Source: Ignavibacteriales bacterium
GTDB taxonomy: Bacteria; Bacteroidota; Ignavibacteria; Ignavibacteriales; Melioribacteraceae
DNA: 64,000 nt
Assembly: GCA_026390795.1 (NCBI GenBank)
Contig: JAPLFG010000003.1
Location: 1,364,001 to 1,428,000 of the forward strand
Direction of reading: 5' to 3'
Position 1 is the first letter of the stretch. Every line of letters starts with the position of its first letter. Shown here piece after piece: positions 1-64,000 of the stretch. The position numbers and the translations under genes are program-made. Below the pieces are notes generated by a model that worked only from the letters and a program-made list of their open reading frames with translations, did no database searches and was not told the DNA's origin.

Positions 1-22
1 AAAACCACGTACCCGATTAAAA

Positions 23-40
23 TTGTGGAACGTTCCACAA
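23..40. promoter_or_regulatory. 18-bp perfect palindrome
   Basis: TTGTGGAACGTTCCACAA is identical to its own reverse complement. It is followed at 48-56 by TTATCAACA, one base away from the DnaA-box consensus TTATCCACA. It could be an operator, or the edge of a replication-related region lying to the left of the window. It is not a parS site: the parS half-sites are arranged the other way round. Confidence 0.4.
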
Positions 41-165
41 GAATAAGTTATCAACATTTTATTAACACACTAATTTATCTGCCGTGAGGAGTTGTGAAGA
101 TATGTTTTGCACCTCATTTGTGCAAATTAATTTTGACTTAAAAATTTATTTTTAAATTCTTTTCC

Positions 166-173
166 TACCTTTG
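166..173 (+). promoter_or_regulatory. Putative -7 element upstream of the asparaginase gene
   Basis: TACCTTTG fits the Bacteroidetes -7 consensus TAnnTTTG. I see no well-spaced -33 TTTG; the nearest one, at 132-135, is about 30 bp away. Only the -7 half is supported. It would give a leader of roughly 60 nt before the ATG at 244. Confidence 0.3.
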
Positions 174-243
174 ATGAGAGAAAATGTAGAGCTAATTTTG
201 TGCCTACAAAAATAGTAAAGCAAAAATTCTATTTAGGAAAATT

Positions 244-1212
244 ATGAAAAACATATTGGTTGTTTTTACCGGCGGAACGTTCTCGATGAGAATAGATGAA
301 AAGACAAAGTCAGCGATTCCCTTTTTTCACGGGGAAGAGATGGTAAAAATGATTCCGGATGCCAGAACACTAGCAAAAATTTCTGTTTATGAATTTGGAA
401 ATTATCCGGGTCCGCATATAACTCCACAATTAATGCTGGAATTGTCAAAAAAAATAGATGAATTTGTTAAACGAGACGATGTCGACGGTGTAATTATTAC
501 GCACGGAACAGATACACTCGAAGAAACAGCTTATTTTTTAGACTTAACAGTTAAGACAGAAAAACCAATTGTTGTAATTGGCGCAATGAAAACTAGCAGC
601 GAGCCGGATTGGGATGGACCTAGAAATCTTTTGGATGCGATTCATATCTGTAATAATACAAACAGTCATGGTATCGGCGTTCTAGTATGTTTAAATGGAG
701 AGATAAATGCCGCAAGTGAAGTAACTAAAACACATACAGAGGACATAGAAACTTTTCGCAGTCTCGATTTTGGGTCTCTTGGATTTGTAGATAGGGGCAA
801 AGTGATTTATAACAGACTGCCGCGTAAACTGGAAACAATAAAAACAGAAATAATCAATCCCAACGTAGATCTTATTAAAGTTTATGCGGGAATGGATGAT
901 AAATTTTTCAATTTCTCTGCAAGCAGCGGTGTTGATGGCGTTGTAGTTGAGGCAATGGGAGTTGGAAATGTTCCACCACCCGCATTTGAAGGAATAAAGT
1001 ATATAGTAGAAAAAAATATTCCGGTAGTATTGGTATCGCGTTGCCCCGCCGGGGAAACTTTAGATATTTACGGATACCCCGGAGCCGGTAAATGGCTAAA
1101 GCAAATGGGAGTTATCTTTACAGATTACTTAAATGGTCAAAAAGCGAGAATAAAATTGATTATATGTTTGGGTATAACTAAAGACCAAAATGAATTGAGA
1201 AAGATGTTTTAA
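244..1212 (+). CDS. ansA: L-asparaginase (asparaginase/glutaminase family)
   Basis: Hydrolyses L-asparagine to aspartate and ammonia. At 322 aa it has the family's usual size. The motifs line up with the E. coli enzyme numbering: TGGT at 9-12 (nucleophile Thr12), HGTDT at 87-91 (Thr89, Asp90) and the catalytic Lys at 162 in EVTKTHTED. There is no signal peptide, so it is probably cytoplasmic (type I-like). The next gene starts 7 nt downstream on the same strand, so the two are probably co-transcribed. The N-terminal motif ends in Phe (TGGTF) instead of Ile, a mild variant. The family assignment is secure; the preference for Asn over Gln is inferred. Confidence 0.93.
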   Translation: MKNILVVFTGGTFSMRIDEKTKSAIPFFHGEEMVKMIPDARTLAKISVYEFGNYPGPHITPQLMLELSKKIDEFVKRDDVDGVIITHGTDTLEETAYFLDLTVKTEKPIVVIGAMKTSSEPDWDGPRNLLDAIHICNNTNSHGIGVLVCLNGEINAASEVTKTHTEDIETFRSLDFGSLGFVDRGKVIYNRLPRKLETIKTEIINPNVDLIKVYAGMDDKFFNFSASSGVDGVVVEAMGVGNVPPPAFEGIKYIVEKNIPVVLVSRCPAGETLDIYGYPGAGKWLKQMGVIFTDYLNGQKARIKLIICLGITKDQNELRKMF

Positions 1213-1219
1213 ATAAAAG

Positions 1220-1765
1220 ATGAAAGATTATAATCCGCCAACACAAAAATCTTTTTGGCAATCCATCTCTGCATGGACTGGCACCATAGTTTTAACGCCG
1301 ATCGTTATCTATTATACCCTTAACGCAGGAAGCTTTACGTTTATAGATTACATAAATCTTCTAATTCATGAAGGCGGTCATGGTATATTCAAGATTTTTG
1401 GAAAGTTTCTCTATACTATTGGCGGAACACTGATGCAAATTATAATTCCAAGCATGTTTATAATATTCTATTTTATTAAGAAGAAAAGATTCGGAACGCA
1501 GGTATTCCTTGTCTTACTTGGAGAAAATTTAATTAATATCAGCGTTTATGCCGCTGACGCACGCGCTCAAAAACTTCCCCTTCTTGGCGGCAATAAAGTT
1601 TATCATGATTGGAATTGGCTTTTAAGAGAAACCGGATTACTTGAATATGATTCTTACGTCGGGCATTTCTTTTTCGGTCTTGGTGTCTTGATGTTCGTCT
1701 ATGCGCTTCTAATTCCATTGCAGATGAGAGAAAAGAAACATGTAACCATTCCCCTCGGAATATGA
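1220..1765 (+). CDS. Membrane protein with a HEGGH zinc-protease-like motif
   Basis: 181 aa with about four hydrophobic segments (near residues 20-45, 55-85, 95-112 and 150-168). Inside the second is LLIHEGGHGIF at about residues 48-58, an HExxH zinc-protease signature (HEGGH) placed in a membrane segment as in M50 site-2-like proteases. A DxR/DW-rich loop (AADARAQ, YHDWNW) follows and could supply a third ligand. I do not recognise a named family. It directly follows the asparaginase gene with a 7-nt gap. It is probably real, since it is hydrophobic throughout and has tight operon spacing. Proteolytic activity is inference from the motif alone. Confidence 0.7.
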   Translation: MKDYNPPTQKSFWQSISAWTGTIVLTPIVIYYTLNAGSFTFIDYINLLIHEGGHGIFKIFGKFLYTIGGTLMQIIIPSMFIIFYFIKKKRFGTQVFLVLLGENLINISVYAADARAQKLPLLGGNKVYHDWNWLLRETGLLEYDSYVGHFFFGLGVLMFVYALLIPLQMREKKHVTIPLGI

Positions 1766-1790
1766 TAGTTAAAAACCAGTCAAAGAATTA

Positions 1791-1860
1791 TTTCTCCCGC
1801 TATTTTGCCAAGCCATAAGTCTGCAAACTGAGTCGTCGTTTTTTGTCAGTGCATTAGTGG
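1791..1860 (-). pseudogene. Remnant of a paralogous C-terminus (spermidine-synthase-like family)
   Basis: On the minus strand this stretch reads ALTKNDDSVCRLMAWQNSGR. That closely matches the C-terminus of the 3227-6301 protein (ALTNLNRNFDDIF, then HLRRLMAWQISGRR). Leu, Ala and Gln codons in the shared part differ synonymously, so this was once coding sequence rather than a recent DNA copy. An in-frame stop lies just upstream, so only about 25 codons survive. It sits on the far side of the T9SS gene at 1874-3118. It suggests a former tandem paralogue that was lost or replaced. Confidence 0.5.
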
Positions 1861-1873
1861 GAAATCAAACAGA

Positions 1874-3118
1874 TTATTTTAAAAGCATAAATTTTTTAGT
1901 ATTTGAAAAACCCAAGCAGCTAAGTGTATAAAAATATACTCCGCTTGAAAGATGAAAGTTGTTAGCCGATAGACGGAAATTATAACTGCCCGGCTGTTTG
2001 TATTCATCAACTAACGTTGCAACTTCTTTTCCAAGAACATCAAACACTTTTAAGGTAACCCGGGCTACTGCCGGAACCAGATAGTTTATAGTCGTTTCCG
2101 GATTAAATGGGTTTGGATAGTTTTGCATCAATTGAAAATTTTGAGAAATATTAACGCCATCATTAACGGAAGTGGCGTTAAGATCAAGGCTCCACATCCC
2201 GTACAGTCTCCCGGCAAAAAGTTTATTATCAACAACAGCAATATTCAAAACTTCAGCCCCAATTTGATCTTCTAAAAAATCCCAGCTTTCTCCTCCATTT
2301 GATGAAGTAAACCAAATTGTTCTTCCATATCCCTTCGAAAAATGGATATAAATTTTTTGATTGTGCACGGCAAAGTTTGAACCGGAAACATAACCAACTC
2401 CCGGGTTAATATAGCTCCAATTAATACCGTCTTTGCTTTTATGTAAACCATAAGAAGACGCAATAAAGAATTCAGAATTGAATTTTAGTATGTCGTACAT
2501 AATCAATGGCTCCCCTTGAAATGCACCAAAAACAATTTCATTCCAAAAGGATGATTTACCATCGTTTCTATAAAAATATCCATTACCGCCCGCACCGGCA
2601 TATAATACGTCGTCGATAAGTTTAAGGTCATAAACGTTGTAGGAATTATTATATGATAATCCATCGCCGTAATTGTTCCACTGGAGAGGATTTGTTAAGT
2701 CCATAACAAAAATGCCTGCCCCATAAGTTGCAGCATAAATACTATCGCCACGAATCACAACATCGGATATGTCGGTAGCTCCCAAGCCGATTAGTCCATT
2801 ATTTATTTCCGTCCACGTTAAACCGTTATTGGAGGAAACAAAGATTCCATAGTGATACGTACCTGCAAAAACTTTATTTTGATACTTTACAACGGCACTA
2901 ACAAAATCAACATCTTTTCCAATCCGGGAAGAGGCGAAGAAGGTTTTTCCATAATCGGCGCTTATGTAAATCACACTATCTGCACCGGCGTAAACGTATT
3001 GACCTTCCACAAAAATTGAAGGGACATTTGATAAAGAAGGAATGCTCTCGTGTTTTTTCCATTGTGCAGTTGCACTTCCAAAACACAAGAAAAGAAACAA
3101 TAACAAAAAATTTTTCAT
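1874..3118 (-). CDS. T9SS-secreted beta-propeller (BNR/Ycf48-like) protein
   Basis: 414 aa from the chosen start. A longer start 10 codons upstream is possible, but MKNFLLLFLFLCFGSATAQ from the inner Met is a clean signal peptide. The body carries repeated Asp-box-like strands (SADYGKTF, SSNNGLTW, SKDGINW, SSNGGESW) typical of sialidase/Ycf48-type propellers. About 80 C-terminal residues form a T9SS type A sorting domain (QNYPNPFNPETTINY, then the VFDVLGKEVATLV and SSGVYFYTL blocks, ending KKFMLLK). The protein should be exported by Sec and then released or anchored at the surface by T9SS. Substrate or ligand unknown. It is transcribed in the same direction as, and 78 nt beyond, the spermidine-synthase-like gene. 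Confidence 0.85.
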   Translation of the reverse strand: MKNFLLLFLFLCFGSATAQWKKHESIPSLSNVPSIFVEGQYVYAGADSVIYISADYGKTFFASSRIGKDVDFVSAVVKYQNKVFAGTYHYGIFVSSNNGLTWTEINNGLIGLGATDISDVVIRGDSIYAATYGAGIFVMDLTNPLQWNNYGDGLSYNNSYNVYDLKLIDDVLYAGAGGNGYFYRNDGKSSFWNEIVFGAFQGEPLIMYDILKFNSEFFIASSYGLHKSKDGINWSYINPGVGYVSGSNFAVHNQKIYIHFSKGYGRTIWFTSSNGGESWDFLEDQIGAEVLNIAVVDNKLFAGRLYGMWSLDLNATSVNDGVNISQNFQLMQNYPNPFNPETTINYLVPAVARVTLKVFDVLGKEVATLVDEYKQPGSYNFRLSANNFHLSSGVYFYTLSCLGFSNTKKFMLLK

Positions 3119-3226
3119 AACACTTCGAAATCCAGTAAAAATAGACAAATGATTAATCGGACGAATGGTTTTATTAAGCCAAAAATAATAGTTTTTGCCT
3201 TTTCTTCCAAAAAATCAAAGAATTTT

Positions 3227-6200
3227 TTACCTTCTCCCGCTTATCTGCCACGCCATTAATCTGCGGAGGTGAAATATATCATCGAAGTTTCGATTAAGAT
3301 TTGTAAGAGCAAAGAAATACCCGATAACTTTTTCCACATCATTCCTATATAATGCCGAAACGGCACCATAGTAATAATAACTCTCGGTATCAATTAACTT
3401 AATTAGGCTTGGGTTCTCGCGTAAAATCTTTTCAACTCTCGCGCATAAATTTTCTGCGGAAGAATACTCACCATTTAGTAAATATATTTTAGCAAGCTGC
3501 AAATAAACGGCCACCATTGAGACGCTATCCGGCTTTGTCGTCTTAATAAAAGCGCTCGCTTCCTCTTTAATAGAATATAATTTTAAGAAGGAAGTAGCAT
3601 TGGTTTTTTCCAGAATCTCCTGGTTGTTATAATCTTTTATAATTTGTGCAGAATCCGGAAATAAAACGATTAGCTTTTCAAGCGCCGCTGTGCTTGAATT
3701 TGTAATGCCGAGCTTATTAAATGATTTTGAATAGAGAAGATTTGCTTTGTAATCGGTTGGATATAATTCCCTTAAATATTTTGAAAGTCCGTAAGCAAAT
3801 CTGTTATTAACGTTTGTGTTAAGATTGTACTCTATTGCATTTATAAAGTCGTCTTTAGTGGGATGATAACTGGCAACAAAATCTTTTATCAACAGGCTAT
3901 TTGAAAGCGTATCGAATTTTTCATCAAAGGAATAGACGTATGATGATGATTTTCCGACATAAAAAGATTTTGGCGCAATAAATTCAAGCAAAGGATGAAT
4001 TTCCGAATTGATCGGAGATTCGGAAGCCATTGCGAAAAACCCTCTCGGCGAAGATGATTGACAAGATAAAAACGTAAACAGATTCGAAATTCCAATCCGC
4101 TCAAAATCTTTATGGATTCCGGGGATACCAAATTTATTCTGAAGAGCCGTAGAATTAAAAACCGGTTTGTTTTTATAACCAACTAAAATTATATCGTTCG
4201 CAACAGAATTCCATAATTGTGCATTAGGAAAAACCGAAGCAAAAGTATTTAGCACAAGCCGGACAACTTCATCATTTGCTTCGTAAAGATGAAACCATTG
4301 AACCATTATACCGGCAGAATCAAGAGAGGAGAAGCACTTTTTAAAATATTCTTTAGAAAAGAGGTTTCCGATTCCCGCAATCCAAGGATTTGAGGGCTCG
4401 GATATTATAACATCGTATTTTTCCTTGGATAAACTTAAGAGAGTAATGGCATCTTCATTCACCAATTTTAAACGAGAATCATTTGTGCAGTTCAAGTTTT
4501 CTTTCTCGAAAAACTTTGATGCCTTTATTACTTCTTTTGAGATTTCTGCACATGTTACATTTTTAACGGGGTGTGTAAGAACCGAACCGATTGTTGTTCC
4601 GCTTCCAAATCCTACCACAAAAACATTTTTAGGATTTGGATGAAGCATCATTGGAATTTGACCCAGCAGAACTTGCGTTGGCATATCAATATAAGTGCTT
4701 GCATCCGGCTTACCGTTTATAATCAATCTTTTTTTGTCGGGGTTTGTTGTGGATTGCGTAACTGCAACTGTCGCGGTAGTTCCTTCTTCATAAAAAATTA
4801 TATTTTCATCGCTAAGTGTTTTAGAAAATTCATTAAAAGTAGCCGGCGGAACTTCACCGAATGATTTGAAAACACCTTTTATCATTACCGATTCGTTCCA
4901 TGAGGAAAAAAGAATTAAATAAAGAATAAATGATCCTACACAAAATAGATTAGAGATAATCCTTCGCGGAATTGAAAATGATCTGTATGTCCAAGAAAGA
5001 ATTATTGCAGCAATTAGGTTTAATGCAATTCCGATTTCGAATGCGCCCTTAATTCCGAAAAACGGAATGAAGACAAGAGCGGTTAAAATCACACCGAGGA
5101 CAGTTCCAAGTGTGTTTACCGAAAAAACTCTTCCTACGGAGAAACCGATTTTTTTATTTGATACCGATATAATTTCCGAGGCAACCGGCAGAGCCATCCC
5201 CATAAATAAAGTTGGAATAACCATCATCAGGAAGCAGAGCATGAACTCTACAAGAAGAAATACTTCGAAAGATTGCGGCGACTTAGAAAAAATTGATGAG
5301 ATTTGCCACAAGAGATATGGAAGGCGCTCATAAAATAAAAGCACAATCATTGTTGAAACAGCAATTGCAGTTTGTATAAAAGTAAGGAGTCTTACATAAT
5401 TAAATTTGTTTATAAACTTTTGGGAGACTATAAAACTACCGAGAGTAATTCCTCCTATAAAAGCCATTAGCATTAAAGAAAAGGCGTAAGTTGAAGAACC
5501 AAAAAAGTTAATTAGCAAACGGACCCAAACCATTTCGTAAATCAGCGCGGCCATACCTGAAATTCCCGCAACAAGCACTACGGCTGCAGCGGTTTTTTTA
5601 CTAACCTCGATTATGGAAGTAGAGTCTTCTTTTTTATTTGAAAGATCATCGGCTTCCGGTATTACATTTTTACCTTGCCTTGATATTATTAATCCGGTTA
5701 ATCCCGCAAGAATATTCAGAGCGGCTGTAGAGTAAATAGTAATGTTTAAACCGAATTCTTTGATTAGAACAAAACCGGCAAAAACAACTCCGATTACAGC
5801 TCCAAATGAATTAAGAAAGTATAGAATTGCAATCTCTTTCCGGGTGTCCTGAAGTCTATCAACAAAAAATCTACTTAGTACCGGAAGTGTTCCACCCATT
5901 GCAGTTGTCGGGGCAAAGAGTAAGAATGCGGCAATTAAAAATCTTAAACCGGTAAACAAAAAATTTTGTGAAGTTATATTTAAGCCGGAGGCAACCGAAA
6001 GAAAAAGATTGCCGAACAACAAGCTAAGAGTTGGATACACTAAACAGTATACACCTATAAACAACTCAAGCAATGAATATACCATTACCGGATTTTTTAA
6101 AGAGTCTGCTTTTTTACCAAAGAGGTAATTTCCAAATGCAAGCCCTCCTAAAAATGCAGCCAGCACAGTCATTTGAGCATAAGTTGTATTGCCGAGAAAT

Positions 6201-6301
6201 AAACTCAAATACTTGAACCAGACAATTTGATAAATTAATCCTGCAATTCCGCTAATAACAAAAAGTAAAGAGACGATAATTTTAATAGCCGGTTTTCTCA
6301 T
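3227..6301 (-). CDS. Fused polytopic membrane / spermidine synthase-like / TPR protein
   Basis: 1024 aa in three parts. Residues 1 to about 460 hold many hydrophobic helices in two similar halves (GIAGLIYQIVWFKYLSLFLG and ISGMAALIYEMVWVRLL), as in MFS-like spermidine synthase fusions. About 480-740 is a spermidine-synthase-type SAM/dcSAM fold with VVGFGSGTT, the acidic CAEISKEV strand and DVIISEPSNPW. The last ~250 residues are alpha-helical and TPR-like. These fusions are common in environmental bacteria. Aminopropyl transfer is not demonstrated, and the membrane part suggests transport or sensing of the product. A remnant resembling its last ~25 codons lies at 1791-1860. Confidence 0.82.
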   Translation of the reverse strand: MRKPAIKIIVSLLFVISGIAGLIYQIVWFKYLSLFLGNTTYAQMTVLAAFLGGLAFGNYLFGKKADSLKNPVMVYSLLELFIGVYCLVYPTLSLLFGNLFLSVASGLNITSQNFLFTGLRFLIAAFLLFAPTTAMGGTLPVLSRFFVDRLQDTRKEIAILYFLNSFGAVIGVVFAGFVLIKEFGLNITIYSTAALNILAGLTGLIISRQGKNVIPEADDLSNKKEDSTSIIEVSKKTAAAVVLVAGISGMAALIYEMVWVRLLINFFGSSTYAFSLMLMAFIGGITLGSFIVSQKFINKFNYVRLLTFIQTAIAVSTMIVLLFYERLPYLLWQISSIFSKSPQSFEVFLLVEFMLCFLMMVIPTLFMGMALPVASEIISVSNKKIGFSVGRVFSVNTLGTVLGVILTALVFIPFFGIKGAFEIGIALNLIAAIILSWTYRSFSIPRRIISNLFCVGSFILYLILFSSWNESVMIKGVFKSFGEVPPATFNEFSKTLSDENIIFYEEGTTATVAVTQSTTNPDKKRLIINGKPDASTYIDMPTQVLLGQIPMMLHPNPKNVFVVGFGSGTTIGSVLTHPVKNVTCAEISKEVIKASKFFEKENLNCTNDSRLKLVNEDAITLLSLSKEKYDVIISEPSNPWIAGIGNLFSKEYFKKCFSSLDSAGIMVQWFHLYEANDEVVRLVLNTFASVFPNAQLWNSVANDIILVGYKNKPVFNSTALQNKFGIPGIHKDFERIGISNLFTFLSCQSSSPRGFFAMASESPINSEIHPLLEFIAPKSFYVGKSSSYVYSFDEKFDTLSNSLLIKDFVASYHPTKDDFINAIEYNLNTNVNNRFAYGLSKYLRELYPTDYKANLLYSKSFNKLGITNSSTAALEKLIVLFPDSAQIIKDYNNQEILEKTNATSFLKLYSIKEEASAFIKTTKPDSVSMVAVYLQLAKIYLLNGEYSSAENLCARVEKILRENPSLIKLIDTESYYYYGAVSALYRNDVEKVIGYFFALTNLNRNFDDIFHLRRLMAWQISGRR

Positions 6302-6384
6302 AAATATTTCCCGTGGAAAAGATTTATTTGCAAGTTAAGAAAGGTTTTCCGAAATAAAATGATTTGAATCAAAATTAATAAAGC

Positions 6385-6420
6385 ACCCGTTTTTATTATA
6401 TCGAATTAATGGGTGCATGA
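6385..6420 (-). terminator. Weak hairpin downstream of the antiporter gene
   Basis: GCACCC and GGGTGC arms are separated by a long AT-rich loop. On the minus strand they are followed by TTTATTAATTTT. The large loop makes this a weak intrinsic terminator candidate. Confidence 0.3.
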
Positions 6421-6432
6421 TGCATTATTAAA

Positions 6433-7737
6433 TTAATGATTGAGGAAAATTAATTGTATTATAATGAAGATCGGCAGAAGAATTATTAGAGAGAATTTAA
6501 ATATGTAAGCAAAGAAGTCGGGCATTTTAATGTTATTCTCTTCAGCAACTGCTTTTACCATAAAATTTGGTCCATTGCCAATGTAAGTCATGCTGCCGAA
6601 GAAAACGGCTCCAACCGAAATTGCTTTTAGAATTTCTTCCGGAATTCCCGCAACAAGATTAGAGGTTTGCGCGCCCAAGCCCAAAGCAAGCGAATGAAAA
6701 GTAACAGCTGTCGGTGTATTATCTAAGAAGCTGCTTAGAAGACCGGAATAATAATAAAACTGATGCGGCTCTGATACTCCAAGCGATTTGGCATTTGACT
6801 CAAGGAAAAGAAGGCAAGGAACCATCGTAACAAAAATTCCAAAGAAAAGATAACCAACCTCTTTGATTGGTTCCCAAGTAAAATTATTTGAGGTACGCAC
6901 TAACTTTGTGGTTAAGAGCAACGAAAGAATTGCCATTGATAGAATTACAGCTTCCCTAATAAATTTGTAATAATGATTTGTACCGATAAATGATAAATAT
7001 TGTTCGTTAAGGAATGCTACGGCAAGAACAACTCCTGCCAACCAAATAAAATTAATCTTTCCCGAAATTCTGATAGGTCTATTGACTCTTTTATCCGCGG
7101 CAATTGCTTCTTTGGGTTCTTTGCGGTGGTAATAAGTGTCAACTAAAAAATAAGTTATAAGCAGCAAAAGATTTGTTGCAAACCATTCCGGCAATAATTT
7201 TAGAAACCATGTAAAATGTGCGCCGCGAAGATACATCATAAATAAAGGCGGATCGCCGAGAGGCGTTAAAAGACCGCCGCAATTAGCAACAATAGCAATG
7301 AAAAATAAAATTGTGTGTACTTTAAATTTCCGCTCTTTGTTTGTGTGAATGACAGCTCGTATTAGCAGCATTGCCGCACCAGTTGTACCCATAAATGAAG
7401 CAAGTACAGCGCCGATTGTTAGAAACAACGTATTAACCGATGGCGTTGCTTCAATGTCTCCGTCAAGAAAAATACCCCCGGTAATTGTGAAGAGGGCGCC
7501 TAGCAAGATGATAAATGGGATATAATCGAAAATGACAGTTTCAAATAATCGGTCACTTAATCCTGAAGCAAATAAAAAAATAATAATCGGTACGCTTAAT
7601 ATTACGGCAACCAATAGTTTGTTTTTATTTTTTTCCCAGAAGTGATTCCAGAAAAGCGGAAAAACAGCTATAGACATTAGCATTAAAATGAAGGGAAGTA
7701 AACTTATTAGTGGAATTTGAAAGTTGAGTTTTTCCAT
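6433..7737 (-). CDS. Sodium:proton antiporter, NhaD-like (ion transporter superfamily)
   Basis: 434 aa from the inner Met (MEKLNFQIP); a start 10 codons upstream is possible but adds no signal. It has about 12 predicted membrane helices. Conserved re-entrant-loop motifs are visible: NCGGLLTPLGDPPLFMMYLRG in the first half and DNTPTAVTFHSLALG plus GNGPNFMVKAVAEE in the second. These are characteristic of the ArsB/NhaD/CitMHS superfamily and, with Asp/Thr/Asn in the loops, of its Na+/H+ antiporter branch. It would export Na+ from the cytoplasm against H+. It is monocistronic, with 130 nt to the gene on each side or less. The exact ion is inferred. Confidence 0.82.
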   Translation of the reverse strand: MEKLNFQIPLISLLPFILMLMSIAVFPLFWNHFWEKNKNKLLVAVILSVPIIIFLFASGLSDRLFETVIFDYIPFIILLGALFTITGGIFLDGDIEATPSVNTLFLTIGAVLASFMGTTGAAMLLIRAVIHTNKERKFKVHTILFFIAIVANCGGLLTPLGDPPLFMMYLRGAHFTWFLKLLPEWFATNLLLLITYFLVDTYYHRKEPKEAIAADKRVNRPIRISGKINFIWLAGVVLAVAFLNEQYLSFIGTNHYYKFIREAVILSMAILSLLLTTKLVRTSNNFTWEPIKEVGYLFFGIFVTMVPCLLFLESNAKSLGVSEPHQFYYYSGLLSSFLDNTPTAVTFHSLALGLGAQTSNLVAGIPEEILKAISVGAVFFGSMTYIGNGPNFMVKAVAEENNIKMPDFFAYIFKFSLIILLPIFIIIQLIFLNH

Positions 7738-7803
7738 TAATGCGATCCGGATTAAATAGTTAAACAAACTTATGAGACTTAAGCGTTTTTATCAAAACCA
7801 ATA

Positions 7804-7848
7804 TTAAAAAACATAATTCTCTTATTTATTCTAGGGAAAAGAGAATTA
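7804..7848 (-). terminator. Intrinsic terminator of mscL
   Basis: On the minus strand TAATTCTCTT and AAGAGAATTA form a perfect 10-bp stem (7839-7848 and 7814-7823), followed by TGTTTTTTAA. The first arm overlaps the mscL stop codon. Confidence 0.7.
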
Positions 7849-8223
7849 TTTTTTCATTAGAAGATCTCGAATTTGTGTTAGAAGAAGAACCTCTTCTTTT
7901 AGTAGAGGTGTAGATTTTTCCTCTTCTTTTTTCCGCAACCGATTAAGAGCCTTTATCATCATAAAAATAGCAAATGCAACAATTACGAAATCAATAACGG
8001 TGTTTATGAACAACCCATATTTTATAACTACACCGCTTGTTAATACGATTGATAAGTTGCTGAAATCAAGTCCGCCGACAAGCAGCCCGATTGGAGGCAT
8101 AAGCACATCGGAAACAAGAGAGGTAACTATTTTTCCGAATGCCGCACCGATGATAATTCCAACCGCCATATCAACGACATTGCCTTTCATGGCAAAAGTT
8201 TTAAATTCCTGAACTAGTTTCAT
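7846..8223 (-). CDS. mscL: Large-conductance mechanosensitive channel MscL
   Basis: 125 aa. It shows the family hallmarks: an amphipathic N-terminus ([20 protein letters not shown]), the glycine/alanine-rich TM1 pore helix [20 protein letters not shown], the LMPPIGLL loop, TM2 ([20 protein letters not shown]) and a charged C-terminal bundle (LRKKEEEKS). It forms a homopentamer in the inner membrane that opens under hypo-osmotic shock. It stands alone as a transcription unit with a terminator overlapping its stop codon. The periplasmic loop is shorter than in E. coli, as in other short MscL proteins. Confidence 0.96.
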
Positions 8224-8334
8224 ATAACATCTCCGGAATATTTTTTATGATCTATTCTTTCTTGGATAAAAATGAATCACCAGATTGAAAAATATTTGAA
8301 CAATGTTGAGTTAGAATTAATCGGCAGCCAGACA

Positions 8335-8694
8335 TCAAGCAAGTAAATCCTCATCTCTATACAGAAGAAGGATTGCCGCTTGCGAGACAATAACAAATTT
8401 TTCAGTTTCTATTTCGACTTCGATTGCGTCCTTCCGTAAAAATAAGGCAAAGTCACCTTCGCGTGCTTGAAGAGGAATATACTTCGTGTTTTTGTTTTCC
8501 CGCCACGGTTCATCTTCTGACGGAGTTCCAATTGGATAACCCGGGCCGGATTTAATGACGTACCCGCCCTGAACTTTTTCTTTTTCCTGCACACCTGGCG
8601 GAAGGTAAAGGCCGCTATTGGTTTTGTTAATATTGTCTTCCGGTTTTATTAGAATCCGGTCGCCAACAATTATTATTTTTTCTGTGTTAATCAA
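8335..8694 (-). CDS. GroES-like co-chaperonin family protein
   Basis: 119 aa. The N-terminal half follows the GroES fold: VGDRILIKPEDNINKTNSGLYLPPGVQEKEKVQGGYVI corresponds to the beta-barrel and mobile-loop region, and the C-terminal IVSQAAILLLYRDEDLLA is the closing strand. It is longer than canonical GroES (~95 aa) because of an insert around WRENKNTKYIPLQAREGD, and no groEL lies nearby. This divergent single GroES-like protein occurs across the Bacteroidetes/Chlorobi group. Interaction with GroEL is unproven. A consensus -33/-7 promoter lies directly upstream, divergent from the methyltransferase gene. Confidence 0.8.
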   Translation of the reverse strand: MINTEKIIIVGDRILIKPEDNINKTNSGLYLPPGVQEKEKVQGGYVIKSGPGYPIGTPSEDEPWRENKNTKYIPLQAREGDFALFLRKDAIEVEIETEKFVIVSQAAILLLYRDEDLLA

Positions 8695-8718
8695 TTTTAT
8701 AAGCAGCTTTATTCAGAT

Positions 8719-8750
8719 CAAAAATAGCAAATGAAAAAGTGAGCATCAAA
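8719..8750 (-). promoter_or_regulatory. Bacteroidetes-type promoter of the GroES-like gene
   Basis: On the minus strand TTTG (8750-8747) is followed after exactly 20 bp by TATTTTTG (8726-8719), a full match to TTTG-N19/20-TAnnTTTG. The start codon is 25 nt beyond the -7 box, so the leader is short. Confidence 0.65.
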
Positions 8751-8754
8751 TAGT

Positions 8755-8762
8755 TATCTTTG
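8755..8762 (+). promoter_or_regulatory. -7 element of the methyltransferase gene
   Basis: TATCTTTG matches TAnnTTTG 20 nt before the ATG at 8782. No clear -33 TTTG sits at the right distance. The region is shared with the divergent GroES-like promoter. Confidence 0.35.
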
Positions 8763-8781
8763 AAACAAAGATGGAAATTAT

Positions 8782-9378
8782 ATGAACGAAGTTTGGAACA
8801 AACGTTATTCTGACGAGCAATATTTTTATGGAAAAGAACCGAATCAATTTTTAAAAGATGAACTGGGTAAGATTACTCCCGGCAAAATTTTATTTCTGGG
8901 AGAAGGCGAAGGTAGAGATGCTGTTTACGCAGCAACTCTTGGGTGGAATGCGGATGCCGTTGATTACAGTGAAGCCGGGAAAGAAAAAGCGGAAAAATTA
9001 GCAACAGAAAAAAAAGTAATAATAAATTATCATGTTGAGGATCTAACCAAATTTGCCCCAAAACAAAATTATTACGATGCAGTAGTTTTAATCTATCTTC
9101 ATTTAGAAGCCGATCTGAGAGAACTGGTAAGTAAAAAAGTATTTGAAGCCGCTAAGCAGGGAGGTAAAATTATCCTAGAGGTTTTTGAAAAAGATCAAAT
9201 CAAGAATGGCTCAGGCGGACCAAAGGATTCAGAATTACTATACTCACTCCAAGATATTGTAGAAGATTTTATTGATCTGGAATTTGAAAAGCTCTCAAAA
9301 GAAAGCATCGTTTTGAATGAAGGCGAAGGCCATCAAGGGAAAGCCGCTGTTATTAGATTTGTTGGAACAAAAAAATAA
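8782..9378 (+). CDS. Class I SAM-dependent methyltransferase (TehB-like)
   Basis: 198 aa. The N-terminus MNEVWNKRYSDEQYFYGKEPNQFL and motif I LFLGEGEGRDAVYAA are typical of TehB/thiopurine-type small-molecule methyltransferases. Motif II is DAVDYSEAGKEKA and the post-II strand is DAVVLIYLHLE. Substrate unknown; detoxification of small thiols, selenium or tellurium compounds is a family-level guess. The TetR-type regulator follows on the same strand; its true start at 9512 is 133 nt downstream, with its own promoter-like elements between them. Confidence 0.82.
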   Translation: MNEVWNKRYSDEQYFYGKEPNQFLKDELGKITPGKILFLGEGEGRDAVYAATLGWNADAVDYSEAGKEKAEKLATEKKVIINYHVEDLTKFAPKQNYYDAVVLIYLHLEADLRELVSKKVFEAAKQGGKIILEVFEKDQIKNGSGGPKDSELLYSLQDIVEDFIDLEFEKLSKESIVLNEGEGHQGKAAVIRFVGTKK

Positions 9379-9430
9379 TTCTTCTAAAACCGAGCAAAAA
9401 CAAATCTTTCCGCTTATTTCACGAAACCCA

Positions 9431-9477
9431 GGAAACTATTTCTTGACAAACCAGTTTCCGCTTATTATTTTGGAAAC
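9431..9477 (+). promoter_or_regulatory. Promoter and candidate operator of the tetR-type gene
   Basis: TTGACA (9443-9448), a 17-bp spacer and TATTTT (9466-9471) form a sigma70-like promoter. Three copies of one hexamer interleave with it as inverted repeats: GGAAAC at 9431-9436, GTTTCC at 9453-9458 and GGAAAC at 9472-9477. They flank the -35 and -10 boxes. This is the layout expected for autorepression by the TetR protein encoded directly downstream. Binding is inferred. Confidence 0.5.
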
Positions 9478-9511
9478 CAGAAAAACAAAATTAGTTTCTG
9501 CGGGAGACCTT

Positions 9512-10114
9512 ATGGATGAAAACGAAAAAATATTAGAAGCCATTCAGGACAAGTTTTTTAAAGAAGGTTTTTACAAAACCACCATGGATGAGATCGCTTC
9601 CGAATTGAGGATGAGCAAAAAAACGATTTACAAATTTTTTCCATCAAAGAACAATTTGGTAACTGCTATCGCGATGCGCTTTACGGAACAAATGAAAAGA
9701 AAAATTCTGCCGATACTGGAAAGTGATAAAAACGCAGTTGAAAAACTTTCGGGGCTGATTACTTTATTAAGCAACACTGCCGGGAAGATCGGAGACAGAA
9801 TGTTTGGGGAATTGAAGAATCATTTTCCATCGGTGTGGCAGAAAGTAGATTCATTCAGAACAGAAATGATGTATGGCAACATAACAAAAGTTATAGACCA
9901 GGGGAAACGGGAAGGACTATTCGTCGATTATCCGACACCGATCATTATGAATATTCTGATAAACTCTATAAGGACAACTGTAAACCCTGAGTTTATAATT
10001 AATAATAATTTTTCAATGGTCGTTGCCGCTCAAACAACGTTCAATATAATTATCGGTGGAATTCTTACAGAAAAAGGGAAAAAAGTTTTTAACAAAACAA
10101 TCAATCAGAAATAA
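9512..10114 (+). CDS. TetR/AcrR family transcriptional regulator
   Basis: 200 aa from the ATG at 9512, which is preceded by GGGAG. The frame is open upstream to 9317, but that part overlaps the methyltransferase gene and has no HTH similarity. The N-terminal helix-turn-helix is clear (MDEIASELRMSKKTIYKFFPSKNNLV, about residues 18-43); the C-terminal ligand domain is helical and divergent. It heads the export operon, with tolC-like starting 2 nt after its stop, so it probably represses this operon and itself through the GGAAAC/GTTTCC repeats upstream. The inducer is unknown. Confidence 0.88.
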   Translation: MDENEKILEAIQDKFFKEGFYKTTMDEIASELRMSKKTIYKFFPSKNNLVTAIAMRFTEQMKRKILPILESDKNAVEKLSGLITLLSNTAGKIGDRMFGELKNHFPSVWQKVDSFRTEMMYGNITKVIDQGKREGLFVDYPTPIIMNILINSIRTTVNPEFIINNNFSMVVAAQTTFNIIIGGILTEKGKKVFNKTINQK

Positions 10115-10116
10115 CT

Positions 10117-11379
10117 ATGAAAAATTTAATAGCCATAATTTTATTATTGATATCATCCGCAACAGTATTGCCCCAAACGATACTTACTCTTGATAAATGC
10201 TATGAAAAAGCGCGCGCTAACTTTCCGCTCATCAAACAAAAAGAATATATAGCCAAGAGCAAAGAGTATAGCATAAGCAATGTTTGGAAAGGATACTTTC
10301 CCCAGGCTACAATAAGCGGACAAGCAACGTATCAATCTGACGTAACATCGTTGCCGATCTCTCTTCCGGGAATAAAAATTGAACCGCTGACGAATGATCA
10401 ATACAAAGCCGTGGCAGATGTATCACAAACAATTTACGATGGCGGAATAATGAGCGCGCAAGCGGGTATTCAAAAATCAAATGCTGATGTTGATGACCAG
10501 AAGATTGAAATAGAACTGCTGAAAGTGAAAGACCGGGTTAACCAAATCTATTTTGGAATCCTTTTGTTTAACGAGCAGCTAATTCAAACAGAACTGGTTA
10601 GGAAAGATCTCAATGCGAGTCTTGAAAAGCTGAACGCCGCTTTTACAAACGGAACGGCTACAAAAACAAATGTTGATATTCTGAAAGCCGAATTGTTAAA
10701 AACGGATCAGAGAGAGATAGAACTAAAATCATCACGTAAATCTTTTATTGATATGCTGGGGTTGCTCATTAACGAGCGTTTAGATGAAACGATGAAACTC
10801 GAGCAGCCGGATATTCAAAATGTATACGAATCGAAAGAAATCAATCGCCCCGAAATGAAATTATATTCTTCGCAAGAAAATTTAATTGAAAATCAGAACG
10901 GGCTTACGATCGCAAAGATTCTTCCTAAAGCGAGTTTATTCTTTCAAGGCGGATACGGAAAACCAACTCTTAACATGCTCAAAAATAGTTTTGATTGGTA
11001 TTACATCGCTGGTGCGCGGTTAACGTGGTCGCTTTCTAATTTATATACCTACGGAAACGAGAGCGAAATAAATGAACTCAATAAAAAATCAATTGAAGCT
11101 CAGAAAGAAACTTTTCTTCTCAATACAAATCTTTCTTTGAAACAACAGACCGGAGAGATTGATAAACTGAATGATTTGATAAAAGTTGATAAAGAAATCA
11201 TAGCGATCAGAACTTCTGTAAAAGAATCAACTAAAGCACAACTGGAAAACGGTGTTATTACGTCAAGCGATTTTATACGGGAGCTGAATGCAGAGGATCA
11301 AGCAAAACAGAATTTGTCAATTCACACCATTCAGCTTTTGCTTGCACAGCAGAATTACAAATTAACAACAGGAAACTAA
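10117..11379 (+). CDS. TolC-family outer membrane efflux protein
   Basis: 420 aa with a signal peptide (MKNLIAIILLLISSATVLPQ). Two long alpha-helical repeats are typical of the outer membrane factor family, for example LDKCYEKARANFPLIKQKE near the N-terminus and coiled-coil stretches near 150-210 and 320-400. It should form the trimeric exit duct of the export system whose membrane-fusion protein, ATPases and permeases follow. It starts 2 nt after the tetR stop, so translation is probably coupled. The exported substrate is not evident. Confidence 0.88.
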   Translation: MKNLIAIILLLISSATVLPQTILTLDKCYEKARANFPLIKQKEYIAKSKEYSISNVWKGYFPQATISGQATYQSDVTSLPISLPGIKIEPLTNDQYKAVADVSQTIYDGGIMSAQAGIQKSNADVDDQKIEIELLKVKDRVNQIYFGILLFNEQLIQTELVRKDLNASLEKLNAAFTNGTATKTNVDILKAELLKTDQREIELKSSRKSFIDMLGLLINERLDETMKLEQPDIQNVYESKEINRPEMKLYSSQENLIENQNGLTIAKILPKASLFFQGGYGKPTLNMLKNSFDWYYIAGARLTWSLSNLYTYGNESEINELNKKSIEAQKETFLLNTNLSLKQQTGEIDKLNDLIKVDKEIIAIRTSVKESTKAQLENGVITSSDFIRELNAEDQAKQNLSIHTIQLLLAQQNYKLTTGN

Positions 11380-11445
11380 TTGCCAACGGCGGATTTAAAT
11401 AAATTGCTTATAAAATTTTATTAATAACAAAACGCAGAAACCATT

Positions 11446-12432
11446 ATGAAAACGATATTAAACAGATTTAAATATGTTTTGTCATTACTAGGGCAAAGCC
11501 CGAAGCAATCCAATAACGAAAAAAGATTGCTTCACTTCGTTCGCAATGAATTTCTACTTGCCATAATTTTGTCGTTGATTCTATTTAGCTGTGGTACCGG
11601 CGATGGTAAATTTGACGCAACCGGAACTTTCGAGTCGGAAGAAGTAATTGTTTCATCAGAAGCGATGGGCAAGCTTGTTAAATTCGATGTTGAAGAAGGC
11701 GCAACACTGAAACAAAATCAGCTGGTTGGAATTGTCGATACGGTTCAATTATATCTAAAGAAGAAACAGCTCGAAGCATCAATAAAAGCGGTGTTGAGCA
11801 AACAGCCGGATATCGCGACACAACTTGCAGCAATTGAAGAACAAATAAAAACCGCGACAACTGAAAAAAAGAGAATCGAAAACCTAGTCAAATCAAATGC
11901 GGCAACTACAAAACAACTTGATGATATAAACGCATCACTTGATTTGTTGAACAAGCAGCACACCGCACTGAAATCAAATCTTACTATTACCAGACAAGGA
12001 CTGCAGAGTGAAACATATCCTCTTCAAATTCAGATCGAGCAAATTCAGGATCAGATAAATAAGAGCATAATTAAAAATCCGGTTGATGGAACGGTCCTTA
12101 CCCGTTACGCAAAACAAAATGAAGTTACGGCGAAAGGAAAAGCTCTTTACAAGATTGCAGATCTTTCCAATATGACTTTACGCGCATACATAACTGGTGA
12201 TCAGCTGGGACAAGTTAAGTTTGGACAAAAAGTAAAAGTGTTTGTTGATAAAGGCGATGGCGAGCAAAAAGAAATGAGCGGAGAAATTTATTGGGTTTCT
12301 TCTAAAGCAGAATTCACACCGAAAACAATTCAAACAAAAGACGAACGCGCGAACTTAGTCTATGCTGTTAAGATAAGAGTGGTTAACGACAGTTATTTGA
12401 AAATCGGTATGTATGGCGAAGTTAAATTCTAA
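11446..12432 (+). CDS. HlyD/YbhG-type membrane fusion lipoprotein with an in-frame repeat insertion
   Basis: 328 aa periplasmic adaptor. It has the lipoyl/barrel halves (VIVSSEAMGKLVKFDVEEGA and KNPVDGTVLTRYAKQNEV) and a central coiled coil (about residues 100-210), as in YbhG. The N-terminus is odd. Codons 12-35 are a palindromic repeat of exactly 69 nt (11481-11549). Removing it in frame restores a textbook lipoprotein signal: MKTILNRFKYVL joined to FLLAIILSLILFSCG, with Cys26 as lipid anchor. As encoded, the signal has an unusually long n-region and the lipobox Cys is residue 49. It should link the ABC permeases to the TolC-like duct. Confidence 0.85.
   Translation: MKTILNRFKYVLSLLGQSPKQSNNEKRLLHFVRNEFLLAIILSLILFSCGTGDGKFDATGTFESEEVIVSSEAMGKLVKFDVEEGATLKQNQLVGIVDTVQLYLKKKQLEASIKAVLSKQPDIATQLAAIEEQIKTATTEKKRIENLVKSNAATTKQLDDINASLDLLNKQHTALKSNLTITRQGLQSETYPLQIQIEQIQDQINKSIIKNPVDGTVLTRYAKQNEVTAKGKALYKIADLSNMTLRAYITGDQLGQVKFGQKVKVFVDKGDGEQKEMSGEIYWVSSKAEFTPKTIQTKDERANLVYAVKIRVVNDSYLKIGMYGEVKF
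11481..11549 (+). repeat. Palindromic repeat family A, intragenic copy
   Basis: The left arm starts GTCATTACTAGGGC, contains the hairpin GGGCaaaGCCC and ends GAAGCAATC. After a 14-nt centre the right arm runs from GATTGC to TCGCAATGA. Right-arm bases 11527-11546 are identical over 20 nt to 17822-17841. The length is a multiple of three and the element is open in the host gene's frame. Confidence 0.85.
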
Positions 12433-12440
12433 AGAATAAC

Positions 12441-13355
12441 ATGAAAGCAGTCGTACTGGAAAATATTGTAAAGTCGTACACAACCAAGAAATCAACAGTT
12501 AATGCCGTTAATGACGTTTCTTTTTCTGTTGAAGAGGGAGAAATATTCGGCTTGATCGGCCCGGACGGATCCGGTAAAACATCCATCTTCAGGATTCTTA
12601 CAACTCTTCTTCTCGCCGACAAAGGAAGCGCGAGCGTTCTTGGTTACGATGTTGTAAAAGATTGGAAAGCGATAAGAAACATTATCGGCTACATGCCTGG
12701 AAAATTTTCGCTTTACCAGGATTTAACGGTTGAAGAAAATCTTGAATTCTTTGCGACAATTTTTAATACAACCATTCAAGAAAATTATAATTTGATTTCC
12801 GACATTTATAAACAGCTCGAACCGTTCAAAACAAGAAGAGCAGGAAAGCTTAGCGGCGGTATGAAACAAAAACTCGCGTTGAGCTGCGCGCTGATTCACA
12901 AACCGAAAATTTTATTTTTAGATGAACCAACGACCGGCGTCGATCCGGTTTCACGAAAAGAATTTTGGGAAATGTTGAAGCGGCTTAAAGCGCAGGGAAT
13001 CACTATTATTGTTTCAACTCCCTATATGGATGAAGCAAAACTTTGCGACCGGATTGCTCTTCTGCAAAACGGAAAAATTCTGAAGATCGATTTACCGCAA
13101 AACATTGTTAATGAGTTTGGCGAGAATCTTTACGCGGTGCATTCCGAAAACATGTTTACTCTTCTTAACAATCTTCGCGCATACCCTCAAACTGAAAATT
13201 GCTTCGCATTCGGAGACAAACATCACCTTACATTGAAAGAGGATGACGTTAAGCAGTTGAATGAATATTTGAATAAATCGGGACAGAAAAATTTTACAAT
13301 TAACAAAATTGAACCGGGAATAGAAGATTGCTTCATGCAATTAATGAAGCGGTAA
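12441..13355 (+). CDS. ABC transporter ATP-binding protein (YbhF N-half type)
   Basis: 304 aa. Walker A is GPDGSGKTS (40-48), the signature LSGGM (137-141), and Walker B ILFLDEP (157-163). The H-loop reads STPYMDEA (192-199), so the switch histidine is replaced by Pro194. This matches the N-terminal nucleotide-binding half of YbhF-type tandem ATPases, here encoded as a separate gene. It should pair with the next ATPase, which keeps its histidine but has an altered signature, giving an asymmetric heterodimer. It drives the two ABC-2 permeases encoded downstream. Confidence 0.9.
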   Translation: MKAVVLENIVKSYTTKKSTVNAVNDVSFSVEEGEIFGLIGPDGSGKTSIFRILTTLLLADKGSASVLGYDVVKDWKAIRNIIGYMPGKFSLYQDLTVEENLEFFATIFNTTIQENYNLISDIYKQLEPFKTRRAGKLSGGMKQKLALSCALIHKPKILFLDEPTTGVDPVSRKEFWEMLKRLKAQGITIIVSTPYMDEAKLCDRIALLQNGKILKIDLPQNIVNEFGENLYAVHSENMFTLLNNLRAYPQTENCFAFGDKHHLTLKEDDVKQLNEYLNKSGQKNFTINKIEPGIEDCFMQLMKR

Positions 13356-13412
13356 AACCGCTTTTAATAACTTTGGCATTATGGTCGGGTCTCCATAACG
13401 AAAAATAAAAAT

Positions 13413-14159
13413 ATGACTACAAAAGAAATAGTAATAAAGACGGATAAGCTTACAAAAAAATTCGGCGATTTTGTCGCAGTGGATCAAGTTTCGTTTGAGG
13501 TATATAAAGGAGAAATCTTTGGATTCCTCGGCGCTAATGGCGCGGGAAAAACAACGGCTATCAAAATGCTTATCGGTATTTCAAAGCCGAGTTCCGGTAA
13601 TGCGCAGATAGCCGGTTTTGATGTTTATAAACAGACGGAACAAATAAAAAAGAATATCGGCTACATGAGTCAGAAATTTTCACTGTATGAAGACTTAACA
13701 ATAAAAGAAAATATCCAACTCTTCGGCGGAATTTACGGTCTGACAGACAAAGAAATTGAAACGAAAAGCGGAGCGTTGATTGATAAACTAAATTTATCAA
13801 ACGAAGCGGATAAAGTTGTTAGTTCTCTTCCGCTCGGCTGGAAACAAAAACTCGCGTTCAGCATAGCAATTTTGCATGAACCGAAAATAGTTTTTCTTGA
13901 TGAACCGACCGGTGGGGTTGACCCGATTACGCGCAGACAATTTTGGGATATGATTTACGAAGCGGCACACAATGGAATTACTGCATTTGTTACAACGCAT
14001 TACATGGATGAGGCGGAATATTGTGACCGTGTTTCTATCATGGTGGACGGCGTAATTACGGCTCTTGATTCTCCAAAGGGATTGAAAGAAAAATACAAAG
14101 CGGAAACGATGGAAGATGTTTTTGTTCTCTTAGCGCGAAGCGCAAAGAGAGGAGAATAA
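13413..14159 (+). CDS. ABC transporter ATP-binding protein (YbhF C-half type)
   Basis: 248 aa. Walker A is GANGAGKTT (40-48), Walker B IVFLDEP, and the H-loop TTHYMDEAE keeps His196. The signature is LPLGW (139-143) instead of LSGGQ, a variant seen in the second half of YbhF/RbbA-like ATPases. With the preceding gene it should form a heterodimeric motor for drug or lipid export. The permease genes follow, but 400 nt away, because a repeat-bracketed GIY-YIG gene separates them. Confidence 0.9.
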   Translation: MTTKEIVIKTDKLTKKFGDFVAVDQVSFEVYKGEIFGFLGANGAGKTTAIKMLIGISKPSSGNAQIAGFDVYKQTEQIKKNIGYMSQKFSLYEDLTIKENIQLFGGIYGLTDKEIETKSGALIDKLNLSNEADKVVSSLPLGWKQKLAFSIAILHEPKIVFLDEPTGGVDPITRRQFWDMIYEAAHNGITAFVTTHYMDEAEYCDRVSIMVDGVITALDSPKGLKEKYKAETMEDVFVLLARSAKRGE

Positions 14160-14171
14160 ATTGTAGTTGTT

Positions 14172-14550
14172 GTCATTACGAGGAACGAAGTGACGAAGTA
14201 ATCTCAAATCAAATGAACGTCATGGAAAAGAAATACTACATATATATAATGACAAACAAAAACGATAGGGTATTATATACTGGAGTTACAGGCGATCTAA
14301 TTAAAAGAGTATATGAGCATAAGGAAAAAATAGTAGACGGATTTACGAAAAGGTATAATATGAATAAGTTGGTTTATTATGAAGAATATAATGAGATTCT
14401 GAGTGCTATTGAAAGAGAAAAACAAATAAAAGCCGGTTCACGAAAGAAGAAATTAGAATTAGTAAACAGAATGAATCCGGAATGAAAAGATTTGTATCAA
14501 GAAATATTGTGAGATTGCTTCTTCCGCGTAAAACGCGGAATCGCAATGAC
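14172..14550 (+). mobile_element. Putative GIY-YIG cassette bracketed by palindromic arms
   Basis: The left arm (14172-14205) runs from GTCATTACGAGGAACGAAG to GTAATCTC. The right arm (14511-14550) runs from GAGATTGCTTC, through the hairpin TTCCGCGtaaaaCGCGGAA, to TCGCAATGAC. The arms are the two halves of the family A element, but with the nuclease gene 14213-14485 between them. The unit sits in the ABC export operon between ATPase and permease, on the same strand. The mobile status is inference from this arrangement. Confidence 0.5.
14213..14485 (+). CDS. Small GIY-YIG endonuclease (UPF0213/YhbQ-like)
   Basis: 90 aa, essentially one GIY-YIG domain. It has YYIYIMTNKN (first Tyr pair), the YTGVTGD strand with the conserved Gly, the catalytic Arg and His in IKRVYEHK, and the metal-binding Glu region in LVYYEEYNEILSAIEREKQIK. 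All key catalytic residues look intact. A Met three codons in (14222) is an alternative start. It interrupts an otherwise tight ABC exporter operon and lies between the two arms of a palindromic repeat, suggesting a selfish or mobile unit. DNA target and activity are unknown. Confidence 0.85.
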   Translation: MNVMEKKYYIYIMTNKNDRVLYTGVTGDLIKRVYEHKEKIVDGFTKRYNMNKLVYYEEYNEILSAIEREKQIKAGSRKKKLELVNRMNPE

Positions 14551-14564
14551 AAGCGAAAAAAACT

Positions 14565-15668
14565 ATGAAACAGTTATTAACATTTGTAAGAAAAGAATTT
14601 CACCATATACTGCGCGATACGAGATCAATGCTTGTTCTGCTCGGTCTGCCAATCGTTCAGCTTCTGATATTCGGTTTCGCTATAACCAATGAAACACGAA
14701 ACGTAAATATTGCAATTCTTGACAACTCGAAAGATGGGGCAACACAAAACATTATCTCAAAAATTGAAAGCAGTAAATATTTTGATCTTTATGAAACGCT
14801 TACTTCAAACGATCAGATTGAAAAAGCATTCAAAACCGGAAAAATAAAAGTGGCGATAGTTTTTCAGCAAAATTTTCAAAACGATTTAGCTCATTCCAAC
14901 AAAGCACAAATTCAAATAATTGCCGACGGCTCTGATCCTAACCAGGCAACAACTTTAACAAATTACCTAAGCTCAATTATAATAGAATACCAAAACGAAC
15001 TGAATCAACAAAATAATCTCCCATACACAATTAATACTGAAATGAGAATGCTCTACAATCCGGAATTAAAGGGAGCGTATTCATCGGTCCCCGGTGTTAT
15101 GGGAATGATTCTTCTTCTCATTTCAACAATGATGACTTCCATAGCGATTGTAAAAGAGAAAGAACTTGGAACGATGGAAATTCTGCTTGTCTCGCCAATG
15201 AAGCCGGCGCTTGTAATTCTTAGTAAAGTAATTCCTTACTTTATTGTTTCGCTTGTTAACATTGCAACAATTTTATTGCTGAGTGTTTTTGTTTTGGGAA
15301 TGCCGATTCAAGGAAGCATCTTGTTATTAATCGCGGTTACAATTTTGTATATCCTTTGCGCGCTTTCACTTGGAATTCTTATTTCAACAGTTACAAATTC
15401 ACAATTAGCGGCGATGTTAATTTCTCTTCTCGGATTAATGCTTCCGGTTGTGATGTTAAGCGGTTACGCATTTCCAGTCGCGAACATGCCGGTTATATTG
15501 CAAGTGCTGTCGAATATCGTCCCGGCAAAATGGTACATAATAATGGTGAAGTCGGTAATGATAAAAGGAATGGGCGTTGCCGGAATCTGGAAAGAGTCTT
15601 TGATAATTTCCGGGATGACACTCTTCTTTCTTTTGATCAGCATAAAACGTTTTAAGATCAGGCTATAA
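14565..15668 (+). CDS. ABC-2 type transport permease (YbhS-like)
   Basis: 367 aa. One N-terminal membrane helix (LVLLGLPIVQLLIFGFAI, about 23-41) is followed by a periplasmic domain to about residue 175 and then five C-terminal helices, the ABC2_membrane_3 topology. A short conserved cytoplasmic loop KEKELGTMEILLVSPM follows the second helix. Its stop overlaps the start of the second permease by one base (TAATG), so the two are coupled. With that protein and the two ATPases it forms the inner membrane part of a YbhGFSR-like tripartite exporter. Confidence 0.9.
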   Translation: MKQLLTFVRKEFHHILRDTRSMLVLLGLPIVQLLIFGFAITNETRNVNIAILDNSKDGATQNIISKIESSKYFDLYETLTSNDQIEKAFKTGKIKVAIVFQQNFQNDLAHSNKAQIQIIADGSDPNQATTLTNYLSSIIIEYQNELNQQNNLPYTINTEMRMLYNPELKGAYSSVPGVMGMILLLISTMMTSIAIVKEKELGTMEILLVSPMKPALVILSKVIPYFIVSLVNIATILLLSVFVLGMPIQGSILLLIAVTILYILCALSLGILISTVTNSQLAAMLISLLGLMLPVVMLSGYAFPVANMPVILQVLSNIVPAKWYIIMVKSVMIKGMGVAGIWKESLIISGMTLFFLLISIKRFKIRL

Positions 15669-16786
15669 TGAGAACATTAATATTTTTACTTAGAAAAGAA
15701 TTTTTACAAATCTTTCGGAATAAATTAATTCTGCGGATGATATTTGTCATGCCGATAATGCAGCTTATTCTTCTCCCCTTTGCCGCGAATTATGAAATGA
15801 AAAATATTTTGCTCAGCATTGTTGACAAAGATCATTCCGAATACTCCAGAAAATTAATAATTGAATTTACCTCCACCGGCTATTTCAAATTAACCAGCAC
15901 ATCTCCTTCTTATGAAAAAGCTCTTAAGGTTATTGAAGACGATAAAGCAGATTTAATAATTGAAATTCCGCAAGGTTTTGAACGGGACTTAATTCGGGAC
16001 AACCAAACCAAGATTATGATATCGGCAAATGCAATCAACGGGCAAACTTCCGGACTGGCTGTTTCTTATTCAAACGCAATCATAAGAGAATTTAATAATG
16101 ATGTCCGCGCTGAGTGGATTCAGCAGCCGCGGTTGAGTCCGCAGCCGGTGGTTGAAATTACAAGTTCAAACTGGTTCAATCCCAAAATGAATTATAAATA
16201 TTTTATTGTTCCCGGTGTTCTTGCGCTGCTTGTTACTTTAGTCGGATTCATTTTAACGTCTCTCAATATTGTTAAGGAAAAAGAAGCGGGAACTATAGAA
16301 CAGCTTAATGTTTCTCCCATCAAGAAATATCAATTCATTCTTGGCAAACTTATTCCGTTTTGGATTTTAGGAATGCTTGTTCTAATGCTTGGATTCGTGA
16401 TTAGTTTTATTATATATGGAATTTTTCCGCAAGGGAGTTTTCTTGTTGGATTTCTTTTTGCAGGAATCTATTTAATTGCCATTCTAGGATTCGGATTGTT
16501 CACTTCAACGTTTGCGGAAACACAACAGCAGGCAATGTTCATAGCATATTTCTTCATGATGATTTTTGTTCTGCTCGGCGGTTTATTCGCGCCAATTGAA
16601 AACATGCCGGACTGGGCGCAGTATTTAACATACATTAATCCTGTACGTTATTTGATTGAAGTTATGCGGATGCTTGTGCTGAAAGGAAGCGGCTTTTGGG
16701 ATTTACGTTATTATTTTCTTATTGTAACCGGTTTTGCGCTTGTCTTCAACGGGTTGGCAATTTGGAATTATAAAAAAACGAATTAA
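15668..16786 (+). CDS. ABC-2 type transport permease (YbhR-like)
   Basis: 372 aa, same topology as the preceding permease: N-terminal helix (MIFVMPIMQLILLPFA), periplasmic domain, then five helices with the loop KEKEAGTIEQLNVSPI. Probably the heterodimer partner of the upstream permease. It is the last gene of the export operon; a multi-hairpin repeat follows at 16845 and could act as a transcription end or mRNA-stabilising structure. Confidence 0.9.
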   Translation: MRTLIFLLRKEFLQIFRNKLILRMIFVMPIMQLILLPFAANYEMKNILLSIVDKDHSEYSRKLIIEFTSTGYFKLTSTSPSYEKALKVIEDDKADLIIEIPQGFERDLIRDNQTKIMISANAINGQTSGLAVSYSNAIIREFNNDVRAEWIQQPRLSPQPVVEITSSNWFNPKMNYKYFIVPGVLALLVTLVGFILTSLNIVKEKEAGTIEQLNVSPIKKYQFILGKLIPFWILGMLVLMLGFVISFIIYGIFPQGSFLVGFLFAGIYLIAILGFGLFTSTFAETQQQAMFIAYFFMMIFVLLGGLFAPIENMPDWAQYLTYINPVRYLIEVMRMLVLKGSGFWDLRYYFLIVTGFALVFNGLAIWNYKKTN

Positions 16787-16844
16787 AAATTATTTGCTGA
16801 AACAGCAAGAAAAATATATTAAATAAATGAAAATGATTGTCTCT

Positions 16845-17004
16845 ACCCGTTGTGTGAATTAGAATATAAACCGTTAAAACGGTTCTGACATTGTGTTTTG
16901 TGTTTCTAACCCCGCGATTAATCGCGGGGTTAATCAATGAAACAATGTTTTTTTTAACTGTTTCAACAGTTTATTAAACTATATTTTTTAATTCACACAA
17001 CACG
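16845..17004 (+). repeat. Multi-hairpin repeat family B, copy 1
   Basis: Outer arms GTTGTGTGAATTA (16849-16861) and its exact complement (16989-17001) enclose three palindromes: AACCGTTaaAACGGTT (16869-16884), a perfect 26-bp palindrome centred on GATTAATC with GC-rich arms (16907-16932), and AACTGTTtcAACAGTT (16956-16971). The same modules in the opposite orientation occur at 50769-50923. It is a composite REP-like element, probably non-autonomous. Confidence 0.8.
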
Positions 17005-17035
17005 TTGCTTCGTTTAAAAAATCGATGGTACCAAA

Positions 17036-17722
17036 ATGAATAATGTAAATTTTGATTCTGATAATGCCGCAAAATATGATAATCTTGCCCGCAAAGCTGT
17101 CTTTGGTTACGATCAACTTTTTATTATGGCTACAGCACTTATTTCGGACGAGCAAAACGATTCAAAAAATGTTTTAGTTGTTGGATGCGGTACGGGGATG
17201 GAATTAATTACATTCGGAAGGTTAATGCCGAATTGGCAAATGACTGGAGTTGATCCCTCCGAAGAAATGATCAAAATATCCAAAACTAAAATTGATGAAC
17301 ACAAACTAAATAATCGGGCTACATTGCATCATGGTTTTGTAGAGGGTCTTTCCGAAGAAAAAAAATACGATGCCGCTACACTGATATTTGTAATGCGATT
17401 TATTCCAGATGATAAAAAGAAACTATTGCTTCTCCAGAACATCGCCAAACGGTTACGATCGGGCGCAAAGCTTATTCTTGTTGATCAGTACGTTGATCCA
17501 AGTCAAGATCATTTTTTGTCAATGACAAATGCGTGGAAAAGTTTTATGAAGCATGGCGGAGCGCACTCTGAGTTAGTAAATAAAATTGCGGTTCAGGCGA
17601 ATGAACAAAGTTTTTTCACCGAATCCGGGATGCAAAAATTGCTATCGGAAACTGGATTTGGAAAAATGAATCGCTTTTACAATTCTTTTATGCACAGTGG
17701 ATGGGTTATTCAGAAAAAATAA
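17036..17722 (+). CDS. Class I SAM-dependent methyltransferase
   Basis: 228 aa. SAM-binding motif I is VLVVGCGTGMEL (about residues 45-56), motif II MTGVDPSEEMIKISK, and a later strand KLILVDQYVDPSQD. The N-terminus has the NxDSDNAAKYDNLARKAVFGYD pattern of UbiE/small-molecule methyltransferases. Substrate unknown. It starts 32 nt after the family B repeat, and a family A repeat follows its stop, so it stands alone between repeats. Confidence 0.82.
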   Translation: MNNVNFDSDNAAKYDNLARKAVFGYDQLFIMATALISDEQNDSKNVLVVGCGTGMELITFGRLMPNWQMTGVDPSEEMIKISKTKIDEHKLNNRATLHHGFVEGLSEEKKYDAATLIFVMRFIPDDKKKLLLLQNIAKRLRSGAKLILVDQYVDPSQDHFLSMTNAWKSFMKHGGAHSELVNKIAVQANEQSFFTESGMQKLLSETGFGKMNRFYNSFMHSGWVIQKK

Positions 17723-17751
17723 TTGAATCCTCTGAAATATTAATTAAGGAT

Positions 17752-17846
17752 TGTCATTGCGATTCCGCATTTTATTCGGAAGAAGCAATCGCGGTTATGA
17801 TTTAGAATCGTAGCTTTGAGTTTGCTTCACTTCGTTCGCAAAGACA
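17752..17846 (+). repeat. Palindromic repeat family A, intergenic copy
   Basis: The left arm runs from GTCATTGCGATTCCGC, with hairpin TTCCG/CGGAA, to GAAGCAATC (17752-17790). After about 30 nt the right arm TTTGCTTCACTTCG... ends TCGCAAAGACA (17821-17846). The right arm shares 20 identical bases with the copy inside the membrane fusion gene. Confidence 0.8.
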
Positions 17847-17883
17847 GTTTTTGGAATTTTTCAGAGATCTCTAATTAATATAA

Positions 17884-17913
17884 AAAACCGGATAAATTTC
17901 TCTATCCGGTTTT
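17884..17913. terminator. Bidirectional intrinsic terminator
   Basis: AAAACCGGATA (17884-17894) and TATCCGGTTTT (17903-17913) form an 11-bp stem with an 8-nt loop. T-rich tails are present on both strands. It ends the minus-strand T9SS gene at 17918. Confidence 0.8.
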
Positions 17914-17917
17914 GTGT

Positions 17918-20900
17918 TTATTTTACCAGCATTAATTTTTTAGAGCTCGCGAAATCATTTGCGGTTAGTCTGTAAATGTAAACCCCGCTAGCAAAGTTAG
18001 AAGCGTTCCAATTATAACGGTAACTTCCTGCATCAAGATCGGAATTGACTAGAGTAGAAACCACTCTGCCAAGCGTGTCGAAAATTTCTAATTTCACTTT
18101 ACTTCTCTTCGGCAATGTAAATTTTATTGTTGTTTCCGGATTGAAAGGATTGGGATAGTTCTGAGATAAACTATAAGCGGTTGGAATTGTGTTTTCCTTC
18201 TCAACATCACTTGCGTTCGGCTGAATCTCTAGATTATCAATTGCCCAGCCCCAGCCAACAGCTGCTTCATCAGAATATAAATGGAAGCGGATAAAAATTA
18301 CGTCCCCATTGTTAAACTTTTTTGTCATATCAATTTTGTGTTGAACATAATTTGCTGCCGTAGGATTTACGTTCGGGCTGTCATATAAAGTTTTCCAAGA
18401 ATTATTATATCTGCAGTCATATCCATCCGCCAATGGAATCCAATTCAACCCGTCCTTGCTTCCCTCGACTACGACATAATCATAAAAGTTCGGATCACCA
18501 AAATTCGGATCATCGCCTGGTTCAACTATTGCAATATCATCATATTCTATGTTCGCTAAATTTGGCGACCACGAAATTTTTATCGGTACTAAAAGATTAT
18601 AATAATAATCTGTTGCCTCGGCATAAGGATGAAGCGAGTTAATCGCTTGCGAGGTAAATCCGGACTGGGATGGAGTTGAAATACCAAAACCATTACCAGC
18701 AAAATCATAGTCATCAACCTCAAAATTATTTGAGTAACGTACCGTAGTCGGTTTGAGATTGTAAACAATAAGAGTTCTGGAAGATGATTTATAAATTAGT
18801 CCGGATTTGTAAGCGATAAGTTGAATATTTTTCGTACCGAATGTCGTTGGAATGAATTTGAAAGAAGTATCTTTTACCGAAGTTGATGCTAGCTTAATCA
18901 GTTTTTGTCCGTCAATCATAACCAAAGTTGAATCATAACCGGACCGTAACTTTGCTGAAAGGTTGATCGCTTTATCAACGCCTTGCGAGAGCGCTGAAAT
19001 GATTGGTGATAATGTAACAACCGGCGGTTGCCAGGTGCTCAAATCCGGAAGCGTAACGCTCCAGATTCCTCTGCCATGTGTTGCAAGAACAACTTGATCA
19101 TCTACAATTTTCATATCCCAGATACATACAGCAGGCAAGCCGTTATCAGCAGCGAGCCAGGTTACACCATTGTTAGTAGATACAAATAAGCCAATCTCTG
19201 TTCCTGCCCAAATAATATCTGTGTTATAAGGCATTACTAAAACGCAATAAGTTGCAACATTTGGAAATCCGTTACTGCTTATTGAACCGGAACCGAAACC
19301 GGAAATATCTTCCCAGCTTATTCCCAGATTTGTTGTTCGTAAAATTTTTGGTGCACCCGAAAATGAGAAAGTTACATAAGCAGTTTTTCTATCTGTTGGA
19401 TGAGTGTCAATTCCAGTAATTGAACCTAAAGCAGAGCCAGAATATTTAGGAAGAGATGCAAACGTTAAACCGCCATCTATTGATAAAAATAACTTGCTTA
19501 AATAATTCGAAAAAAAACTGCCCGCCCAAACTATTTGCGGGTCTGCAATTGATATTGCAACAGGAGTGGATGTTGGGCTATACGACCAATCATTTGAAGT
19601 TATTGAACTCTTCTCCCAGGCACCGCCAAAATCTTCAGATCTCCAAACACCTTGAGAGCCGGTAGTAAAAATTAAATCGGGATCGCTATTTGATTTAGCA
19701 ATTTTTGAAATGAAGACGCCTTTTCCCGAACCAACATCCGCAAGATTAGTTGTAGATGGAAGCCAATTATTCCCGCCATCGGTTGTTCTATAAAAACCAT
19801 TGTATTGACTTCCTCCAATAATTTTATTTGGATCTTTGTAGTGCCACGCAACATCAAAGCCGTCTCCTCCAATTACATTTTTGTAAGCAGTAATTGGTGA
19901 AGCATTTTCGCCTTTAGGAGAAAGCCACGTTCCGTTATCTTGTGTTCCGCCAATGTATTCATTAAACCCCGGTTTTTTATCAACGCCGTAAAATTGTGTT
20001 GTATTGTATCCGCCGTTAAGAGCTTCCCGCCACGTTGTTCCACCGTTTGTTGAAACAGCGACACCGCCATCGTTTCCGTTGACAATCCAAAATGTACCGG
20101 GCGCAGAAGCAAGTGGAACAGGAACAATACTGTGTTGATCAACATGGATTTTGGCGCTGCTGCCAAGATTGTATTGATTATAACCATCGGTGACATGAGA
20201 AAATATAGCGAGACGGGTAGTATCCGTCGAACTAGTTAACTTGGCTTTCCAAAGATCTATTCCGCCAAAAAAAACTGTGTTCTCATCAAAAGGATGAACC
20301 GCAATTGTGTTATCATACCAGCCTTGGGTAGTTAACCAGTTTTTTGTACTGCCATCTTCTGAATTAACCAATTTCCAAGTTGCCGCCTTATCAACGGAAA
20401 CATATAAACCTGAAGTGCTGTTTTTTTCTTCACAACTTGCATAGATGTAATTTGGGTTTTTACCGGACACCGCAATTTCAATTCTTCCCGTTGTAACAAG
20501 CCCGGTGCTCGATTTTGTCCAGCTCAATCCGCCGTCTGTTGATTTATAAACACCGTCGTTGTTAACTGTACAATACTGAATTAAAAAATTTAATGGATCA
20601 GCTTTCAGATCTTGAGTTCTTTTTGCAAGAGAGCTATATGTTCGTTGCCAGCTTGTTCCGCCATCGATTGACCGCCATATACCACCTGGGAAAGTTGAAC
20701 TACTTCCGGACAATGGATTGGTGCAGGCAAGAAGAATATTCGGGTTATAAGGGTCAACAATTATTCTATTAACGTTGCTGAAATTAAGATTTGCGGTTGA
20801 TGAGAGCTGGGTCCATGTTTCGCCGTGATCAACGGACTTAAATATTCCGCTTCCGTTAACGGCATCGGCATTAAAAAATCCTTCACCGGTCCCGCAATAA

Positions 20901-21475
20901 ATTATCCCTGGATTTGATGCAGATTGTGCTAAAACTGTTGTAGCAAGATTTGGAAGGGCCTGAGTTTTACTTTCCCACGATTCACCGGCATTTGTTGTTT
21001 TCCAGATTCCGCCGCTGACTGAGCCAGCAAACCAAGTTTTATTTGTTGTATCAGTAGGATCAACAATAATTCCGCGTGTTCTTCCGCTAACATTGCCTGG
21101 TCCTCGTTCAACCCAGTTCAGATTTGTAGTTGTTTTATATAAGCGACTCTGTTTTTGAGATTTGTACAACTCTTCCATCAAATAATTCGGCGAATATTTT
21201 GGCTCTGTATCGCCATCTCTTGTTCTAATCTTTTTTTGAAACTCTGCGAACATATCCGGCTCATCGGATTTAGCCAAGCCCTTTATCTTTTTCTTTCTTC
21301 CGGAAAACAATTTTTTAATATTTTTTTTGTCATGTTCTTTCCGAATTTCTTTTGCCGGCAAAACTTTACTCTTATCCGGAGAATCTATTTTATCCTGAGC
21401 GGTAGTCATGGAGATTAATATGAAAAAGGCTAAAAAAGAAACCGGAATTAATGTTTTGCGGATCAATCTAATCAT
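17918..21475 (-). CDS. Giant T9SS-secreted propeller protein (VPS10/sialidase-like)
   Basis: 1185 aa. The signal peptide MIRLIRKTLIPVSFLAFFILISMTTAQ is followed by a basic linker. Roughly residues 100-820 carry many Asp-box repeats (TTNAGESW, SVDHGETW, SIDGGTSW, STDGGLSW, STNGGTTW, TTDGGNNW) as in two-propeller VPS10/xyloglucanase-type folds. A jelly-roll-like region (about 930-1090; WGWAIDNLEI) follows. The C-terminus is a T9SS sorting domain (QNYPNPFNPETTIKFTLP ... KKLMLVK). It is probably a surface or released binding protein or glycan-active enzyme; no catalytic residues can be assigned by eye. Confidence 0.85.
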   Translation of the reverse strand: MIRLIRKTLIPVSFLAFFILISMTTAQDKIDSPDKSKVLPAKEIRKEHDKKNIKKLFSGRKKKIKGLAKSDEPDMFAEFQKKIRTRDGDTEPKYSPNYLMEELYKSQKQSRLYKTTTNLNWVERGPGNVSGRTRGIIVDPTDTTNKTWFAGSVSGGIWKTTNAGESWESKTQALPNLATTVLAQSASNPGIIYCGTGEGFFNADAVNGSGIFKSVDHGETWTQLSSTANLNFSNVNRIIVDPYNPNILLACTNPLSGSSSTFPGGIWRSIDGGTSWQRTYSSLAKRTQDLKADPLNFLIQYCTVNNDGVYKSTDGGLSWTKSSTGLVTTGRIEIAVSGKNPNYIYASCEEKNSTSGLYVSVDKAATWKLVNSEDGSTKNWLTTQGWYDNTIAVHPFDENTVFFGGIDLWKAKLTSSTDTTRLAIFSHVTDGYNQYNLGSSAKIHVDQHSIVPVPLASAPGTFWIVNGNDGGVAVSTNGGTTWREALNGGYNTTQFYGVDKKPGFNEYIGGTQDNGTWLSPKGENASPITAYKNVIGGDGFDVAWHYKDPNKIIGGSQYNGFYRTTDGGNNWLPSTTNLADVGSGKGVFISKIAKSNSDPDLIFTTGSQGVWRSEDFGGAWEKSSITSNDWSYSPTSTPVAISIADPQIVWAGSFFSNYLSKLFLSIDGGLTFASLPKYSGSALGSITGIDTHPTDRKTAYVTFSFSGAPKILRTTNLGISWEDISGFGSGSISSNGFPNVATYCVLVMPYNTDIIWAGTEIGLFVSTNNGVTWLAADNGLPAVCIWDMKIVDDQVVLATHGRGIWSVTLPDLSTWQPPVVTLSPIISALSQGVDKAINLSAKLRSGYDSTLVMIDGQKLIKLASTSVKDTSFKFIPTTFGTKNIQLIAYKSGLIYKSSSRTLIVYNLKPTTVRYSNNFEVDDYDFAGNGFGISTPSQSGFTSQAINSLHPYAEATDYYYNLLVPIKISWSPNLANIEYDDIAIVEPGDDPNFGDPNFYDYVVVEGSKDGLNWIPLADGYDCRYNNSWKTLYDSPNVNPTAANYVQHKIDMTKKFNNGDVIFIRFHLYSDEAAVGWGWAIDNLEIQPNASDVEKENTIPTAYSLSQNYPNPFNPETTIKFTLPKRSKVKLEIFDTLGRVVSTLVNSDLDAGSYRYNWNASNFASGVYIYRLTANDFASSKKLMLVK

Positions 21476-21502
21476 AATTTTCTCTTAAAAATTTCTTTGG
21501 TT

Positions 21503-21925
21503 CTATTTTACTGATTGTGAATTTAATTCAGCCTTGGTTCCAAGATCAACGTTGTAAATATAACCATAAAGTTTTTTGTCTTCAGTTGAAATTGTACCGG
21601 GCGTCACAACGACCTCAATCTGATTCCGGGTTATCCATTTTATTCTTCCGGCAGGGACACTTTCTTCAAAAACTATTTTATCCTTTCTAAGGCCATAAAC
21701 AAAAAATTGCAGAACTGGATTGGGATTTTTAACCGTTGATTTTTCTTGCTTAACTACTAGAGAATATGATTTATCTGAGTTATAGATGATCTGAGATTCT
21801 GATCCAAACTTTTCCATAGAAAGTTTTTTAAGAAGAGAGTCTTGCTTGTCAAGAGCAGCGCCTGAACCGGCACAGTTAAACAGAAAAAGAATGGAAAATA
21901 AAGAAACAAAAAATTTATTGAGCAT
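21503..21925 (-). CDS. Putative lipoprotein of unknown function
   Basis: 140 aa. MLNKFFVSLFSILFLFNCAG is a signal peptide with a lipobox (LFNC), so Cys18 should be lipidated. The mature part is beta-rich (YSLVVKQEKS, PVLQFFVYGLRK, KWITRNQIEVVVTPG). I do not recognise a family. It lies 27 nt upstream of the giant propeller gene on the same strand, so the two may be co-transcribed. Confidence 0.65.
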   Translation of the reverse strand: MLNKFFVSLFSILFLFNCAGSGAALDKQDSLLKKLSMEKFGSESQIIYNSDKSYSLVVKQEKSTVKNPNPVLQFFVYGLRKDKIVFEESVPAGRIKWITRNQIEVVVTPGTISTEDKKLYGYIYNVDLGTKAELNSQSVK

Positions 21926-22103
21926 ATTCGCTTATCGTAAATGTTAACGATTAATTTCGCCGAGATTCTTCCGAATCAAAATAAAACAGTGGACATCAAT
22001 TGGCAAGTGATAACAGAATGCTTTCGTATAAAAAGAAACTAAGAAAATCTGATATTCGAATTTTGCAAAAGAATTTTTGTTTTGATGATGTGGTGGTAAA
22101 AAG

Positions 22104-22131
22104 AAAACCCGGCTTGTAGAATCCGGGTTTT
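22104..22131 (-). terminator. Intrinsic terminator after the DUF5916 gene
   Basis: AAAACCCGG (22104-22112) pairs with CCGGGTTTT (22123-22131) over a 10-nt loop; the minus-strand tail continues CTTTTTACC. Confidence 0.7.
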
Positions 22132-22143
22132 CCAAGGATGAAT

Positions 22144-24795
22144 TTAAATGTCAAGCCAATAGGAAAATTTAACCGCTAATATATTATTGCCGTCGCTCTT
22201 GAATAAATTTTTCCAATCTCTTCCCAGAGAAAAATTCCCAGGATCATCAAGGTTGGATTGATCATGTGACCAAACAAGATATAGAATCGAGCCGGGCATT
22301 GCTTCCCATCTTAATACAACAGTTCCCCTCAATGATTTGTAGTTAAAATTCGGATCTGAAATTTGGAATGTTTGCGCAGGTCCGTTTCCGTCGGGGTCAA
22401 CATTATAGACACCATCAGCGGAATTATAGTTAATCGAGGAACCATTCGTTCCGTATTCATTTAAAGAAGTTGTGTGTGGAAGAGCAAGCTCTTTGAATCT
22501 GCTATAATTACCCACAGCAAATAAAGGCTGAAGGAAAAGCTGCAAACTTAGCGTTGGTGTAAATGTCCAATTCAATCTGATATTGGCAGATAAAGTTTTT
22601 TGCGCAATCGTTGAAAATACATAACGTATTCCATAAGTATTTGTTGCCGTAGGGTCCGAAAAATTGCCAACCCACATGCGGTTATCATCGTTAAGATCGA
22701 ATTGAGGACCAATGCTGAAATTCATTTGAGTGTTCGGCTTCCACTGAACATTAAATCCCACCGACTTAAATTCACCACCGATTTTATCTTTAGCATATGA
22801 AGAAAAAACATCAAATATTATTTTTTCGCGGCTGTCGGATTCTATACTCAGATTCATTTGATATTCAGATGGTTGAGTTACGAGAGGACCGCCGCGTGTT
22901 GCGGTTTTATTCAAACCTTCAAAATTGTAACTGCCGTTTATACCAATGCTCCAATAATTCATAAAAGTAAAATATGAATTGAGCCATAAGAAGTTGGTTA
23001 ATAGGTTTCCCTCAAAGTCATAACTTCGGGCATGTGATATATAAATCGATTTTTTTCTAAATATGTTATCGGGCTCAAACCATCTATAGCCAAGAACTAG
23101 GTGACCGTTTAATCTGTCCGCCATCCATTGAAAACCAAGATCGTTGTATTCAAAGCCGGGACTAACTGCACCAAGCGCCGCGTTGAGATAAAAATTTCCT
23201 TGCTGTTTGTTCAACATAATTCTTCCAAATATACCGGAAAGAGAAGTCAGATTTGGATTGTAAATTGCGTTCGTTGCATCGGGGCGTTGAAAATACCGGT
23301 AAGGTTGCTGTTGAATCAATTGTAAAGCTTCTTTTGATCCGTTAATATAAGAGCCAACAACAGCGCCGGCGAGCGCATACTCTTTATCCTCACCTATAAA
23401 TGTGTAGCCGTCAAATCCGTAAGTAAAAGCATTTTTTGCCAAAGTATTTTTTAAATCATTTTCATTGAGCCCGCGGTTAACAGTAGTGAACATAAAGCCA
23501 AGAGATTGATTCCCGTCGTTAAATTCCCGCTTTGCCCTAAAGACGCCAAAATGAGTAAGCGGCGCAACCTCTTCGTTTGTTTGAATTCCATTATTATATA
23601 AAGTTGCAAAAGTTCTTTCAGTTACAGCGGAGATGGCACCGACAGTTGTTTTATCGTCTAACTTTCCGGTAAGTTTTGCGGCACCAATAATTCTGGTTTC
23701 GCCGGGATAGTTAGTAAAGTCCGCGGAAGAAGTTGATCCACTCGGTGAACGCCCAATTCTTCTTGAATAGAAAAGCTCCGGCCAGCTAAAATTAAATCCC
23801 CAATTATTATTTATACCGCCGATTCCAAACATAAAATTGTTTGATCCCTCAATAAAAAATGGTCTCTTTTCTTCAAAGTATGATTCGGATGCGGAAAGAT
23901 TAATTACTGCGGGATCAACTTCCACTTGTCCGAAATCCGGGTTGAGTGTTGCATCTATATTTAAATTAGTTCCGATTCCAAATTTTAGATCTGCACCGAA
24001 AGAAGTTTTATATTGTTGCGATTTGTAGAAAGGATCATTTGCATTGTGCACTAAATATTGTGCTTTCTGAACAGCGTAAGGAAGTATTTCAAGTCTTTGT
24101 TCCGGTTTAATTCCATCCAGACCTTCCAATGAAGCAAAACGCGAAACAAAACCGCTCTCCTTTTTAGGAACCATTACGTAGAATGATTTTTCATTATTGC
24201 GTTTTATTTCTCTTGTAAAATTTACGCCCCATGTCATATGGTCAGATTCTTTAAATCTCAGCTGCGAAAAAGGAATTTTCATTTCAACATACCAACCGGT
24301 ATTATCCTTAGATGTTTTCGCTTCCCATACTCCGTCCCATGTTTGATCATCCCAACTATCATTAAACAAGACTCCATCCACCAAAGTACCACCTGCATTA
24401 ACTACAAAATAGTTGCCCGTACGTTTATCGTTAAATGCATCAACATAAAATCCGAACCAATCGGAATTCGAATATCCATCTCGTCGTGCAAGGCTAACGT
24501 CTATCGAATCCGGTTTGTCGTCGTATAAATGTGCTGCCACATAGATGTTGTTGGCATCATATGCAATCCAGACTTCGGTTTTTTCAGTAGCCGGAGCCCC
24601 TTCTTTAGGATCCTGTTGAGTGAAATCTTTTATCGGCTCACGCTGCCAAATTGGCTCGGAAAGTTTTCCGTCTAATTTTATGGAGATCTCTTTTATTTTG
24701 TTTGCAAGTACAACTTTTTGAGTACTGGCTTTGCCCGAAGCAAAAAGGAGCTCCGGAAACAGAATTATTATTAAAAGTAGAAAAAGTTTCTTCAT
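22144..24795 (-). CDS. DUF5916 outer membrane protein with CBM9-like domain
   Basis: 883 aa with signal peptide (MKKLFLLLIIILFPELLFASG). Residues about 30-215 form a CBM9-like sugar-binding fold (KLDGKLSEPIWQREPIKDFTQ, WIAYDANNIYVAAHLYDD, WYVEMKIPFSQLRF). The rest is the DUF5916 part with GQVEVDPAVINLSASESYFEEKRPFFIEGS and many amphipathic strands, and it ends in a C-terminal aromatic (YWLDI), so it is probably an outer membrane barrel. Such proteins occur in Bacteroidetes with polysaccharide- or peptide-related roles; the function is not established. An SD-like GAAAGGA precedes the ATG. Confidence 0.82.
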   Translation of the reverse strand: MKKLFLLLIIILFPELLFASGKASTQKVVLANKIKEISIKLDGKLSEPIWQREPIKDFTQQDPKEGAPATEKTEVWIAYDANNIYVAAHLYDDKPDSIDVSLARRDGYSNSDWFGFYVDAFNDKRTGNYFVVNAGGTLVDGVLFNDSWDDQTWDGVWEAKTSKDNTGWYVEMKIPFSQLRFKESDHMTWGVNFTREIKRNNEKSFYVMVPKKESGFVSRFASLEGLDGIKPEQRLEILPYAVQKAQYLVHNANDPFYKSQQYKTSFGADLKFGIGTNLNIDATLNPDFGQVEVDPAVINLSASESYFEEKRPFFIEGSNNFMFGIGGINNNWGFNFSWPELFYSRRIGRSPSGSTSSADFTNYPGETRIIGAAKLTGKLDDKTTVGAISAVTERTFATLYNNGIQTNEEVAPLTHFGVFRAKREFNDGNQSLGFMFTTVNRGLNENDLKNTLAKNAFTYGFDGYTFIGEDKEYALAGAVVGSYINGSKEALQLIQQQPYRYFQRPDATNAIYNPNLTSLSGIFGRIMLNKQQGNFYLNAALGAVSPGFEYNDLGFQWMADRLNGHLVLGYRWFEPDNIFRKKSIYISHARSYDFEGNLLTNFLWLNSYFTFMNYWSIGINGSYNFEGLNKTATRGGPLVTQPSEYQMNLSIESDSREKIIFDVFSSYAKDKIGGEFKSVGFNVQWKPNTQMNFSIGPQFDLNDDNRMWVGNFSDPTATNTYGIRYVFSTIAQKTLSANIRLNWTFTPTLSLQLFLQPLFAVGNYSRFKELALPHTTSLNEYGTNGSSINYNSADGVYNVDPDGNGPAQTFQISDPNFNYKSLRGTVVLRWEAMPGSILYLVWSHDQSNLDDPGNFSLGRDWKNLFKSDGNNILAVKFSYWLDI

Positions 24796-24903
24796 AAAAT
24801 CCTTTCATCATATTATTTACGATTCTTGGATTATTAGACTTACGAATGAGCAAAAGGTTGTTTTTAAAAAGAGAAATAATTTCTGGATGATTTAAAATGG
24901 AAA

Positions 24904-24927
24904 ACCCGATCCATTAATGAATCGGGT
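24904..24927 (-). terminator. Intrinsic terminator of the sigma operon
   Basis: ACCCGAT/ATCGGGT arms with a 10-nt loop; the minus-strand tail is TTTTCCATTTT. It lies 30 nt beyond the DUF4252 stop. Confidence 0.6.
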
Positions 24928-24956
24928 CCATAAAACTATAGCATTTACAAAGGAAA

Positions 24957-25565
24957 CTATTCTTTATCTTTTTCCTTTTCTTTCCCCTTCATTTTGTCAA
25001 ATCCCGGAAGGTTCAATTCTTTAGTAAGATTTCCCAATTTACTCAAGTCTATTTTACCAACAATATTTACACAAGTAACTTTTCCGTACGATTCTGACTT
25101 TTCGTTCTCGCCATCCTCCATTTTTTTAGACAATGAAAGAATTGCCAATCCTTCAAACTCGCCGCCGGAAGCTTTCTTTACATAAATGTTTGCCAGATTA
25201 CTCTGATTGTTTGTGCGGACTATTCTATCCCAACCCTTAGACTTCAGACTTTTGTCCATTACATCAAGAGAACTTTCCATATCTGTGATTTCGCTTGTGG
25301 GGATCTTATACTCGTTAACCTGGACAAGTTTTAATCCACCGATCATATCGCTGACGTCGTCGCTTTTCTTTTGCGCCATACCGGAAACCATTTTCAGCAA
25401 AGTCTCTTCCAGATAAACTTCAGAGAGAGATTCGGCATTCTTCAATCCAGCAATTTCTTTGTAGTTAAAAAAGCCCGGATACTTTGAATAATCTTCTTTC
25501 TGTTGAGCGAATGAACTTACGCTTAACACAAAGAATAAGACGATAAACAATTTAGTTGATTTCAT
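24957..25565 (-). CDS. DUF4252 domain protein
   Basis: 202 aa with signal peptide MKSTKLFIVLFFVLSVSSFAQ. The body resembles DUF4252 (EVYLEETLLKMVSGMAQKKS, then IGGLKLVQVNEYK, then a KSKGWDRIVRTN block and VTCVNIVGKIDLSKLGNLTKEL), a family usually found next to ECF sigma factors in this phylum. The C-terminus is Lys/Glu-rich. Its start overlaps the anti-sigma-like gene by 14 nt, so translation is coupled. It may be an output or feedback component of the sigma circuit; its biochemical role is unknown. Confidence 0.75.
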   Translation of the reverse strand: MKSTKLFIVLFFVLSVSSFAQQKEDYSKYPGFFNYKEIAGLKNAESLSEVYLEETLLKMVSGMAQKKSDDVSDMIGGLKLVQVNEYKIPTSEITDMESSLDVMDKSLKSKGWDRIVRTNNQSNLANIYVKKASGGEFEGLAILSLSKKMEDGENEKSESYGKVTCVNIVGKIDLSKLGNLTKELNLPGFDKMKGKEKEKDKE

Positions 25566-26121
25566 TTTTTTCTCCTTTAATTAATTTATTTACTACTCCA
25601 ATGCTTTCATTGATTGGTTTTGCAACCGCTTTGCCCAAAACTTCTTTTTGAAGTGTGTTGTTTGTCTCGTTGAAAATTTTACCCACAATTTCAAATGCGT
25701 ATTTGGCTTGTTTTTCCGCAACGTTAACCTCTGCCACAGAGTAATTATACTGCACCGGCTTGTTTATGATTAAAGAGATAACCATAGCAGCAACCAAGAT
25801 TACTGTTACGGCAGTGGAATAACCCGGACGAGATAATACGATTGAATAGAGGTCGTAGAAAAAAGTATTTGTGTTCTTTTTCAAAGAAACAGTTTTGCTT
25901 TCAACTGCTTTTAACAGCTCTTGCGGAAATTCTTCTAAATCTAATTTTTTTACTTCGCGTGCAGTTTTTTTGTATGAATTGAGAAGATTACGCACTTCTT
26001 CGCTTACTGCAGCGGCGTGCATGATTTTAATTCTATCTAATAAATTAGCATCACCGTACGCAACAGAGATAATTTTATTGTGCATTGCTTCGTCTAATTC
26101 AAACGACTTCTTGCGGTTCAT
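25552..26121 (-). CDS. Putative anti-sigma factor (single-pass membrane protein)
   Basis: 189 aa. The N-terminal ~85 residues are helical and cytoplasmic, with no obvious zinc HxxxCxxC motif. One membrane segment follows (GYSTAVTVILVAAMVISLII, about 98-117), then a periplasmic tail with amphipathic helices. It overlaps the sigma gene by 23 nt and the DUF4252 gene by 14 nt. Position and topology, not sequence motifs, suggest anti-sigma function. Confidence 0.62.
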   Translation of the reverse strand: MNRKKSFELDEAMHNKIISVAYGDANLLDRIKIMHAAAVSEEVRNLLNSYKKTAREVKKLDLEEFPQELLKAVESKTVSLKKNTNTFFYDLYSIVLSRPGYSTAVTVILVAAMVISLIINKPVQYNYSVAEVNVAEKQAKYAFEIVGKIFNETNNTLQKEVLGKAVAKPINESIGVVNKLIKGEKNEIN

Positions 26122-26632
26122 AATCTTTTAATTCCTCTTGTAATTTTTTACGTGCTCGCAGCAAATAAACTTTTACCGAATTAATCGGCATATCGAGCGC
26201 CCTGCTTATCTCTTTGTATTTCAATCCCTCAATTTCGTAAAGAACAAAAACGCTTCTTAAATTCTCCGGCAAATTTTGTATTGCCTCTTTTATTTTCGAC
26301 GCTGCCATTTTAAAGTGTGTTATTAAGTATGGATTATCGTTATTGTTATCTGCGCTGTATGTTTCTTCGAATATTTCATCGATTTCATTTTCTCTTTTAA
26401 CTGCTACCGAGCGTCTTCTCAGAAAATCGATACATAAATTATTTGTTGTTTTAATGATCCAGGTTTTTGCCGCCAGCATATTGAACTTATCAATGTTTTG
26501 CCAGATTCTGATCATAACTTCCTGGGTAACGTCGTCTGCGTCCATTTTATTTTTCAGCATATACATTGAGTAGGTGTAAACTTTATTCTTGTATTGCTGA
26601 ATTAAGAAACGATATCGTTGTTCTTCAAACAT
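26099..26632 (-). CDS. ECF-type RNA polymerase sigma factor
   Basis: 177 aa. Region 2 is YTYSMYMLKNKMDADDVTQEVMIRIWQNIDKF and TWIIKTTNNLCIDFLRRR; region 4 is LPENLRSVFVLYEIEGLKYKEISRALDMPINSVKVYLLRARKKLQ with a clear HTH. No region 3 or 1.1, so it is a group IV (ECF) sigma. It is the first gene of an overlapping operon with a membrane anti-sigma-like protein and a DUF4252 protein. A GTAAC-N17-CGTC element just upstream would fit autoregulation. The inducing signal is not visible. Confidence 0.93.
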   Translation of the reverse strand: MFEEQRYRFLIQQYKNKVYTYSMYMLKNKMDADDVTQEVMIRIWQNIDKFNMLAAKTWIIKTTNNLCIDFLRRRSVAVKRENEIDEIFEETYSADNNNDNPYLITHFKMAASKIKEAIQNLPENLRSVFVLYEIEGLKYKEISRALDMPINSVKVYLLRARKKLQEELKDYEPQEVV

Positions 26633-26651
26633 TTTTATTTTCTACATTACA

Positions 26652-26677
26652 GACGAAATGAATCATTCTATTGTTAC
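26652..26677 (-). promoter_or_regulatory. Candidate ECF-type autoregulatory promoter
   Basis: On the minus strand GTAAC (26677-26673), 17 bp, CGTC (26655-26652) resembles ECF sigma promoters (AAC motif at -35, CGTC at -10). It lies 19 nt before the sigma gene ATG. Short motifs like these occur by chance, so support is moderate. Confidence 0.35.
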
Positions 26678-26727
26678 ATTATCAATTAAAATATATTTTC
26701 CAGACAAAGTTAGAAAGGATTTAATCA

Positions 26728-27117
26728 ATGTCTCAAAAAAAACCGGAAATTGGCTCAATCGGCTGGACAGACTTAACAATTGTAAACGCCGAAGAGATTG
26801 GAAATTTTTACAGCAAAGTAGTCGGGTGGAAGTCGCAGCCGCTATCAATGGGAACTTATGATGACTACGTAATGAATACTCCTGAAACCGGATCGAGCGT
26901 TGCCGGAGTTTGCCATGCCCGAGGCACAAATGTCGGATTGCCCGCCCAGTGGTTAATTTATATTACTGTCGCAAATATTGAAGAAAGTATTTCGGTATGC
27001 AAAAATCTTGGCGGAAAAATTTTAGCTGAGCCGAAATATTATGCCGAGATGGGAAAATATTGCGTCATACAAGATCCGGCAGGAGCTGTCTGTGCGTTGT
27101 TTGAACCGGCGGAGTAA
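26728..27117 (+). CDS. VOC family (glyoxalase/bleomycin-resistance fold) protein
   Basis: 129 aa, the size of one paired beta-alpha-beta-beta-beta module protein. IGWTDLTIVNAEEIGNFYSKVVGWK opens module 1; WLIYITVANIEESISVCKNLGGKILAEP and KYCVIQDPAGAVCALFEPAE form module 2. The usual metal His near the start is replaced by Asp in this subgroup (WTDLTI). Enzymatic role unknown. AAAGGA precedes the ATG. It is divergent from the sigma operon. Confidence 0.85.
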   Translation: MSQKKPEIGSIGWTDLTIVNAEEIGNFYSKVVGWKSQPLSMGTYDDYVMNTPETGSSVAGVCHARGTNVGLPAQWLIYITVANIEESISVCKNLGGKILAEPKYYAEMGKYCVIQDPAGAVCALFEPAE

Positions 27118-27176
27118 AATATTTTTTCGACTTTTTAAATAAATCGAACTATTTATCAGCGCAAGTAAATAATTTT

Positions 27177-27689
27177 ATGGAAGAATTAGATTTTAAACCG
27201 GCTAAATCAAAAGAAGAATTCAGAAAAAACTACAAACTTCACGATCTAGCTGAACGGACGGGAAAAAATTTGCTAGTTCAATGGGGAATTGATTTCAAAA
27301 TTTTTGGTGAGGACAAACGCTACGAAAAAGTTTGGGAAAAGGGAGAAGACAAACCCGATATTGTAATAGATTACAAAGGTCAACACGCACTTCTCGATTG
27401 GAAAGGAAAACACACAGTATCATTTATAGTTAATGTCAGAGCAATCGAATCATACAATCGGTGGCGGAATAAATTTCATGTTCCCGTGATAATTGCTTTT
27501 TTTATTTTTGATGAGAACAACAGTTTATCGGAAAGACGTTTTGCATTTCTACCAGCCCATAAATATTTAGGATCCGCTTCGAAGCAGTGGGATAAGAATA
27601 GAACAGTCGAGTTCAAAGAGGAATTACCAAAATTTACAAAGGAAAACCTGTTAAAGTATTTGTTGACATTTAAATCTGATCCGGAGTGA
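27177..27689 (+). CDS. Putative PD-(D/E)xK-fold nuclease-like protein
   Basis: 170 aa, unknown family. Residues 60-78 read PDIVIDYKGQHALLDWKGK, fitting the catalytic pattern PD ... (D/E)xK with Asp61, Asp74 and Lys76 on adjacent strands. An upstream helix (FRKNYKLHDLAERTGKNLLVQWGI) and a following strand/helix (SFIVNVRAIESYNRWRNKF) would complete the core. It contains many aromatic and basic residues. The next gene starts 3 nt downstream. Nuclease activity is inference from the motif; it could also be an inactive or RNA-related member. Confidence 0.6.
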   Translation: MEELDFKPAKSKEEFRKNYKLHDLAERTGKNLLVQWGIDFKIFGEDKRYEKVWEKGEDKPDIVIDYKGQHALLDWKGKHTVSFIVNVRAIESYNRWRNKFHVPVIIAFFIFDENNSLSERRFAFLPAHKYLGSASKQWDKNRTVEFKEELPKFTKENLLKYLLTFKSDPE

Positions 27690-27692
27690 AAT

Positions 27693-28235
27693 GTGAATTT
27701 CGATGAAATAAATAAAATTGAAGAGACATTCCGCAACTCTACATCTGCAGACGAATTATTCGATGCATTTCAAGATGCAATCAAACTTAAACTCGCGGAT
27801 ATGGGAGTGTACAAAATTTTACTTGCCAACCCCACTCTTTCGCCGGATGAAATAAAATTATTTACAGAAAAACTTATAAAAGAAATACCAGACAGCTCAT
27901 TCGATTTGTCAATGTGGGCGGGAAAGGTTTTTGAAAACCATACAGATTATTTCAATTATGTGAGTGATGCACTCTTCTATTATCAACGCGCGAATTCATT
28001 TAAACCGGAATTTCACGAACCGCTTCTGAGTCTTCTCAATCTATACAATTATGAAATTGATCTTCCAATCAACAAAAAAATATTTGACATAATCGAAGAA
28101 TCGGTTTCGAATGTTAATCAGAAAAGTAAAATATACTACGCACTTTCGAGGCATTATAAAAAATGCGGTGATTCAAATATGGAAATTAAATTTTATGCAC
28201 TTGCGGAAAGAGCCGCAGAAAAGGAAAGTGAATGA
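27693..28235 (+). CDS. Hypothetical alpha-helical (TPR-like) protein, GTG start
   Basis: 180 aa, soluble, no signal peptide. It starts with GTG at 27693, preceded by GGAG at 27683-27686, 3 nt after the stop of the nuclease-like gene. The overlapping ATG is followed directly by TGA in its frame and is not usable. The C-terminal half looks like paired helices (DALFYYQRANSFKPEFHEPL, KIYYALSRHYKKCGDSNMEIKFYALAERA), typical of TPR-type scaffolds. It is probably a partner of the upstream protein. It converges on the patatin gene with abutting stop codons and no visible terminator. Confidence 0.65.
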   Translation: MNFDEINKIEETFRNSTSADELFDAFQDAIKLKLADMGVYKILLANPTLSPDEIKLFTEKLIKEIPDSSFDLSMWAGKVFENHTDYFNYVSDALFYYQRANSFKPEFHEPLLSLLNLYNYEIDLPINKKIFDIIEESVSNVNQKSKIYYALSRHYKKCGDSNMEIKFYALAERAAEKESE

Positions 28236-30944
28236 TCAATAATAATAGCCGATTGTAAAATAGAAGAATGTGGGACCCCATACAATCGTATTATTTGAAA
28301 ATGTATTTGCAAAATAGAAGCTTTTGCCAACCGAAAAATCTGCCGGACCCAACGGAGTGTTAAAAGATAATGTAGCACCAATTCCGTGTCTTAGATCCTT
28401 AAGCCGAATCTGCTCTCGCTCTTCCCAAATAGAACCGAGATCGTAACGTGCTTTAATATATGTATCAAAGAAAATTTTTATCGGAAGTTTGTAACGGTAC
28501 TCCAGTGAGGTAGAAAAAACTTGCCTTCCTCGGAATTCATTCTCGCGTAATCCAAAGAAAGAATTTTGTCCGCCAAGCGAATACTGTTCACTAAGAGGAA
28601 CCGTACCGTCACCAAGTCCGAGTACGGCTCTGACGCTGAATGTATTTATACTACGGTAGCTGATAATATTTTTATAATCAAAATAAAATCTTGTATAACC
28701 GATGTCTCCGCCCAGAGCGGTCTGTGCTGTTTCGTAAAAACTTTTTACTAAAAATCCAACTGTTGGATATGGATATTCGTTTTGAGAATCTATAAAAAGA
28801 GAAAAACGGAGACTTGAAATATCTTTGATATAAGTCGGCCCGGTATAATCAAATTTGTTTTTAATTTCGTCGCGCTGATAACGCGCTTCAATAAGAAAAT
28901 TTCCAAATTTTTCTACCTGCGATCCAACTCCAAACGATCCGCCCAAATATGATTGTCTATATTCACCCGATTTGCTTCTTGAAAAATGATTGCCTGAACG
29001 GAGTGAATCATTCCTGTATACATTCACATCGTTGAACTCATAAAACGCACGTACTTTGTAGGTAAGATATGAATCAAAAACCCGGTTGGCTTTCTGCTCG
29101 ATGCTGTATGAACGATTACGAGTACCACCTGATATTGTTCCTCCGATTTCAGTTCCGGTTCCGTTAAAGTTTTCATCTCTGAAATCGAGAGAAAATTGAG
29201 CCAAATTCTCGTTATCAATTCTCATTCCCAAACGAATAACATTTGGAATTTTCTCTTCAACTTTTATTATTATTTCGTTTTCGCCACCGCTCGGTAAAAT
29301 CGTCAATTCAAGTTGATCGAATAAATTTGTGCTTCGTAAATTTATCAGACCCCTCTCCGCAAGAGAATATTTGAATGTATCGCCGGCTTTCATGGGAAAT
29401 TCGCGTGTAATAATTTTTTCTTTTGTTTTATTATTTCCCTCGACAATAATTTTTGATATCAATCCTTCGCTCATTTTGAAAGTAAGTGTTTGGGTTTTAT
29501 CGTCAAAGGAGATTTTTTCAATACGGGCAAGTGATAAGCCTGAGCTTTTATATTTACGTAAAATTTCAAGCCCAACATTGAGCGTCTTTTGCGCACTGAA
29601 CGGCTTATTAAGAAGCTTTGAAGTTTTACTGAGCACCATGGTCATGTTGCTGTCCGACGCCCCTTCAATATTAATGTTGCCGACTTTAAAATTTTCAATT
29701 GCGTTGATGGTGAGAAATGAAGCGCCGTCGTGCTCGTCAATGTCCAAAGACATATCCCGCCAATAACCGATTGCGTAGATATTATAGAGGTGGAACAATA
29801 AGTCCCTGCTTGAAACAGAATCCTTGTTAATTAGTACATTAAAAAGATTTTTTTCTAATTCACTCGGAGTCTTGTTCAAATGTAAATTTTTGAAAAATTT
29901 ATCGTCTTGTCCCAAATTGTTTTTGAATTCTTTTTCGAATTCTTCTCGGACTTTTATCGCGACCGGTTTGGCTGCGTCATATCCGGCTTTAATTACGTCG
30001 TTAAGGTTTTTGAAGTCAGAGTTTATTCTTGAATCTAAATTGGGCTGAATTACAAAGTCGGCTTCACGCAATTGCTGATCGTTTAAAATTTTCATCGGAA
30101 TGCTAACAAGCTGGTCGGCAATTGTCCATGGAAAATTTAATTCCGGTTCAGTGAAAAGTGGACTTGAAGAATTTACGGCCACAATAATATTTGCACCGAG
30201 TGCCCGCTCTTCATGCACCGGGATGTTAGCAACCAACCCGCCATCTACCAATAATAATGAATCTTTTTTTACGGGGGGGAGAAGCAGCGTTACGCTTGAG
30301 CTAGCGCGCATTGTTAAACCGAGAGTTCCTTTATCAAGTACAACTTCTTTTCCGGAAATTAAATCTGTGCTTACCGCGCGAAATCGATATAAAAAGTTGT
30401 CATAATTTTCATCTGCAAGAATCGGCGCATTGATGGCAAGTAGATTTAAATGATTTGCGGCTCGTTGACCGGAACTGATTGATTTCGGGATAATCGGATT
30501 TAGACCATTCATTCTAAATGAAAGAATAGCCCTGTCTTCGGATATTTTTTGATCTATAAATAAATCATTACGAGTTGATTGCTGAACAGAAAAAAAATCG
30601 TCCCAGTTTGTATTTACCAGAACCGAATCAAGCTCTTTAATTGAATAACCCGCCGAATAAAGACCGCCGATAATGCTTCCCATGCTTGTACCGGTGATCG
30701 ATTCTATTGGTACACGCTCTTCTTCAAAAGCACGGAGAGCACCGATTTGAGAGATCGAACGCGCGCCACCGCCGCTTAATGCAATTCCAATTTTGGGAAG
30801 GCCTGCGTGGACTTTTTCGGTTAATCCGAAGGGAAGATGTTTTTCTGCTAGATCTAATTTAAGGGTGGTTTTGTTTTGAGCCGAAAGATTTAAAAAAAGA
30901 AATAGAGAAAGAACAAAAAACTTTATAATAAAAGATGACTTCAT
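28236..30944 (-). CDS. Patatin-like phospholipase fused to POTRA/BamA barrel
   Basis: 902 aa with signal peptide (MKSSFIIKFFVLSLFLFLNLSAQ). Patatin domain about residues 48-330: oxyanion loop SGGGARS (57-63), nucleophile GTSMG (Ser87) and the DGG dyad Asp in LLLVDGGLVANIP. It is followed by POTRA-like segments (about 400-560) and an Omp85/BamA-type barrel with the C-terminal strand FFYFTIGYYY. This is the type Vd (PlpD-like) layout with an added POTRA region. It is probably an outer membrane lipase facing the periplasm or surface. It converges head-on with the gene at 27693. Confidence 0.9.
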   Translation of the reverse strand: MKSSFIIKFFVLSLFLFLNLSAQNKTTLKLDLAEKHLPFGLTEKVHAGLPKIGIALSGGGARSISQIGALRAFEEERVPIESITGTSMGSIIGGLYSAGYSIKELDSVLVNTNWDDFFSVQQSTRNDLFIDQKISEDRAILSFRMNGLNPIIPKSISSGQRAANHLNLLAINAPILADENYDNFLYRFRAVSTDLISGKEVVLDKGTLGLTMRASSSVTLLLPPVKKDSLLLVDGGLVANIPVHEERALGANIIVAVNSSSPLFTEPELNFPWTIADQLVSIPMKILNDQQLREADFVIQPNLDSRINSDFKNLNDVIKAGYDAAKPVAIKVREEFEKEFKNNLGQDDKFFKNLHLNKTPSELEKNLFNVLINKDSVSSRDLLFHLYNIYAIGYWRDMSLDIDEHDGASFLTINAIENFKVGNINIEGASDSNMTMVLSKTSKLLNKPFSAQKTLNVGLEILRKYKSSGLSLARIEKISFDDKTQTLTFKMSEGLISKIIVEGNNKTKEKIITREFPMKAGDTFKYSLAERGLINLRSTNLFDQLELTILPSGGENEIIIKVEEKIPNVIRLGMRIDNENLAQFSLDFRDENFNGTGTEIGGTISGGTRNRSYSIEQKANRVFDSYLTYKVRAFYEFNDVNVYRNDSLRSGNHFSRSKSGEYRQSYLGGSFGVGSQVEKFGNFLIEARYQRDEIKNKFDYTGPTYIKDISSLRFSLFIDSQNEYPYPTVGFLVKSFYETAQTALGGDIGYTRFYFDYKNIISYRSINTFSVRAVLGLGDGTVPLSEQYSLGGQNSFFGLRENEFRGRQVFSTSLEYRYKLPIKIFFDTYIKARYDLGSIWEEREQIRLKDLRHGIGATLSFNTPLGPADFSVGKSFYFANTFSNNTIVWGPTFFYFTIGYYY

Positions 30945-31014
30945 TAAATCATTATTCCATCTCTATTTCAAAAAGAAAAGCGATAAAATCAAACAACAAT
31001 AATATATACGCTAG

Positions 31015-32865
31015 TTATCTTTTTTTCTGAGAACCTTTTCTTTGTTCATGAGCCTGTTTCTCTGCAGATTCCATCATGCGCGCCATAAATCCTTTTTTCT
31101 TATTTGGATTTGCAACCGGTACTAACTCGACGTTATCGTGTTTATGATTAATATAATATTGCTGTCCGATGGAAAGAGCATTGAACATGAAATAGTAAAG
31201 ATTCAATCCTGATGGGAAGCTCATAAACATTACAGTCATCATCACCGGCATAATATAAACCAAAGCTTTTTGAGAAGGATCTTTAACGCTCATCTTTTGC
31301 TGGATGAACATGGTTATACCCATAAGCAGGGCAAGACCGCTGATGATATCGACATTAAATAAAGGAATTTTAAATGGCAGTCTGAAAATTACATCCGGTG
31401 AAGAAAGATTTGTCATCCACAGCATAAACGGCTGCTGACGTATTTCAATTGTTACATTGAATAAACTCCACAACGCAATAAGTATCGGCATCTGTAAAAG
31501 CATTGGCAAACATCCGCCCATAGGATTGATGCCGTATGTCGAATAGAGCTTCATTGTTTCTTGCTGAACTTTTTGAGGATTGTCCTTATGCTTCTCTTTA
31601 AGTTCGGTGATCTTGGGTTGAAGCATCTGCATCTTTTTCATAGACATCATACTTTGCCGCGTTAAAGGATGAAGAGCAAATTTTATGATGATCGAAAAAA
31701 GAATTATCACAAGTCCAAAATTTGAAATAAAGCTGTGAAGAAATTTAAAGAGCGGCAACAAAACAAATTCGGAAATAGGTCGGATAACAAATTTTAATCC
31801 GAAGAAGCTTCCAAAATCAAAAACATTTTGAAAATTTCTGCCATATGATTTTAAAACAGAATAATCGATAGGACCAAGGTAGAGAGTGAAAGAATCTTTT
31901 TGAAATTTCTCATTCTTAAAAGGAATCTTTAAGCTAGCCAAATAAACCTCGCGAACGTCTGTTCCGGTTTGGTAATGACTCCCTTCAAAATAAGCGCCGC
32001 CCTCGCTGCTTGGTGAATCTGGCGACAGTATCATAGCAAAATATTTGTTCCGCGTAGCAACCCAATCAACTTTACCGTTAATATCTTTCTCTACTTTTTC
32101 TCCGGGTTTGGTTGCATCTATAACGACCTGCTCGTCACCGGAATATGCGCTTGCGTTTGAATGATTTGCTTCATCAACAGAATTTTCTTCAAGAAAATTT
32201 AACCCACTGGACCACTCAACATCATATCGGTAGCTACTTATTACATCATCCATTTTGACAAGGCCGATATCAATTTTGGATGCGTAATTATCTCCGTAGA
32301 AAACAAAATTTTTCTGTATTGCTTTCCCGCCGTCTGTAGTAAATGTGTAGTTAATAGCAAGAGAGTCTTTACCGCTTACTTTATAGTAATAATTTTTTGC
32401 GTCCGAGGTAAAATCTATAAATGAAGTGTTAACCCGTTTTCCTTCTTTGGTAATGAAGATAATGTTGAAATCGCCGCCGTTCTTAGCGGTATTAACCAGC
32501 TGCACATATTGGTTGTAAAAATTTGTGTCTTTGATTTCACTGTGATACCATGTTTTATATTTTTTCAGAAAATATCTTCTAATTTTTGCGCCGTGATTGG
32601 TGAGTTCAATCTTTGCAAGATCTGTTTCGATCGTAATAATTTTTTCCGGCAAAGGTTTTGAGCCAAACGGATTTATATCTTCTTGAGATTTAGTTTCAGT
32701 TTTTTTCTGAACCGTGGGACTTGCTGCGGCGGTATCTTTCTTTTCAACGGCGGAAGTCTGAGATTTCTTTTTTTGAGGGGGCTGCGGAGCGGGTGAATTA
32801 AAATAGAGCCATGTTACTAAAATTATTCCGATAAGCACGAACGCGATGGAAGTATTTTTGTCCAT
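31015..32865 (-). CDS. yidC: Membrane protein insertase YidC
   Basis: 616 aa. It has an N-terminal anchor (SIAFVLIGIILVTWLYF), a Pro/Lys/Ser/Thr-rich linker, a large periplasmic beta-sandwich domain (about 80-350) and the conserved five-helix core with FALHPLTRQSMMSMKKMQ, MGGCLPMLLQMPILIALW and the last helices. The tail is basic (KKKGFMARMMESAEKQAHEQRKGSQKKR), suited to ribosome contact. It inserts proteins into the inner membrane alone or with SecYEG. It follows yidD in the classical rpmH-rnpA-yidD-yidC order, with about 60 nt between. Confidence 0.97.
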   Translation of the reverse strand: MDKNTSIAFVLIGIILVTWLYFNSPAPQPPQKKKSQTSAVEKKDTAAASPTVQKKTETKSQEDINPFGSKPLPEKIITIETDLAKIELTNHGAKIRRYFLKKYKTWYHSEIKDTNFYNQYVQLVNTAKNGGDFNIIFITKEGKRVNTSFIDFTSDAKNYYYKVSGKDSLAINYTFTTDGGKAIQKNFVFYGDNYASKIDIGLVKMDDVISSYRYDVEWSSGLNFLEENSVDEANHSNASAYSGDEQVVIDATKPGEKVEKDINGKVDWVATRNKYFAMILSPDSPSSEGGAYFEGSHYQTGTDVREVYLASLKIPFKNEKFQKDSFTLYLGPIDYSVLKSYGRNFQNVFDFGSFFGLKFVIRPISEFVLLPLFKFLHSFISNFGLVIILFSIIIKFALHPLTRQSMMSMKKMQMLQPKITELKEKHKDNPQKVQQETMKLYSTYGINPMGGCLPMLLQMPILIALWSLFNVTIEIRQQPFMLWMTNLSSPDVIFRLPFKIPLFNVDIISGLALLMGITMFIQQKMSVKDPSQKALVYIMPVMMTVMFMSFPSGLNLYYFMFNALSIGQQYYINHKHDNVELVPVANPNKKKGFMARMMESAEKQAHEQRKGSQKKR

Positions 32866-32926
32866 TCATTTTCCTATTAATTGTCGCCGCGCATGCGCGA
32901 CGAGTTCTTTCAAAGATAAAAAAAGT

Positions 32927-33136
32927 TTATTCAACTGGATCAAACCCGCCTTTGTTGAACGGGTTGCATCTTAAAATTCTCCAGACTGCTTTAGCCCCGC
33001 CTATCAGCGCACCATATTTAGTAATTGCTTGAACTGCATATTCAGAGCAAGTTGGATAAAACCGGCACGATGGCGGAAACAGAGGCGATATTAATTTTTG
33101 ATATAGTTTGATAAGATTTATCAGAATAAATCGCAT
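32927..33136 (-). CDS. yidD: Membrane protein insertion efficiency factor YidD
   Basis: 69 aa. It has the conserved core [35 protein letters not shown] and [16 protein letters not shown], including the Cys pair and the proline-rich [11 protein letters not shown] motif. A small amphipathic protein that assists YidC-dependent insertion. Its ATG begins on the base after the rnpA stop, so translation is coupled. Confidence 0.95.
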
Positions 33137-33535
33137 TTATAGTCTCGCCTTAACCTGATTCATCAAATCTACAACATCCGGTAATACTTCTTTCAGAAAA
33201 ATCTTTTTGCGGTTCGTTTGATTGATCATGTTGGGAGAGAACACAATTAACAAACTCACGTTTTTCAATTCGACCAACTCTTTAAGCTCTTGTTTATTCT
33301 GACGGAATGATTCACGGAAAAGCCGTTTAACCCTGTTTCTCCAAACAGCGTTACCGCTCTTTCTTGAAACAGCAAAAGCTGCTTTAATTCCACTCGTTTC
33401 AGATTCTTTGTGAATGAAAAAAACAGCTTTGAGTTTTTGTGAAGAAGAAAATAAAATTTCTCCGGCTGAATAAACTAAATCGAATTCGTTTTTACTTTTG
33501 ATTCTCTCTTTTGAAGAAAGACCAAATTGTTTCAA
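33137..33535 (-). CDS. rnpA: Ribonuclease P protein component
   Basis: 132 aa. The RNase P motif is GNAVWRNRVKRLFRESFR (central RNR box), preceded by KERIKSKNEFDLVYSAG. The protein binds RNase P RNA in tRNA 5'-end processing. The start codon is TTG (33535-33533), immediately after the rpmH stop with no gap and no SD. No upstream alternative fits, because the frame runs into rpmH. The TTG start and abutting genes suggest translational coupling at low efficiency. The catalytic RNA is not in this window. Confidence 0.93.
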   Translation of the reverse strand: MKQFGLSSKERIKSKNEFDLVYSAGEILFSSSQKLKAVFFIHKESETSGIKAAFAVSRKSGNAVWRNRVKRLFRESFRQNKQELKELVELKNVSLLIVFSPNMINQTNRKKIFLKEVLPDVVDLMNQVKARL

Positions 33536-33682
33536 TTAAGCTTCGTCGCTAACAGTTAATTTTTTTCTACCTTTAGCTCTTCTGCGCGCAAGAACTTTAC
33601 GGCCGTTTGCCGTTGACATTCTTTCGCGGAAACCGTGTTTATTTTTTCTTTTTGTTCTACTTGGTTGAAAAGTACGCTTCAT
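33536..33682 (-). CDS. rpmH: 50S ribosomal protein L34
   Basis: 48 aa translated directly: [20 protein letters not shown], then [20 protein letters not shown] and KLTVSDEA. This is the full L34 sequence, highly basic, with a short acidic C-terminal extension. It is the first gene of the rpmH-rnpA-yidD-yidC operon. A consensus promoter lies 30-61 nt upstream and overlaps a perfect palindrome. No dnaA gene lies beside it, unlike in many bacteria. Confidence 0.97.
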
Positions 33683-33711
33683 TTTTTAATCCAATACATT
33701 TGAAAGTGGCG

Positions 33712-33743
33712 CAAAATTACGCAATTAATAGGTAATTACCAAA
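33712..33743 (-). promoter_or_regulatory. Bacteroidetes-type promoter of rpmH
   Basis: On the minus strand TTTG (33743-33740), 20 bp, TAATTTTG (33719-33712): a full match to the -33/-7 consensus. The predicted leader is about 20 nt. Confidence 0.7.
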
Positions 33744-33758
33744 ATCCGGCCGGATTTT
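33741..33758. promoter_or_regulatory. 18-bp perfect palindrome overlapping the rpmH promoter
   Basis: AAAATCCGGCCGGATTTT is perfectly self-complementary and overlaps three bases of the -33 box. No gene ends here, so a terminator role is less likely than an operator. The rest of 33683-34133 is AT-rich, with only a long-loop inverted repeat (GGGTGC near 33983, GCACCC near 34026) and no gene. Confidence 0.5.
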
Positions 33759-34133
33759 TGAAAAGATTATCTAATTTTTGAGCGCAATGTTTATTTTCTT
33801 CGTTTCTGAATCTAAAATTAACATTTATCTTCGAGATTCAAGCAACGATGGGAAGGATCGATCTAAATCGGTTCTTCTTTAAAGCAAAAGGGCGGATACT
33901 TTAGCAAATAGCCCAGCCGAGTACCATTCACCAAAATAACCGCCGCCAGAGAGAAAACTTAATCTTGTTTTCTTAAATAAGAGGGTGCTTATTTGTTATA
34001 TATATTACAACCATTGTGCCAGCATGCACCCATATTTATTGATTAAAAATGAGGTGTAGAGAGATCAATTGTGTTTCACTTTGAGCGCGATTATTAAAAA
34101 GAGTCACGATTAAAGCGTTGGTTTAAAAAGAAA

Positions 34134-34153
34134 AATCCCGCATAAGCGGGATT
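34134..34153 (-). terminator. Intrinsic terminator of the thioester surface protein gene
   Basis: GAATCCCGC/GCGGGATT arms with a 4-nt loop, then TTTTTCTTTTT on the minus strand. Confidence 0.8.
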
Positions 34154-34177
34154 CTCCTTACTTATTTAACCGCACCC

Positions 34178-37100
34178 TTACTTCATCAAAATCATTTTCT
34201 TGCTGATGTTAACATTGCTGCCGCTTAATCTGTAAATGTACATTCCCGAAGCTAACCGGCTTGCATCAAAGTTAACTTTGTGAAGTCCGCTTGCTAGTTG
34301 ATTATCAACTAAGTTAGCTACTTCTTCACCAAGAACATTGTAAACTTTCAAAGAATAGACTCCAGACTTAGTGACTGCAAATTCTATTGTAGTAGTTGGA
34401 TTAAATGGATTCGGATAGTTCTGAGCAAGTTTGAACTCCGTTGGAACTTCGGTATTATCTTCAACTGCTGTAATACCGTTGTTGCTGGAGATCGAGAAGA
34501 CTTTGCCTTCTTTAGTTCCAACATAAACATCACTTGAGTTTGGATTAACCATCATTGCGCTGACTCCGGATCCGCTCATACCGAGTGATGTCCATGTTCC
34601 ACCGTTATCCGAAGAGACAAATACACCGTTTGTTAAAGAGCTTACATAAATCTTTCCGCTCAAATCAACAGAGATTGAGTAAACAAATGTTATATCGAGC
34701 GATGTAACTTTTGTGAAGCTCATTCCGTTATCGTCGGATCTGTAAAGACCATTTCCGTATGTACCGGAGAACAATGTGGTTGAAGTTGAAGCAAGAGACC
34801 AGATTACACTGTATCCGCAAGTTAATTTAGAGAAGTTCATTCCGTCTGTTGATTTAAAGATTCCGCCCCCAGCTGTTCCGGCGAATAACTCACTGCCTTT
34901 TATTGTTAATGATTGTATTGCTAAGAAACCGCCAAATGTATTATTATTTAATTCTGCCCATGTTGTTCCGTTGGTAGATTTGAAGACTCCATATCCCCAT
35001 GTACCAGCGTATAATGTTGTTCCGTCAGTTGCTAGAGCGTGAACATCTTTTCCGTCCAAACCAACTGCTGTTGTTCCGTCAAATTTGAATACACCTTTTT
35101 CTGTTGCAGCGTACACGCTTCCGTTGAATTTAATCAGCGACCAGATAAAGGATACGTTCATTCCGTTATTTACTCTTAACCATGTTTTTCCAGCATCAGT
35201 TGATTTGTAAATCTTTCCGCCCCATGTACCGGCGTAAATATTTCCGCCGTCATATAACATTGTGTAGACAATTTCACCTTGAGCAAAAGAGCAAACGTTT
35301 GTCCATGTTCCATTCCCATTATTTCCATTATTACCGTTGCTGCCTGTGCCCGTGGTAGTGTTGGTCATCGTAATTGTAGCGCTCGATGTGTTGTTGCTTG
35401 AATTAGGATCCGGTGTAAGACATGAACTAACCGAAGCAACATTTGTTACCTTTTTCTCGAAAGGAATTTGACCGCCGAACATTACAAAGTTGAACTGACC
35501 CATTCCCGTTAGAGACTTACAAATCATTTGACCATTTAATACTCCGCTTGCAAAATTTACTGCAGCGAATGGCGCAAGGATTGTTCCTCTAACATCAATT
35601 CCGGAAATTGTAAGTGAAGTAGCTTGATAAAAATTATAAAGAACGTTGCTGATTGCAGTTCCGTTTACAACCAAACCGCCAGTCCAGTTAACATTTGTTC
35701 CGTCTATATTTACAAGAACTACCGAACCGTTTGGAACGTTGATTTCAAAATTATTTGCTGTTGACAGAACAGATCCGCTGACAGAGAATATATTTAGGAA
35801 TGGATCTGACCCAGTTAAATTTAATCCGCCCCACTGAGAAGTAGTTGTTCCGTTAACTGTATAAGTAGAAAGAGTAGTTGATAAATTTTCGAGATATACT
35901 TTTTCTGCCGCAAAGTTAATTGGGGTATCTTTTCTTAATGAACCGCCTGCAATACTAACCATTGATAACGGCAGGTTTGTCGAATGTCCGTAAACGATAT
36001 TTCCGCTATAAACCGCACCGCTTGTATATGTAAGATCGCGACCGACAATCAAAACGTCTCCGCTGTTTGCAGGTAATTGATCGCCTACGCTGTAGTTTGC
36101 AAATTGAGCATCGCGGCCAACTGCAACTTTACCCTGAGTATCTGAAGAAGGCTGAATAGCATCTTCAATTACAAATAAGTTATAATCTTTTGCTGTTCCA
36201 AGGTTGAATGTAGAGTTATTAATATTTCCGCAATCAACTTTTACTGTTATTGTTAATGTTTCAAATGCGCCGTTAGCAATTGTTCCGATGTTCCAGATTC
36301 CGGTAGTGTTGCTGTATGAACCTTGTGATGCTGTACTTGATATATAATCTAAACCTGCAGGCAAAAGATCCGATACTTGAACTCCGGTAGCTGTGTTTGG
36401 TCCGAGGTTAGATGCTTTAATTGTGAATGTAACTTGATCGTCACATTTTGGATTTGCGTTATCAACTAATTTTTCAATTTTGATATCAGCTTTATCCTGG
36501 CAGATTATATTAACTGTCCAGGTGCTTTCATCTATTACGGTTGCTGAACCATCAACCGGATGTCCTTCTGCGCGGGCAGTATTTACTAATTGTCCGCAGT
36601 CGCCATCACCCGTTACATATGACATTGTGAATGTTGTTGATTGATGAGGATCAAGAACATCAATATGTTTTATTAAATGGTTGCCGCTTGTATTGAGCAT
36701 CGCATCAAAGATATCAATGCCGCCGTGAAGTTGAATATCGCCGCAGTTTTCAACCAAGAATGAATATGTGATCGTTTCGCCTTTGTTGTATGATTGTTTG
36801 TCTGCTGATTTTGTAATTGTAACGCAAGTTTTATAGTAACCAAAATTGATTGATAGATTATCGTTACAGTTTAATGTTGTATTTACAGAAGTACTGTTTT
36901 TTGTGTACCATTTTGTTTGAGCTGTGTTATAAAACGCTCCACCGGATGTAAAATTAGAAGCAGCGATTCTAACTGTGTATGTACCGTTCAAAACATTTGT
37001 AAATGAGTAATGACCGTTTACATCTGTTGTCGTTGGAGTTACTGTTGTTCCTTGTACAAGTTCAACAATAACACCGGCAATACCTGCTTCGCCTGTATCT

Positions 37101-39247
37101 TTTGTTCCGTTTACATTTAAGTCACGATAAACATAACTGCCGATTGTATTATTGCAAACCGAACAGTCAATTGCTACTGTTACACTGGTTTCAGCTGTAA
37201 CTGTTGCCGAACCATCAACCGGATGACCTTCTGCGCGGGCAGTGTTAATAAGATTGCCGCAATCGGCTGCTTTTACTGTGTACTTTGTATTAGTCGAAGG
37301 AATTGTAAATGTCTGTCCTGCTTCAATCACATCAATATGATAAGCTGTGGTTCCCCAAAGTAAGTTATCAAAAACATCTACACCGCCGTGTAACTCTATA
37401 TCGCCGCAATTTTCTACAGTGATTGTATATGTTATTTTATCGCCGACTTTGTAAGTTGCTTTATCAGCCGTCTTTGTAATTCCAACGCATGTTTTGTAGT
37501 ACCCGAAATTGATTGACAAATTATCATTGCAGCTCAAAGTTGTGGTTACGGAAGTACTATTCTTTGTGTACCATTTTACCGTTGTGGTATTAAAGAAGAC
37601 TCCGCCTGAAGTAAAATTGGAAGAAGCTAAACGAACTTTATAAGTTCCGTTCGATAAATTAATAAAAGAATACTTTCCAGTTGCATCTGTAGTTGTTGTT
37701 GAGATCAAAGTTGTTCCGCTTAATAATTCAACAACAGCTCCTTGAATTCCAGGCTCGCCGGAATCTTTTGTTCCATTTGAATTCAGATCGCGATAAACAT
37801 AACTGCCTAGAGCATTCTTGCAAACTAAATCTGTGCATGAAAGAAATCCTTTATCAACAGTTCCGTTATCAAAATTTTCATTGATTGAAGTTGCGGCATC
37901 ATTAATTTCGCTAAAAGTATGACCATTTAAAGATCCGCCGCCGATTGCTGCCTCTGCATAAGTTAAAAATGCATTAACAGTAATTCCTGTAAAAGGACCG
38001 GTTGCAATTGCCAGATCGCCAAGATTTGTTGCGTTATTACCGATCTTACCTGCAGCATCGTAAGCAACATTTAATTTGAGCGCAGTTAGTTGACCAGAGA
38101 GAACATTAATGCTGGAAGTTGGATTACTATAATTTTGTGTATAAGCCGCGGCGGTTCCGCCATCAGGTAGATAATTCTTAACTGCCGTTGCGCTTGTAAG
38201 TGTTAATTTAAATCCTCCCCCAACTGTTAGCCCGCTTGGAAATACTGTTGAAAAATTTAAATCTCTAATTTTACCAGGTGTGCTGTTAGATGGTCCGCCC
38301 CATCCGCCTTGTGTAAATGTTGTAAAACCTTTTGTGTCGCATGTTCCTGGAGTGCCCGGTGTATACCAGACTATAGTAGAATTGATTTCTTTAATATCTG
38401 TTGTAGGTGTGGCAAGAACTAATTTTTGTTTTCCTGTTGGATCATTTTTATCTACATATCGTGTACCCTGTGCAATTACTACAGTAGCTTGTGCTTTAAC
38501 AGTCGCTGTTCCAGTTCCGCTATATGAAAGTGTAATTGGACCAACTCTGCCGGAAGAATTTGTTGTTCCGCTTGTTGCGCTTAATGTACCAAGATTTTTT
38601 GTGAATGTAATTGGCAAATTAGCAATGGGGTCACCGTTTAGATCTAATGCGTAAACATCGAATGTTGCTGGTGTTCCTTGTACCAATGATTGAGCCGCCG
38701 GAACAAAAATTAAGGATTGAAGAGTAATAGTATTGTTGTGATTAGCCGTTGCATCTGCAATTATTGCGCTTGTTCTGCTTTTTACAGTAGCATCAGAAAT
38801 AGTGTTTACATTTAGACCATCACTGAAATGCCAGATTGCTAACTGAACCGATGCAGCTTCTTTATCATTGTCTGAAAGCTTATTCGTATAACTTGTTTTG
38901 TAAGGGAAGTAATTGTTAAGTATATAAGTCATCTCAGAAGGAGTTGTACCCTCATCCCAATATGTTGGATGTTGACTTGGGTTTACAGTGTGTGCTAAAT
39001 CAATGCAGTAGAATTTTTGCGGTTGACCGTTAAGTGTACCAGTTATAACTCCTGCAAAACCAGTTTGATTATTAAAGCCAAGATTGTTGATCCCCTCAGC
39101 TGTTCCATTAACAACAATTATACTGGTATAATCTAGCGCTCCCGATTTTATGTTACTTTTCTGTTGAGCAACAATCGGGGAGGTTAACAATACGAAGAGT
39201 GATAAAACTAAAACCGCTCTTAAGTAAGTTATTGTACAATTATTCAC
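34178..39247 (-). CDS. Multidomain T9SS surface protein with N-terminal thioester domain
   Basis: 1689 aa from the GTG at 39247, which has a strong SD (AAAAGGAG, 7-nt spacing). Longer starts are possible but carry no signal. Signal peptide, then a Cys-Gln thioester-type domain (about 30-170): FYCIDLAH and ASVQLAIWHFSDG. Next are a Big-1-like domain, a beta-rich segment, two tandem units of SdrD B-like repeat (GSYVYRDLN.NGTKD.GE.GI) plus DUF11-like domain, a third DUF11, a choice-of-anchor A domain, a Ycf48-like propeller and a T9SS sorting domain (QNYPNPFNPTTTIEF ... KKMILMK). It looks like a covalent adhesin exported by T9SS. The upstream promoter resembles sigma54. Confidence 0.87.
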   Translation of the reverse strand: MNNCTITYLRAVLVLSLFVLLTSPIVAQQKSNIKSGALDYTSIIVVNGTAEGINNLGFNNQTGFAGVITGTLNGQPQKFYCIDLAHTVNPSQHPTYWDEGTTPSEMTYILNNYFPYKTSYTNKLSDNDKEAASVQLAIWHFSDGLNVNTISDATVKSRTSAIIADATANHNNTITLQSLIFVPAAQSLVQGTPATFDVYALDLNGDPIANLPITFTKNLGTLSATSGTTNSSGRVGPITLSYSGTGTATVKAQATVVIAQGTRYVDKNDPTGKQKLVLATPTTDIKEINSTIVWYTPGTPGTCDTKGFTTFTQGGWGGPSNSTPGKIRDLNFSTVFPSGLTVGGGFKLTLTSATAVKNYLPDGGTAAAYTQNYSNPTSSINVLSGQLTALKLNVAYDAAGKIGNNATNLGDLAIATGPFTGITVNAFLTYAEAAIGGGSLNGHTFSEINDAATSINENFDNGTVDKGFLSCTDLVCKNALGSYVYRDLNSNGTKDSGEPGIQGAVVELLSGTTLISTTTTDATGKYSFINLSNGTYKVRLASSNFTSGGVFFNTTTVKWYTKNSTSVTTTLSCNDNLSINFGYYKTCVGITKTADKATYKVGDKITYTITVENCGDIELHGGVDVFDNLLWGTTAYHIDVIEAGQTFTIPSTNTKYTVKAADCGNLINTARAEGHPVDGSATVTAETSVTVAIDCSVCNNTIGSYVYRDLNVNGTKDTGEAGIAGVIVELVQGTTVTPTTTDVNGHYSFTNVLNGTYTVRIAASNFTSGGAFYNTAQTKWYTKNSTSVNTTLNCNDNLSINFGYYKTCVTITKSADKQSYNKGETITYSFLVENCGDIQLHGGIDIFDAMLNTSGNHLIKHIDVLDPHQSTTFTMSYVTGDGDCGQLVNTARAEGHPVDGSATVIDESTWTVNIICQDKADIKIEKLVDNANPKCDDQVTFTIKASNLGPNTATGVQVSDLLPAGLDYISSTASQGSYSNTTGIWNIGTIANGAFETLTITVKVDCGNINNSTFNLGTAKDYNLFVIEDAIQPSSDTQGKVAVGRDAQFANYSVGDQLPANSGDVLIVGRDLTYTSGAVYSGNIVYGHSTNLPLSMVSIAGGSLRKDTPINFAAEKVYLENLSTTLSTYTVNGTTTSQWGGLNLTGSDPFLNIFSVSGSVLSTANNFEINVPNGSVVLVNIDGTNVNWTGGLVVNGTAISNVLYNFYQATSLTISGIDVRGTILAPFAAVNFASGVLNGQMICKSLTGMGQFNFVMFGGQIPFEKKVTNVASVSSCLTPDPNSSNNTSSATITMTNTTTGTGSNGNNGNNGNGTWTNVCSFAQGEIVYTMLYDGGNIYAGTWGGKIYKSTDAGKTWLRVNNGMNVSFIWSLIKFNGSVYAATEKGVFKFDGTTAVGLDGKDVHALATDGTTLYAGTWGYGVFKSTNGTTWAELNNNTFGGFLAIQSLTIKGSELFAGTAGGGIFKSTDGMNFSKLTCGYSVIWSLASTSTTLFSGTYGNGLYRSDDNGMSFTKVTSLDITFVYSISVDLSGKIYVSSLTNGVFVSSDNGGTWTSLGMSGSGVSAMMVNPNSSDVYVGTKEGKVFSISSNNGITAVEDNTEVPTEFKLAQNYPNPFNPTTTIEFAVTKSGVYSLKVYNVLGEEVANLVDNQLASGLHKVNFDASRLASGMYIYRLSGSNVNISKKMILMK

Positions 39248-39254
39248 GATACGA

Positions 39255-39262
39255 CTCCTTTT
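39255..39262 (-). promoter_or_regulatory. Shine-Dalgarno that fixes a GTG start
   Basis: AAAAGGAG on the minus strand, 7 nt before the GTG at 39247-39245. It is stronger than most ribosome sites in the window and decides the start of the surface protein. Confidence 0.7.
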
Positions 39263-39288
39263 GATAATTAAATAAGTGAGCAGTAAAA

Positions 39289-39304
39289 GGCAATCATGAT
39301 GCCA
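39289..39304 (-). promoter_or_regulatory. Candidate sigma54 (RpoN) promoter
   Basis: The minus strand reads TGGCATCATGATTGCC, matching TGGCAC-N5-TTGCA with correct GG/GC spacing and two mismatches (C to T at the end of the -24 box, A to C at the end of the -12 box). It lies about 40 nt before the GTG start. The rest of 39305-39635 holds no supported gene. Confidence 0.4.
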
Positions 39305-39635
39305 CATCAATGTTTTGTTTTTAGCCGAAAATCGCCACTTTTAGATGATTATTTAACGTGAATATGTTTCAAAATGATATACCATATTTTATTGAGCCAG
39401 CTAAAAAGCGGGTGTAATCGCCTTATTCTAATCAACTTACTTGAACTTCTCACAGAAAACCCTTTCTGCTTTTCAAGCGTAAAAAGCTATCGGTTAATAA
39501 AAAAGGTTTTGCCTGACCGCATTGCTCTATTGTTTTTGGGATTTTCTCAAAACGGACAGATAAAATGATAAAATATGTTTCTTTGGAAGGATTAATTTTG
39601 GGAAGAACTTTGCGACTTTAAGCCGTGAAGCAGAT

Positions 39636-39700
39636 TGTCATTCAAGAGTGTTTAGCGGGTATCCAATAATAGACTCCGCTAAAAATTTGTGGGAATGACA
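39636..39700. repeat. Palindromic repeat family C
   Basis: Outer arms TGTCATTC (39636-39643) and GAATGACA (39693-39700) with inner arms TTTAGCGG (39651-39658) and CCGCTAAA (39676-39683). A 65-bp nested inverted repeat, related in style but not in sequence core to family A. Only one copy was seen. Confidence 0.55.
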
Positions 39701-39777
39701 CAACATAAGCTGGTAATTCACCCCGAAAAAAGTAAATTATTTATTGTTTTGAATTAAAGGCTGCTGAAAAAATGATT

Positions 39778-41217
39778 TTATAAATGTAGGAGGGCTACAT
39801 TTTCTATATGATAAGTATGCGGAAACATATCAACCGGACGGAGCTTCATCAATTTGTAACCGCCGTCGCAAAGTAGTTTTATATCCCGTGCTTGTGTAGC
39901 GGGATTGCAGCTGATATAGACAATTTTTTTCGGCATCAATTCTATAATATCCTTTACGGTCTTTGGATTCATACCGCTGCGGGGAGGATCCGCAATAATA
40001 ACATCCGGTCTATGGCATTTATTTTCTTGAATGACCGGGAGAAAAGATTTATTCAGATCAACGAGCATCGGTTCAAAGTTGGTTACATTGTTCAAACCGA
40101 TATTTACTTTTGCATCTTCTATCGCGGGGGCAACACTTTCAAATCCGTAGATCTGTTTTACATTTTTCGAAATGAAAATCGGGATTGTCCCGGCACCGGA
40201 ATAGAGATCATAAACAATTTCACCTCCTTTAAAATCAGCGAATTCAAGAGCAGTTGAAAATAATCTTTCTGCTTGCGATGTATTGGTCTGAAAAAACGAA
40301 TTGGCGCTTATTCTAAATTTCCAATTGCCGATCAAATCATATATAAATCCGCTGCCGTGAGAAATGATTTCATAATCACCATAAGCAACTTGTGAAAGTT
40401 TTTTATTTATGTTATAAACGATAGTAGTTATTTGAGGAAAGCGAATTAATAGCTCTTCTTTATATTGTATTAACAAGCGTTCATTCTCTTCCGAGACGAC
40501 CAAATTTATCATTAAATCGTTTTTCAAAAATGACTGCTTTATTACCAAATTTCTTAAAAATCCGGTATGTTTTTGGGCAGAATAAGGTAAAGTCTGTTGA
40601 TTTTTGAAAAAGTCGCGTGTGAAATTTAATATGCCGTTACTAACCTCCGATTGAAGCCAGCAGCCGTCAATATCGAGGACTTTATCATAAAGTCCGGGAA
40701 TATGCAATCCCAACGCGAAGTCTTTATCTGGTATTTCTTGCATCGAACCGATCTCATTTTCACTCAACCATCGTTTATCTGCAAAGGAATATTCCATTTT
40801 ATTCCGGTAATAAAATATTTTTTCTGCCGGAATAATTGGCTCAATTATCAAATCGGTAAAACCACCTATTCTTTCAAAAATATCCTTTACTTGTTCTTCC
40901 TTGAATTTGATTTGCTGTTCGTAATTCAAATCCTGCGATTTACATCCGCCGCAAACGCCAAAGTATTTACAATTTGCGTTTATGCGGAGAGGTGATTTGG
41001 TGAGAATTTCTTTTACTTTTGCTTCGGCGTAGGAAGACCGGATTTTTCTTATTTCTGCAATTACTTTATCACCGGGATAAGAGCCGTCAACAAATATGAC
41101 GAACTTTTTGGCGTTCTCTTCGTTTTGTGTATGAAGTTCTTTGATGATTTTAGCTACACCCTTACCTTCGAATGCGTAACCGGTAATATCTAATTCTAAC
41201 AAGTCTCCCTTCTTCAT
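39778..41217 (-). CDS. 23S rRNA (uracil-5)-methyltransferase RlmD/RumA family
   Basis: 479 aa. N-terminal TRAM-like domain (KGDLLELDITGYAFEGKGVAKI), then an iron-sulfur cluster site (Cys83, Cys89, Cys92 in CKYFGVCGGC, plus a later Cys in LDIDGCWLQ). The SAM fold contains VYDLYSGAGTIPIFI and ADPPRSGM, and YISCNPAT holds the catalytic Cys. It methylates C5 of a uridine in rRNA or tRNA; the exact site is not decidable by eye. The start overlaps the preceding methyltransferase gene by 4 nt (ATGA). Confidence 0.9.
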   Translation of the reverse strand: MKKGDLLELDITGYAFEGKGVAKIIKELHTQNEENAKKFVIFVDGSYPGDKVIAEIRKIRSSYAEAKVKEILTKSPLRINANCKYFGVCGGCKSQDLNYEQQIKFKEEQVKDIFERIGGFTDLIIEPIIPAEKIFYYRNKMEYSFADKRWLSENEIGSMQEIPDKDFALGLHIPGLYDKVLDIDGCWLQSEVSNGILNFTRDFFKNQQTLPYSAQKHTGFLRNLVIKQSFLKNDLMINLVVSEENERLLIQYKEELLIRFPQITTIVYNINKKLSQVAYGDYEIISHGSGFIYDLIGNWKFRISANSFFQTNTSQAERLFSTALEFADFKGGEIVYDLYSGAGTIPIFISKNVKQIYGFESVAPAIEDAKVNIGLNNVTNFEPMLVDLNKSFLPVIQENKCHRPDVIIADPPRSGMNPKTVKDIIELMPKKIVYISCNPATQARDIKLLCDGGYKLMKLRPVDMFPHTYHIENVALLHL

Positions 41218-41927
41218 GAAATCTCTTTCTGAAGAAGTAGTGCAACAAAACCGATAAATTTATCTCCGCCCAATTTTAAGTATGCATTCGATTCATGGCT
41301 AAGTTTATTGAGAATTTTTTTGTGATAGCTCTTTTCCGAACTTGTGAGATCATAAATAGAATCTTCCATAAGCGAGGCGCTCCTGGAGTAATATTTTCTC
41401 AATGTATGTGTCAAATTCTGGCGGACAAGGACGTTAAATTTTCTTTCCGTATAATATTTTTCGACATCATCAACAAACAAAGGAAGGAGATCGGAGGAAT
41501 CAAAAATATCTTGAACAAATTGAGGATAATCTTTTCTTAGCGCCACAACTTCGCCGACGCATAAAAAGCCGCCCGGTTTTAATAGACGCTTCAATTCTTT
41601 TATTATTTTGTTTCGCTTGGTTAAAGAGATTGAAGCTTGCGCATAAATCAGATCGAATGATGAGTCATCAAAATCGGTCACTTCAAAATCCATCAAGCGG
41701 ACATTCACTTTTGGCGTGGACTCTAAAATTAGTTTTGAGTTCATCAACGAATCGTAATCTTCGACTATCAATTCAACATCAGTTCCAAAATGGCTCGATA
41801 GTTCAATTGCCATCTCTTCGCTATTCGATCCGACTACAAGAATGCGCTGAGCAGAATTTTTAAAATTGCTGATTAAAAATTCAATTTGCCGGTCTAAACC
41901 GGGTAATAAACAATTATCTATTTTCAT
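41214..41927 (-). CDS. Class I SAM-dependent methyltransferase
   Basis: 237 aa. Motif I is RILVVGSNSEEMAIEL, a degenerate form of VLDxGxGxG. Motif II region VELIVEDYDSL; post motif FDLIYAQASISL; then LLKPGGFLCVGEVV. The substrate is unknown. The gene is coupled (4-nt overlap) to the RlmD-like gene, so it could also act in RNA modification, but this is inference from position only. Confidence 0.75.
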   Translation of the reverse strand: MKIDNCLLPGLDRQIEFLISNFKNSAQRILVVGSNSEEMAIELSSHFGTDVELIVEDYDSLMNSKLILESTPKVNVRLMDFEVTDFDDSSFDLIYAQASISLTKRNKIIKELKRLLKPGGFLCVGEVVALRKDYPQFVQDIFDSSDLLPLFVDDVEKYYTERKFNVLVRQNLTHTLRKYYSRSASLMEDSIYDLTSSEKSYHKKILNKLSHESNAYLKLGGDKFIGFVALLLQKEIS

Positions 41928-41975
41928 ATTGGAAAGATAATAAAAGAGCGGATGAATATGTTCTCAATGCAGTTC

Positions 41976-43097
41976 TTACTTAAGCAAAATCATTTTCTTC
42001 GTTTGAATAAAATTGCCTGCTTTTAGTTGATAAAAGTAAACACCGGAAGGTAATTGAAAATGACGAATTGAAAATTGAGAATTGTAATTTCCGGGCTCCT
42101 GCTCTTTGTCAACAAGTAATGCCACTTCTCTTCCCAGCATATCATAAACTTTTAACTGCACATGGCTGAAAGCTGAAAGCTGATAGCTGATAACTGTAGA
42201 TGGATTAAACGGATTGGGGTAGTTCTGATACAAGACAAAGTTCAGCGGAAGATCTTTTGTGTTTGCTACCTTTGTTGCGGAAGGATCGGGACTCCCAGCA
42301 TCCACCCATGCCGTATAAATAAGAGATGCAAGCCTGCTCGAAGCTTCTGAAAAAAGTCGTATCGTAAAGTTGCCCGTTAGGTCCCAAAGTTTTTGGTAAT
42401 AGATGCTGTTACTTGTGCTACCACCCGCAAAGGATTTTGCTGATTTATCAGCACTTAGTACCGAATCAACACATTTGTAATTTTCATAAATATAAGAGAA
42501 GACAAAATCTCTCACAGTTGTAACATACTTTGCTGAATCGGGAGTGTATTGAATCAAATTTTGGTAATTGCCAATCAGTGTTGATTCATACCTTGAATGA
42601 ACTCCGCTCTGTCCGCTAAGCTGTCCGTTATAATTCTTTGTAATGTGAAGAGGCATATGCGAGTCGCCTACATAATGACCTAAGTCCGCAGCAGTAAGTT
42701 GTGCTCTGTTAAAGTCCTTTCTACTAAATTGAGCTTTTAAAGAGTCGAATGTGGCTATAATTGCCCAAGGCAGAATACCGTTATCCATAACAAACGTGTT
42801 GCCGTATTTTGCTGTAAGGGAATAATAATCCTGAGGTATTGTGTGGGTAGAGTTAAACTCGGAATACTCGTCAATATCAATGAAATGTTTCGGTGATTCG
42901 TTTGGATCGTTGTCTTTTCTGTTGTCCGCATCAGATGCATGTTGAGCAAGGATAGACGACCAAGAGAAGAATTGATTCATCTGCGCGGGAAATGATATAA
43001 CAGTTTTTATGTTAATTATTTTGTGTCCAACCGCTCCCCAACCAACAAACAGGAGTGAAACAATAACCAGCAGTAAAGTCGTATATTTATTTTTCAC
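41976..43097 (-). CDS. T9SS-secreted zinc-dependent phospholipase C-like enzyme
   Basis: 374 aa. I chose the GTG at 43097 because AAGGA lies 5 nt upstream and the signal peptide then ends right before WGAVGHK, so Trp becomes the mature N-terminus. In the PLC/P1-nuclease family this residue is a zinc ligand. Other ligands: His in GHK, HASDAD, HFIDID, LGHYVGDSHMPLH and GVHSRYE; the HxxxE spacing favours phospholipase C over S1/P1 nuclease (HxxxD). The C-terminus is a T9SS domain (QNYPNPFNPSTVISY ... KKMILLK). Two heptanucleotide tandem repeats lie inside the sorting domain coding region. Confidence 0.8.
   Translation of the reverse strand: MKNKYTTLLLVIVSLLFVGWGAVGHKIINIKTVISFPAQMNQFFSWSSILAQHASDADNRKDNDPNESPKHFIDIDEYSEFNSTHTIPQDYYSLTAKYGNTFVMDNGILPWAIIATFDSLKAQFSRKDFNRAQLTAADLGHYVGDSHMPLHITKNYNGQLSGQSGVHSRYESTLIGNYQNLIQYTPDSAKYVTTVRDFVFSYIYENYKCVDSVLSADKSAKSFAGGSTSNSIYYQKLWDLTGNFTIRLFSEASSRLASLIYTAWVDAGSPDPSATKVANTKDLPLNFVLYQNYPNPFNPSTVISYQLSAFSHVQLKVYDMLGREVALLVDKEQEPGNYNSQFSIRHFQLPSGVYFYQLKAGNFIQTKKMILLK
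42052..42086 (+). repeat. Heptanucleotide tandem repeat 1 (AATTGAR type)
   Basis: Five 7-bp units: AATTGAA, AATGACG, AATTGAA, AATTGAG, AATTGTA. It lies within the phospholipase C-like gene, where it encodes NSQFSIRHFQ in the T9SS sorting domain. Confidence 0.65.
42165..42192 (+). repeat. Heptanucleotide tandem repeat 2 (GCTGAWA type)
   Basis: Four 7-bp units: GCTGAAA, GCTGAAA, GCTGATA, GCTGATA, with a fifth degenerate ACTGTAG. It lies in the same gene, encoding the segment YQLSAFS of the sorting domain. Confidence 0.7.
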
Positions 43098-43228
43098 AAC
43101 AATCCTTATCATTAACAAAATTGGGGATGCAAATCTAATAAAATAGCAGTCGAGAATGATGATATATAAAAGAAATAACTCTTGAAGAAAAAACGGCTCT
43201 CAAAAGAAAGCTGCTTCTCAATAAACTT

Positions 43229-43260
43229 CTTGCCTCTAGCCTCTTACCTCTAACCCCTTG
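43229..43260 (+). repeat. Heptanucleotide tandem repeat 3 (CTWRCCT type)
   Basis: Units CTTGCCT, CTAGCCT, CTTACCT, CTAACCC and a partial CTTG. It fills the end of the 165-nt gap between the phospholipase C-like and endonuclease I genes, stopping 2 nt before the stop codon of the latter. Confidence 0.65.
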
Positions 43261-43262
43261 CA

Positions 43263-45656
43263 TTACTTCAATAGCACAAACTTTGCGGATTTATGAAATT
43301 CTTTTCCGCCGGAAACTGATCTTGCGTTAATCGTGTAAATATAAATACCGCTTGTTAGTTTAGAATTTAGAGAGGAGAATGTAGTGTTATGAAGTCCTGC
43401 GTTCTGCACTCCGTTTATTAATCTAATAATCTCGCGGCCGAGTATGTCAAAAACTTTTAATGAAACAAAACTACTGGTCGGCAATTGATAGCTGATTACA
43501 GTACTTGGATTAAACGGGTTGGGATAATTTTGGTATAAAACAAAATTGCTAATAGTTTGATCTCCGTAATTCTCTTTAACATCATTTGGAAGCCCCCAGA
43601 TAGAAGTGATCCATTCCGGATGATCTATATATGGATTCCTATTATGCTGATAATAATAGATCACATTATTTCTATTCATCTCAAAAGCATCCGGCGGATC
43701 TTGCAAATTCCATTGAAGCAAGGTTGATAATTTCCCATAAAAACCTTTCAAAGAGTCATTTGGAGTGTCGGGAGATGGTACGTAGTTAACAATTTGCAAG
43801 TTAGGTTCACCCGCTACATCACCATTGTATCTAGTTGCCATATAAAAAATCATTCTTGCAACATCACCCTTCGTTTCATCTCTCGGTTCCCAAGATGTGC
43901 CGGCAATGTATTTACTGCCCCCACCGTTTGGGACAAGGTTTCCGCCATTATCAAAATCAAGATTGCTCTTTAAAGAATTAACATTACTGTTTTCCGGACG
44001 CAAATGATGACCATCTGTTCCAGCGCCTATATCTGTCCCAAAATCTCCGTGAGATTTTGACCACACATGTTCCCTGTTCCAAATATTAGCTTGTTGATTT
44101 TTTGCCATCGAGATCCCGGAGTAAATTCCAATAACATTATTATAGTTTTTCGGATCTTCATCTGCGGCCTTATCCATCGTCCATACATAATCGTATGAAA
44201 ATTTAATACTATTGTTCTTAATTAAATTGTGCAATTCTGTTTTTAATTCTTCACCTGTAAGACCTTGCGTTATTGTTGTGTAATATGAATTATCCGTTCC
44301 GCTTGTTATTGATAACCTGAAATTAGAGATCGAACCGGTGTGGGCAAGAGAACCGCCTGTAACATTCTGAATTAGGAAATATGCTTTCTTGGGAATCTCC
44401 GAAATACCATTATCTGAAATAGTTAAAGCGATATTTTGATTTGCCGAACTTCCTGCCGGAAAAATTACAGTCCAGGTAGAATCATTATTTAAATAAGAAG
44501 TTTTTGCCGTACTTGAATCAGAAATGAAAATTACAGAGCAAGTTGTTGCGTTTGTTACATCGGGATCGGTAATAGTTAATTCAAGATTATAAACGCCGTT
44601 TGATTTCGCTACGGCATCGCTAATTCCATTAAACTGCACGTGTGTAATTATATCTAATGTAGTAACTGAAATACTATTTGAAGTGTCGCTTGTTCCAAAA
44701 CTGTTCTTAGCTTTTACACGGTAATAATATTTTGTTCCCGGCATTAAAGATGTAACAGTTGCGCTTGTTATGTTGCCAGCATCTTTATTTTCAAAATCGG
44801 TAATGAAATTTGAAAAATCTGAAGAAGTAGAAACATCAAGTAAATATGAAGTTGCGCTTGCCGAGCTGTTCCAGTTTGCAGTAAAACTAGTTGCCGTAAT
44901 ATTGCTTGCAGCAAGAGCGGCTGTAGCGTTTGGCGCCGTTGTAGTGCCGCCAATATTATTCATTACAAAATTATCTATCCCTATTGCTTGTGCGTTCGAT
45001 GTTGTTGTTCCAGTTGTAACGGAATAATTAAATGCCAAGTAAAAACTTCCGTTTTGGAGAATAGATAAACCGGAAAGAGGTTGATTTAAAATTTTCTTTG
45101 TTTCTATCGGCACAGTTGGCGAACCGGTGTTATCTATATTTGTCGGAAAGCTTGTTACAAAATTTGAATCTGCAGAAGTCCAGGTGGTGCCATTTGTTGA
45201 ATAATATAGCTGAATAGAAAAACCGGCTGCATTTGAACCGTTACGGAACCGCATAACATCGTATGATAAATCAACCTGGGTTAATGTTTGAGTTCCTGTA
45301 TTCTTGAAATAAGAATAGATGTTAACGCTTTGAGAACCACCGCCTGAAGATAAACCGCCAATAGCTCTATCGGTAGCGGTAGTAGCTGCGCCAATGCCAA
45401 AATTATAAATCCCATTTCCTGCCGACAAAGATAAATTTGTGCCACCGGCGTAATTAGTTGTATTTCCCGCAGCGCTGTAATTTCCAACGGTTCTAACCGA
45501 AGTTAGCTTATCAACCTTCCAATGAGCAGGCAATGTAGCCGAAGCGATTGTTAAAAGAGAATTAAAATTTTCGGTTACTTCAATTCCGGGCGCGATTGAT
45601 ATCTGCGCGAAAGAAATAACAAATGGAAAGAGAATCAGAAAAAGGAATTTTTTCAT
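43263..45656 (-). CDS. T9SS-secreted endonuclease I with Fn3 domain
   Basis: 797 aa from the Met at 45656 (MKKFLFLILFPFVISFAQ signal peptide); a start 25 codons upstream adds no signal. The N-terminal ~250 residues are a beta-rich module ending IGIDNFVM. A fibronectin III domain follows (about 245-335; TSFTANWNSS ... YYYRVKAKNS), then a further beta domain. The endonuclease I catalytic domain has NREHVWSKSHG (catalytic EH), GTDGHHLRPE and NVNSLKSNLDFD. The T9SS sorting domain is QNYPNPFNPSTVISYQLP ... KFVLLK. It should degrade extracellular DNA/RNA for nucleotides and phosphate. Confidence 0.88.
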   Translation of the reverse strand: MKKFLFLILFPFVISFAQISIAPGIEVTENFNSLLTIASATLPAHWKVDKLTSVRTVGNYSAAGNTTNYAGGTNLSLSAGNGIYNFGIGAATTATDRAIGGLSSGGGSQSVNIYSYFKNTGTQTLTQVDLSYDVMRFRNGSNAAGFSIQLYYSTNGTTWTSADSNFVTSFPTNIDNTGSPTVPIETKKILNQPLSGLSILQNGSFYLAFNYSVTTGTTTSNAQAIGIDNFVMNNIGGTTTAPNATAALAASNITATSFTANWNSSASATSYLLDVSTSSDFSNFITDFENKDAGNITSATVTSLMPGTKYYYRVKAKNSFGTSDTSNSISVTTLDIITHVQFNGISDAVAKSNGVYNLELTITDPDVTNATTCSVIFISDSSTAKTSYLNNDSTWTVIFPAGSSANQNIALTISDNGISEIPKKAYFLIQNVTGGSLAHTGSISNFRLSITSGTDNSYYTTITQGLTGEELKTELHNLIKNNSIKFSYDYVWTMDKAADEDPKNYNNVIGIYSGISMAKNQQANIWNREHVWSKSHGDFGTDIGAGTDGHHLRPENSNVNSLKSNLDFDNGGNLVPNGGGSKYIAGTSWEPRDETKGDVARMIFYMATRYNGDVAGEPNLQIVNYVPSPDTPNDSLKGFYGKLSTLLQWNLQDPPDAFEMNRNNVIYYYQHNRNPYIDHPEWITSIWGLPNDVKENYGDQTISNFVLYQNYPNPFNPSTVISYQLPTSSFVSLKVFDILGREIIRLINGVQNAGLHNTTFSSLNSKLTSGIYIYTINARSVSGGKEFHKSAKFVLLK

Positions 45657-45775
45657 TACTGCCTCGTTTATAAAAACCGTATTACAAGATTTTACAAATC
45701 CGATGAAACCTGTCTGATGCGAGGCCAGCAAACTAAAAATGAAATGGTCAGACTGGTCGAAATTGGGATCATTCA

Positions 45776-45829
45776 GATTGCTTCGTCATTTTCCCGAAGG
45801 GATTCCTTCGGGACATTCCTCGCAATGAC
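45776..45829. repeat. Palindromic repeat family A, single arm
   Basis: GATTGCTTCG at one end and CTCGCAATGAC at the other enclose the hairpin CCCGAAGGgattCCTTCGGG. It corresponds to the right arm of family A; no left arm was found beside it. Confidence 0.6.
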
Positions 45830-45859
45830 CGGATCGGGTTGTTGCCCGGTACAAATAAA

Positions 45860-45886
45860 AAGAGCGGTGGTTTTTCCCCACCGCTC
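45860..45886 (-). terminator. Intrinsic terminator of the T9SS gene at 45912
   Basis: AGAGCGGTGG (45860-45869) pairs perfectly with CCACCGCTCT (45877-45886); the minus-strand tail is TTTTTATTTG. Confidence 0.8.
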
Positions 45887-45911
45887 TCTTAGCGTAATTA
45901 TGTATGTTAAA

Positions 45912-46979
45912 TTATTTCATCAACATCATTTTCTTGGTTTGAGAGAAAGAACCGGTTTGAATTGTGTAGAAATAAATTCCGCTCGGTAAATTGCTCGCAT
46001 CGAATCTGGTTTCGTAAGTGCCGGCAGCTTTATCTTGATTTACCAATGTTGAAATTTTATTGCCGAGAATATCATAAACGCTGATATTTACAAAACTGCC
46101 TTGTGGAACCTGGTATTTAATTACGGTAGAAGGGTTGAATGGGTTCGGATAGTTCTGCGATAAATTAAATTTTGTTGGAAGTGTTGAAATGTTTTCTTCA
46201 ACGCCTGTTGCTGTTCCCGTTACTGCCAAGCCCCAATTATTGGAAACTCGAATGCCATCAACAGTACCCGTTGGAGTATTGCTGCCTTGACGTACAGCAA
46301 CTGAACCAATATCAGCCGGATCATTTACACCGTCATTAACATTAGTTATTGAAAGTAAGGTCGGCCCTGATTCAGAGGTTGGAACACTACTTGAATAAAC
46401 AAATAAGCTAACAACATCGTCAGTTAATGCAGTAGCGTTAAAATCATATTTTATGACGCAAAGATATGTTTGTCCAAAATTTAAAGTAGTGGTTGTATTC
46501 ATTATTGGTGCATTCGTTCCTTGTTTAGTCACACCAATATTCCAGCCTGAACCGCTTGCAACCGCAAAAACTTTTCCTCTAAAAGTTGAAGTTGAAAATG
46601 GATTTTGACCTAAATGGAAAAAATAGTCTGCAGTACTTTTGGCAGCGCTTAAATTTACTAAAAACGCAACATATATTGTAGAAGTAGTGGTTATATCCGT
46701 AAATGTTCTATTAACATCACCATCGTTTCCAGTGCTACTTGATCCAAAGGAAAAATTTATAGCTCCACCAATATTTGAGGATGGATAATTCGAATAACTT
46801 AAACCCGGATAAGCATACGGTGGGTTTTGCGTTCCACTGTGATTTACCCAATTTGTTGTTACTGCAAGAATGCTTGCATTTGGGGCTGTGCCATAATCAA
46901 AATTTTCATTTAGAATAAGAGTTTGTGCTTGGCTAACGCTAAAACATAAAACAAAAACCAAAAGTAAAATTTTTTTCAT
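45912..46979 (-). CDS. T9SS-secreted protein, concanavalin A-like domain
   Basis: 355 aa. Signal peptide MKKILLLVFVLCFSVSQAQ. Residues 20 to about 255 form one beta-sandwich domain (LILNENFDYG ... STIYVAFLVNLS ... TVDGIRVSNNWGLAV), as in choice-of-anchor/LamG-like exported proteins of this group. The C-terminus is a T9SS domain (QNYPNPFNPSTVIKYQVP ... KKMMLMK). No catalytic motif. It is probably a surface or released binding protein. It lies between the TonB receptor and the endonuclease gene, all on the minus strand but with separate terminators. Confidence 0.8.
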   Translation of the reverse strand: MKKILLLVFVLCFSVSQAQTLILNENFDYGTAPNASILAVTTNWVNHSGTQNPPYAYPGLSYSNYPSSNIGGAINFSFGSSSTGNDGDVNRTFTDITTTSTIYVAFLVNLSAAKSTADYFFHLGQNPFSTSTFRGKVFAVASGSGWNIGVTKQGTNAPIMNTTTTLNFGQTYLCVIKYDFNATALTDDVVSLFVYSSSVPTSESGPTLLSITNVNDGVNDPADIGSVAVRQGSNTPTGTVDGIRVSNNWGLAVTGTATGVEENISTLPTKFNLSQNYPNPFNPSTVIKYQVPQGSFVNISVYDILGNKISTLVNQDKAAGTYETRFDASNLPSGIYFYTIQTGSFSQTKKMMLMK

Positions 46980-47105
46980 GATAACCTCATTGATTTTATA
47001 ATACGTTAAATAATATTCTTCTTATATCTGCTATAAAGGTAACATTTTTTTAGGAAAAGCGATATTAATTCTGTGTTAAATAATTTTTACCCTTCTTTAA
47101 ACATA

Positions 47106-47132
47106 GAAGAGACGTAAAAATCACGCCTCTTC
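47106..47132 (-). terminator. Weak hairpin after the TonB receptor gene
   Basis: GAAGAG-CGT and ACG-CTCTTC arms with one internal mismatch; the minus-strand tail is not T-rich, so termination is uncertain. Confidence 0.35.
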
Positions 47133-47148
47133 AATAAAAAATATTTTT

Positions 47149-49794
47149 TTAGAAAGTGAACGCTACACCGACATTATACCATCTCTCTCTTCCGTAAAAA
47201 CCTTTTGCGGATTCATAAGTATGAGCCGCACCGTATATGGAAGATGAGGGTCCGTCAGTTGCTTCAACAATGTATTTATCATTATTAAAGACATTAAAGA
47301 CGTGGAAATTCAAATTTATTTTCTTAACAAAGAAATCCGTTATGTAATATGTAAATCCGAGATGGAAATCGGTGATGTTGTAATCCGGAATTCTCCACGG
47401 TTGTTGTCTATCGTTAGGATTTGTTCTGTCATCAACAAAAAATCGCGCGAAGTGTCTTCCATAAAATTTATAAACCGGATTGATATACATATTTAAACCG
47501 GAACCGAGATAAATGCTGTAATTCAATTTTAGAGTAGCCTGCGTCTGCGGAAATTGAGATACAAATAAATTTTCGGAATAGATTCTTATCATTGTAACTT
47601 TAGTCGGGTCTTCTTCCGGCCAGATTGCGGCATCAACATCATTTGTATATCGTGCGTTGATAAGAGAAACGTTTCCGGAGATTGTTAGTTTGCGCACCGG
47701 TTTAAATGCTACTTCTAGTTCACCGCCATAATGTAATTCATTCGCGCCAACAACATTTACGTATGATGTGGATGTTGATTGCATTCCGGTGATAGGGTCT
47801 GTAATTGTCGTGTAAACGGCAAAAGGAACCATCGCTCTATCTTTCCAATTTGTATAAAAAGCATTTGCATCGATATCGAGAAGCTGAGAATTAAATTCAT
47901 ATCCAAATTCTAAGCCGGTAACTTTTTCGTTAACCGCTCCCTTAGAAACAACGTTTGTGTTTCTTGTAAAAATCGTATTTGGAAGAGGAGCTGTTGAAAA
48001 GTAACCGACATTGGCAAAAATACTGTGGTAATCGTCCAGGTTATAACGTGCGCCTGTCTTTGCTGTGTAGCCTGTAAAATTTTGCCAAGCTGTTGTGTTG
48101 AAGGGATCATTTGATTTATAAAGAAAATAATCTTTTCTCTGGTTTCCGGTTGTAGAAAGAGAAAGATTTACAAATGATGTGAACGCGCCTGCTTTATATT
48201 CCAATTGTCCGAAGCCGCCGATCTGTCTTACATAAGTATCATTGTAGTAAGCAACTTTGTCGCCCAAAAAAGTCATCTTTGCCGGAGTGTTAACGTCTTT
48301 TGTATCAAGGTAGTAATCTCCGCCAAGAAGATTTCTAACTTCCTGGTAGTGAATGCCGGTATATAATCTTCCGTCAATTCCCGCTGTTAATGTAAATAGA
48401 TCGCCAAGTTTTTCTGTTAATGTAGAAAGTACTCCAAACCAGTTGTGATTATTAACTGAGTTTACTCTTATTGTAGATGCCTTATGAAGAGTCGGAGAAT
48501 ATCTTGTGTCGATAGTTGAGGCGGCAGAGTTTTTAACAAATATAGCGTCGTAATCTTCCAGCCCGTCGTAATCTCTGTAAGCGGCAAAGGAACCGATTCC
48601 CGATGTGCCGTATCCTCTTCCGAACGATGAGTACGCAATTGTAGAAAGAGTAGTTTTTTTATCTATCTGCCAGTTCCAGTTTAAATTAAACGCTGGTTTG
48701 TGAAATTTGTTTACTCTGTCATTGAATGTAGTTCCATTCAACACGCCGACATTAGGATTGTATTGGTGACCCCTCTTCTCATAGGTTTGTGTTTTAGGAT
48801 TTGTGCTTGTAAAATACATTTGAGTTCCGCGCTGACCGTGTTCTTGAGGCGAGCCGAGACCGGTTAACTCAATTGAGTGATTGCCAAATACTCCGCCGAC
48901 AGAAAAAAAGTATGTCCAGTCATCGGCATATGTTCCGAGCGTATATCCGTCCCACGTTCTTCTTGCAACAAATGCCGTAGCTGAAATTTTATTCGACAGT
49001 TTTTGGTGGAAGGCAATACTGCTCTTTCTAAGATTGCTCGAGCCGTACTCAGATCTTAGTTTGACATATTCCTGTTCGCTGCCAACGCCCTTTGTTGTCA
49101 TGTTGATCAATCCGCCGACCGCGCTGACGGAATAAGGAGATGCGCCCAAACCTCTTTGAACCTGAATATTATCTGTTACATCACCGAGACCTTGCCAGTT
49201 GGACCAGTAAACCGATTTGTTTTCCATATCATTCACGGGCACGCCGTTAACCATGATAGCAACGTTCCTTTGATCGAAGCCTCTAACATATAAAACCGCA
49301 TCACCGGCACCGCCTCCCGAAGGAGAGGCGTAAACGCTCGGTGTTTCTGCTAATTCCATTGGAACATCGCGCGATGCTAATTTGAATTCAAGCTGTTCCC
49401 CTTTAATTTCTGTAAATGCAATTGGTGTTTCTCTTAGTACCGCTCTTGTTCCTTTAACTACCGTTTCATCTAATAGAACAGAACTCTGCACAAGCGAAAC
49501 ATTTAATTTTGTGTTGCCCGAAATTTTAACATTCGTATTTTGTTTTAGATAACCGATGTAGCTCGCAGTAACCTGATAAGTTCCTTCTTTTACATTTTCA
49601 ATAGTATAAAAACCATCTAAATTTGTAACCCCGCCTATATTTTGATCTGCAATAAAAACGCTAGCCCCAATCAATTTTTCTCCGGTGGCACCGTCAGTAA
49701 CAGTTCCTGTAATTTTAAACCCCTGAGCCATAATCTGTTGGTGAGCGAATAATAGAGATAGAAGGATAAGAATTAATTTGTAACTCTTGGACAT
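47149..49794 (-). CDS. TonB-dependent outer membrane receptor
   Basis: 881 aa. Signal peptide to about residue 23. CarboxypepD_reg-like domain 25-105 (ITGTVTDGATGEKLIGASVFIADQ). Plug domain about 115-235 (VYASPSGGGAGDAVLYVRGFDQRNVAIMVNGVPVNDMEN, then GGLINM). The rest is a 22-stranded barrel ending in aromatic YNVGVAFTF. The ligand is unknown; it could import a nutrient, sugar or metal chelate. It is monocistronic. On the minus strand TTGAAG-N17-TATTGT about 45 nt before the ATG is a possible promoter. Confidence 0.92.
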   Translation of the reverse strand: MSKSYKLILILLSLLFAHQQIMAQGFKITGTVTDGATGEKLIGASVFIADQNIGGVTNLDGFYTIENVKEGTYQVTASYIGYLKQNTNVKISGNTKLNVSLVQSSVLLDETVVKGTRAVLRETPIAFTEIKGEQLEFKLASRDVPMELAETPSVYASPSGGGAGDAVLYVRGFDQRNVAIMVNGVPVNDMENKSVYWSNWQGLGDVTDNIQVQRGLGASPYSVSAVGGLINMTTKGVGSEQEYVKLRSEYGSSNLRKSSIAFHQKLSNKISATAFVARRTWDGYTLGTYADDWTYFFSVGGVFGNHSIELTGLGSPQEHGQRGTQMYFTSTNPKTQTYEKRGHQYNPNVGVLNGTTFNDRVNKFHKPAFNLNWNWQIDKKTTLSTIAYSSFGRGYGTSGIGSFAAYRDYDGLEDYDAIFVKNSAASTIDTRYSPTLHKASTIRVNSVNNHNWFGVLSTLTEKLGDLFTLTAGIDGRLYTGIHYQEVRNLLGGDYYLDTKDVNTPAKMTFLGDKVAYYNDTYVRQIGGFGQLEYKAGAFTSFVNLSLSTTGNQRKDYFLYKSNDPFNTTAWQNFTGYTAKTGARYNLDDYHSIFANVGYFSTAPLPNTIFTRNTNVVSKGAVNEKVTGLEFGYEFNSQLLDIDANAFYTNWKDRAMVPFAVYTTITDPITGMQSTSTSYVNVVGANELHYGGELEVAFKPVRKLTISGNVSLINARYTNDVDAAIWPEEDPTKVTMIRIYSENLFVSQFPQTQATLKLNYSIYLGSGLNMYINPVYKFYGRHFARFFVDDRTNPNDRQQPWRIPDYNITDFHLGFTYYITDFFVKKINLNFHVFNVFNNDKYIVEATDGPSSSIYGAAHTYESAKGFYGRERWYNVGVAFTF

Positions 49795-49997
49795 TTCGAG
49801 TTCCTTATATTATTTGTATTTCTTGACATACAACAATATCCTATTTTTCGGTAGACTTCAACGTGAACCGATTAAAAAATGTAATAAACCGGTTATTCAT
49901 AACAAATAAGTCCTTTATTTTTTGATGGGGGCTTCATTCATCTCAAATTTCTTTTTATTATTCTTGTAAAGAAGATAAATCTTATTTTTTGATGACA

Positions 49998-50114
49998 GTC
50001 ATTGCGAGAAACCTGCCTACCGGTAGGTAGGTAAAATGACGAAGCAATCTAAAGCACGATAAAAAAAGTAAACTTTGGTTTGCTTCTCCCGATTTCATCG
50101 GGATCGCAAAGACA
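49998..50114 (+). repeat. Palindromic repeat family A, full copy
   Basis: The left arm runs from GTCATTGCGA through the palindrome CCTGCCTACCGGTAGGTAGG to GAAGCAATC (to 50049). The right arm runs from TTTGCTTC, with hairpin CCCGATttcATCGGG, to TCGCAAAGACAA (50079-50114). It fills most of the gap before the SCO1-like gene; the rest of 49795-49997 is AT-rich promoter region for the TonB receptor. Confidence 0.8.
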
Positions 50115-50156
50115 ATTATTTAAATTTCTCAAATGTTTCTTAGGCGACTGGAAAAA

Positions 50157-50741
50157 ATGAAAAGGCTAACTTTGTTTTTAATTGCAGTTCTTCTTTTCTC
50201 CGCATGTAAAGAAAAACTACCCGTTGTTGATGACTTTGGAAACACCCATTATAATCTTGTAAATCAGAATAATCAGCCGGTTCTCTTTCCGGATTTAATT
50301 AAAGGGAAGATAGTTGTAATGAATTACATTTTTACTAACTGCCCGGATATCTGTCCCCTAAGCACAAACAATATGCGTTTAATTCAACAGCGGTTGAAAA
50401 AAGAGAAGATAGAAAATGTTCAGTTTGTTTCGCTCAGTTTCGACCCGGAATTTGATACACCCGCCGTCCTTACAAAATTTGCAGAGATTCATAATCTTGA
50501 TTTGAGCAACTGGACTTTTCTTACCGGAGACAAATCCGTTACCGATGCAATTATAAAAAAAGTTGGTGTGCTGGCTGTTCCGGGCGACTCAACTGTTTTT
50601 AAAGACGGAAGAAAAATTTATTACTATGTTCATACCGATAGAATTCAATTGAGCGATGCTGAGGGAAAGATAAGAAAAAATTATAAGGGCAGCACAATTA
50701 ATGTTGACGAAATAGTCGGTGATATAAAAAGTCTATTGTAG
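50157..50741 (+). CDS. SCO1/SenC family copper chaperone lipoprotein
   Basis: 194 aa from the Met at 50157 (an upstream start is possible). MKRLTLFLIAVLLFSACK is a lipoprotein signal (Cys17). Thioredoxin-like fold with the copper-binding CPDIC motif (CxxxC) in FTNCPDICPLS and the conserved distal His in YYVHTDRI. It delivers copper to the CuA centre of cytochrome c oxidase and keeps its cysteines reduced. The PCu(A)C gene 200 nt downstream belongs to the same pathway; a family B repeat lies between them. Confidence 0.92.
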   Translation: MKRLTLFLIAVLLFSACKEKLPVVDDFGNTHYNLVNQNNQPVLFPDLIKGKIVVMNYIFTNCPDICPLSTNNMRLIQQRLKKEKIENVQFVSLSFDPEFDTPAVLTKFAEIHNLDLSNWTFLTGDKSVTDAIIKKVGVLAVPGDSTVFKDGRKIYYYVHTDRIQLSDAEGKIRKNYKGSTINVDEIVGDIKSLL

Positions 50742-50768
50742 TCGGTAAGACTTAAATAAAAAGTAATA

Positions 50769-50923
50769 CGTTTTGTGAATTTAAAAAGAGAGTTCTATAA
50801 ACTGTTGAAACAGTTAATTGATAGGCGTTCCTTCTTCTAACCCCGCGATTAATCGCGGGGTTAGAAGAATAAAGCACAACGTTAGAACCGTTTTAACGGT
50901 TTACCTTCTAATCCACAACGGGT
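50769..50923 (-). repeat. Multi-hairpin repeat family B, copy 2 (inverted)
   Basis: Read on the minus strand it repeats the order of copy 1: ACCCGTTGTG end, AACCGTTaaAACGGTT, the same perfect 26-bp palindrome at its centre, AACTGTTtcAACAGTT, then a TTCACAAAACG end. It occupies the gap between the SCO1-like and PCu(A)C genes. Confidence 0.8.
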
Positions 50924-50946
50924 AAAATAAATAGTTAAGGAGAGAA

Positions 50947-51399
50947 ATGAATAAGTCGTTTTTATTAATAGCAGCAATCACTTTCTCGTCCATCAATTTA
51001 TTCTCACAGCCAATAACTAATCACAAATCACTAATCACCATTAAAGATGTTTGGGCGCGCCCGGGTGCTAAAAATGCAAACTCGGCACTCTATTTTACGG
51101 TCCAGAATAACGGCAGCAAAGCTGATACGATTCTCGGCGCAAAATCTAAATACGCGGAGATTGTTGAAGTGCATGAAACATTTAAAAGAGATAATGATAG
51201 AATGGGAATGCGCCAGGTAAAGTTTGTTGCTGTGCCGGCAAATTCAAAATTAGAATTTAAACCCGGCGGATTTCATGTAATGCTCATAAACTTATATAAA
51301 GATGTTAAAACTGGTAGTTCGCTTGAAGCAACGCTTAACTTCAAATATGCCGGAAAAATAAAAGTTAAAGCTGTTGTCCGTGATATGCCGGGGGTGTAA
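50947..51399 (+). CDS. PCu(A)C periplasmic copper chaperone
   Basis: 150 aa with signal peptide (MNKSFLLIAAITFSSINLFSQ). It has the copper site His-Met...HxM: VHETFKRDNDRMGMR supplies His and Met, GGFHVML supplies the HxM. It loads Cu(I) onto the CuA site together with SCO1. The region between the signal peptide and the conserved IKDVWARPG start is a heptanucleotide tandem repeat encoding PITNHKSLIT, an extra segment not expected in the family. RBS GGAGAG precedes the ATG. Confidence 0.9.
   Translation: MNKSFLLIAAITFSSINLFSQPITNHKSLITIKDVWARPGAKNANSALYFTVQNNGSKADTILGAKSKYAEIVEVHETFKRDNDRMGMRQVKFVAVPANSKLEFKPGGFHVMLINLYKDVKTGSSLEATLNFKYAGKIKVKAVVRDMPGV
51012..51039 (+). repeat. Heptanucleotide tandem repeat 4 (AATCACN type)
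   Basis: Four 7-bp units: AATAACT, AATCACA, AATCACT, AATCACC, in frame in the PCu(A)C gene immediately after the signal peptide. Confidence 0.65.
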
Positions 51400-51456
51400 G
51401 CTTCATTTCTCTTCCGGTTAAAATTCCCAGTGTTTCTTATCTATATTAATTATATA

Positions 51457-51482
51457 GATTGCTTCTCCCGCCTTTGGTTGGC
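51457..51482. repeat. Partial family A arm
   Basis: GATTGCTTCTCCCGCC followed by GGTTGGC matches the start of a family A right arm but lacks the closing TCGCAATGAC. It lies downstream of the ParE-like gene. Confidence 0.35.
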
Positions 51483-51494
51483 TTTACACGTTTT

Positions 51495-51800
51495 TTAATT
51501 TTTACTTTTAAATATTTCTTCTTTCTTTAATAGTTGATGTCCTTCAAATACGGTAAGAACATCTACCGAGTTTTTCTTAACCAAGTAAACTATACGATAA
51601 TTTTTATATATCAGCTCACGGATATTTTCCAACGACAATTCAGGCACAATTCTACCCTTCTCCGGATAGTCGCTCAGTGTTTCTGCAACCGATATTAACT
51701 TTTCAACAAACTCAATTGCAATAATGGGATTTTCTTTTGATATATATTCTTCAATTTCATGTAATCGAAGCAACGCCTCTTTTGTCCAGAATAGTTTCAC
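51495..51800 (-). CDS. RelE/ParE family toxin
   Basis: 101 aa. ParE/RelE fold: MKLFWTKEALLRLHEIEEYISKENP, FVEKLISVAETLSDYPEKGR, then IRELIYKNYRIVYLVKKNSVDVLTVFEGHQLL. The conserved P.KGR turn and the YRIVY strand are clear. It is probably a ParE-type (gyrase) or mRNA-interferase toxin; the two cannot be separated by eye. It overlaps the antitoxin gene by 4 nt, antitoxin first, the classic order. Confidence 0.88.
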   Translation of the reverse strand: MKLFWTKEALLRLHEIEEYISKENPIIAIEFVEKLISVAETLSDYPEKGRIVPELSLENIRELIYKNYRIVYLVKKNSVDVLTVFEGHQLLKKEEIFKSKN

Positions 51801-52087
51801 TTTTCTTTTCCAGCTCGTGTTTTTTGCAATTCACTCTTAAGTTGCGAAGTGGAATACACTTCTCCTTTTCCAGAATTAGATAAACCATGAGAAATTGAAT
51901 CGATGAAAAGCTTTGTCTGTCTCAACTCATCGAATTCAGATGGAGAGATTAATACCCCAGCAGGTTTTCCATTTTGGGTGATAATAAGAGAATTACGTTT
52001 GGTCTGAATTTCTTTGAGATATTTAGCCAATCCGGATTTGAATTGACCAACTGGGATTATATCATTTGCGACTAGGATGTTTTTCAT
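51797..52087 (-). CDS. Phd/YefM family antitoxin
   Basis: 96 aa. N-terminal Phd/YefM DNA-binding fold: IIPVGQFKSGLAKYLKEIQTKRNSLIITQNGKPAGVLISPSEFDEL. The C-terminal 30 residues are flexible and should wrap the toxin. It forms a toxin-antitoxin module with the next gene and should autorepress through the palindrome overlapping its promoter. Confidence 0.88.
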   Translation of the reverse strand: MKNILVANDIIPVGQFKSGLAKYLKEIQTKRNSLIITQNGKPAGVLISPSEFDELRQTKLFIDSISHGLSNSGKGEVYSTSQLKSELQKTRAGKEK

Positions 52088-52108
52088 TCTGTGCCTTTAT
52101 ATTGTCTT

Positions 52109-52149
52109 TATTTAGAACTAAATATAGGCCTAAATTACGATAGCCTCAA
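52109..52149 (-). promoter_or_regulatory. Promoter and operator of the toxin-antitoxin module
   Basis: On the minus strand TTGA (52149-52146), 19 bp, TATATTTA (52126-52119) resembles the -33/-7 consensus with one mismatch in each box. The palindrome TATTTAGAACTAAATA (52109-52124, AA spacer) covers the -7 box. An adjacent TAGGCCTA (52125-52132) is also palindromic. This fits autoregulation by the antitoxin. Confidence 0.55.
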
Positions 52150-52187
52150 GATTATTTTTTAAGTATGGGTCTATATTATATACCGTT

Positions 52188-53966
52188 CTATCTTTTCGGA
52201 AACATCAGTTTCTCATCATTCTCACGAGCTTTATTCCACCAATCCGAAGGAATTACTTTCCAGTTATTCAAAATTTTAGGTGTAACAGTTTTCTTCTGCT
52301 CTATCCACTTCATCATATAAAAGCGCAAATCCTTTTCGGTAGATGTTAAAATTCTTTCAGCCAGTTCTTCTTTCGGAATTTTGGCTCCTTCAACAAGATG
52401 TCCGCCTCCTCCGTTTCCCCGGTACGAATTAACCGCCACTTTATATTTTTTGTTTAAATCGAATTGTATGCCGCCGCTCATTGAAGAGATGCTGACTCTT
52501 TCTCCAGCCGGTTTCGATATATCAACGGTATAATTAATTCCGGCAGCACAGTCAAAATTGTAATACGGAACTTTAAGAATTGGAGTTTTACTCCGTTCGT
52601 TAAATTTCACGTTTCCATTATCATCCAGCAGAAAATTTATAAGATGATCATTTTCGCTTTTCATTTGATTGAACCAGAGTTTGTACGAATACTCTAAATA
52701 ATTTTTAATCTCGGCACCGCTCATTGTCATTGTGTACAATAAATTTTCGTATTTGTATAAACTGAACATATTGCCGATGGTTATTTCGCCCTTGTTTATT
52801 CTAGCGTCAAATGAAAGAGGTGCGGTGAAAGAAACCTCTGCTTTAGTTAGATCCAGCTGAACTGTTTGAATCAGATCCGTAAATGAAGATGGACCGAACA
52901 AAGATTCGGATGAAGAAATACTTTCCGTGAAATTTCCGATCGGCTGCTTGACGTATTTGTTTACTTCATCAAATGCATAATTAAATTTTGCGGTAAACTC
53001 TTTATCCGGTTGAAAATTTTTTGTCTCAACAATCTCCCCGCTAATCTCTTTTTCCCATACTTTCTTTTCGGAGTTAAATGTTAAAGCACAATTTGCCACA
53101 GCCATATCCCGCGCCGCATTTACTCCACCGAGAATTAATATTTTTTTTCCTTCGGAGTTTGTAACACTGTAATTCCATCCGTGATGATCGTGCCCAACAA
53201 AAACAATATCAAATCCGGGAACGCGCTCGGCAACAAGTTGTGAAGCGTTTTCGTTTTTGGGAGAATTTTCATTCTGCCCCCCGTATGTGGCTTCAACGCC
53301 GGAGTGAAAAAGTCCAATCATCAAATCCGGTTTTTCTTTTTCCCTTATTATTGAAACCCACTTTTTTGCAGTCTCTATCATATCCAAAAATTCCATTCCA
53401 TCCCAGATTTTCGGAGGAAGCCAATTCGGGATTGCCGGAGTAATCAATCCGAGTACCGCAATCTTAATCCCTCTTCTCTTTATTATTGTATACGGCTTGA
53501 AATATTGTTTGCCGGTTTTTTTATAAACTGCATTGGCAGCGAGCCACGGAAATCTAAATTGTTTATTAACGCGGTCATAAACCGGGTGACCGGTTTCAAT
53601 ATCATGATTTCCTACAGCGGCTGCATCGTACTTCAGATAATTCATAATTTGTGCCCAGACATGAGGCACATTTGTTTTTTCGAAGTTATAATAATAAACA
53701 AGCGGTGTTCCTTGAAGCAGATCCCCTCCGCTCAAAAGTATTACTTGTTGATCTTTCTTTGCGCGCTCTTGTTTAACGTAAGTTGTTACTTGAGCAAGAG
53801 AGTTGTTGGATGGTTTCTGATCTGTGAAATCATATGGAAACGCCGCGCCATGCTCATCGGTTGTTTCAATTATTTTGAACTTGACAGTCTGGGCGCCGAG
53901 CTCTAAAATAAAAATGAAATTAATTATCAGCAGAAAAGAAAATAGTTTGAAAAATCTATTTCTCAT
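52188..53966 (-). CDS. Secreted 5'-nucleotidase/cyclic phosphodiesterase family enzyme
   Basis: 592 aa with signal peptide (MRNRFFKLFSFLLIINFIFILELGAQ). N-terminal metallophosphatase domain (about 28-340): TTDEHGA, LSGGDLLQGTP, AVGNHDIETG, GLFHSGVE and FVGHDHHGW supply the two-metal site. C-terminal 5'-nucleotidase domain (about 355-560) with the substrate motif KVAVNSYRGNGGGGHL. UshA/CpdB-like; releases nucleosides and phosphate from nucleotides outside the cytoplasm. Could act downstream of the secreted nuclease. Confidence 0.92.
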   Translation of the reverse strand: MRNRFFKLFSFLLIINFIFILELGAQTVKFKIIETTDEHGAAFPYDFTDQKPSNNSLAQVTTYVKQERAKKDQQVILLSGGDLLQGTPLVYYYNFEKTNVPHVWAQIMNYLKYDAAAVGNHDIETGHPVYDRVNKQFRFPWLAANAVYKKTGKQYFKPYTIIKRRGIKIAVLGLITPAIPNWLPPKIWDGMEFLDMIETAKKWVSIIREKEKPDLMIGLFHSGVEATYGGQNENSPKNENASQLVAERVPGFDIVFVGHDHHGWNYSVTNSEGKKILILGGVNAARDMAVANCALTFNSEKKVWEKEISGEIVETKNFQPDKEFTAKFNYAFDEVNKYVKQPIGNFTESISSSESLFGPSSFTDLIQTVQLDLTKAEVSFTAPLSFDARINKGEITIGNMFSLYKYENLLYTMTMSGAEIKNYLEYSYKLWFNQMKSENDHLINFLLDDNGNVKFNERSKTPILKVPYYNFDCAAGINYTVDISKPAGERVSISSMSGGIQFDLNKKYKVAVNSYRGNGGGGHLVEGAKIPKEELAERILTSTEKDLRFYMMKWIEQKKTVTPKILNNWKVIPSDWWNKARENDEKLMFPKR

Positions 53967-54028
53967 GAATGTTATTCCTTAAGAAATTTTGAAAGGTAAA
54001 ATACATTTTAATTCAGATGGTTGGCAAT

Positions 54029-54217
54029 CTAGGCTGGCTCTGAATTGGAATCCTTAGAACCCGGCTCCTCTTTTAATCTCCCGTTTTTCTTAAGGAGCTC
54101 TCTAAGTAAGAATTCTATTTGAGAATTGATGCTTCTGAAATCATCGGCTGCCCACTTTTCTAATGCTGAGTAAGTCTTGTCATCAATTCTCAGTAAAAAT
54201 TTTTTCTTTTCTGCCAT
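54029..54217 (-). CDS. Arc-like ribbon-helix-helix DNA-binding protein
   Basis: 62 aa. KKFLLRIDDKTYSALEKWAADDFRSINSQIEFLLRELLKKNGR is a ribbon-helix-helix fold of the Arc/TraY type; the tail is acidic. It is the last gene of the SPFH operon, a pairing I recall from other genomes. It probably dimerises and autoregulates the operon; the TGATA/TATCA palindrome in the SPFH promoter is a candidate site. Confidence 0.75.
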   Translation of the reverse strand: MAEKKKFLLRIDDKTYSALEKWAADDFRSINSQIEFLLRELLKKNGRLKEEPGSKDSNSEPA

Positions 54218-54232
54218 TTTATTTCTTAATTC

Positions 54233-54748
54233 CTAACCGGCGGAATGAGCCGCCTGGTGTCTTTGTTCAACTGTAATTATATAAGCAAGCATTATTAACC
54301 ACGGATATTTGTCTAATGTTTCGGATTTTTTTTCAATCACCACTTCGGCTTTATCACCCATCGCCACTTTTGGTTTGATCTTAACAAGGCATTCATCGCG
54401 CTCGTTTGTAATTTCGCAGAATCCTTTGAAAAGATGAGGAACAATTTTTATTTGTTCCCCTTTTGGCAATGAAAGCGTTCCCTTGCTTCTCAATCCATCT
54501 CGTTTAAAACTAGCAAACGGCATTTCATAACCCGTTTCGCGGATCTCTAATGCGGTTCTCCAGCAGCTTGGTCTGTATATCTCCCAATTTTTGTTTTGAA
54601 TAAAAACTTCCCACCGCATTCCAAAAAATCCCCGCTGTTGAAGAGTGCCGATTAGTTCATCGTTCACTCTAAGTTCATGAAATCTCTTAAAAAAAGATGG
54701 TTGAGAAAATTTAATATTTTCTCCTGAATATTCTGATAGCTGTTTCAT
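54233..54748 (-). CDS. Hypothetical protein of the SPFH operon
   Basis: 171 aa, no signal peptide; one C-terminal hydrophobic stretch (YPWLIMLAYIITVEQ). It is beta-rich and contains repeated hydrophobic strands (FGMRWEVFIQNKNWEIYRPSCWRTALEI). It resembles tubby/LURP-type scaffold proteins in pattern only. It lies 15 nt before the ribbon-helix-helix gene. Unknown function; its position suggests it works with the SPFH protein. Confidence 0.6.
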   Translation of the reverse strand: MKQLSEYSGENIKFSQPSFFKRFHELRVNDELIGTLQQRGFFGMRWEVFIQNKNWEIYRPSCWRTALEIRETGYEMPFASFKRDGLRSKGTLSLPKGEQIKIVPHLFKGFCEITNERDECLVKIKPKVAMGDKAEVVIEKKSETLDKYPWLIMLAYIITVEQRHQAAHSAG

Positions 54749-54781
54749 ATCATTTATATTTTATTTGGAAATATGCATTCA

Positions 54782-55078
54782 TTACATCTTCATATTACTC
54801 ATTAAATTAATCCAGCCGGGATTTATAGTCTCAACAAGTTTTTCCTTTTTGTCCCGGCTCAAATTTCTAATTTCTTTTTCGCGGTCGATAGCAGTTCCAA
54901 TATTTGGGATTGATTCGTAATAAACCAACTTATTTACTTTATAATTTTTTACGAAACCATCAGTAAGATTATCCGAACTCATAAGAAATTTTATTGTCCG
55001 GTCGTTTATAAGATCAACATAGATCATGTTATTCTTCAGGTTAGTTATCATATAAACGAAATAATTTTCAGCATTCAT
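54782..55078 (-). CDS. Degenerate GIY-YIG family protein
   Basis: 98 aa, clearly homologous to the intact protein at 14213: YFVYMITNLKNN, then TDGFVKNYKVNKLVYYE, TAIDREKEIRN and KKEKLVETINPGW. However the YTG motif is YVD, and the segment holding the catalytic Arg and His (IKRVYEHK in the intact copy) reads DRTIKFLM. It should be catalytically dead. It sits between SPFH and its hypothetical partner on the same strand and has no palindromic arms. Either a decaying selfish gene or a repurposed DNA-binding protein. Confidence 0.7.
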   Translation of the reverse strand: MNAENYFVYMITNLKNNMIYVDLINDRTIKFLMSSDNLTDGFVKNYKVNKLVYYESIPNIGTAIDREKEIRNLSRDKKEKLVETINPGWINLMSNMKM

Positions 55079-55145
55079 AAAATTAATCTACAAGTCAAAT
55101 AAAAGTAATCGTACACCACTTTTTATAACAACCGCAGAGTTAAGT

Positions 55146-56018
55146 TTAATAAAGCGAACCGGCATTAATAATCGGCTGAGCTTGTGCTTCGGAAACAAGT
55201 GCAACTAAAAGATTATTAACCATCATGGCCTTTTTCTCGTTGTCAAGATCTACGATATTATGTTCGCTTAAAGATTTCAATGCCATATCAACCATTCCTA
55301 CCGCTCCCTCGACAATCTTTGTTCTTGCAGCAACAACAGCTTGTGCTTGCTGACGGCGCAGCATAGCTTGTGCAATTTCGGGCGCATATGATAAATGACT
55401 AATTCTCGATTCTAGAATTTCAACACCGCAAACTTCCAATCTTGTTTGGACTTGTTTTTTCATTGCCTCAGAAATTTCTATCTGATTTCCAACCAAAGAA
55501 AATTTATCATGTTCGGATGAATCATAAGCATATTCGGTTGCCAATCCGCGTATTGCCGTTTCACTTTGAATAGCGACAAATCCTTCATAGTTCTGTACAT
55601 CAAATAATGCGCGCGCGGGATCTATAACGCGCCAAACAACTACGGCTGCTATCTGAATCGGATTGCCGTGAAGGTCGTTAACCTTAATCGTCTCGCTTTG
55701 AAAATTTCTGATTCTAAGTGAAACTAATTTTTTTGTTGTAAAAGGATTTACCCACCAGAAACCCGATACGCGAATAGTTCCTAAATATCTTCCGAAGAGA
55801 ACGAGTACACGCGAATCATTCGGCTGAACAACCATGAACCCGCCGATTGAAAGTAAAATCAAAATTGTAATGGGAATAAAAAACCAAAGTACTGTTGTAT
55901 CTTCAGTCATTATTCCATTTCTGAGAAGTAGAACATCTCCAACAATAAAAAGAATAACCACAAGAATGGCCATAAATCCATTCATTTTGTTTGCAGATTT
56001 TTCAGTTATTGCTTCCAT
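55146..56018 (-). CDS. SPFH/Band 7 domain membrane protein
   Basis: 290 aa. Two N-terminal hydrophobic segments ([13 protein letters not shown] and [13 protein letters not shown]) precede the SPFH domain ([30 protein letters not shown] ... [17 protein letters not shown]). A helical C-terminus follows with [27 protein letters not shown]. Stomatin/flotillin-like membrane scaffold, probably oligomeric. Good SD (AAGGAG). It is the first gene of an operon with a degenerate GIY-YIG, a hypothetical and a ribbon-helix-helix gene. Confidence 0.88.
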
Positions 56019-56037
56019 TTTCCAACTCCTTATTTTG

Positions 56038-56080
56038 GCTATCAGAATGATATCATATTGGTATCAAAAAGTCAAGAGGG
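56038..56080 (-). promoter_or_regulatory. Promoter of the SPFH operon with inverted repeat
   Basis: The minus strand carries TTGACT, a 17-bp spacer and TATCAT (sigma70-like). Inside it TGATA and TATCA arms form an inverted repeat over the -10 box, a candidate site for the operon's own ribbon-helix-helix protein. Confidence 0.45.
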
Positions 56081-56158
56081 ATTTAAAAAATTTTTTCTGG
56101 GATTGGCAAAATTACGCCGCTGAAGAGTATTATATATTAGAGCATCTATTTAAAACAA

Positions 56159-56184
56159 AAAACCCTGGCTATTGCCAGGGTTTT
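56159..56184. terminator. Bidirectional terminator after the cold-shock gene
   Basis: AAAACCCTGGC (56159-56169) and GCCAGGGTTTT (56174-56184) form an 11-bp stem with a 4-nt loop and T runs on both strands. Confidence 0.85.
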
Positions 56185-56204
56185 TCATTAAGAATAATTT
56201 ATTC

Positions 56205-56417
56205 TTAGCGGATAACTTTAACTTCAGCTGCTTGAAGTCCTTTTGGACCTTGTGTAACTGAGAATTCAACCTTATCATTTTCGTTTAGTGTTTTATATCC
56301 ATCGCCAATAATTGATTGAAAGTGAACGAATACATCTTCTCCACCTTCTTGAGAAATAAAACCAAAACCCTTTGTGCTGTTAAACCATTTAACAGATCCT
56401 TGTTTGCGCTCTGCCAT
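56205..56417 (-). CDS. Cold shock domain protein (CspA family)
   Basis: 70 aa. RNP1 KGFGFISQ and RNP2 VFVHFQ motifs of a single cold-shock domain ([32 protein letters not shown]). RNA chaperone/single-strand binder. TAGGAG precedes the ATG. The upstream ~140 nt lack another gene and contain a hexanucleotide tandem repeat, so a long 5' leader, as in cspA, is plausible but unproven. Confidence 0.95.
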
Positions 56418-56498
56418 AACAGAACTCCTATAATAATTTGTAAATAAATAATTGATTGTTTACGACAGGGCTTTAAGATTGTGAAGGGTTCGAATTTA

Positions 56499-56522
56499 CT
56501 TCTACTTCTACATCTACATCTA
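56499..56522 (-). repeat. Hexanucleotide tandem repeat in the csp leader region
   Basis: Four 6-bp units: CTTCTA, CTTCTA, CATCTA, CATCTA on the plus strand (TAGATG/TAGAAG in the sense of the csp gene). It lies about 80-105 nt before the start codon. Confidence 0.5.
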
Positions 56523-56772
56523 AAGTTACTGCCATTACAACCGTAAACATACATTATCTCTTCATACTAACCAAATTATGATTTAATAATTTAAGTGATC
56601 TTAAGACACTGTCTCCCGTGTTGATTTTGGCAATAAATACTATCTTTACACCATTTTTCGCTTATAAAAAATCGAGGTTGGCCTGAAATTTAAATTAAAT
56701 CGTTCGATAATATGTTCGAGATCTATTTGTAGATCAATTAATAAACATTTATCAACATCCGGGGAGAAAAAA

Positions 56773-56973
56773 ATGGAAGTCATTACATTGGGTCTAATGT
56801 TTAGAGATCCTCCCGTAACAAAAGATGATCTAAAGAGAGCACAACAATCCGTACAGCCTGTAAATTTTCCTTCTTATGAAGCTGTGATCTCTGATAAAGC
56901 AAAAGCGTTGGCGGTTAAAATGGCAGAAAAGGCAATTCATAAGGAATCTAATGAACCGATGATTTCGAAATGA
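56773..56973 (+). CDS. Small hypothetical protein
   Basis: 66 aa, no signal peptide. GGGGAGAAAAAA directly before the ATG is a convincing ribosome site. The C-terminal half is predicted helical (SDKAKALAVKMAEKAIHKE). I recognise no family. It stands alone; 56974-57304 (about 330 nt) holds no other gene, terminator or repeat that I can support. Confidence 0.5.
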   Translation: MEVITLGLMFRDPPVTKDDLKRAQQSVQPVNFPSYEAVISDKAKALAVKMAEKAIHKESNEPMISK

Positions 56974-57304
56974 TGATATTGCAAATTTTTCTGTTCATAT
57001 TTCAAAAACAATCTTTTGTGAAAGCTGCGGAACCGAATAACATTTGGTGCCATTCCAAGAGCTATATTAATTTCAAAATCTCGTGAGGCCATTCCCGTTC
57101 AATTATCTAATTAATTCTATCGTATCACTCATACTTTTCTAGCCTTTATTAAAAACTCCTAGTATTGAAAAAATAATTAATGAATACATGCACAATAGTT
57201 TATCATTAGTGTCGCTATTAAAATTTAGTATTGTGAATTAGTAATCGTTATCTATTTTTGTGTTGAAGCAATCTCAGAGTTATATCAAAAAACAAAAAGA
57301 CAAA

Positions 57305-57979
57305 ATGAAAAACTTAATTCAAATTGCAGGCGTGATAGATAAAGAAGAGGCGAAAACGTTAATGTCTCTTGGCGTGGATTATTTGGGGTTCCCATTACGG
57401 CTGCCGGTAAATGAAGAAGACTTGACTGAAGAGGAAGCTGTTGAGGTCATCAAAATAATTGTTCCGCCTCACAGCGCAGTGTTGATAACTTATTTAAACA
57501 ATGCTAATGAGATAATAAATTTTTGCGATAAGCTGAATGTAAAGATTGTTCAACTGCATGGTCACATATCTCAAGAAGAATTAGAAAAAACAAAATCATT
57601 ACGTCCCGATCTTGAAATAATTAAAAGTCTTGTCGTTGCACAAAATAATTATAGTGAACTCGAAAAGATTATAAACACTCTTTCTCAATGGATAGACGCT
57701 TATATCACGGACACATTTGATCCGGTGACCGGCGCATCGGGGGCGACGGGCAAGACGCATGATTGGAGTATAAGCAAAAAAATTGTTGAGGTATCTCCTA
57801 AACCGGTTATAATAGCCGGAGGATTAAATTCCGTAAATGTTAAAAACGCAATCTTGGAAATTCATCCGGCCGGAGTTGATGTTCACACGGGAGTAGAATC
57901 TAAAGACGGAAGAAAAAATTACGAGCTAGTTAAAAAGTTTGTAGAAGAGTCAAAAGAAGGTTTCGATCTAATAAATTAA
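57305..57979 (+). CDS. TrpF-like (phosphoribosylanthranilate isomerase family) protein without catalytic Cys
   Basis: 224 aa from the Met at 57305; a start 15 codons earlier gives a lysine-rich extension without family similarity. TrpF-type barrel: VKIVQLHGHIS, ITDTFDPVTGASGATGKTHDWS, PVIIAGGLNSVNVKNAI and GVDVHTGVESKDGRKN are conserved, including the phosphate-binding glycines and the aspartate region. However the N-terminal KICGI motif reads IQIAGVID, so the catalytic Cys is Ala. No other trp genes are near. Perhaps a different sugar-phosphate isomerase or binding role. Confidence 0.75.
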   Translation: MKNLIQIAGVIDKEEAKTLMSLGVDYLGFPLRLPVNEEDLTEEEAVEVIKIIVPPHSAVLITYLNNANEIINFCDKLNVKIVQLHGHISQEELEKTKSLRPDLEIIKSLVVAQNNYSELEKIINTLSQWIDAYITDTFDPVTGASGATGKTHDWSISKKIVEVSPKPVIIAGGLNSVNVKNAILEIHPAGVDVHTGVESKDGRKNYELVKKFVEESKEGFDLIN

Positions 57980-57987
57980 CACCGCAT

Positions 57988-58119
57988 TCATAAGGCATCT
58001 TCTTTGCCAACTCTAATTTTTGTTCGCTTATAAATTTTTTCCGATTCTTTTACTTTGACCCGCTGCTTTGGTAAGGGAATACGGATTTTTTTCTTTTTTA
58101 TTTTTGGCTTAGTAGTCAT
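57988..58119 (-). CDS. Very small basic protein
   Basis: 43 aa: MTTKPKIKKKKIRIPLPKQR then VKVKESEKIYKRTKIRVGKE and DAL. Extremely Lys/Arg-rich, with an IPLP core I associate loosely with short conserved basic proteins of this phylum. TATATTTA 12 nt upstream resembles a -7 box. It could be a nucleic-acid or ribosome-associated peptide; it converges on the TrpF-like gene. Real status uncertain. Confidence 0.4.
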   Translation of the reverse strand: MTTKPKIKKKKIRIPLPKQRVKVKESEKIYKRTKIRVGKEDAL

Positions 58120-58202
58120 ATCGCTTAAATATAAGTCCGGAGTTTTAATCACAATTATGCAGACGTAATTTTGTCAACTTTGATCTCTATTTCAAGTGGT
58201 GG

Positions 58203-58481
58203 GTGAATAAATCTATTTTTTATTACACCCAATCAAATATTAGTTGGGGAACCTTAAGCGAGGGCGGGTACAGTTATTTCTGGTGGCTTGGAAAACTCGC
58301 CGGGAAGAAAATCTTTTTCTCGATTGGTCACGGCGGGCAGTATGTTATATGCGCCCCATTCTTAAACATGATAGTTGCCGCTACATCATACCCGAATTTC
58401 GATTGGGATTCTGCAGACATACACGAACGCGCGGTTCTTCTGATCATCTCGAATTATATTATTCCGTCTGTTGTTCAATAA
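58203..58481 (+). pseudogene. C-terminal remnant of a serine hydrolase (class C beta-lactamase-like)
   Basis: About 92 codons. GYSYFWWLGKLAGKKIFFSIG followed by HGGQYVICAPFLNMIVAATS matches the C-terminal end of beta-lactamase/AmpC-fold serine hydrolases (KTG-equivalent HGGQ motif, then P.l..vvv.TS). The SxxK and YxN halves are missing; upstream sequence in any frame is not recognisable. It has a GTG at 58203 but no ribosome site. Most likely a decayed gene end. Confidence 0.55.
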
Positions 58482-59432
58482 TTATTCAAGCGGAATTTTA
58501 TTCTTATTTTCATTAACCCAGTCATCAAAACTTTTTAAAGAAGGATTTATGGATTTAGAAAATTCAAGACTCCTTGCACCGCAGAAGTAATTTTCAAAAT
58601 CATGTTTGAACTGGAACATATTTCCAAGATCTTCCGCACCTGGAAATCCGAAACCGCGGTAAACATCAAATGGAATAGAGTTATAAGAAATATTTTGACC
58701 AAGAGCTTTTGTTAATGAGGCAGCTATTTCATTTCCGGTTAAATGTCCCCCGGCTATACCGACCGTTTTACCGATGAATTTTTCCCCGCCTTTAAAAATT
58801 CCATAGGCACACTTGCCAATATCTTCGGAAGCGATTCCGGGAAGTTTCTTATCGCCCATCGGGAACGTTATGGCAAAATTTCTGTTCTGATCCTTCTTGG
58901 GTCCCATTCCGAAATAAAGAAAATTCTCCCAGAAAAAAGAAGTTAATAGAAACGTTACAGGCACGCCTTGTTCCGTAAAAAATTTGTTTGATTCTCCCTT
59001 GGCATCAAAATGAGGAACTTTATAATGACCGCCAAGAGTTGGCATTCTTTTATCATCGAGCGGAACCCAGTTGCGTGTATCTTCAAGTGTTGACCAGATG
59101 ACATGTTTTAAACCGGTTTCTTTGGCTGCCTTTGCAATTGATTCGGCTTGTGAAGATTCTTTTTCCGGCGAAAAGTGGTTCCAAAAAAATGTTACGGCAA
59201 ATGCCCCGTAAGCACCGCTGAAAGCGGACTTAATGCTTTCGTAATCATCTATATCCGCGACAACCACTTCCGCTCCAAGTTCTTTAAGTGCTTTTGCCTT
59301 GTCGGAATTTACATCTCTGGTTAAAGCCCTTACTGTGAACTCGCTTGATTTATCATTCAGGATTGCATGCGCCAATCCCCCGCCCTGCGCCCCGGTGGCT
59401 CCTAATACTGCAATTATTTTTTTATCTGCCAT
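58482..59432 (-). CDS. NmrA-like NAD(P)-binding protein
   Basis: 316 aa. Rossmann fold with AVLGATGAQGGGLA (GxxGxxG variant) at 8-21, RALTRDVNSDKA and VVADIDDYESIKSAF; a later HVIWSTLEDTRNW is typical of NmrA/HSCARG redox-sensing proteins. The usual SDR catalytic YxxxK is not evident, so it is more likely a sensor or binding protein than a dehydrogenase. It abuts the serine hydrolase remnant convergently. Confidence 0.85.
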   Translation of the reverse strand: MADKKIIAVLGATGAQGGGLAHAILNDKSSEFTVRALTRDVNSDKAKALKELGAEVVVADIDDYESIKSAFSGAYGAFAVTFFWNHFSPEKESSQAESIAKAAKETGLKHVIWSTLEDTRNWVPLDDKRMPTLGGHYKVPHFDAKGESNKFFTEQGVPVTFLLTSFFWENFLYFGMGPKKDQNRNFAITFPMGDKKLPGIASEDIGKCAYGIFKGGEKFIGKTVGIAGGHLTGNEIAASLTKALGQNISYNSIPFDVYRGFGFPGAEDLGNMFQFKHDFENYFCGARSLEFSKSINPSLKSFDDWVNENKNKIPLE

Positions 59433-59546
59433 ATACTCTCACTTATTTGATTTATAAATTGAAAACAGTAACTAACAAAAATTGGTTCACCACAAACCAA
59501 AAAATTGAGCAAAGAATAATTACATTTACTGAAGTTTCTTTATGGT

Positions 59547-59577
59547 TTTGCTTAAACAAAATCTTACCCTAAATTTG
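59547..59577 (+). promoter_or_regulatory. Bacteroidetes-type promoter of the gene at 59622
   Basis: TTTG (59547-59550), 19 bp, TAAATTTG (59570-59577): full match to the -33/-7 consensus. The ATG is 44 nt beyond the -7 box. Confidence 0.65.
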
Positions 59578-59621
59578 TAAATAATTATTGCCATCAATTT
59601 CAAATATCTAAGGAAATTACA

Positions 59622-60026
59622 ATGACGAAATTCTTAACATTAGCAATAGTCATTTATTTGTCGGCATTGAGTTCAGTTTCTCTTGCACATGGAAATATTG
59701 AAAAACTATTCTTAGGCAAATGGGTTGGCGGCTCAATGAGGGAGAACACACTGAACATTGACGGCAATACATATAGAATTTCTTTAAGAATTGAAGAGTA
59801 CGACGGTATTTTGATAACAAGAATGGAAAGCCCGGATGCCGATATTTTTAATATTACCGCATCAGAAACTTCAATTGATGGCTATAAGATCAAGATCTTT
59901 TTCAAAGAAATCGATTCCTTATTTAGAGGGACTCTTAATGCTGAAAAAATGGAATTAAATGGGACTTTCATACTTGGTAATAAATATATTTCAATTGGTT
60001 TTAAAAAAATTAGAACTGAAAACTGA
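59622..60026 (+). CDS. Hypothetical secreted protein
   Basis: 134 aa. Signal peptide MTKFLTLAIVIYLSALSSVSLAHG. The mature part is small and beta-rich (GKWVGGSMRENTLNIDGNTYRIS ... IDSLFRGTLNAEKMELNGTFILGN), resembling the N-terminal domain of the alpha/beta hydrolase at 63140 (SLWEGKLKISTVSLRL ... GTFKQGALSLPF). Unknown function. A consensus promoter lies directly upstream; no terminator is obvious in the 235 nt downstream. Confidence 0.7.
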   Translation: MTKFLTLAIVIYLSALSSVSLAHGNIEKLFLGKWVGGSMRENTLNIDGNTYRISLRIEEYDGILITRMESPDADIFNITASETSIDGYKIKIFFKEIDSLFRGTLNAEKMELNGTFILGNKYISIGFKKIRTEN

Positions 60027-60261
60027 TGGAACATTTTTTCAATTACAGAGCTGTTAGTTTTTAATGGCGGTTAGCTAATTCATGATTAAAATCTCTGAAA
60101 CAATAAGTATTCCATATCAAGACAATATAAACACTTATCCGAAAAAATCTTTTTTATACACCGGGCTGACCTTTAGCACGTCTAACCCATGCGGATTCTT
60201 TAATATTATTCAATAGAAATATTTAATTTACACTTAATCATTTATTGCAAAAGGAGAAAGC

Positions 60262-61617
60262 ATGAAAAAAGTTCTTGCAATACTTTTTATTCTGTGCGCG
60301 GTTGCCTCTGCACAGAATCAAATTAAGGTACCTTACACGCGTTATGTGCTTCCAAACGGTTTGAATGTAATTTTACATGAAGATCATACGACGCCAACTA
60401 TTACCGTAAATACATGGTTTCATGTTGGTTCGGCATATGAAAAGCCGGGACGTACAGGATTTGCTCATCTATTTGAACATTTGATGTTCATGGGCTCTGG
60501 TCATGTGCCGGATGGGCAATTTGATAAACTTCTTGAATCTGCCGGCGGAGAAAATAACGCATCAACAAACGAGGATAGAACAAATTATTTTGAAGATATT
60601 CCTTCTAATGCACTCGAACTTGCGTTGTATCTTGATTCCGATAGAATGGGTTTTCTCGTTGATGCGATGACACCTCAAAGCGTTGACGCGCAAAGAGCTG
60701 TTGTGAAGAATGAAAGACGACAGAGTTATGAGAACCGTCCGTACGGATTATCGGAAGAAACAATTTTGAAAAATCTTTATCCACCAACACACCCTTACAG
60801 CTGGCCGGTCATCGGTTCAATGACAGATCTTAGCGCGGCGACTTATGACGATGTTGTAGAATTTTTCAGAACTTATTATGTACCGAATAATGCATCACTT
60901 GTAATAGCCGGGGATATCAATCCAAAAGAAACATTAAAACTTGTTGAAAAATGGTTCAATGGAATTCCTTCTGGAAAACCGGTTCCCCCGCAGAATCCAG
61001 CAGAAGTAAAATTAAATGAAGAAAAGATTGTGGTTTTGGAAGACCGTGTACAGTTGCCTCGTCTTTATATGGCCTGGATTACACCTAAAATGTATGCCCC
61101 GGGCGATGCCGAATTGGATGTTCTCGCAAGTATTTTGACAGATGGAAAAAATTCGCGTTTGTATCAGAAACTTGTTTATGAAATGCAAATTGCACAGGAT
61201 GTTAGAGCTTTTCAAAGTTCAGGCAAACTTTCATCGCAATTTGAATTGGTTGCAACTGCCCGCTCAGGACACACACTCGAAGAATTGAAAAATGTTATTC
61301 AGTCGGAAATTGATAAAATAAAAAATGAAGCACCTAAAGAGAGAGAATTACAACGAGTAGTAAATCAAGTTGAAGCTTCTTTTCTGGATAGACTAGAAAG
61401 CCCGGCACAAAAAGCGGATATGCTCAATTCATTTTTCTATTTTACCAACAATCCTGATTATGCAAACGAAAACCTTTCACGCTATAAGGCTTTAAGCGTT
61501 GATGATATTCAAACAGCCGCACAAATTTATTTGCCTGATAATGGGCGTGTAATTCTAAGCATCGTTCCTAAAGGTAAAACCGATTTAGCCGTTCAACCCA
61601 AAGCGGAGGGTAAATAA
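60262..61617 (+). CDS. M16 zinc peptidase, catalytic subunit
   Basis: 451 aa with signal peptide (MKKVLAILFILCAVASAQ). Inverted zinc motif HxxEH: HLFEH at 69-73 in GFAHLFEHLMFMGS. The third ligand Glu is in VVKNERRQ (about 150). Second M16 lobe from about 190 (YYVPNNASLVIAGDI). AAAAGGAG precedes the ATG. It is followed by a non-catalytic M16 gene after 1 nt, so the two should form a heterodimeric periplasmic peptidase. Confidence 0.93.
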   Translation: MKKVLAILFILCAVASAQNQIKVPYTRYVLPNGLNVILHEDHTTPTITVNTWFHVGSAYEKPGRTGFAHLFEHLMFMGSGHVPDGQFDKLLESAGGENNASTNEDRTNYFEDIPSNALELALYLDSDRMGFLVDAMTPQSVDAQRAVVKNERRQSYENRPYGLSEETILKNLYPPTHPYSWPVIGSMTDLSAATYDDVVEFFRTYYVPNNASLVIAGDINPKETLKLVEKWFNGIPSGKPVPPQNPAEVKLNEEKIVVLEDRVQLPRLYMAWITPKMYAPGDAELDVLASILTDGKNSRLYQKLVYEMQIAQDVRAFQSSGKLSSQFELVATARSGHTLEELKNVIQSEIDKIKNEAPKERELQRVVNQVEASFLDRLESPAQKADMLNSFFYFTNNPDYANENLSRYKALSVDDIQTAAQIYLPDNGRVILSIVPKGKTDLAVQPKAEGK

Positions 61618-61618
61618 T

Positions 61619-63070
61619 ATGAAAAAGATCTTTTTATTATCGATAAATCTAATAATTATTTCTGCTTTTTGTTTTTCTCTTTATGCACAAACTCCTGATA
61701 GAACAAAACCACCGCAATTACCGGCACCTAAAAAACTAAATCTACCGGCAATTCAACAATTCACACTTTCGAATGGATTGAAAGTTGTGTTGATGGAAAA
61801 ACATGAAGTCCCGCTCATTCAGTTAAACGTGACCGTTAAAGCAGGAAGTGTTAACGACCCGGAAAACAAAATTGGTCTTGCCTGGCTAACTTTTAACATG
61901 CTTGCGGATGGTGCAGCAGGAAAAACATCTCTTGAGTTATCTGATGCAATTGATTTTCTCGGTGCGAGAATTTCTGCTAACGCCTCGTTTCATTCGGGAA
62001 CCGTTTCTCTTCATTCCCCGCTTTCTAAATTTGATGACGCGTTAAAAATTATGAGTGATATTGTATTGCGCCCCGATTTTCCTCAGAAGGAATTAGATAG
62101 AAAGAAAAAAGACCGGTTGACATTGCTTATGCAAGCGCACGATCAGCCGACGGCAATAGCAAGCGCGGCTTTCAATCAAATTCTTTTTGGTAAAGAACAT
62201 CCTTATGGAAGAATAACAAGTGAAAAAGAAATCAGAAGTTATTCTACGGATGATTTGAAAAACTTTTACAAAAAATATTTTGTAGCCAATAACGCGGTTG
62301 TAATTGCTGTAGGCGACATTAAAAAAGAAGATCTCAAGAAAAAACTAGAGTCGGCTTTTGGTAAATGGCAAAAAGGAAGCGTTAAAGAAACCAAAGTCAA
62401 AGAACCAACTCAAATAGCAAATCGAATTGTTTATCTTATTGATAAACCTGGCGCAGCACAGTCGGTTATCAATATCGGCAGAATAGGCGCCGCACGTTTA
62501 ACAAACGATTACAATTCAATTGTTGTAATGAATACTCTTCTCGGCGGTTCATTTACATCACGCCTAAATCAAAACTTGCGTGAAAAAAATGGATATACAT
62601 ACGGTGCGAATTCAAGATTTTTCTTTAGACCGGTTCCGGGAAGTTTTATCGCTACCTCATCGGTTCAAACCGCCGTTACAGATAAAGCTCTCACGGAATT
62701 TTTTAATGAGCTGAATGGAATACGCGAACCGTTAACCGACCCAGATTTAAACCGCGCAAAGAATTTAGTTGCTCTTAGTTATCCCGGAAATTTTCAATCG
62801 GTTTCAGAAATTGCCGGACAGCTTGAAGAAAAAGTTTTATACAATTTACCGGAAAATTATTTTGGAGAATTCATATCGAAAATATTAAGCTTAACCGGCA
62901 AAGATGTGAACGATGCGGCTGTGAAATATATTGTTCCGGACCAGATGATAGTTGTGGTCGTTGGAGATAAAGCCAAAATCGAAGATGGAATAAAAAAACT
63001 AAATCTCGGAGAAATAAAAAATCTTTCCATTGACGACGTTCTGGGAGAAGTTCCGAAGCTTGATAAATAG
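61619..63070 (+). CDS. M16 peptidase family, non-catalytic subunit
   Basis: 483 aa with signal peptide (to about residue 23). Where the partner has HLFEH this protein has WLTFN (89-93), so the zinc site is lost. The R/Y pair of the second subunit (NLREKNGYTYGANS) is intact, as expected for the subunit that completes the active site. It starts 1 nt after the stop of the catalytic gene. Confidence 0.93.
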   Translation: MKKIFLLSINLIIISAFCFSLYAQTPDRTKPPQLPAPKKLNLPAIQQFTLSNGLKVVLMEKHEVPLIQLNVTVKAGSVNDPENKIGLAWLTFNMLADGAAGKTSLELSDAIDFLGARISANASFHSGTVSLHSPLSKFDDALKIMSDIVLRPDFPQKELDRKKKDRLTLLMQAHDQPTAIASAAFNQILFGKEHPYGRITSEKEIRSYSTDDLKNFYKKYFVANNAVVIAVGDIKKEDLKKKLESAFGKWQKGSVKETKVKEPTQIANRIVYLIDKPGAAQSVINIGRIGAARLTNDYNSIVVMNTLLGGSFTSRLNQNLREKNGYTYGANSRFFFRPVPGSFIATSSVQTAVTDKALTEFFNELNGIREPLTDPDLNRAKNLVALSYPGNFQSVSEIAGQLEEKVLYNLPENYFGEFISKILSLTGKDVNDAAVKYIVPDQMIVVVVGDKAKIEDGIKKLNLGEIKNLSIDDVLGEVPKLDK

Positions 63071-63086
63071 AAAACATTTTTTTGTT

Positions 63087-63112
63087 AAACCCGCATTTTT
63101 TTATGCGGGTTT
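63087..63112 (+). terminator. Intrinsic terminator of the M16 operon
   Basis: AAACCCGCAT (63087-63096) and ATGCGGGTTT (63103-63112), 6-nt loop, then TCTTTTTATAAA. It lies 17 nt past the stop. Confidence 0.85.
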
Positions 63113-63139
63113 TCTTTTTATAAATTAAGAGGAATAGAG

Positions 63140-64000
63140 ATGAAGAATTTATTTTACGGTATGTTTATGTTCTTGACGGCTTTCTTTTTTGCGTTAGACA
63201 AAAGCATCAATGCACAAGAGGCTCAGAAAAAAGACGAGAAACAGTTCACAAGCTTGTGGGAAGGAAAACTAAAAATATCCACAGTCTCACTACGACTAGT
63301 TTTAAAAACATTCAATAATGAAGACGGATCACTTGGTGCCTATATTGATAGCCCCGATCAGGGTGCAAAAAATATTCCCGTCACAACTATTACGTTGACG
63401 GAAGACAGTCTAAAGTTTGCAGTTCAATCTATCGGTGCTTCTTACATTGGAAAAATTTATAAAGACAGTTTGTTGATAAAAGGAACATTTAAGCAGGGAG
63501 CGCTATCATTACCCTTTGAACTAAAAAAAATTGATAAGCTCACGGAAATAAAACGCCCTCAAGAACCGAAGAAACCGTATCCTTATAATGATGAAGAAGT
63601 CACATTCGAGAATAAATCTGCAAACATCACTCTTACGGGTTCATTTACTTTTCCTAAAGGAGAAGGAAAATTTCCAGCAGTTGTATTAGTTACTGGTTCC
63701 GGTCCTCAGGACCGAGATGAAACACTTGGCGGCGGGATTAATCACAAACCGTTTCTAGTTCTGTCGGATTATTTAACCAACAACGGAATCGCTGTTCTGC
63801 GTTATGATGATAGAGGCATTGGTAAATCGAAAGGAAATTTTGCAACAGCAACAACATTGGATTTTGCAACCGATGCACAGGCGGCGGTTGAATATTTAAA
63901 AACAAGGAAGGAAGTTGATGATAAAAAAATCGGAGTTGCCGGGCATAGCGAAGGTGGATTAATCGCGCCAATGGTTGCGGTGAATTCACACGATGTTAGC
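63140..64000 (+). CDS. Alpha/beta hydrolase (acyl peptidase-like), truncated by window end
   Basis: 287 codons visible, open to the window edge. AGAGGAATAGAG precedes the ATG. Signal peptide (MKNLFYGMFMFLTAFFFALDKSINAQ). N-terminal beta domain of ~130 residues (SLWEGKLKI ... GTFKQGALSLPFELKK), then an alpha/beta hydrolase fold: GSGPQDRDE oxyanion region, LRYDDRGIGKSKG, and nucleophile elbow GHSEGG. Asp and His of the triad lie outside the window. Secreted serine hydrolase or peptidase; substrate unknown. Confidence 0.88.
   Translation, partial: MKNLFYGMFMFLTAFFFALDKSINAQEAQKKDEKQFTSLWEGKLKISTVSLRLVLKTFNNEDGSLGAYIDSPDQGAKNIPVTTITLTEDSLKFAVQSIGASYIGKIYKDSLLIKGTFKQGALSLPFELKKIDKLTEIKRPQEPKKPYPYNDEEVTFENKSANITLTGSFTFPKGEGKFPAVVLVTGSGPQDRDETLGGGINHKPFLVLSDYLTNNGIAVLRYDDRGIGKSKGNFATATTLDFATDAQAAVEYLKTRKEVDDKKIGVAGHSEGGLIAPMVAVNSHDVS

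Follow-up and report, generated by a model that had tools for sequence, protein, structure and literature searches.

A predicted thioester adhesin with a type IX secretion tail and a solenoid inserted in a CLIPPER domain, encoded by an Ignavibacteria-type bacterium

This work describes a surface protein encoded in a 64,000-nucleotide stretch of Ignavibacteriales DNA (referred to here as the window). From tip to base, it consists of a class II thioester domain (TED), a stalk of SdrD_B and DUF7507 domains, a DUF11 (CLIPPER) domain with an inserted solenoid, a propeller-like region, and a type IX secretion system (T9SS) sorting tail. We regard it as likely that the protein is a fibrillar adhesin of the covalent type, with a predicted thioester and a non-animal target, belonging to a free-living diderm of the Ignavibacteria type. 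A broader reading, to which we give as much credence as doubt, is that it represents a T9SS-exported family of covalent adhesins of free-living diderms. In such a family, the TED at the tip would form an amide bond with a non-animal target, the CLIPPER-locked solenoid would supply a second grip near the cell, and the stalk, ranging from almost nothing to about 1200 residues, would tune reach by lineage. Internal-thioester covalent adhesion has been described for Gram-positive bacteria, mostly for host binding (excerpts of PMC6194298 and PMC8092201). Searches of open-licence PMC papers found none on a thioester domain with type IX secretion, on Ignavibacter thioester adhesins, or on choice-of-anchor A adhesins, and for thioester domain adhesins in Bacteroidetes they found only a review of monoderms. 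If true, the wide occurrence of such a family among environmental diderms, with export by another secretion system, would suggest that this chemistry serves microbial surface life generally.

The gene is a single intact frame on the minus strand (34178-39310) of 1710 residues counted from a TTG at 39310, and residue numbers used here follow that count. A start at the in-frame GTG at 39247 (residue 22) improves the signal peptide and, judged from the sequence, is likelier. A promoter and terminator scan around the gene gave scores not above those of shuffled sequence. Domains above the Pfam cut-off are TED, SdrD_B, DUF7507, DUF11, pAdhesive_15, and Por_Secre_tail. The features of the gene are as follows.

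39164-39247, minus strand: signal peptide from the GTG, read from the sequence as a hydrophobic segment followed by AQQ
38363-39160, minus strand: class II thioester domain by its predicted structure, entire fold, residues about 51-316
38747-39013, minus strand: portion of the thioester domain under Pfam PF08341
39005-39007, minus strand: codon of Cys102, predicted thioester Cys (FYCID)
38843-38845, minus strand: codon of Gln156, in the structural helix motif VQLAIW and not the predicted bond partner
38465-38719 (approximate), minus strand: Ig-like (Big_1) beta-sandwich lobe inserted in the TED, a mark of class II
38426-38428, minus strand: codon of Gln295, predicted thioester Gln (GKQKLVLATP)
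37826-38401, minus strand: region between the TED and the stalk, conserved and containing FTQGGWG
37487-37822, minus strand: SdrD_B domain 1 (PF17210)
37163-37486, minus strand: DUF7507 (CLIPPER_2) domain 1 (PF24346, 3 stretches; boundaries by eye)
36824-37159, minus strand: SdrD_B domain 2 (PF17210)
36497-36823, minus strand: DUF7507 (CLIPPER_2) domain 2 (PF24346, residues 830-923)
36203-36496, minus strand: DUF11 (CLIPPER), first part (PF01345, residues 942-1036), with Lys947 (36470-36472) and Asp981 (36368-36370)
35474-36202, minus strand: pAdhesive_15 / choice-of-anchor A ice-binding-like beta-solenoid, inserted in DUF11
35366-35473, minus strand: DUF11 (CLIPPER), last strands (model strands 349-358 and 370-376), with Asn1290 (35441-35443)
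34436-35305, minus strand: beta-propeller-like repeat region
34181-34417, minus strand: T9SS type A sorting tail (PF18962, TIGR04183)

The initial annotation had assigned export to the T9SS sorting domain of a diderm, and this was borne out. The C terminus matches Por_Secre_tail with 40.3 bits against a cut-off of 27 (Pfam) and TIGR04183 with 40.6 bits against 23 (NCBIfam), and the bacterium's own genome encodes SprA, a diderm secretion gene, together with 64 T9SS tails. The features expected of a T9SS type A cargo, namely a signal peptide, a C-terminal sorting domain, and a T9SS in the genome, are all found.

The N-terminal domain matches the Pfam TED model PF08341 with 45.5 bits against a cut-off of 22 (E 1.1e-11, residues 100-188). 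The same search matched none of 14 control genomes and gave a single match in the bacterium's own genome. FYCIDLAH and ASVQLAIWHFSDG, which the initial annotation took as the signature of a Cys-Gln-type thioester domain, are both found in the translated frame, and the Pfam matches agree with its proposal that such a domain is combined with a stalk of Gram-positive style and a T9SS signal. YCID fits the [YFL]C-hydrophobic-hydrophilic Cys motif of TEDs. Measured against the helix motif TQxxPhiW, VQLAIW keeps the Gln and the Trp with the Thr substituted, and the NCBIfam TQXA model scored 24.3 bits, under its cut-off of 30.4. A disulfide is unlikely, because 68 of 80 TEDs contain a single Cys.

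An AlphaFold2 model of the TED (80 sequences; the truncated locus L059 was left out of the TED alignment, A2) had a pLDDT of 92.1. Its best PDB matches in VIA-align were 6fwv (Z 15.8, 239 aligned, rmsd 9.8 A) and 6fwy (Z 14.0, 230 aligned, rmsd 7.9 A); further matches were intimin/invasin Ig domains (Z about 12, model residues 145-269) and class I TEDs (Z 10-12). Foldseek matched 6fwy with an E value of 1.1e-9 and a TM-score of 0.46, and superposition on class II TEDs gave TM-scores of 0.41-0.46; judged from the model, the large rmsd probably reflects a different angle between the two lobes. The model has an Ig-like lobe between helix 3 and the Gln hairpin, ahead of the hairpin, and by this predicted arrangement the TED is of class II. 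The Big_1 match of the lobe (34.2 bits) is slightly below the cut-off of 34.9, and PF02369 (Big_1) is present in 40 of 58 complete relatives. Comparison of alignment A2 by hhalign with one and with seven Bacillota plasmid TEDs was not significant. The A2 profile, run against PDB sequences, matched the TEDs 5dcq, 4c0z, and 5a0l at E values of 0.04-0.4, its significant matches being Ig-like domains, and tblastn of the TED against plasmids gave a single match, to an Ig sequence.

Within this domain, the initial annotation had taken the Gln of VQLAIW (Gln156) to form the bond with Cys102. This was wrong: in published TEDs the Gln that forms the bond lies C-terminal of the helix motif, which leads to Gln295. 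In excerpts of PMC4450167 and PMC6194298, the bond pair of TEDs consists of a Cys in [YFL]C-Phi-zeta and a Gln of a C-terminal strand; the helix motif TQxxPhiW is a distinct element, whose Gln and Trp the bond does not need. The helix Gln of known TEDs hydrogen-bonds the Cys backbone (PMC6194298, in excerpt), so closeness of Cys and helix Gln in a predicted structure, the test put forward in the initial annotation, is no proof of a bond. In the model, Gln295 falls between strands 233-237 and 247-249, at the site of Gln256 of TIEpLS20 (paper numbering; Gln245 in the alignment), which excerpts of PMC8092201 describe as modelled at bond distance from the Cys. Seven Bacillota plasmid TEDs are without the helix Gln and keep Cys57 and Gln245 of TIEpLS20. 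Gln164 of TIEpLS20 is also invariant in these seven; in our 30-TED alignment, no invariant column corresponds to it. Cys102 and Gln295 are 193 residues apart, within a family range of 179-205 (80 sequences). This spacing fits class II TEDs: residue numbers in excerpts of PMC6194298 give 195 for BaTIE, 171 for SaTIE, and 204 for EfmTIE86, and the spacing in TIEpLS20 is 188. On these sequence comparisons, Gln295 rather than Gln156 is the fitting bond Gln of a thioester that is itself predicted.

Conservation was gauged in two sets. The 30-TED alignment comprises the window and 29 loci (40 TED places in the phylum sample, with loci fetched for 30) and was collected with the Pfam model, which ends before the C-terminal strand, short of Gln295; this set is free of search-pattern bias for Gln295. 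Cys102, Gln156, and Gln295 (Cys52, Gln106, and Gln245 of P0001) are invariant in all 30 TEDs, and because the helix Trp and the helix Gln are as invariant as Cys102 and Gln295, conservation alone singles out no reactive pair. In 80 loci from the species collection, Cys102, which is in no search pattern, is kept in 80/80 rows with a letter, and Gln295 in 81/81 including the window; the conservation of Gln156 and Gln295 in this set is biased, because the search patterns contain both glutamines.

Beyond the TED, the region with FTQGGWG has no significant Pfam or NCBIfam match and is single-copy in the bacterium's own genome, and the motif occurs in 32 of 58 complete relatives. The SdrD_B-like and DUF11 repeats of Gram-positive stalk type that the initial annotation had recognized are supported by Pfam matches of 113.4 bits (SdrD_B, two stretches) and 124.1 bits (DUF11). 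A further domain, unnamed in the initial annotation, matches pAdhesive_15 (Pfam, 189.4 bits) and choice_anch_A (NCBIfam, 197.1 bits). The DUF11 match ends at residue 1036, pAdhesive_15 occupies residues 1037-1274, and VTNVASVSS, which we take to be a typical last DUF11 motif, comes next.

A model of this region (61 sequences; alignment A6, without the truncated L047, L067, and L079) had a pLDDT of 93.5. Since the CLIPPER crystal structure 9ifr aligns over model residues 1-378 (Z 13.7, 117/123 aligned) and ice-binding proteins align at residues 97-341 (7bwx, Z 18.5, rmsd 2.5, 183 aligned), the solenoid forms an insert within the CLIPPER domain; the fold classes of the TED and of this unit are those shown by the models. 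The solenoid has the beta-solenoid and flanking helix of DUF3494 ice-binding proteins at this Z of 18.5, and the name of PF20597 means ice-binding-like only. The predicted isopeptide triad consists of Lys947 (64/64), Asp981 (59/64, with Glu in 5/64), and Asn1290 (61/61 rows with a letter), counted with the omission of 17 of the 80 loci without a full CLIPPER match (15 with no match and 2 too short). As predicted from the sequence, a Lys947-Asp981-Asn1290 cross-link would span the solenoid insert. Excerpts of PMC12617251 describe Lys715-Asp748-Asn806 in the CLIPPER domain of 9ifr and state that such folds tolerate inserted adhesive domains. The placement of a solenoid within a CLIPPER domain is apparently undescribed. 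A Streptomyces plasmid protein also carries a choice-of-anchor A domain; its gene has 1386 bases, that domain is its sole annotation, and a TED is not named.

Between the CLIPPER domain and the tail, the initial annotation had proposed a propeller near the anchor, and this held in part. When scanned alone, the region matches Sortilin-Vps10 with 35.2 bits against a cut-off of 33, but only weak repeat families were found, with BNR below its cut-off. From Asn1290 to the T9SS tail there are 334-375 residues in 53 of 58 relatives and 48-53 residues in the other 5, which are too short here to accommodate the propeller-like part. BNR-type repeats are also present in a second T9SS protein encoded in the window (17918-21475, minus strand).

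To survey architecture, the 80 loci were reduced to 63 complete frames and then to 58 of at least 600 residues, with the 5 shorter frames (L071, L094, L098, L103, and L108) left out. TED and T9SS tail are found in all 58 relatives, pAdhesive_15 and DUF11 in 56 each, SdrD_B in 38, and DUF7507 in 34. The distance from Gln295 to Lys947, which measures the stalk, ranges from 30 to 1202 residues with a median of 447 (63 loci). Head, clamp, and base are thus constant and the stalk varies freely; the family offers a natural series of stalk lengths. The link from TED to CLIPPER is just 30-34 residues in 20 of the 63, so a long reach is not always the point.

In the phylum sample, TEDs were found in 33 of 395 genomes, of which, by listed kinship, 31 are of the same order, one of the same class, and one from elsewhere. 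Within the order, a TED is present in 91 of 164 genomes (68 of the 109 near-complete ones) and in 44 of 68 genera; its lack in the remaining 73 genomes, including 41 near-complete ones, counts against our preferred explanation. Some genomes of the order (G476 and G441) carry three TED genes each. Records of relatives are labelled Melioribacter, Melioribacteraceae, Ignavibacteriales, Ignavibacteria, and Stygiobacter, along with broader labels. One locus labelled Anaerolineae (L071:4042-5796) has a TED of the Ignavibacteria type with a transmembrane, Arg-rich end in place of the T9SS tail, possibly as a result of transfer to another anchor or of a binning error. In the window, the gene is flanked by an RlmD-like methyltransferase gene and by rnpA-yidC. 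RlmD or rnpA/yidC neighbours are kept at 16 of 80 loci (10 upstream, 10 downstream, and 4 both; contig ends included), which suggests that the gene has long resided in the chromosome; a recent arrival by way of a mobile element was considered, and these kept neighbours do not support it.

The statement of the initial annotation that such domains bind hosts is not supported for this family. Record titles give groundwater, sediment, and other environmental or metagenomic sources for the relatives, and we rejected the host-adhesion reading on that basis. Melioribacter roseus was isolated from a mat on wood under hot well water (PMC3534657, in excerpt), which makes a mat partner, matrix, or plant-derived surface a likelier target than an animal.

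Several known systems resemble parts of this protein. Class II TIE proteins (BaTIE, 6fwv; EfmTIE86, 6fwy; SaTIE) share the N-terminal class II TED with an Ig-like insert, a similar Cys-Gln spacing, and a stalk of isopeptide domains. These are Gram-positive surface proteins, with BaTIE anchored by sortase, whereas the protein described here has a T9SS tail, a stalk of SdrD_B and CLIPPER domains, an ice-binding-like insert, and a propeller-like region. The combination that defines TIE proteins, a TED with isopeptide or ester domains, is present here in the form of DUF11/DUF7507 with a predicted Lys-Asp-Asn in DUF11. Because of the T9SS tail and the diderm SprA, we do not file the protein as a Gram-positive TIE protein, though it would work like one. 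TIEpLS20 (p34), from the Bacillus subtilis plasmid pLS20, shares YCID, a downstream YQRL where our family has (Y/K)QKL, and a class II TED, and according to excerpts of PMC8092201 it serves a non-host use, cell-cell contact. It differs in its conjugative plasmid, its CnaB-type stalk, its lack of a helix Gln, and an hhalign comparison that was not significant.

For the CLIPPER unit, the Acinetobacter silvestris adhesin B9T28_05395 (9ifr) has the same fold (Z 13.7, 117 aligned) and the same Lys-Asp-Asn order, with a Lys-to-Asp spacing of 33 against 34 here (excerpts of PMC12617251), whereas here an insert of about 240 residues separates the catalytic Asp from the Asn. DUF3494-type ice-binding proteins (7bwx and 4nu2) share the beta-solenoid and long helix (Z about 18) at 11-15% identity, and the solenoid here, ice-binding-like by fold only, sits in a stalk domain. 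In Cpa (Spy0125) of Streptococcus pyogenes, an adhesive domain likewise lies within an isopeptide domain (excerpts of PMC6194298 and PMC12617251); there it is the TED that is inserted, whereas here it is the solenoid, within CLIPPER, with a free TED at the tip. Co-occurrence of isopeptide domains with Por_Secre_tail is noted in excerpts of PMC12617251, and the pairing of isopeptide domain and T9SS tail is therefore already known.

Taken as a covalent-type adhesin, the protein would be exported by Sec and the T9SS, with its C terminus attached at the cell surface and the TED directed outward. Upon folding, Cys102 and Gln295 would form an internal thioester; once the TED has docked on a receptor, an amine of the receptor may attack this bond and so fix the cell by an amide bond. 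Covalent capture of a nucleophile has been described for SfbI and fibrinogen (PMC6194298, in excerpt). An isopeptide bond between Lys947 and Asn1290 of CLIPPER would clamp the base of the inserted solenoid, which could then act as a second, non-covalent sticky site near the cell. Another microbe, extracellular matrix, or the surface of a mat is the probable target, rather than an animal host. Alternatively, the protein may act in cell-cell contact, as for TIEpLS20 (excerpts of PMC8092201).

Other readings were weighed against this one. The TED fold could be kept without its chemistry, the domain binding non-covalently and its Cys and Gln having a structural role only; the invariance of the helix Gln and Trp alongside Cys102 and Gln295 would suit such a domain. 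We consider this improbable, though worth some weight, as both class II bond-forming residues are invariant, the Cys is the only one in 68 of 80 TEDs, and the C68S exchange in TIEpLS20 abolishes function (PMC8092201, in excerpt). Somewhat more doubtful is the proposal that the solenoid is the real adhesive, with the TED a tip module for self-attachment, for example in cross-linking neighbouring cells or matrix. The presence of pAdhesive_15 in 56 of 58 complete relatives speaks for this, as does the short TED-CLIPPER link in 20 of 63, by which both would act near the cell, but in known adhesins the TED is the distal domain (excerpts of PMC6194298).

A thioester of Cys102 with Gln156, in a domain ending near residue 188 as the Pfam model does, is very improbable. 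Gln156 is invariant, and its counterpart adjoins the Cys in known TEDs (PMC6194298, in excerpt), yet mutagenesis reported in excerpts of PMC4450167 shows that Gln to be dispensable, Gln156 lies within a helix of the model (residues 98-114), and its counterpart is missing in the seven Bacillota plasmid TEDs that keep the downstream Gln. Gln156 was rejected as bond partner on these grounds. The preferred covalent reading can be addressed experimentally, with tests within reach because an intact relative (locus L046) is carried by a named strain, Stygiobacter electus 09-Me.

Elsewhere in the window, three adjacent genes with T9SS-type tails (41976-46979, minus strand) encode an S1/P1 nuclease-like protein (by inspection of the sequence), an Endonuclease_1 protein, and a 355-residue protein in which the tail alone was recognized. 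A 1024-residue protein (3227-6301, minus strand) combines an MFS-like membrane part (26.5 bits, below the cut-off) with a spermine synthase domain.
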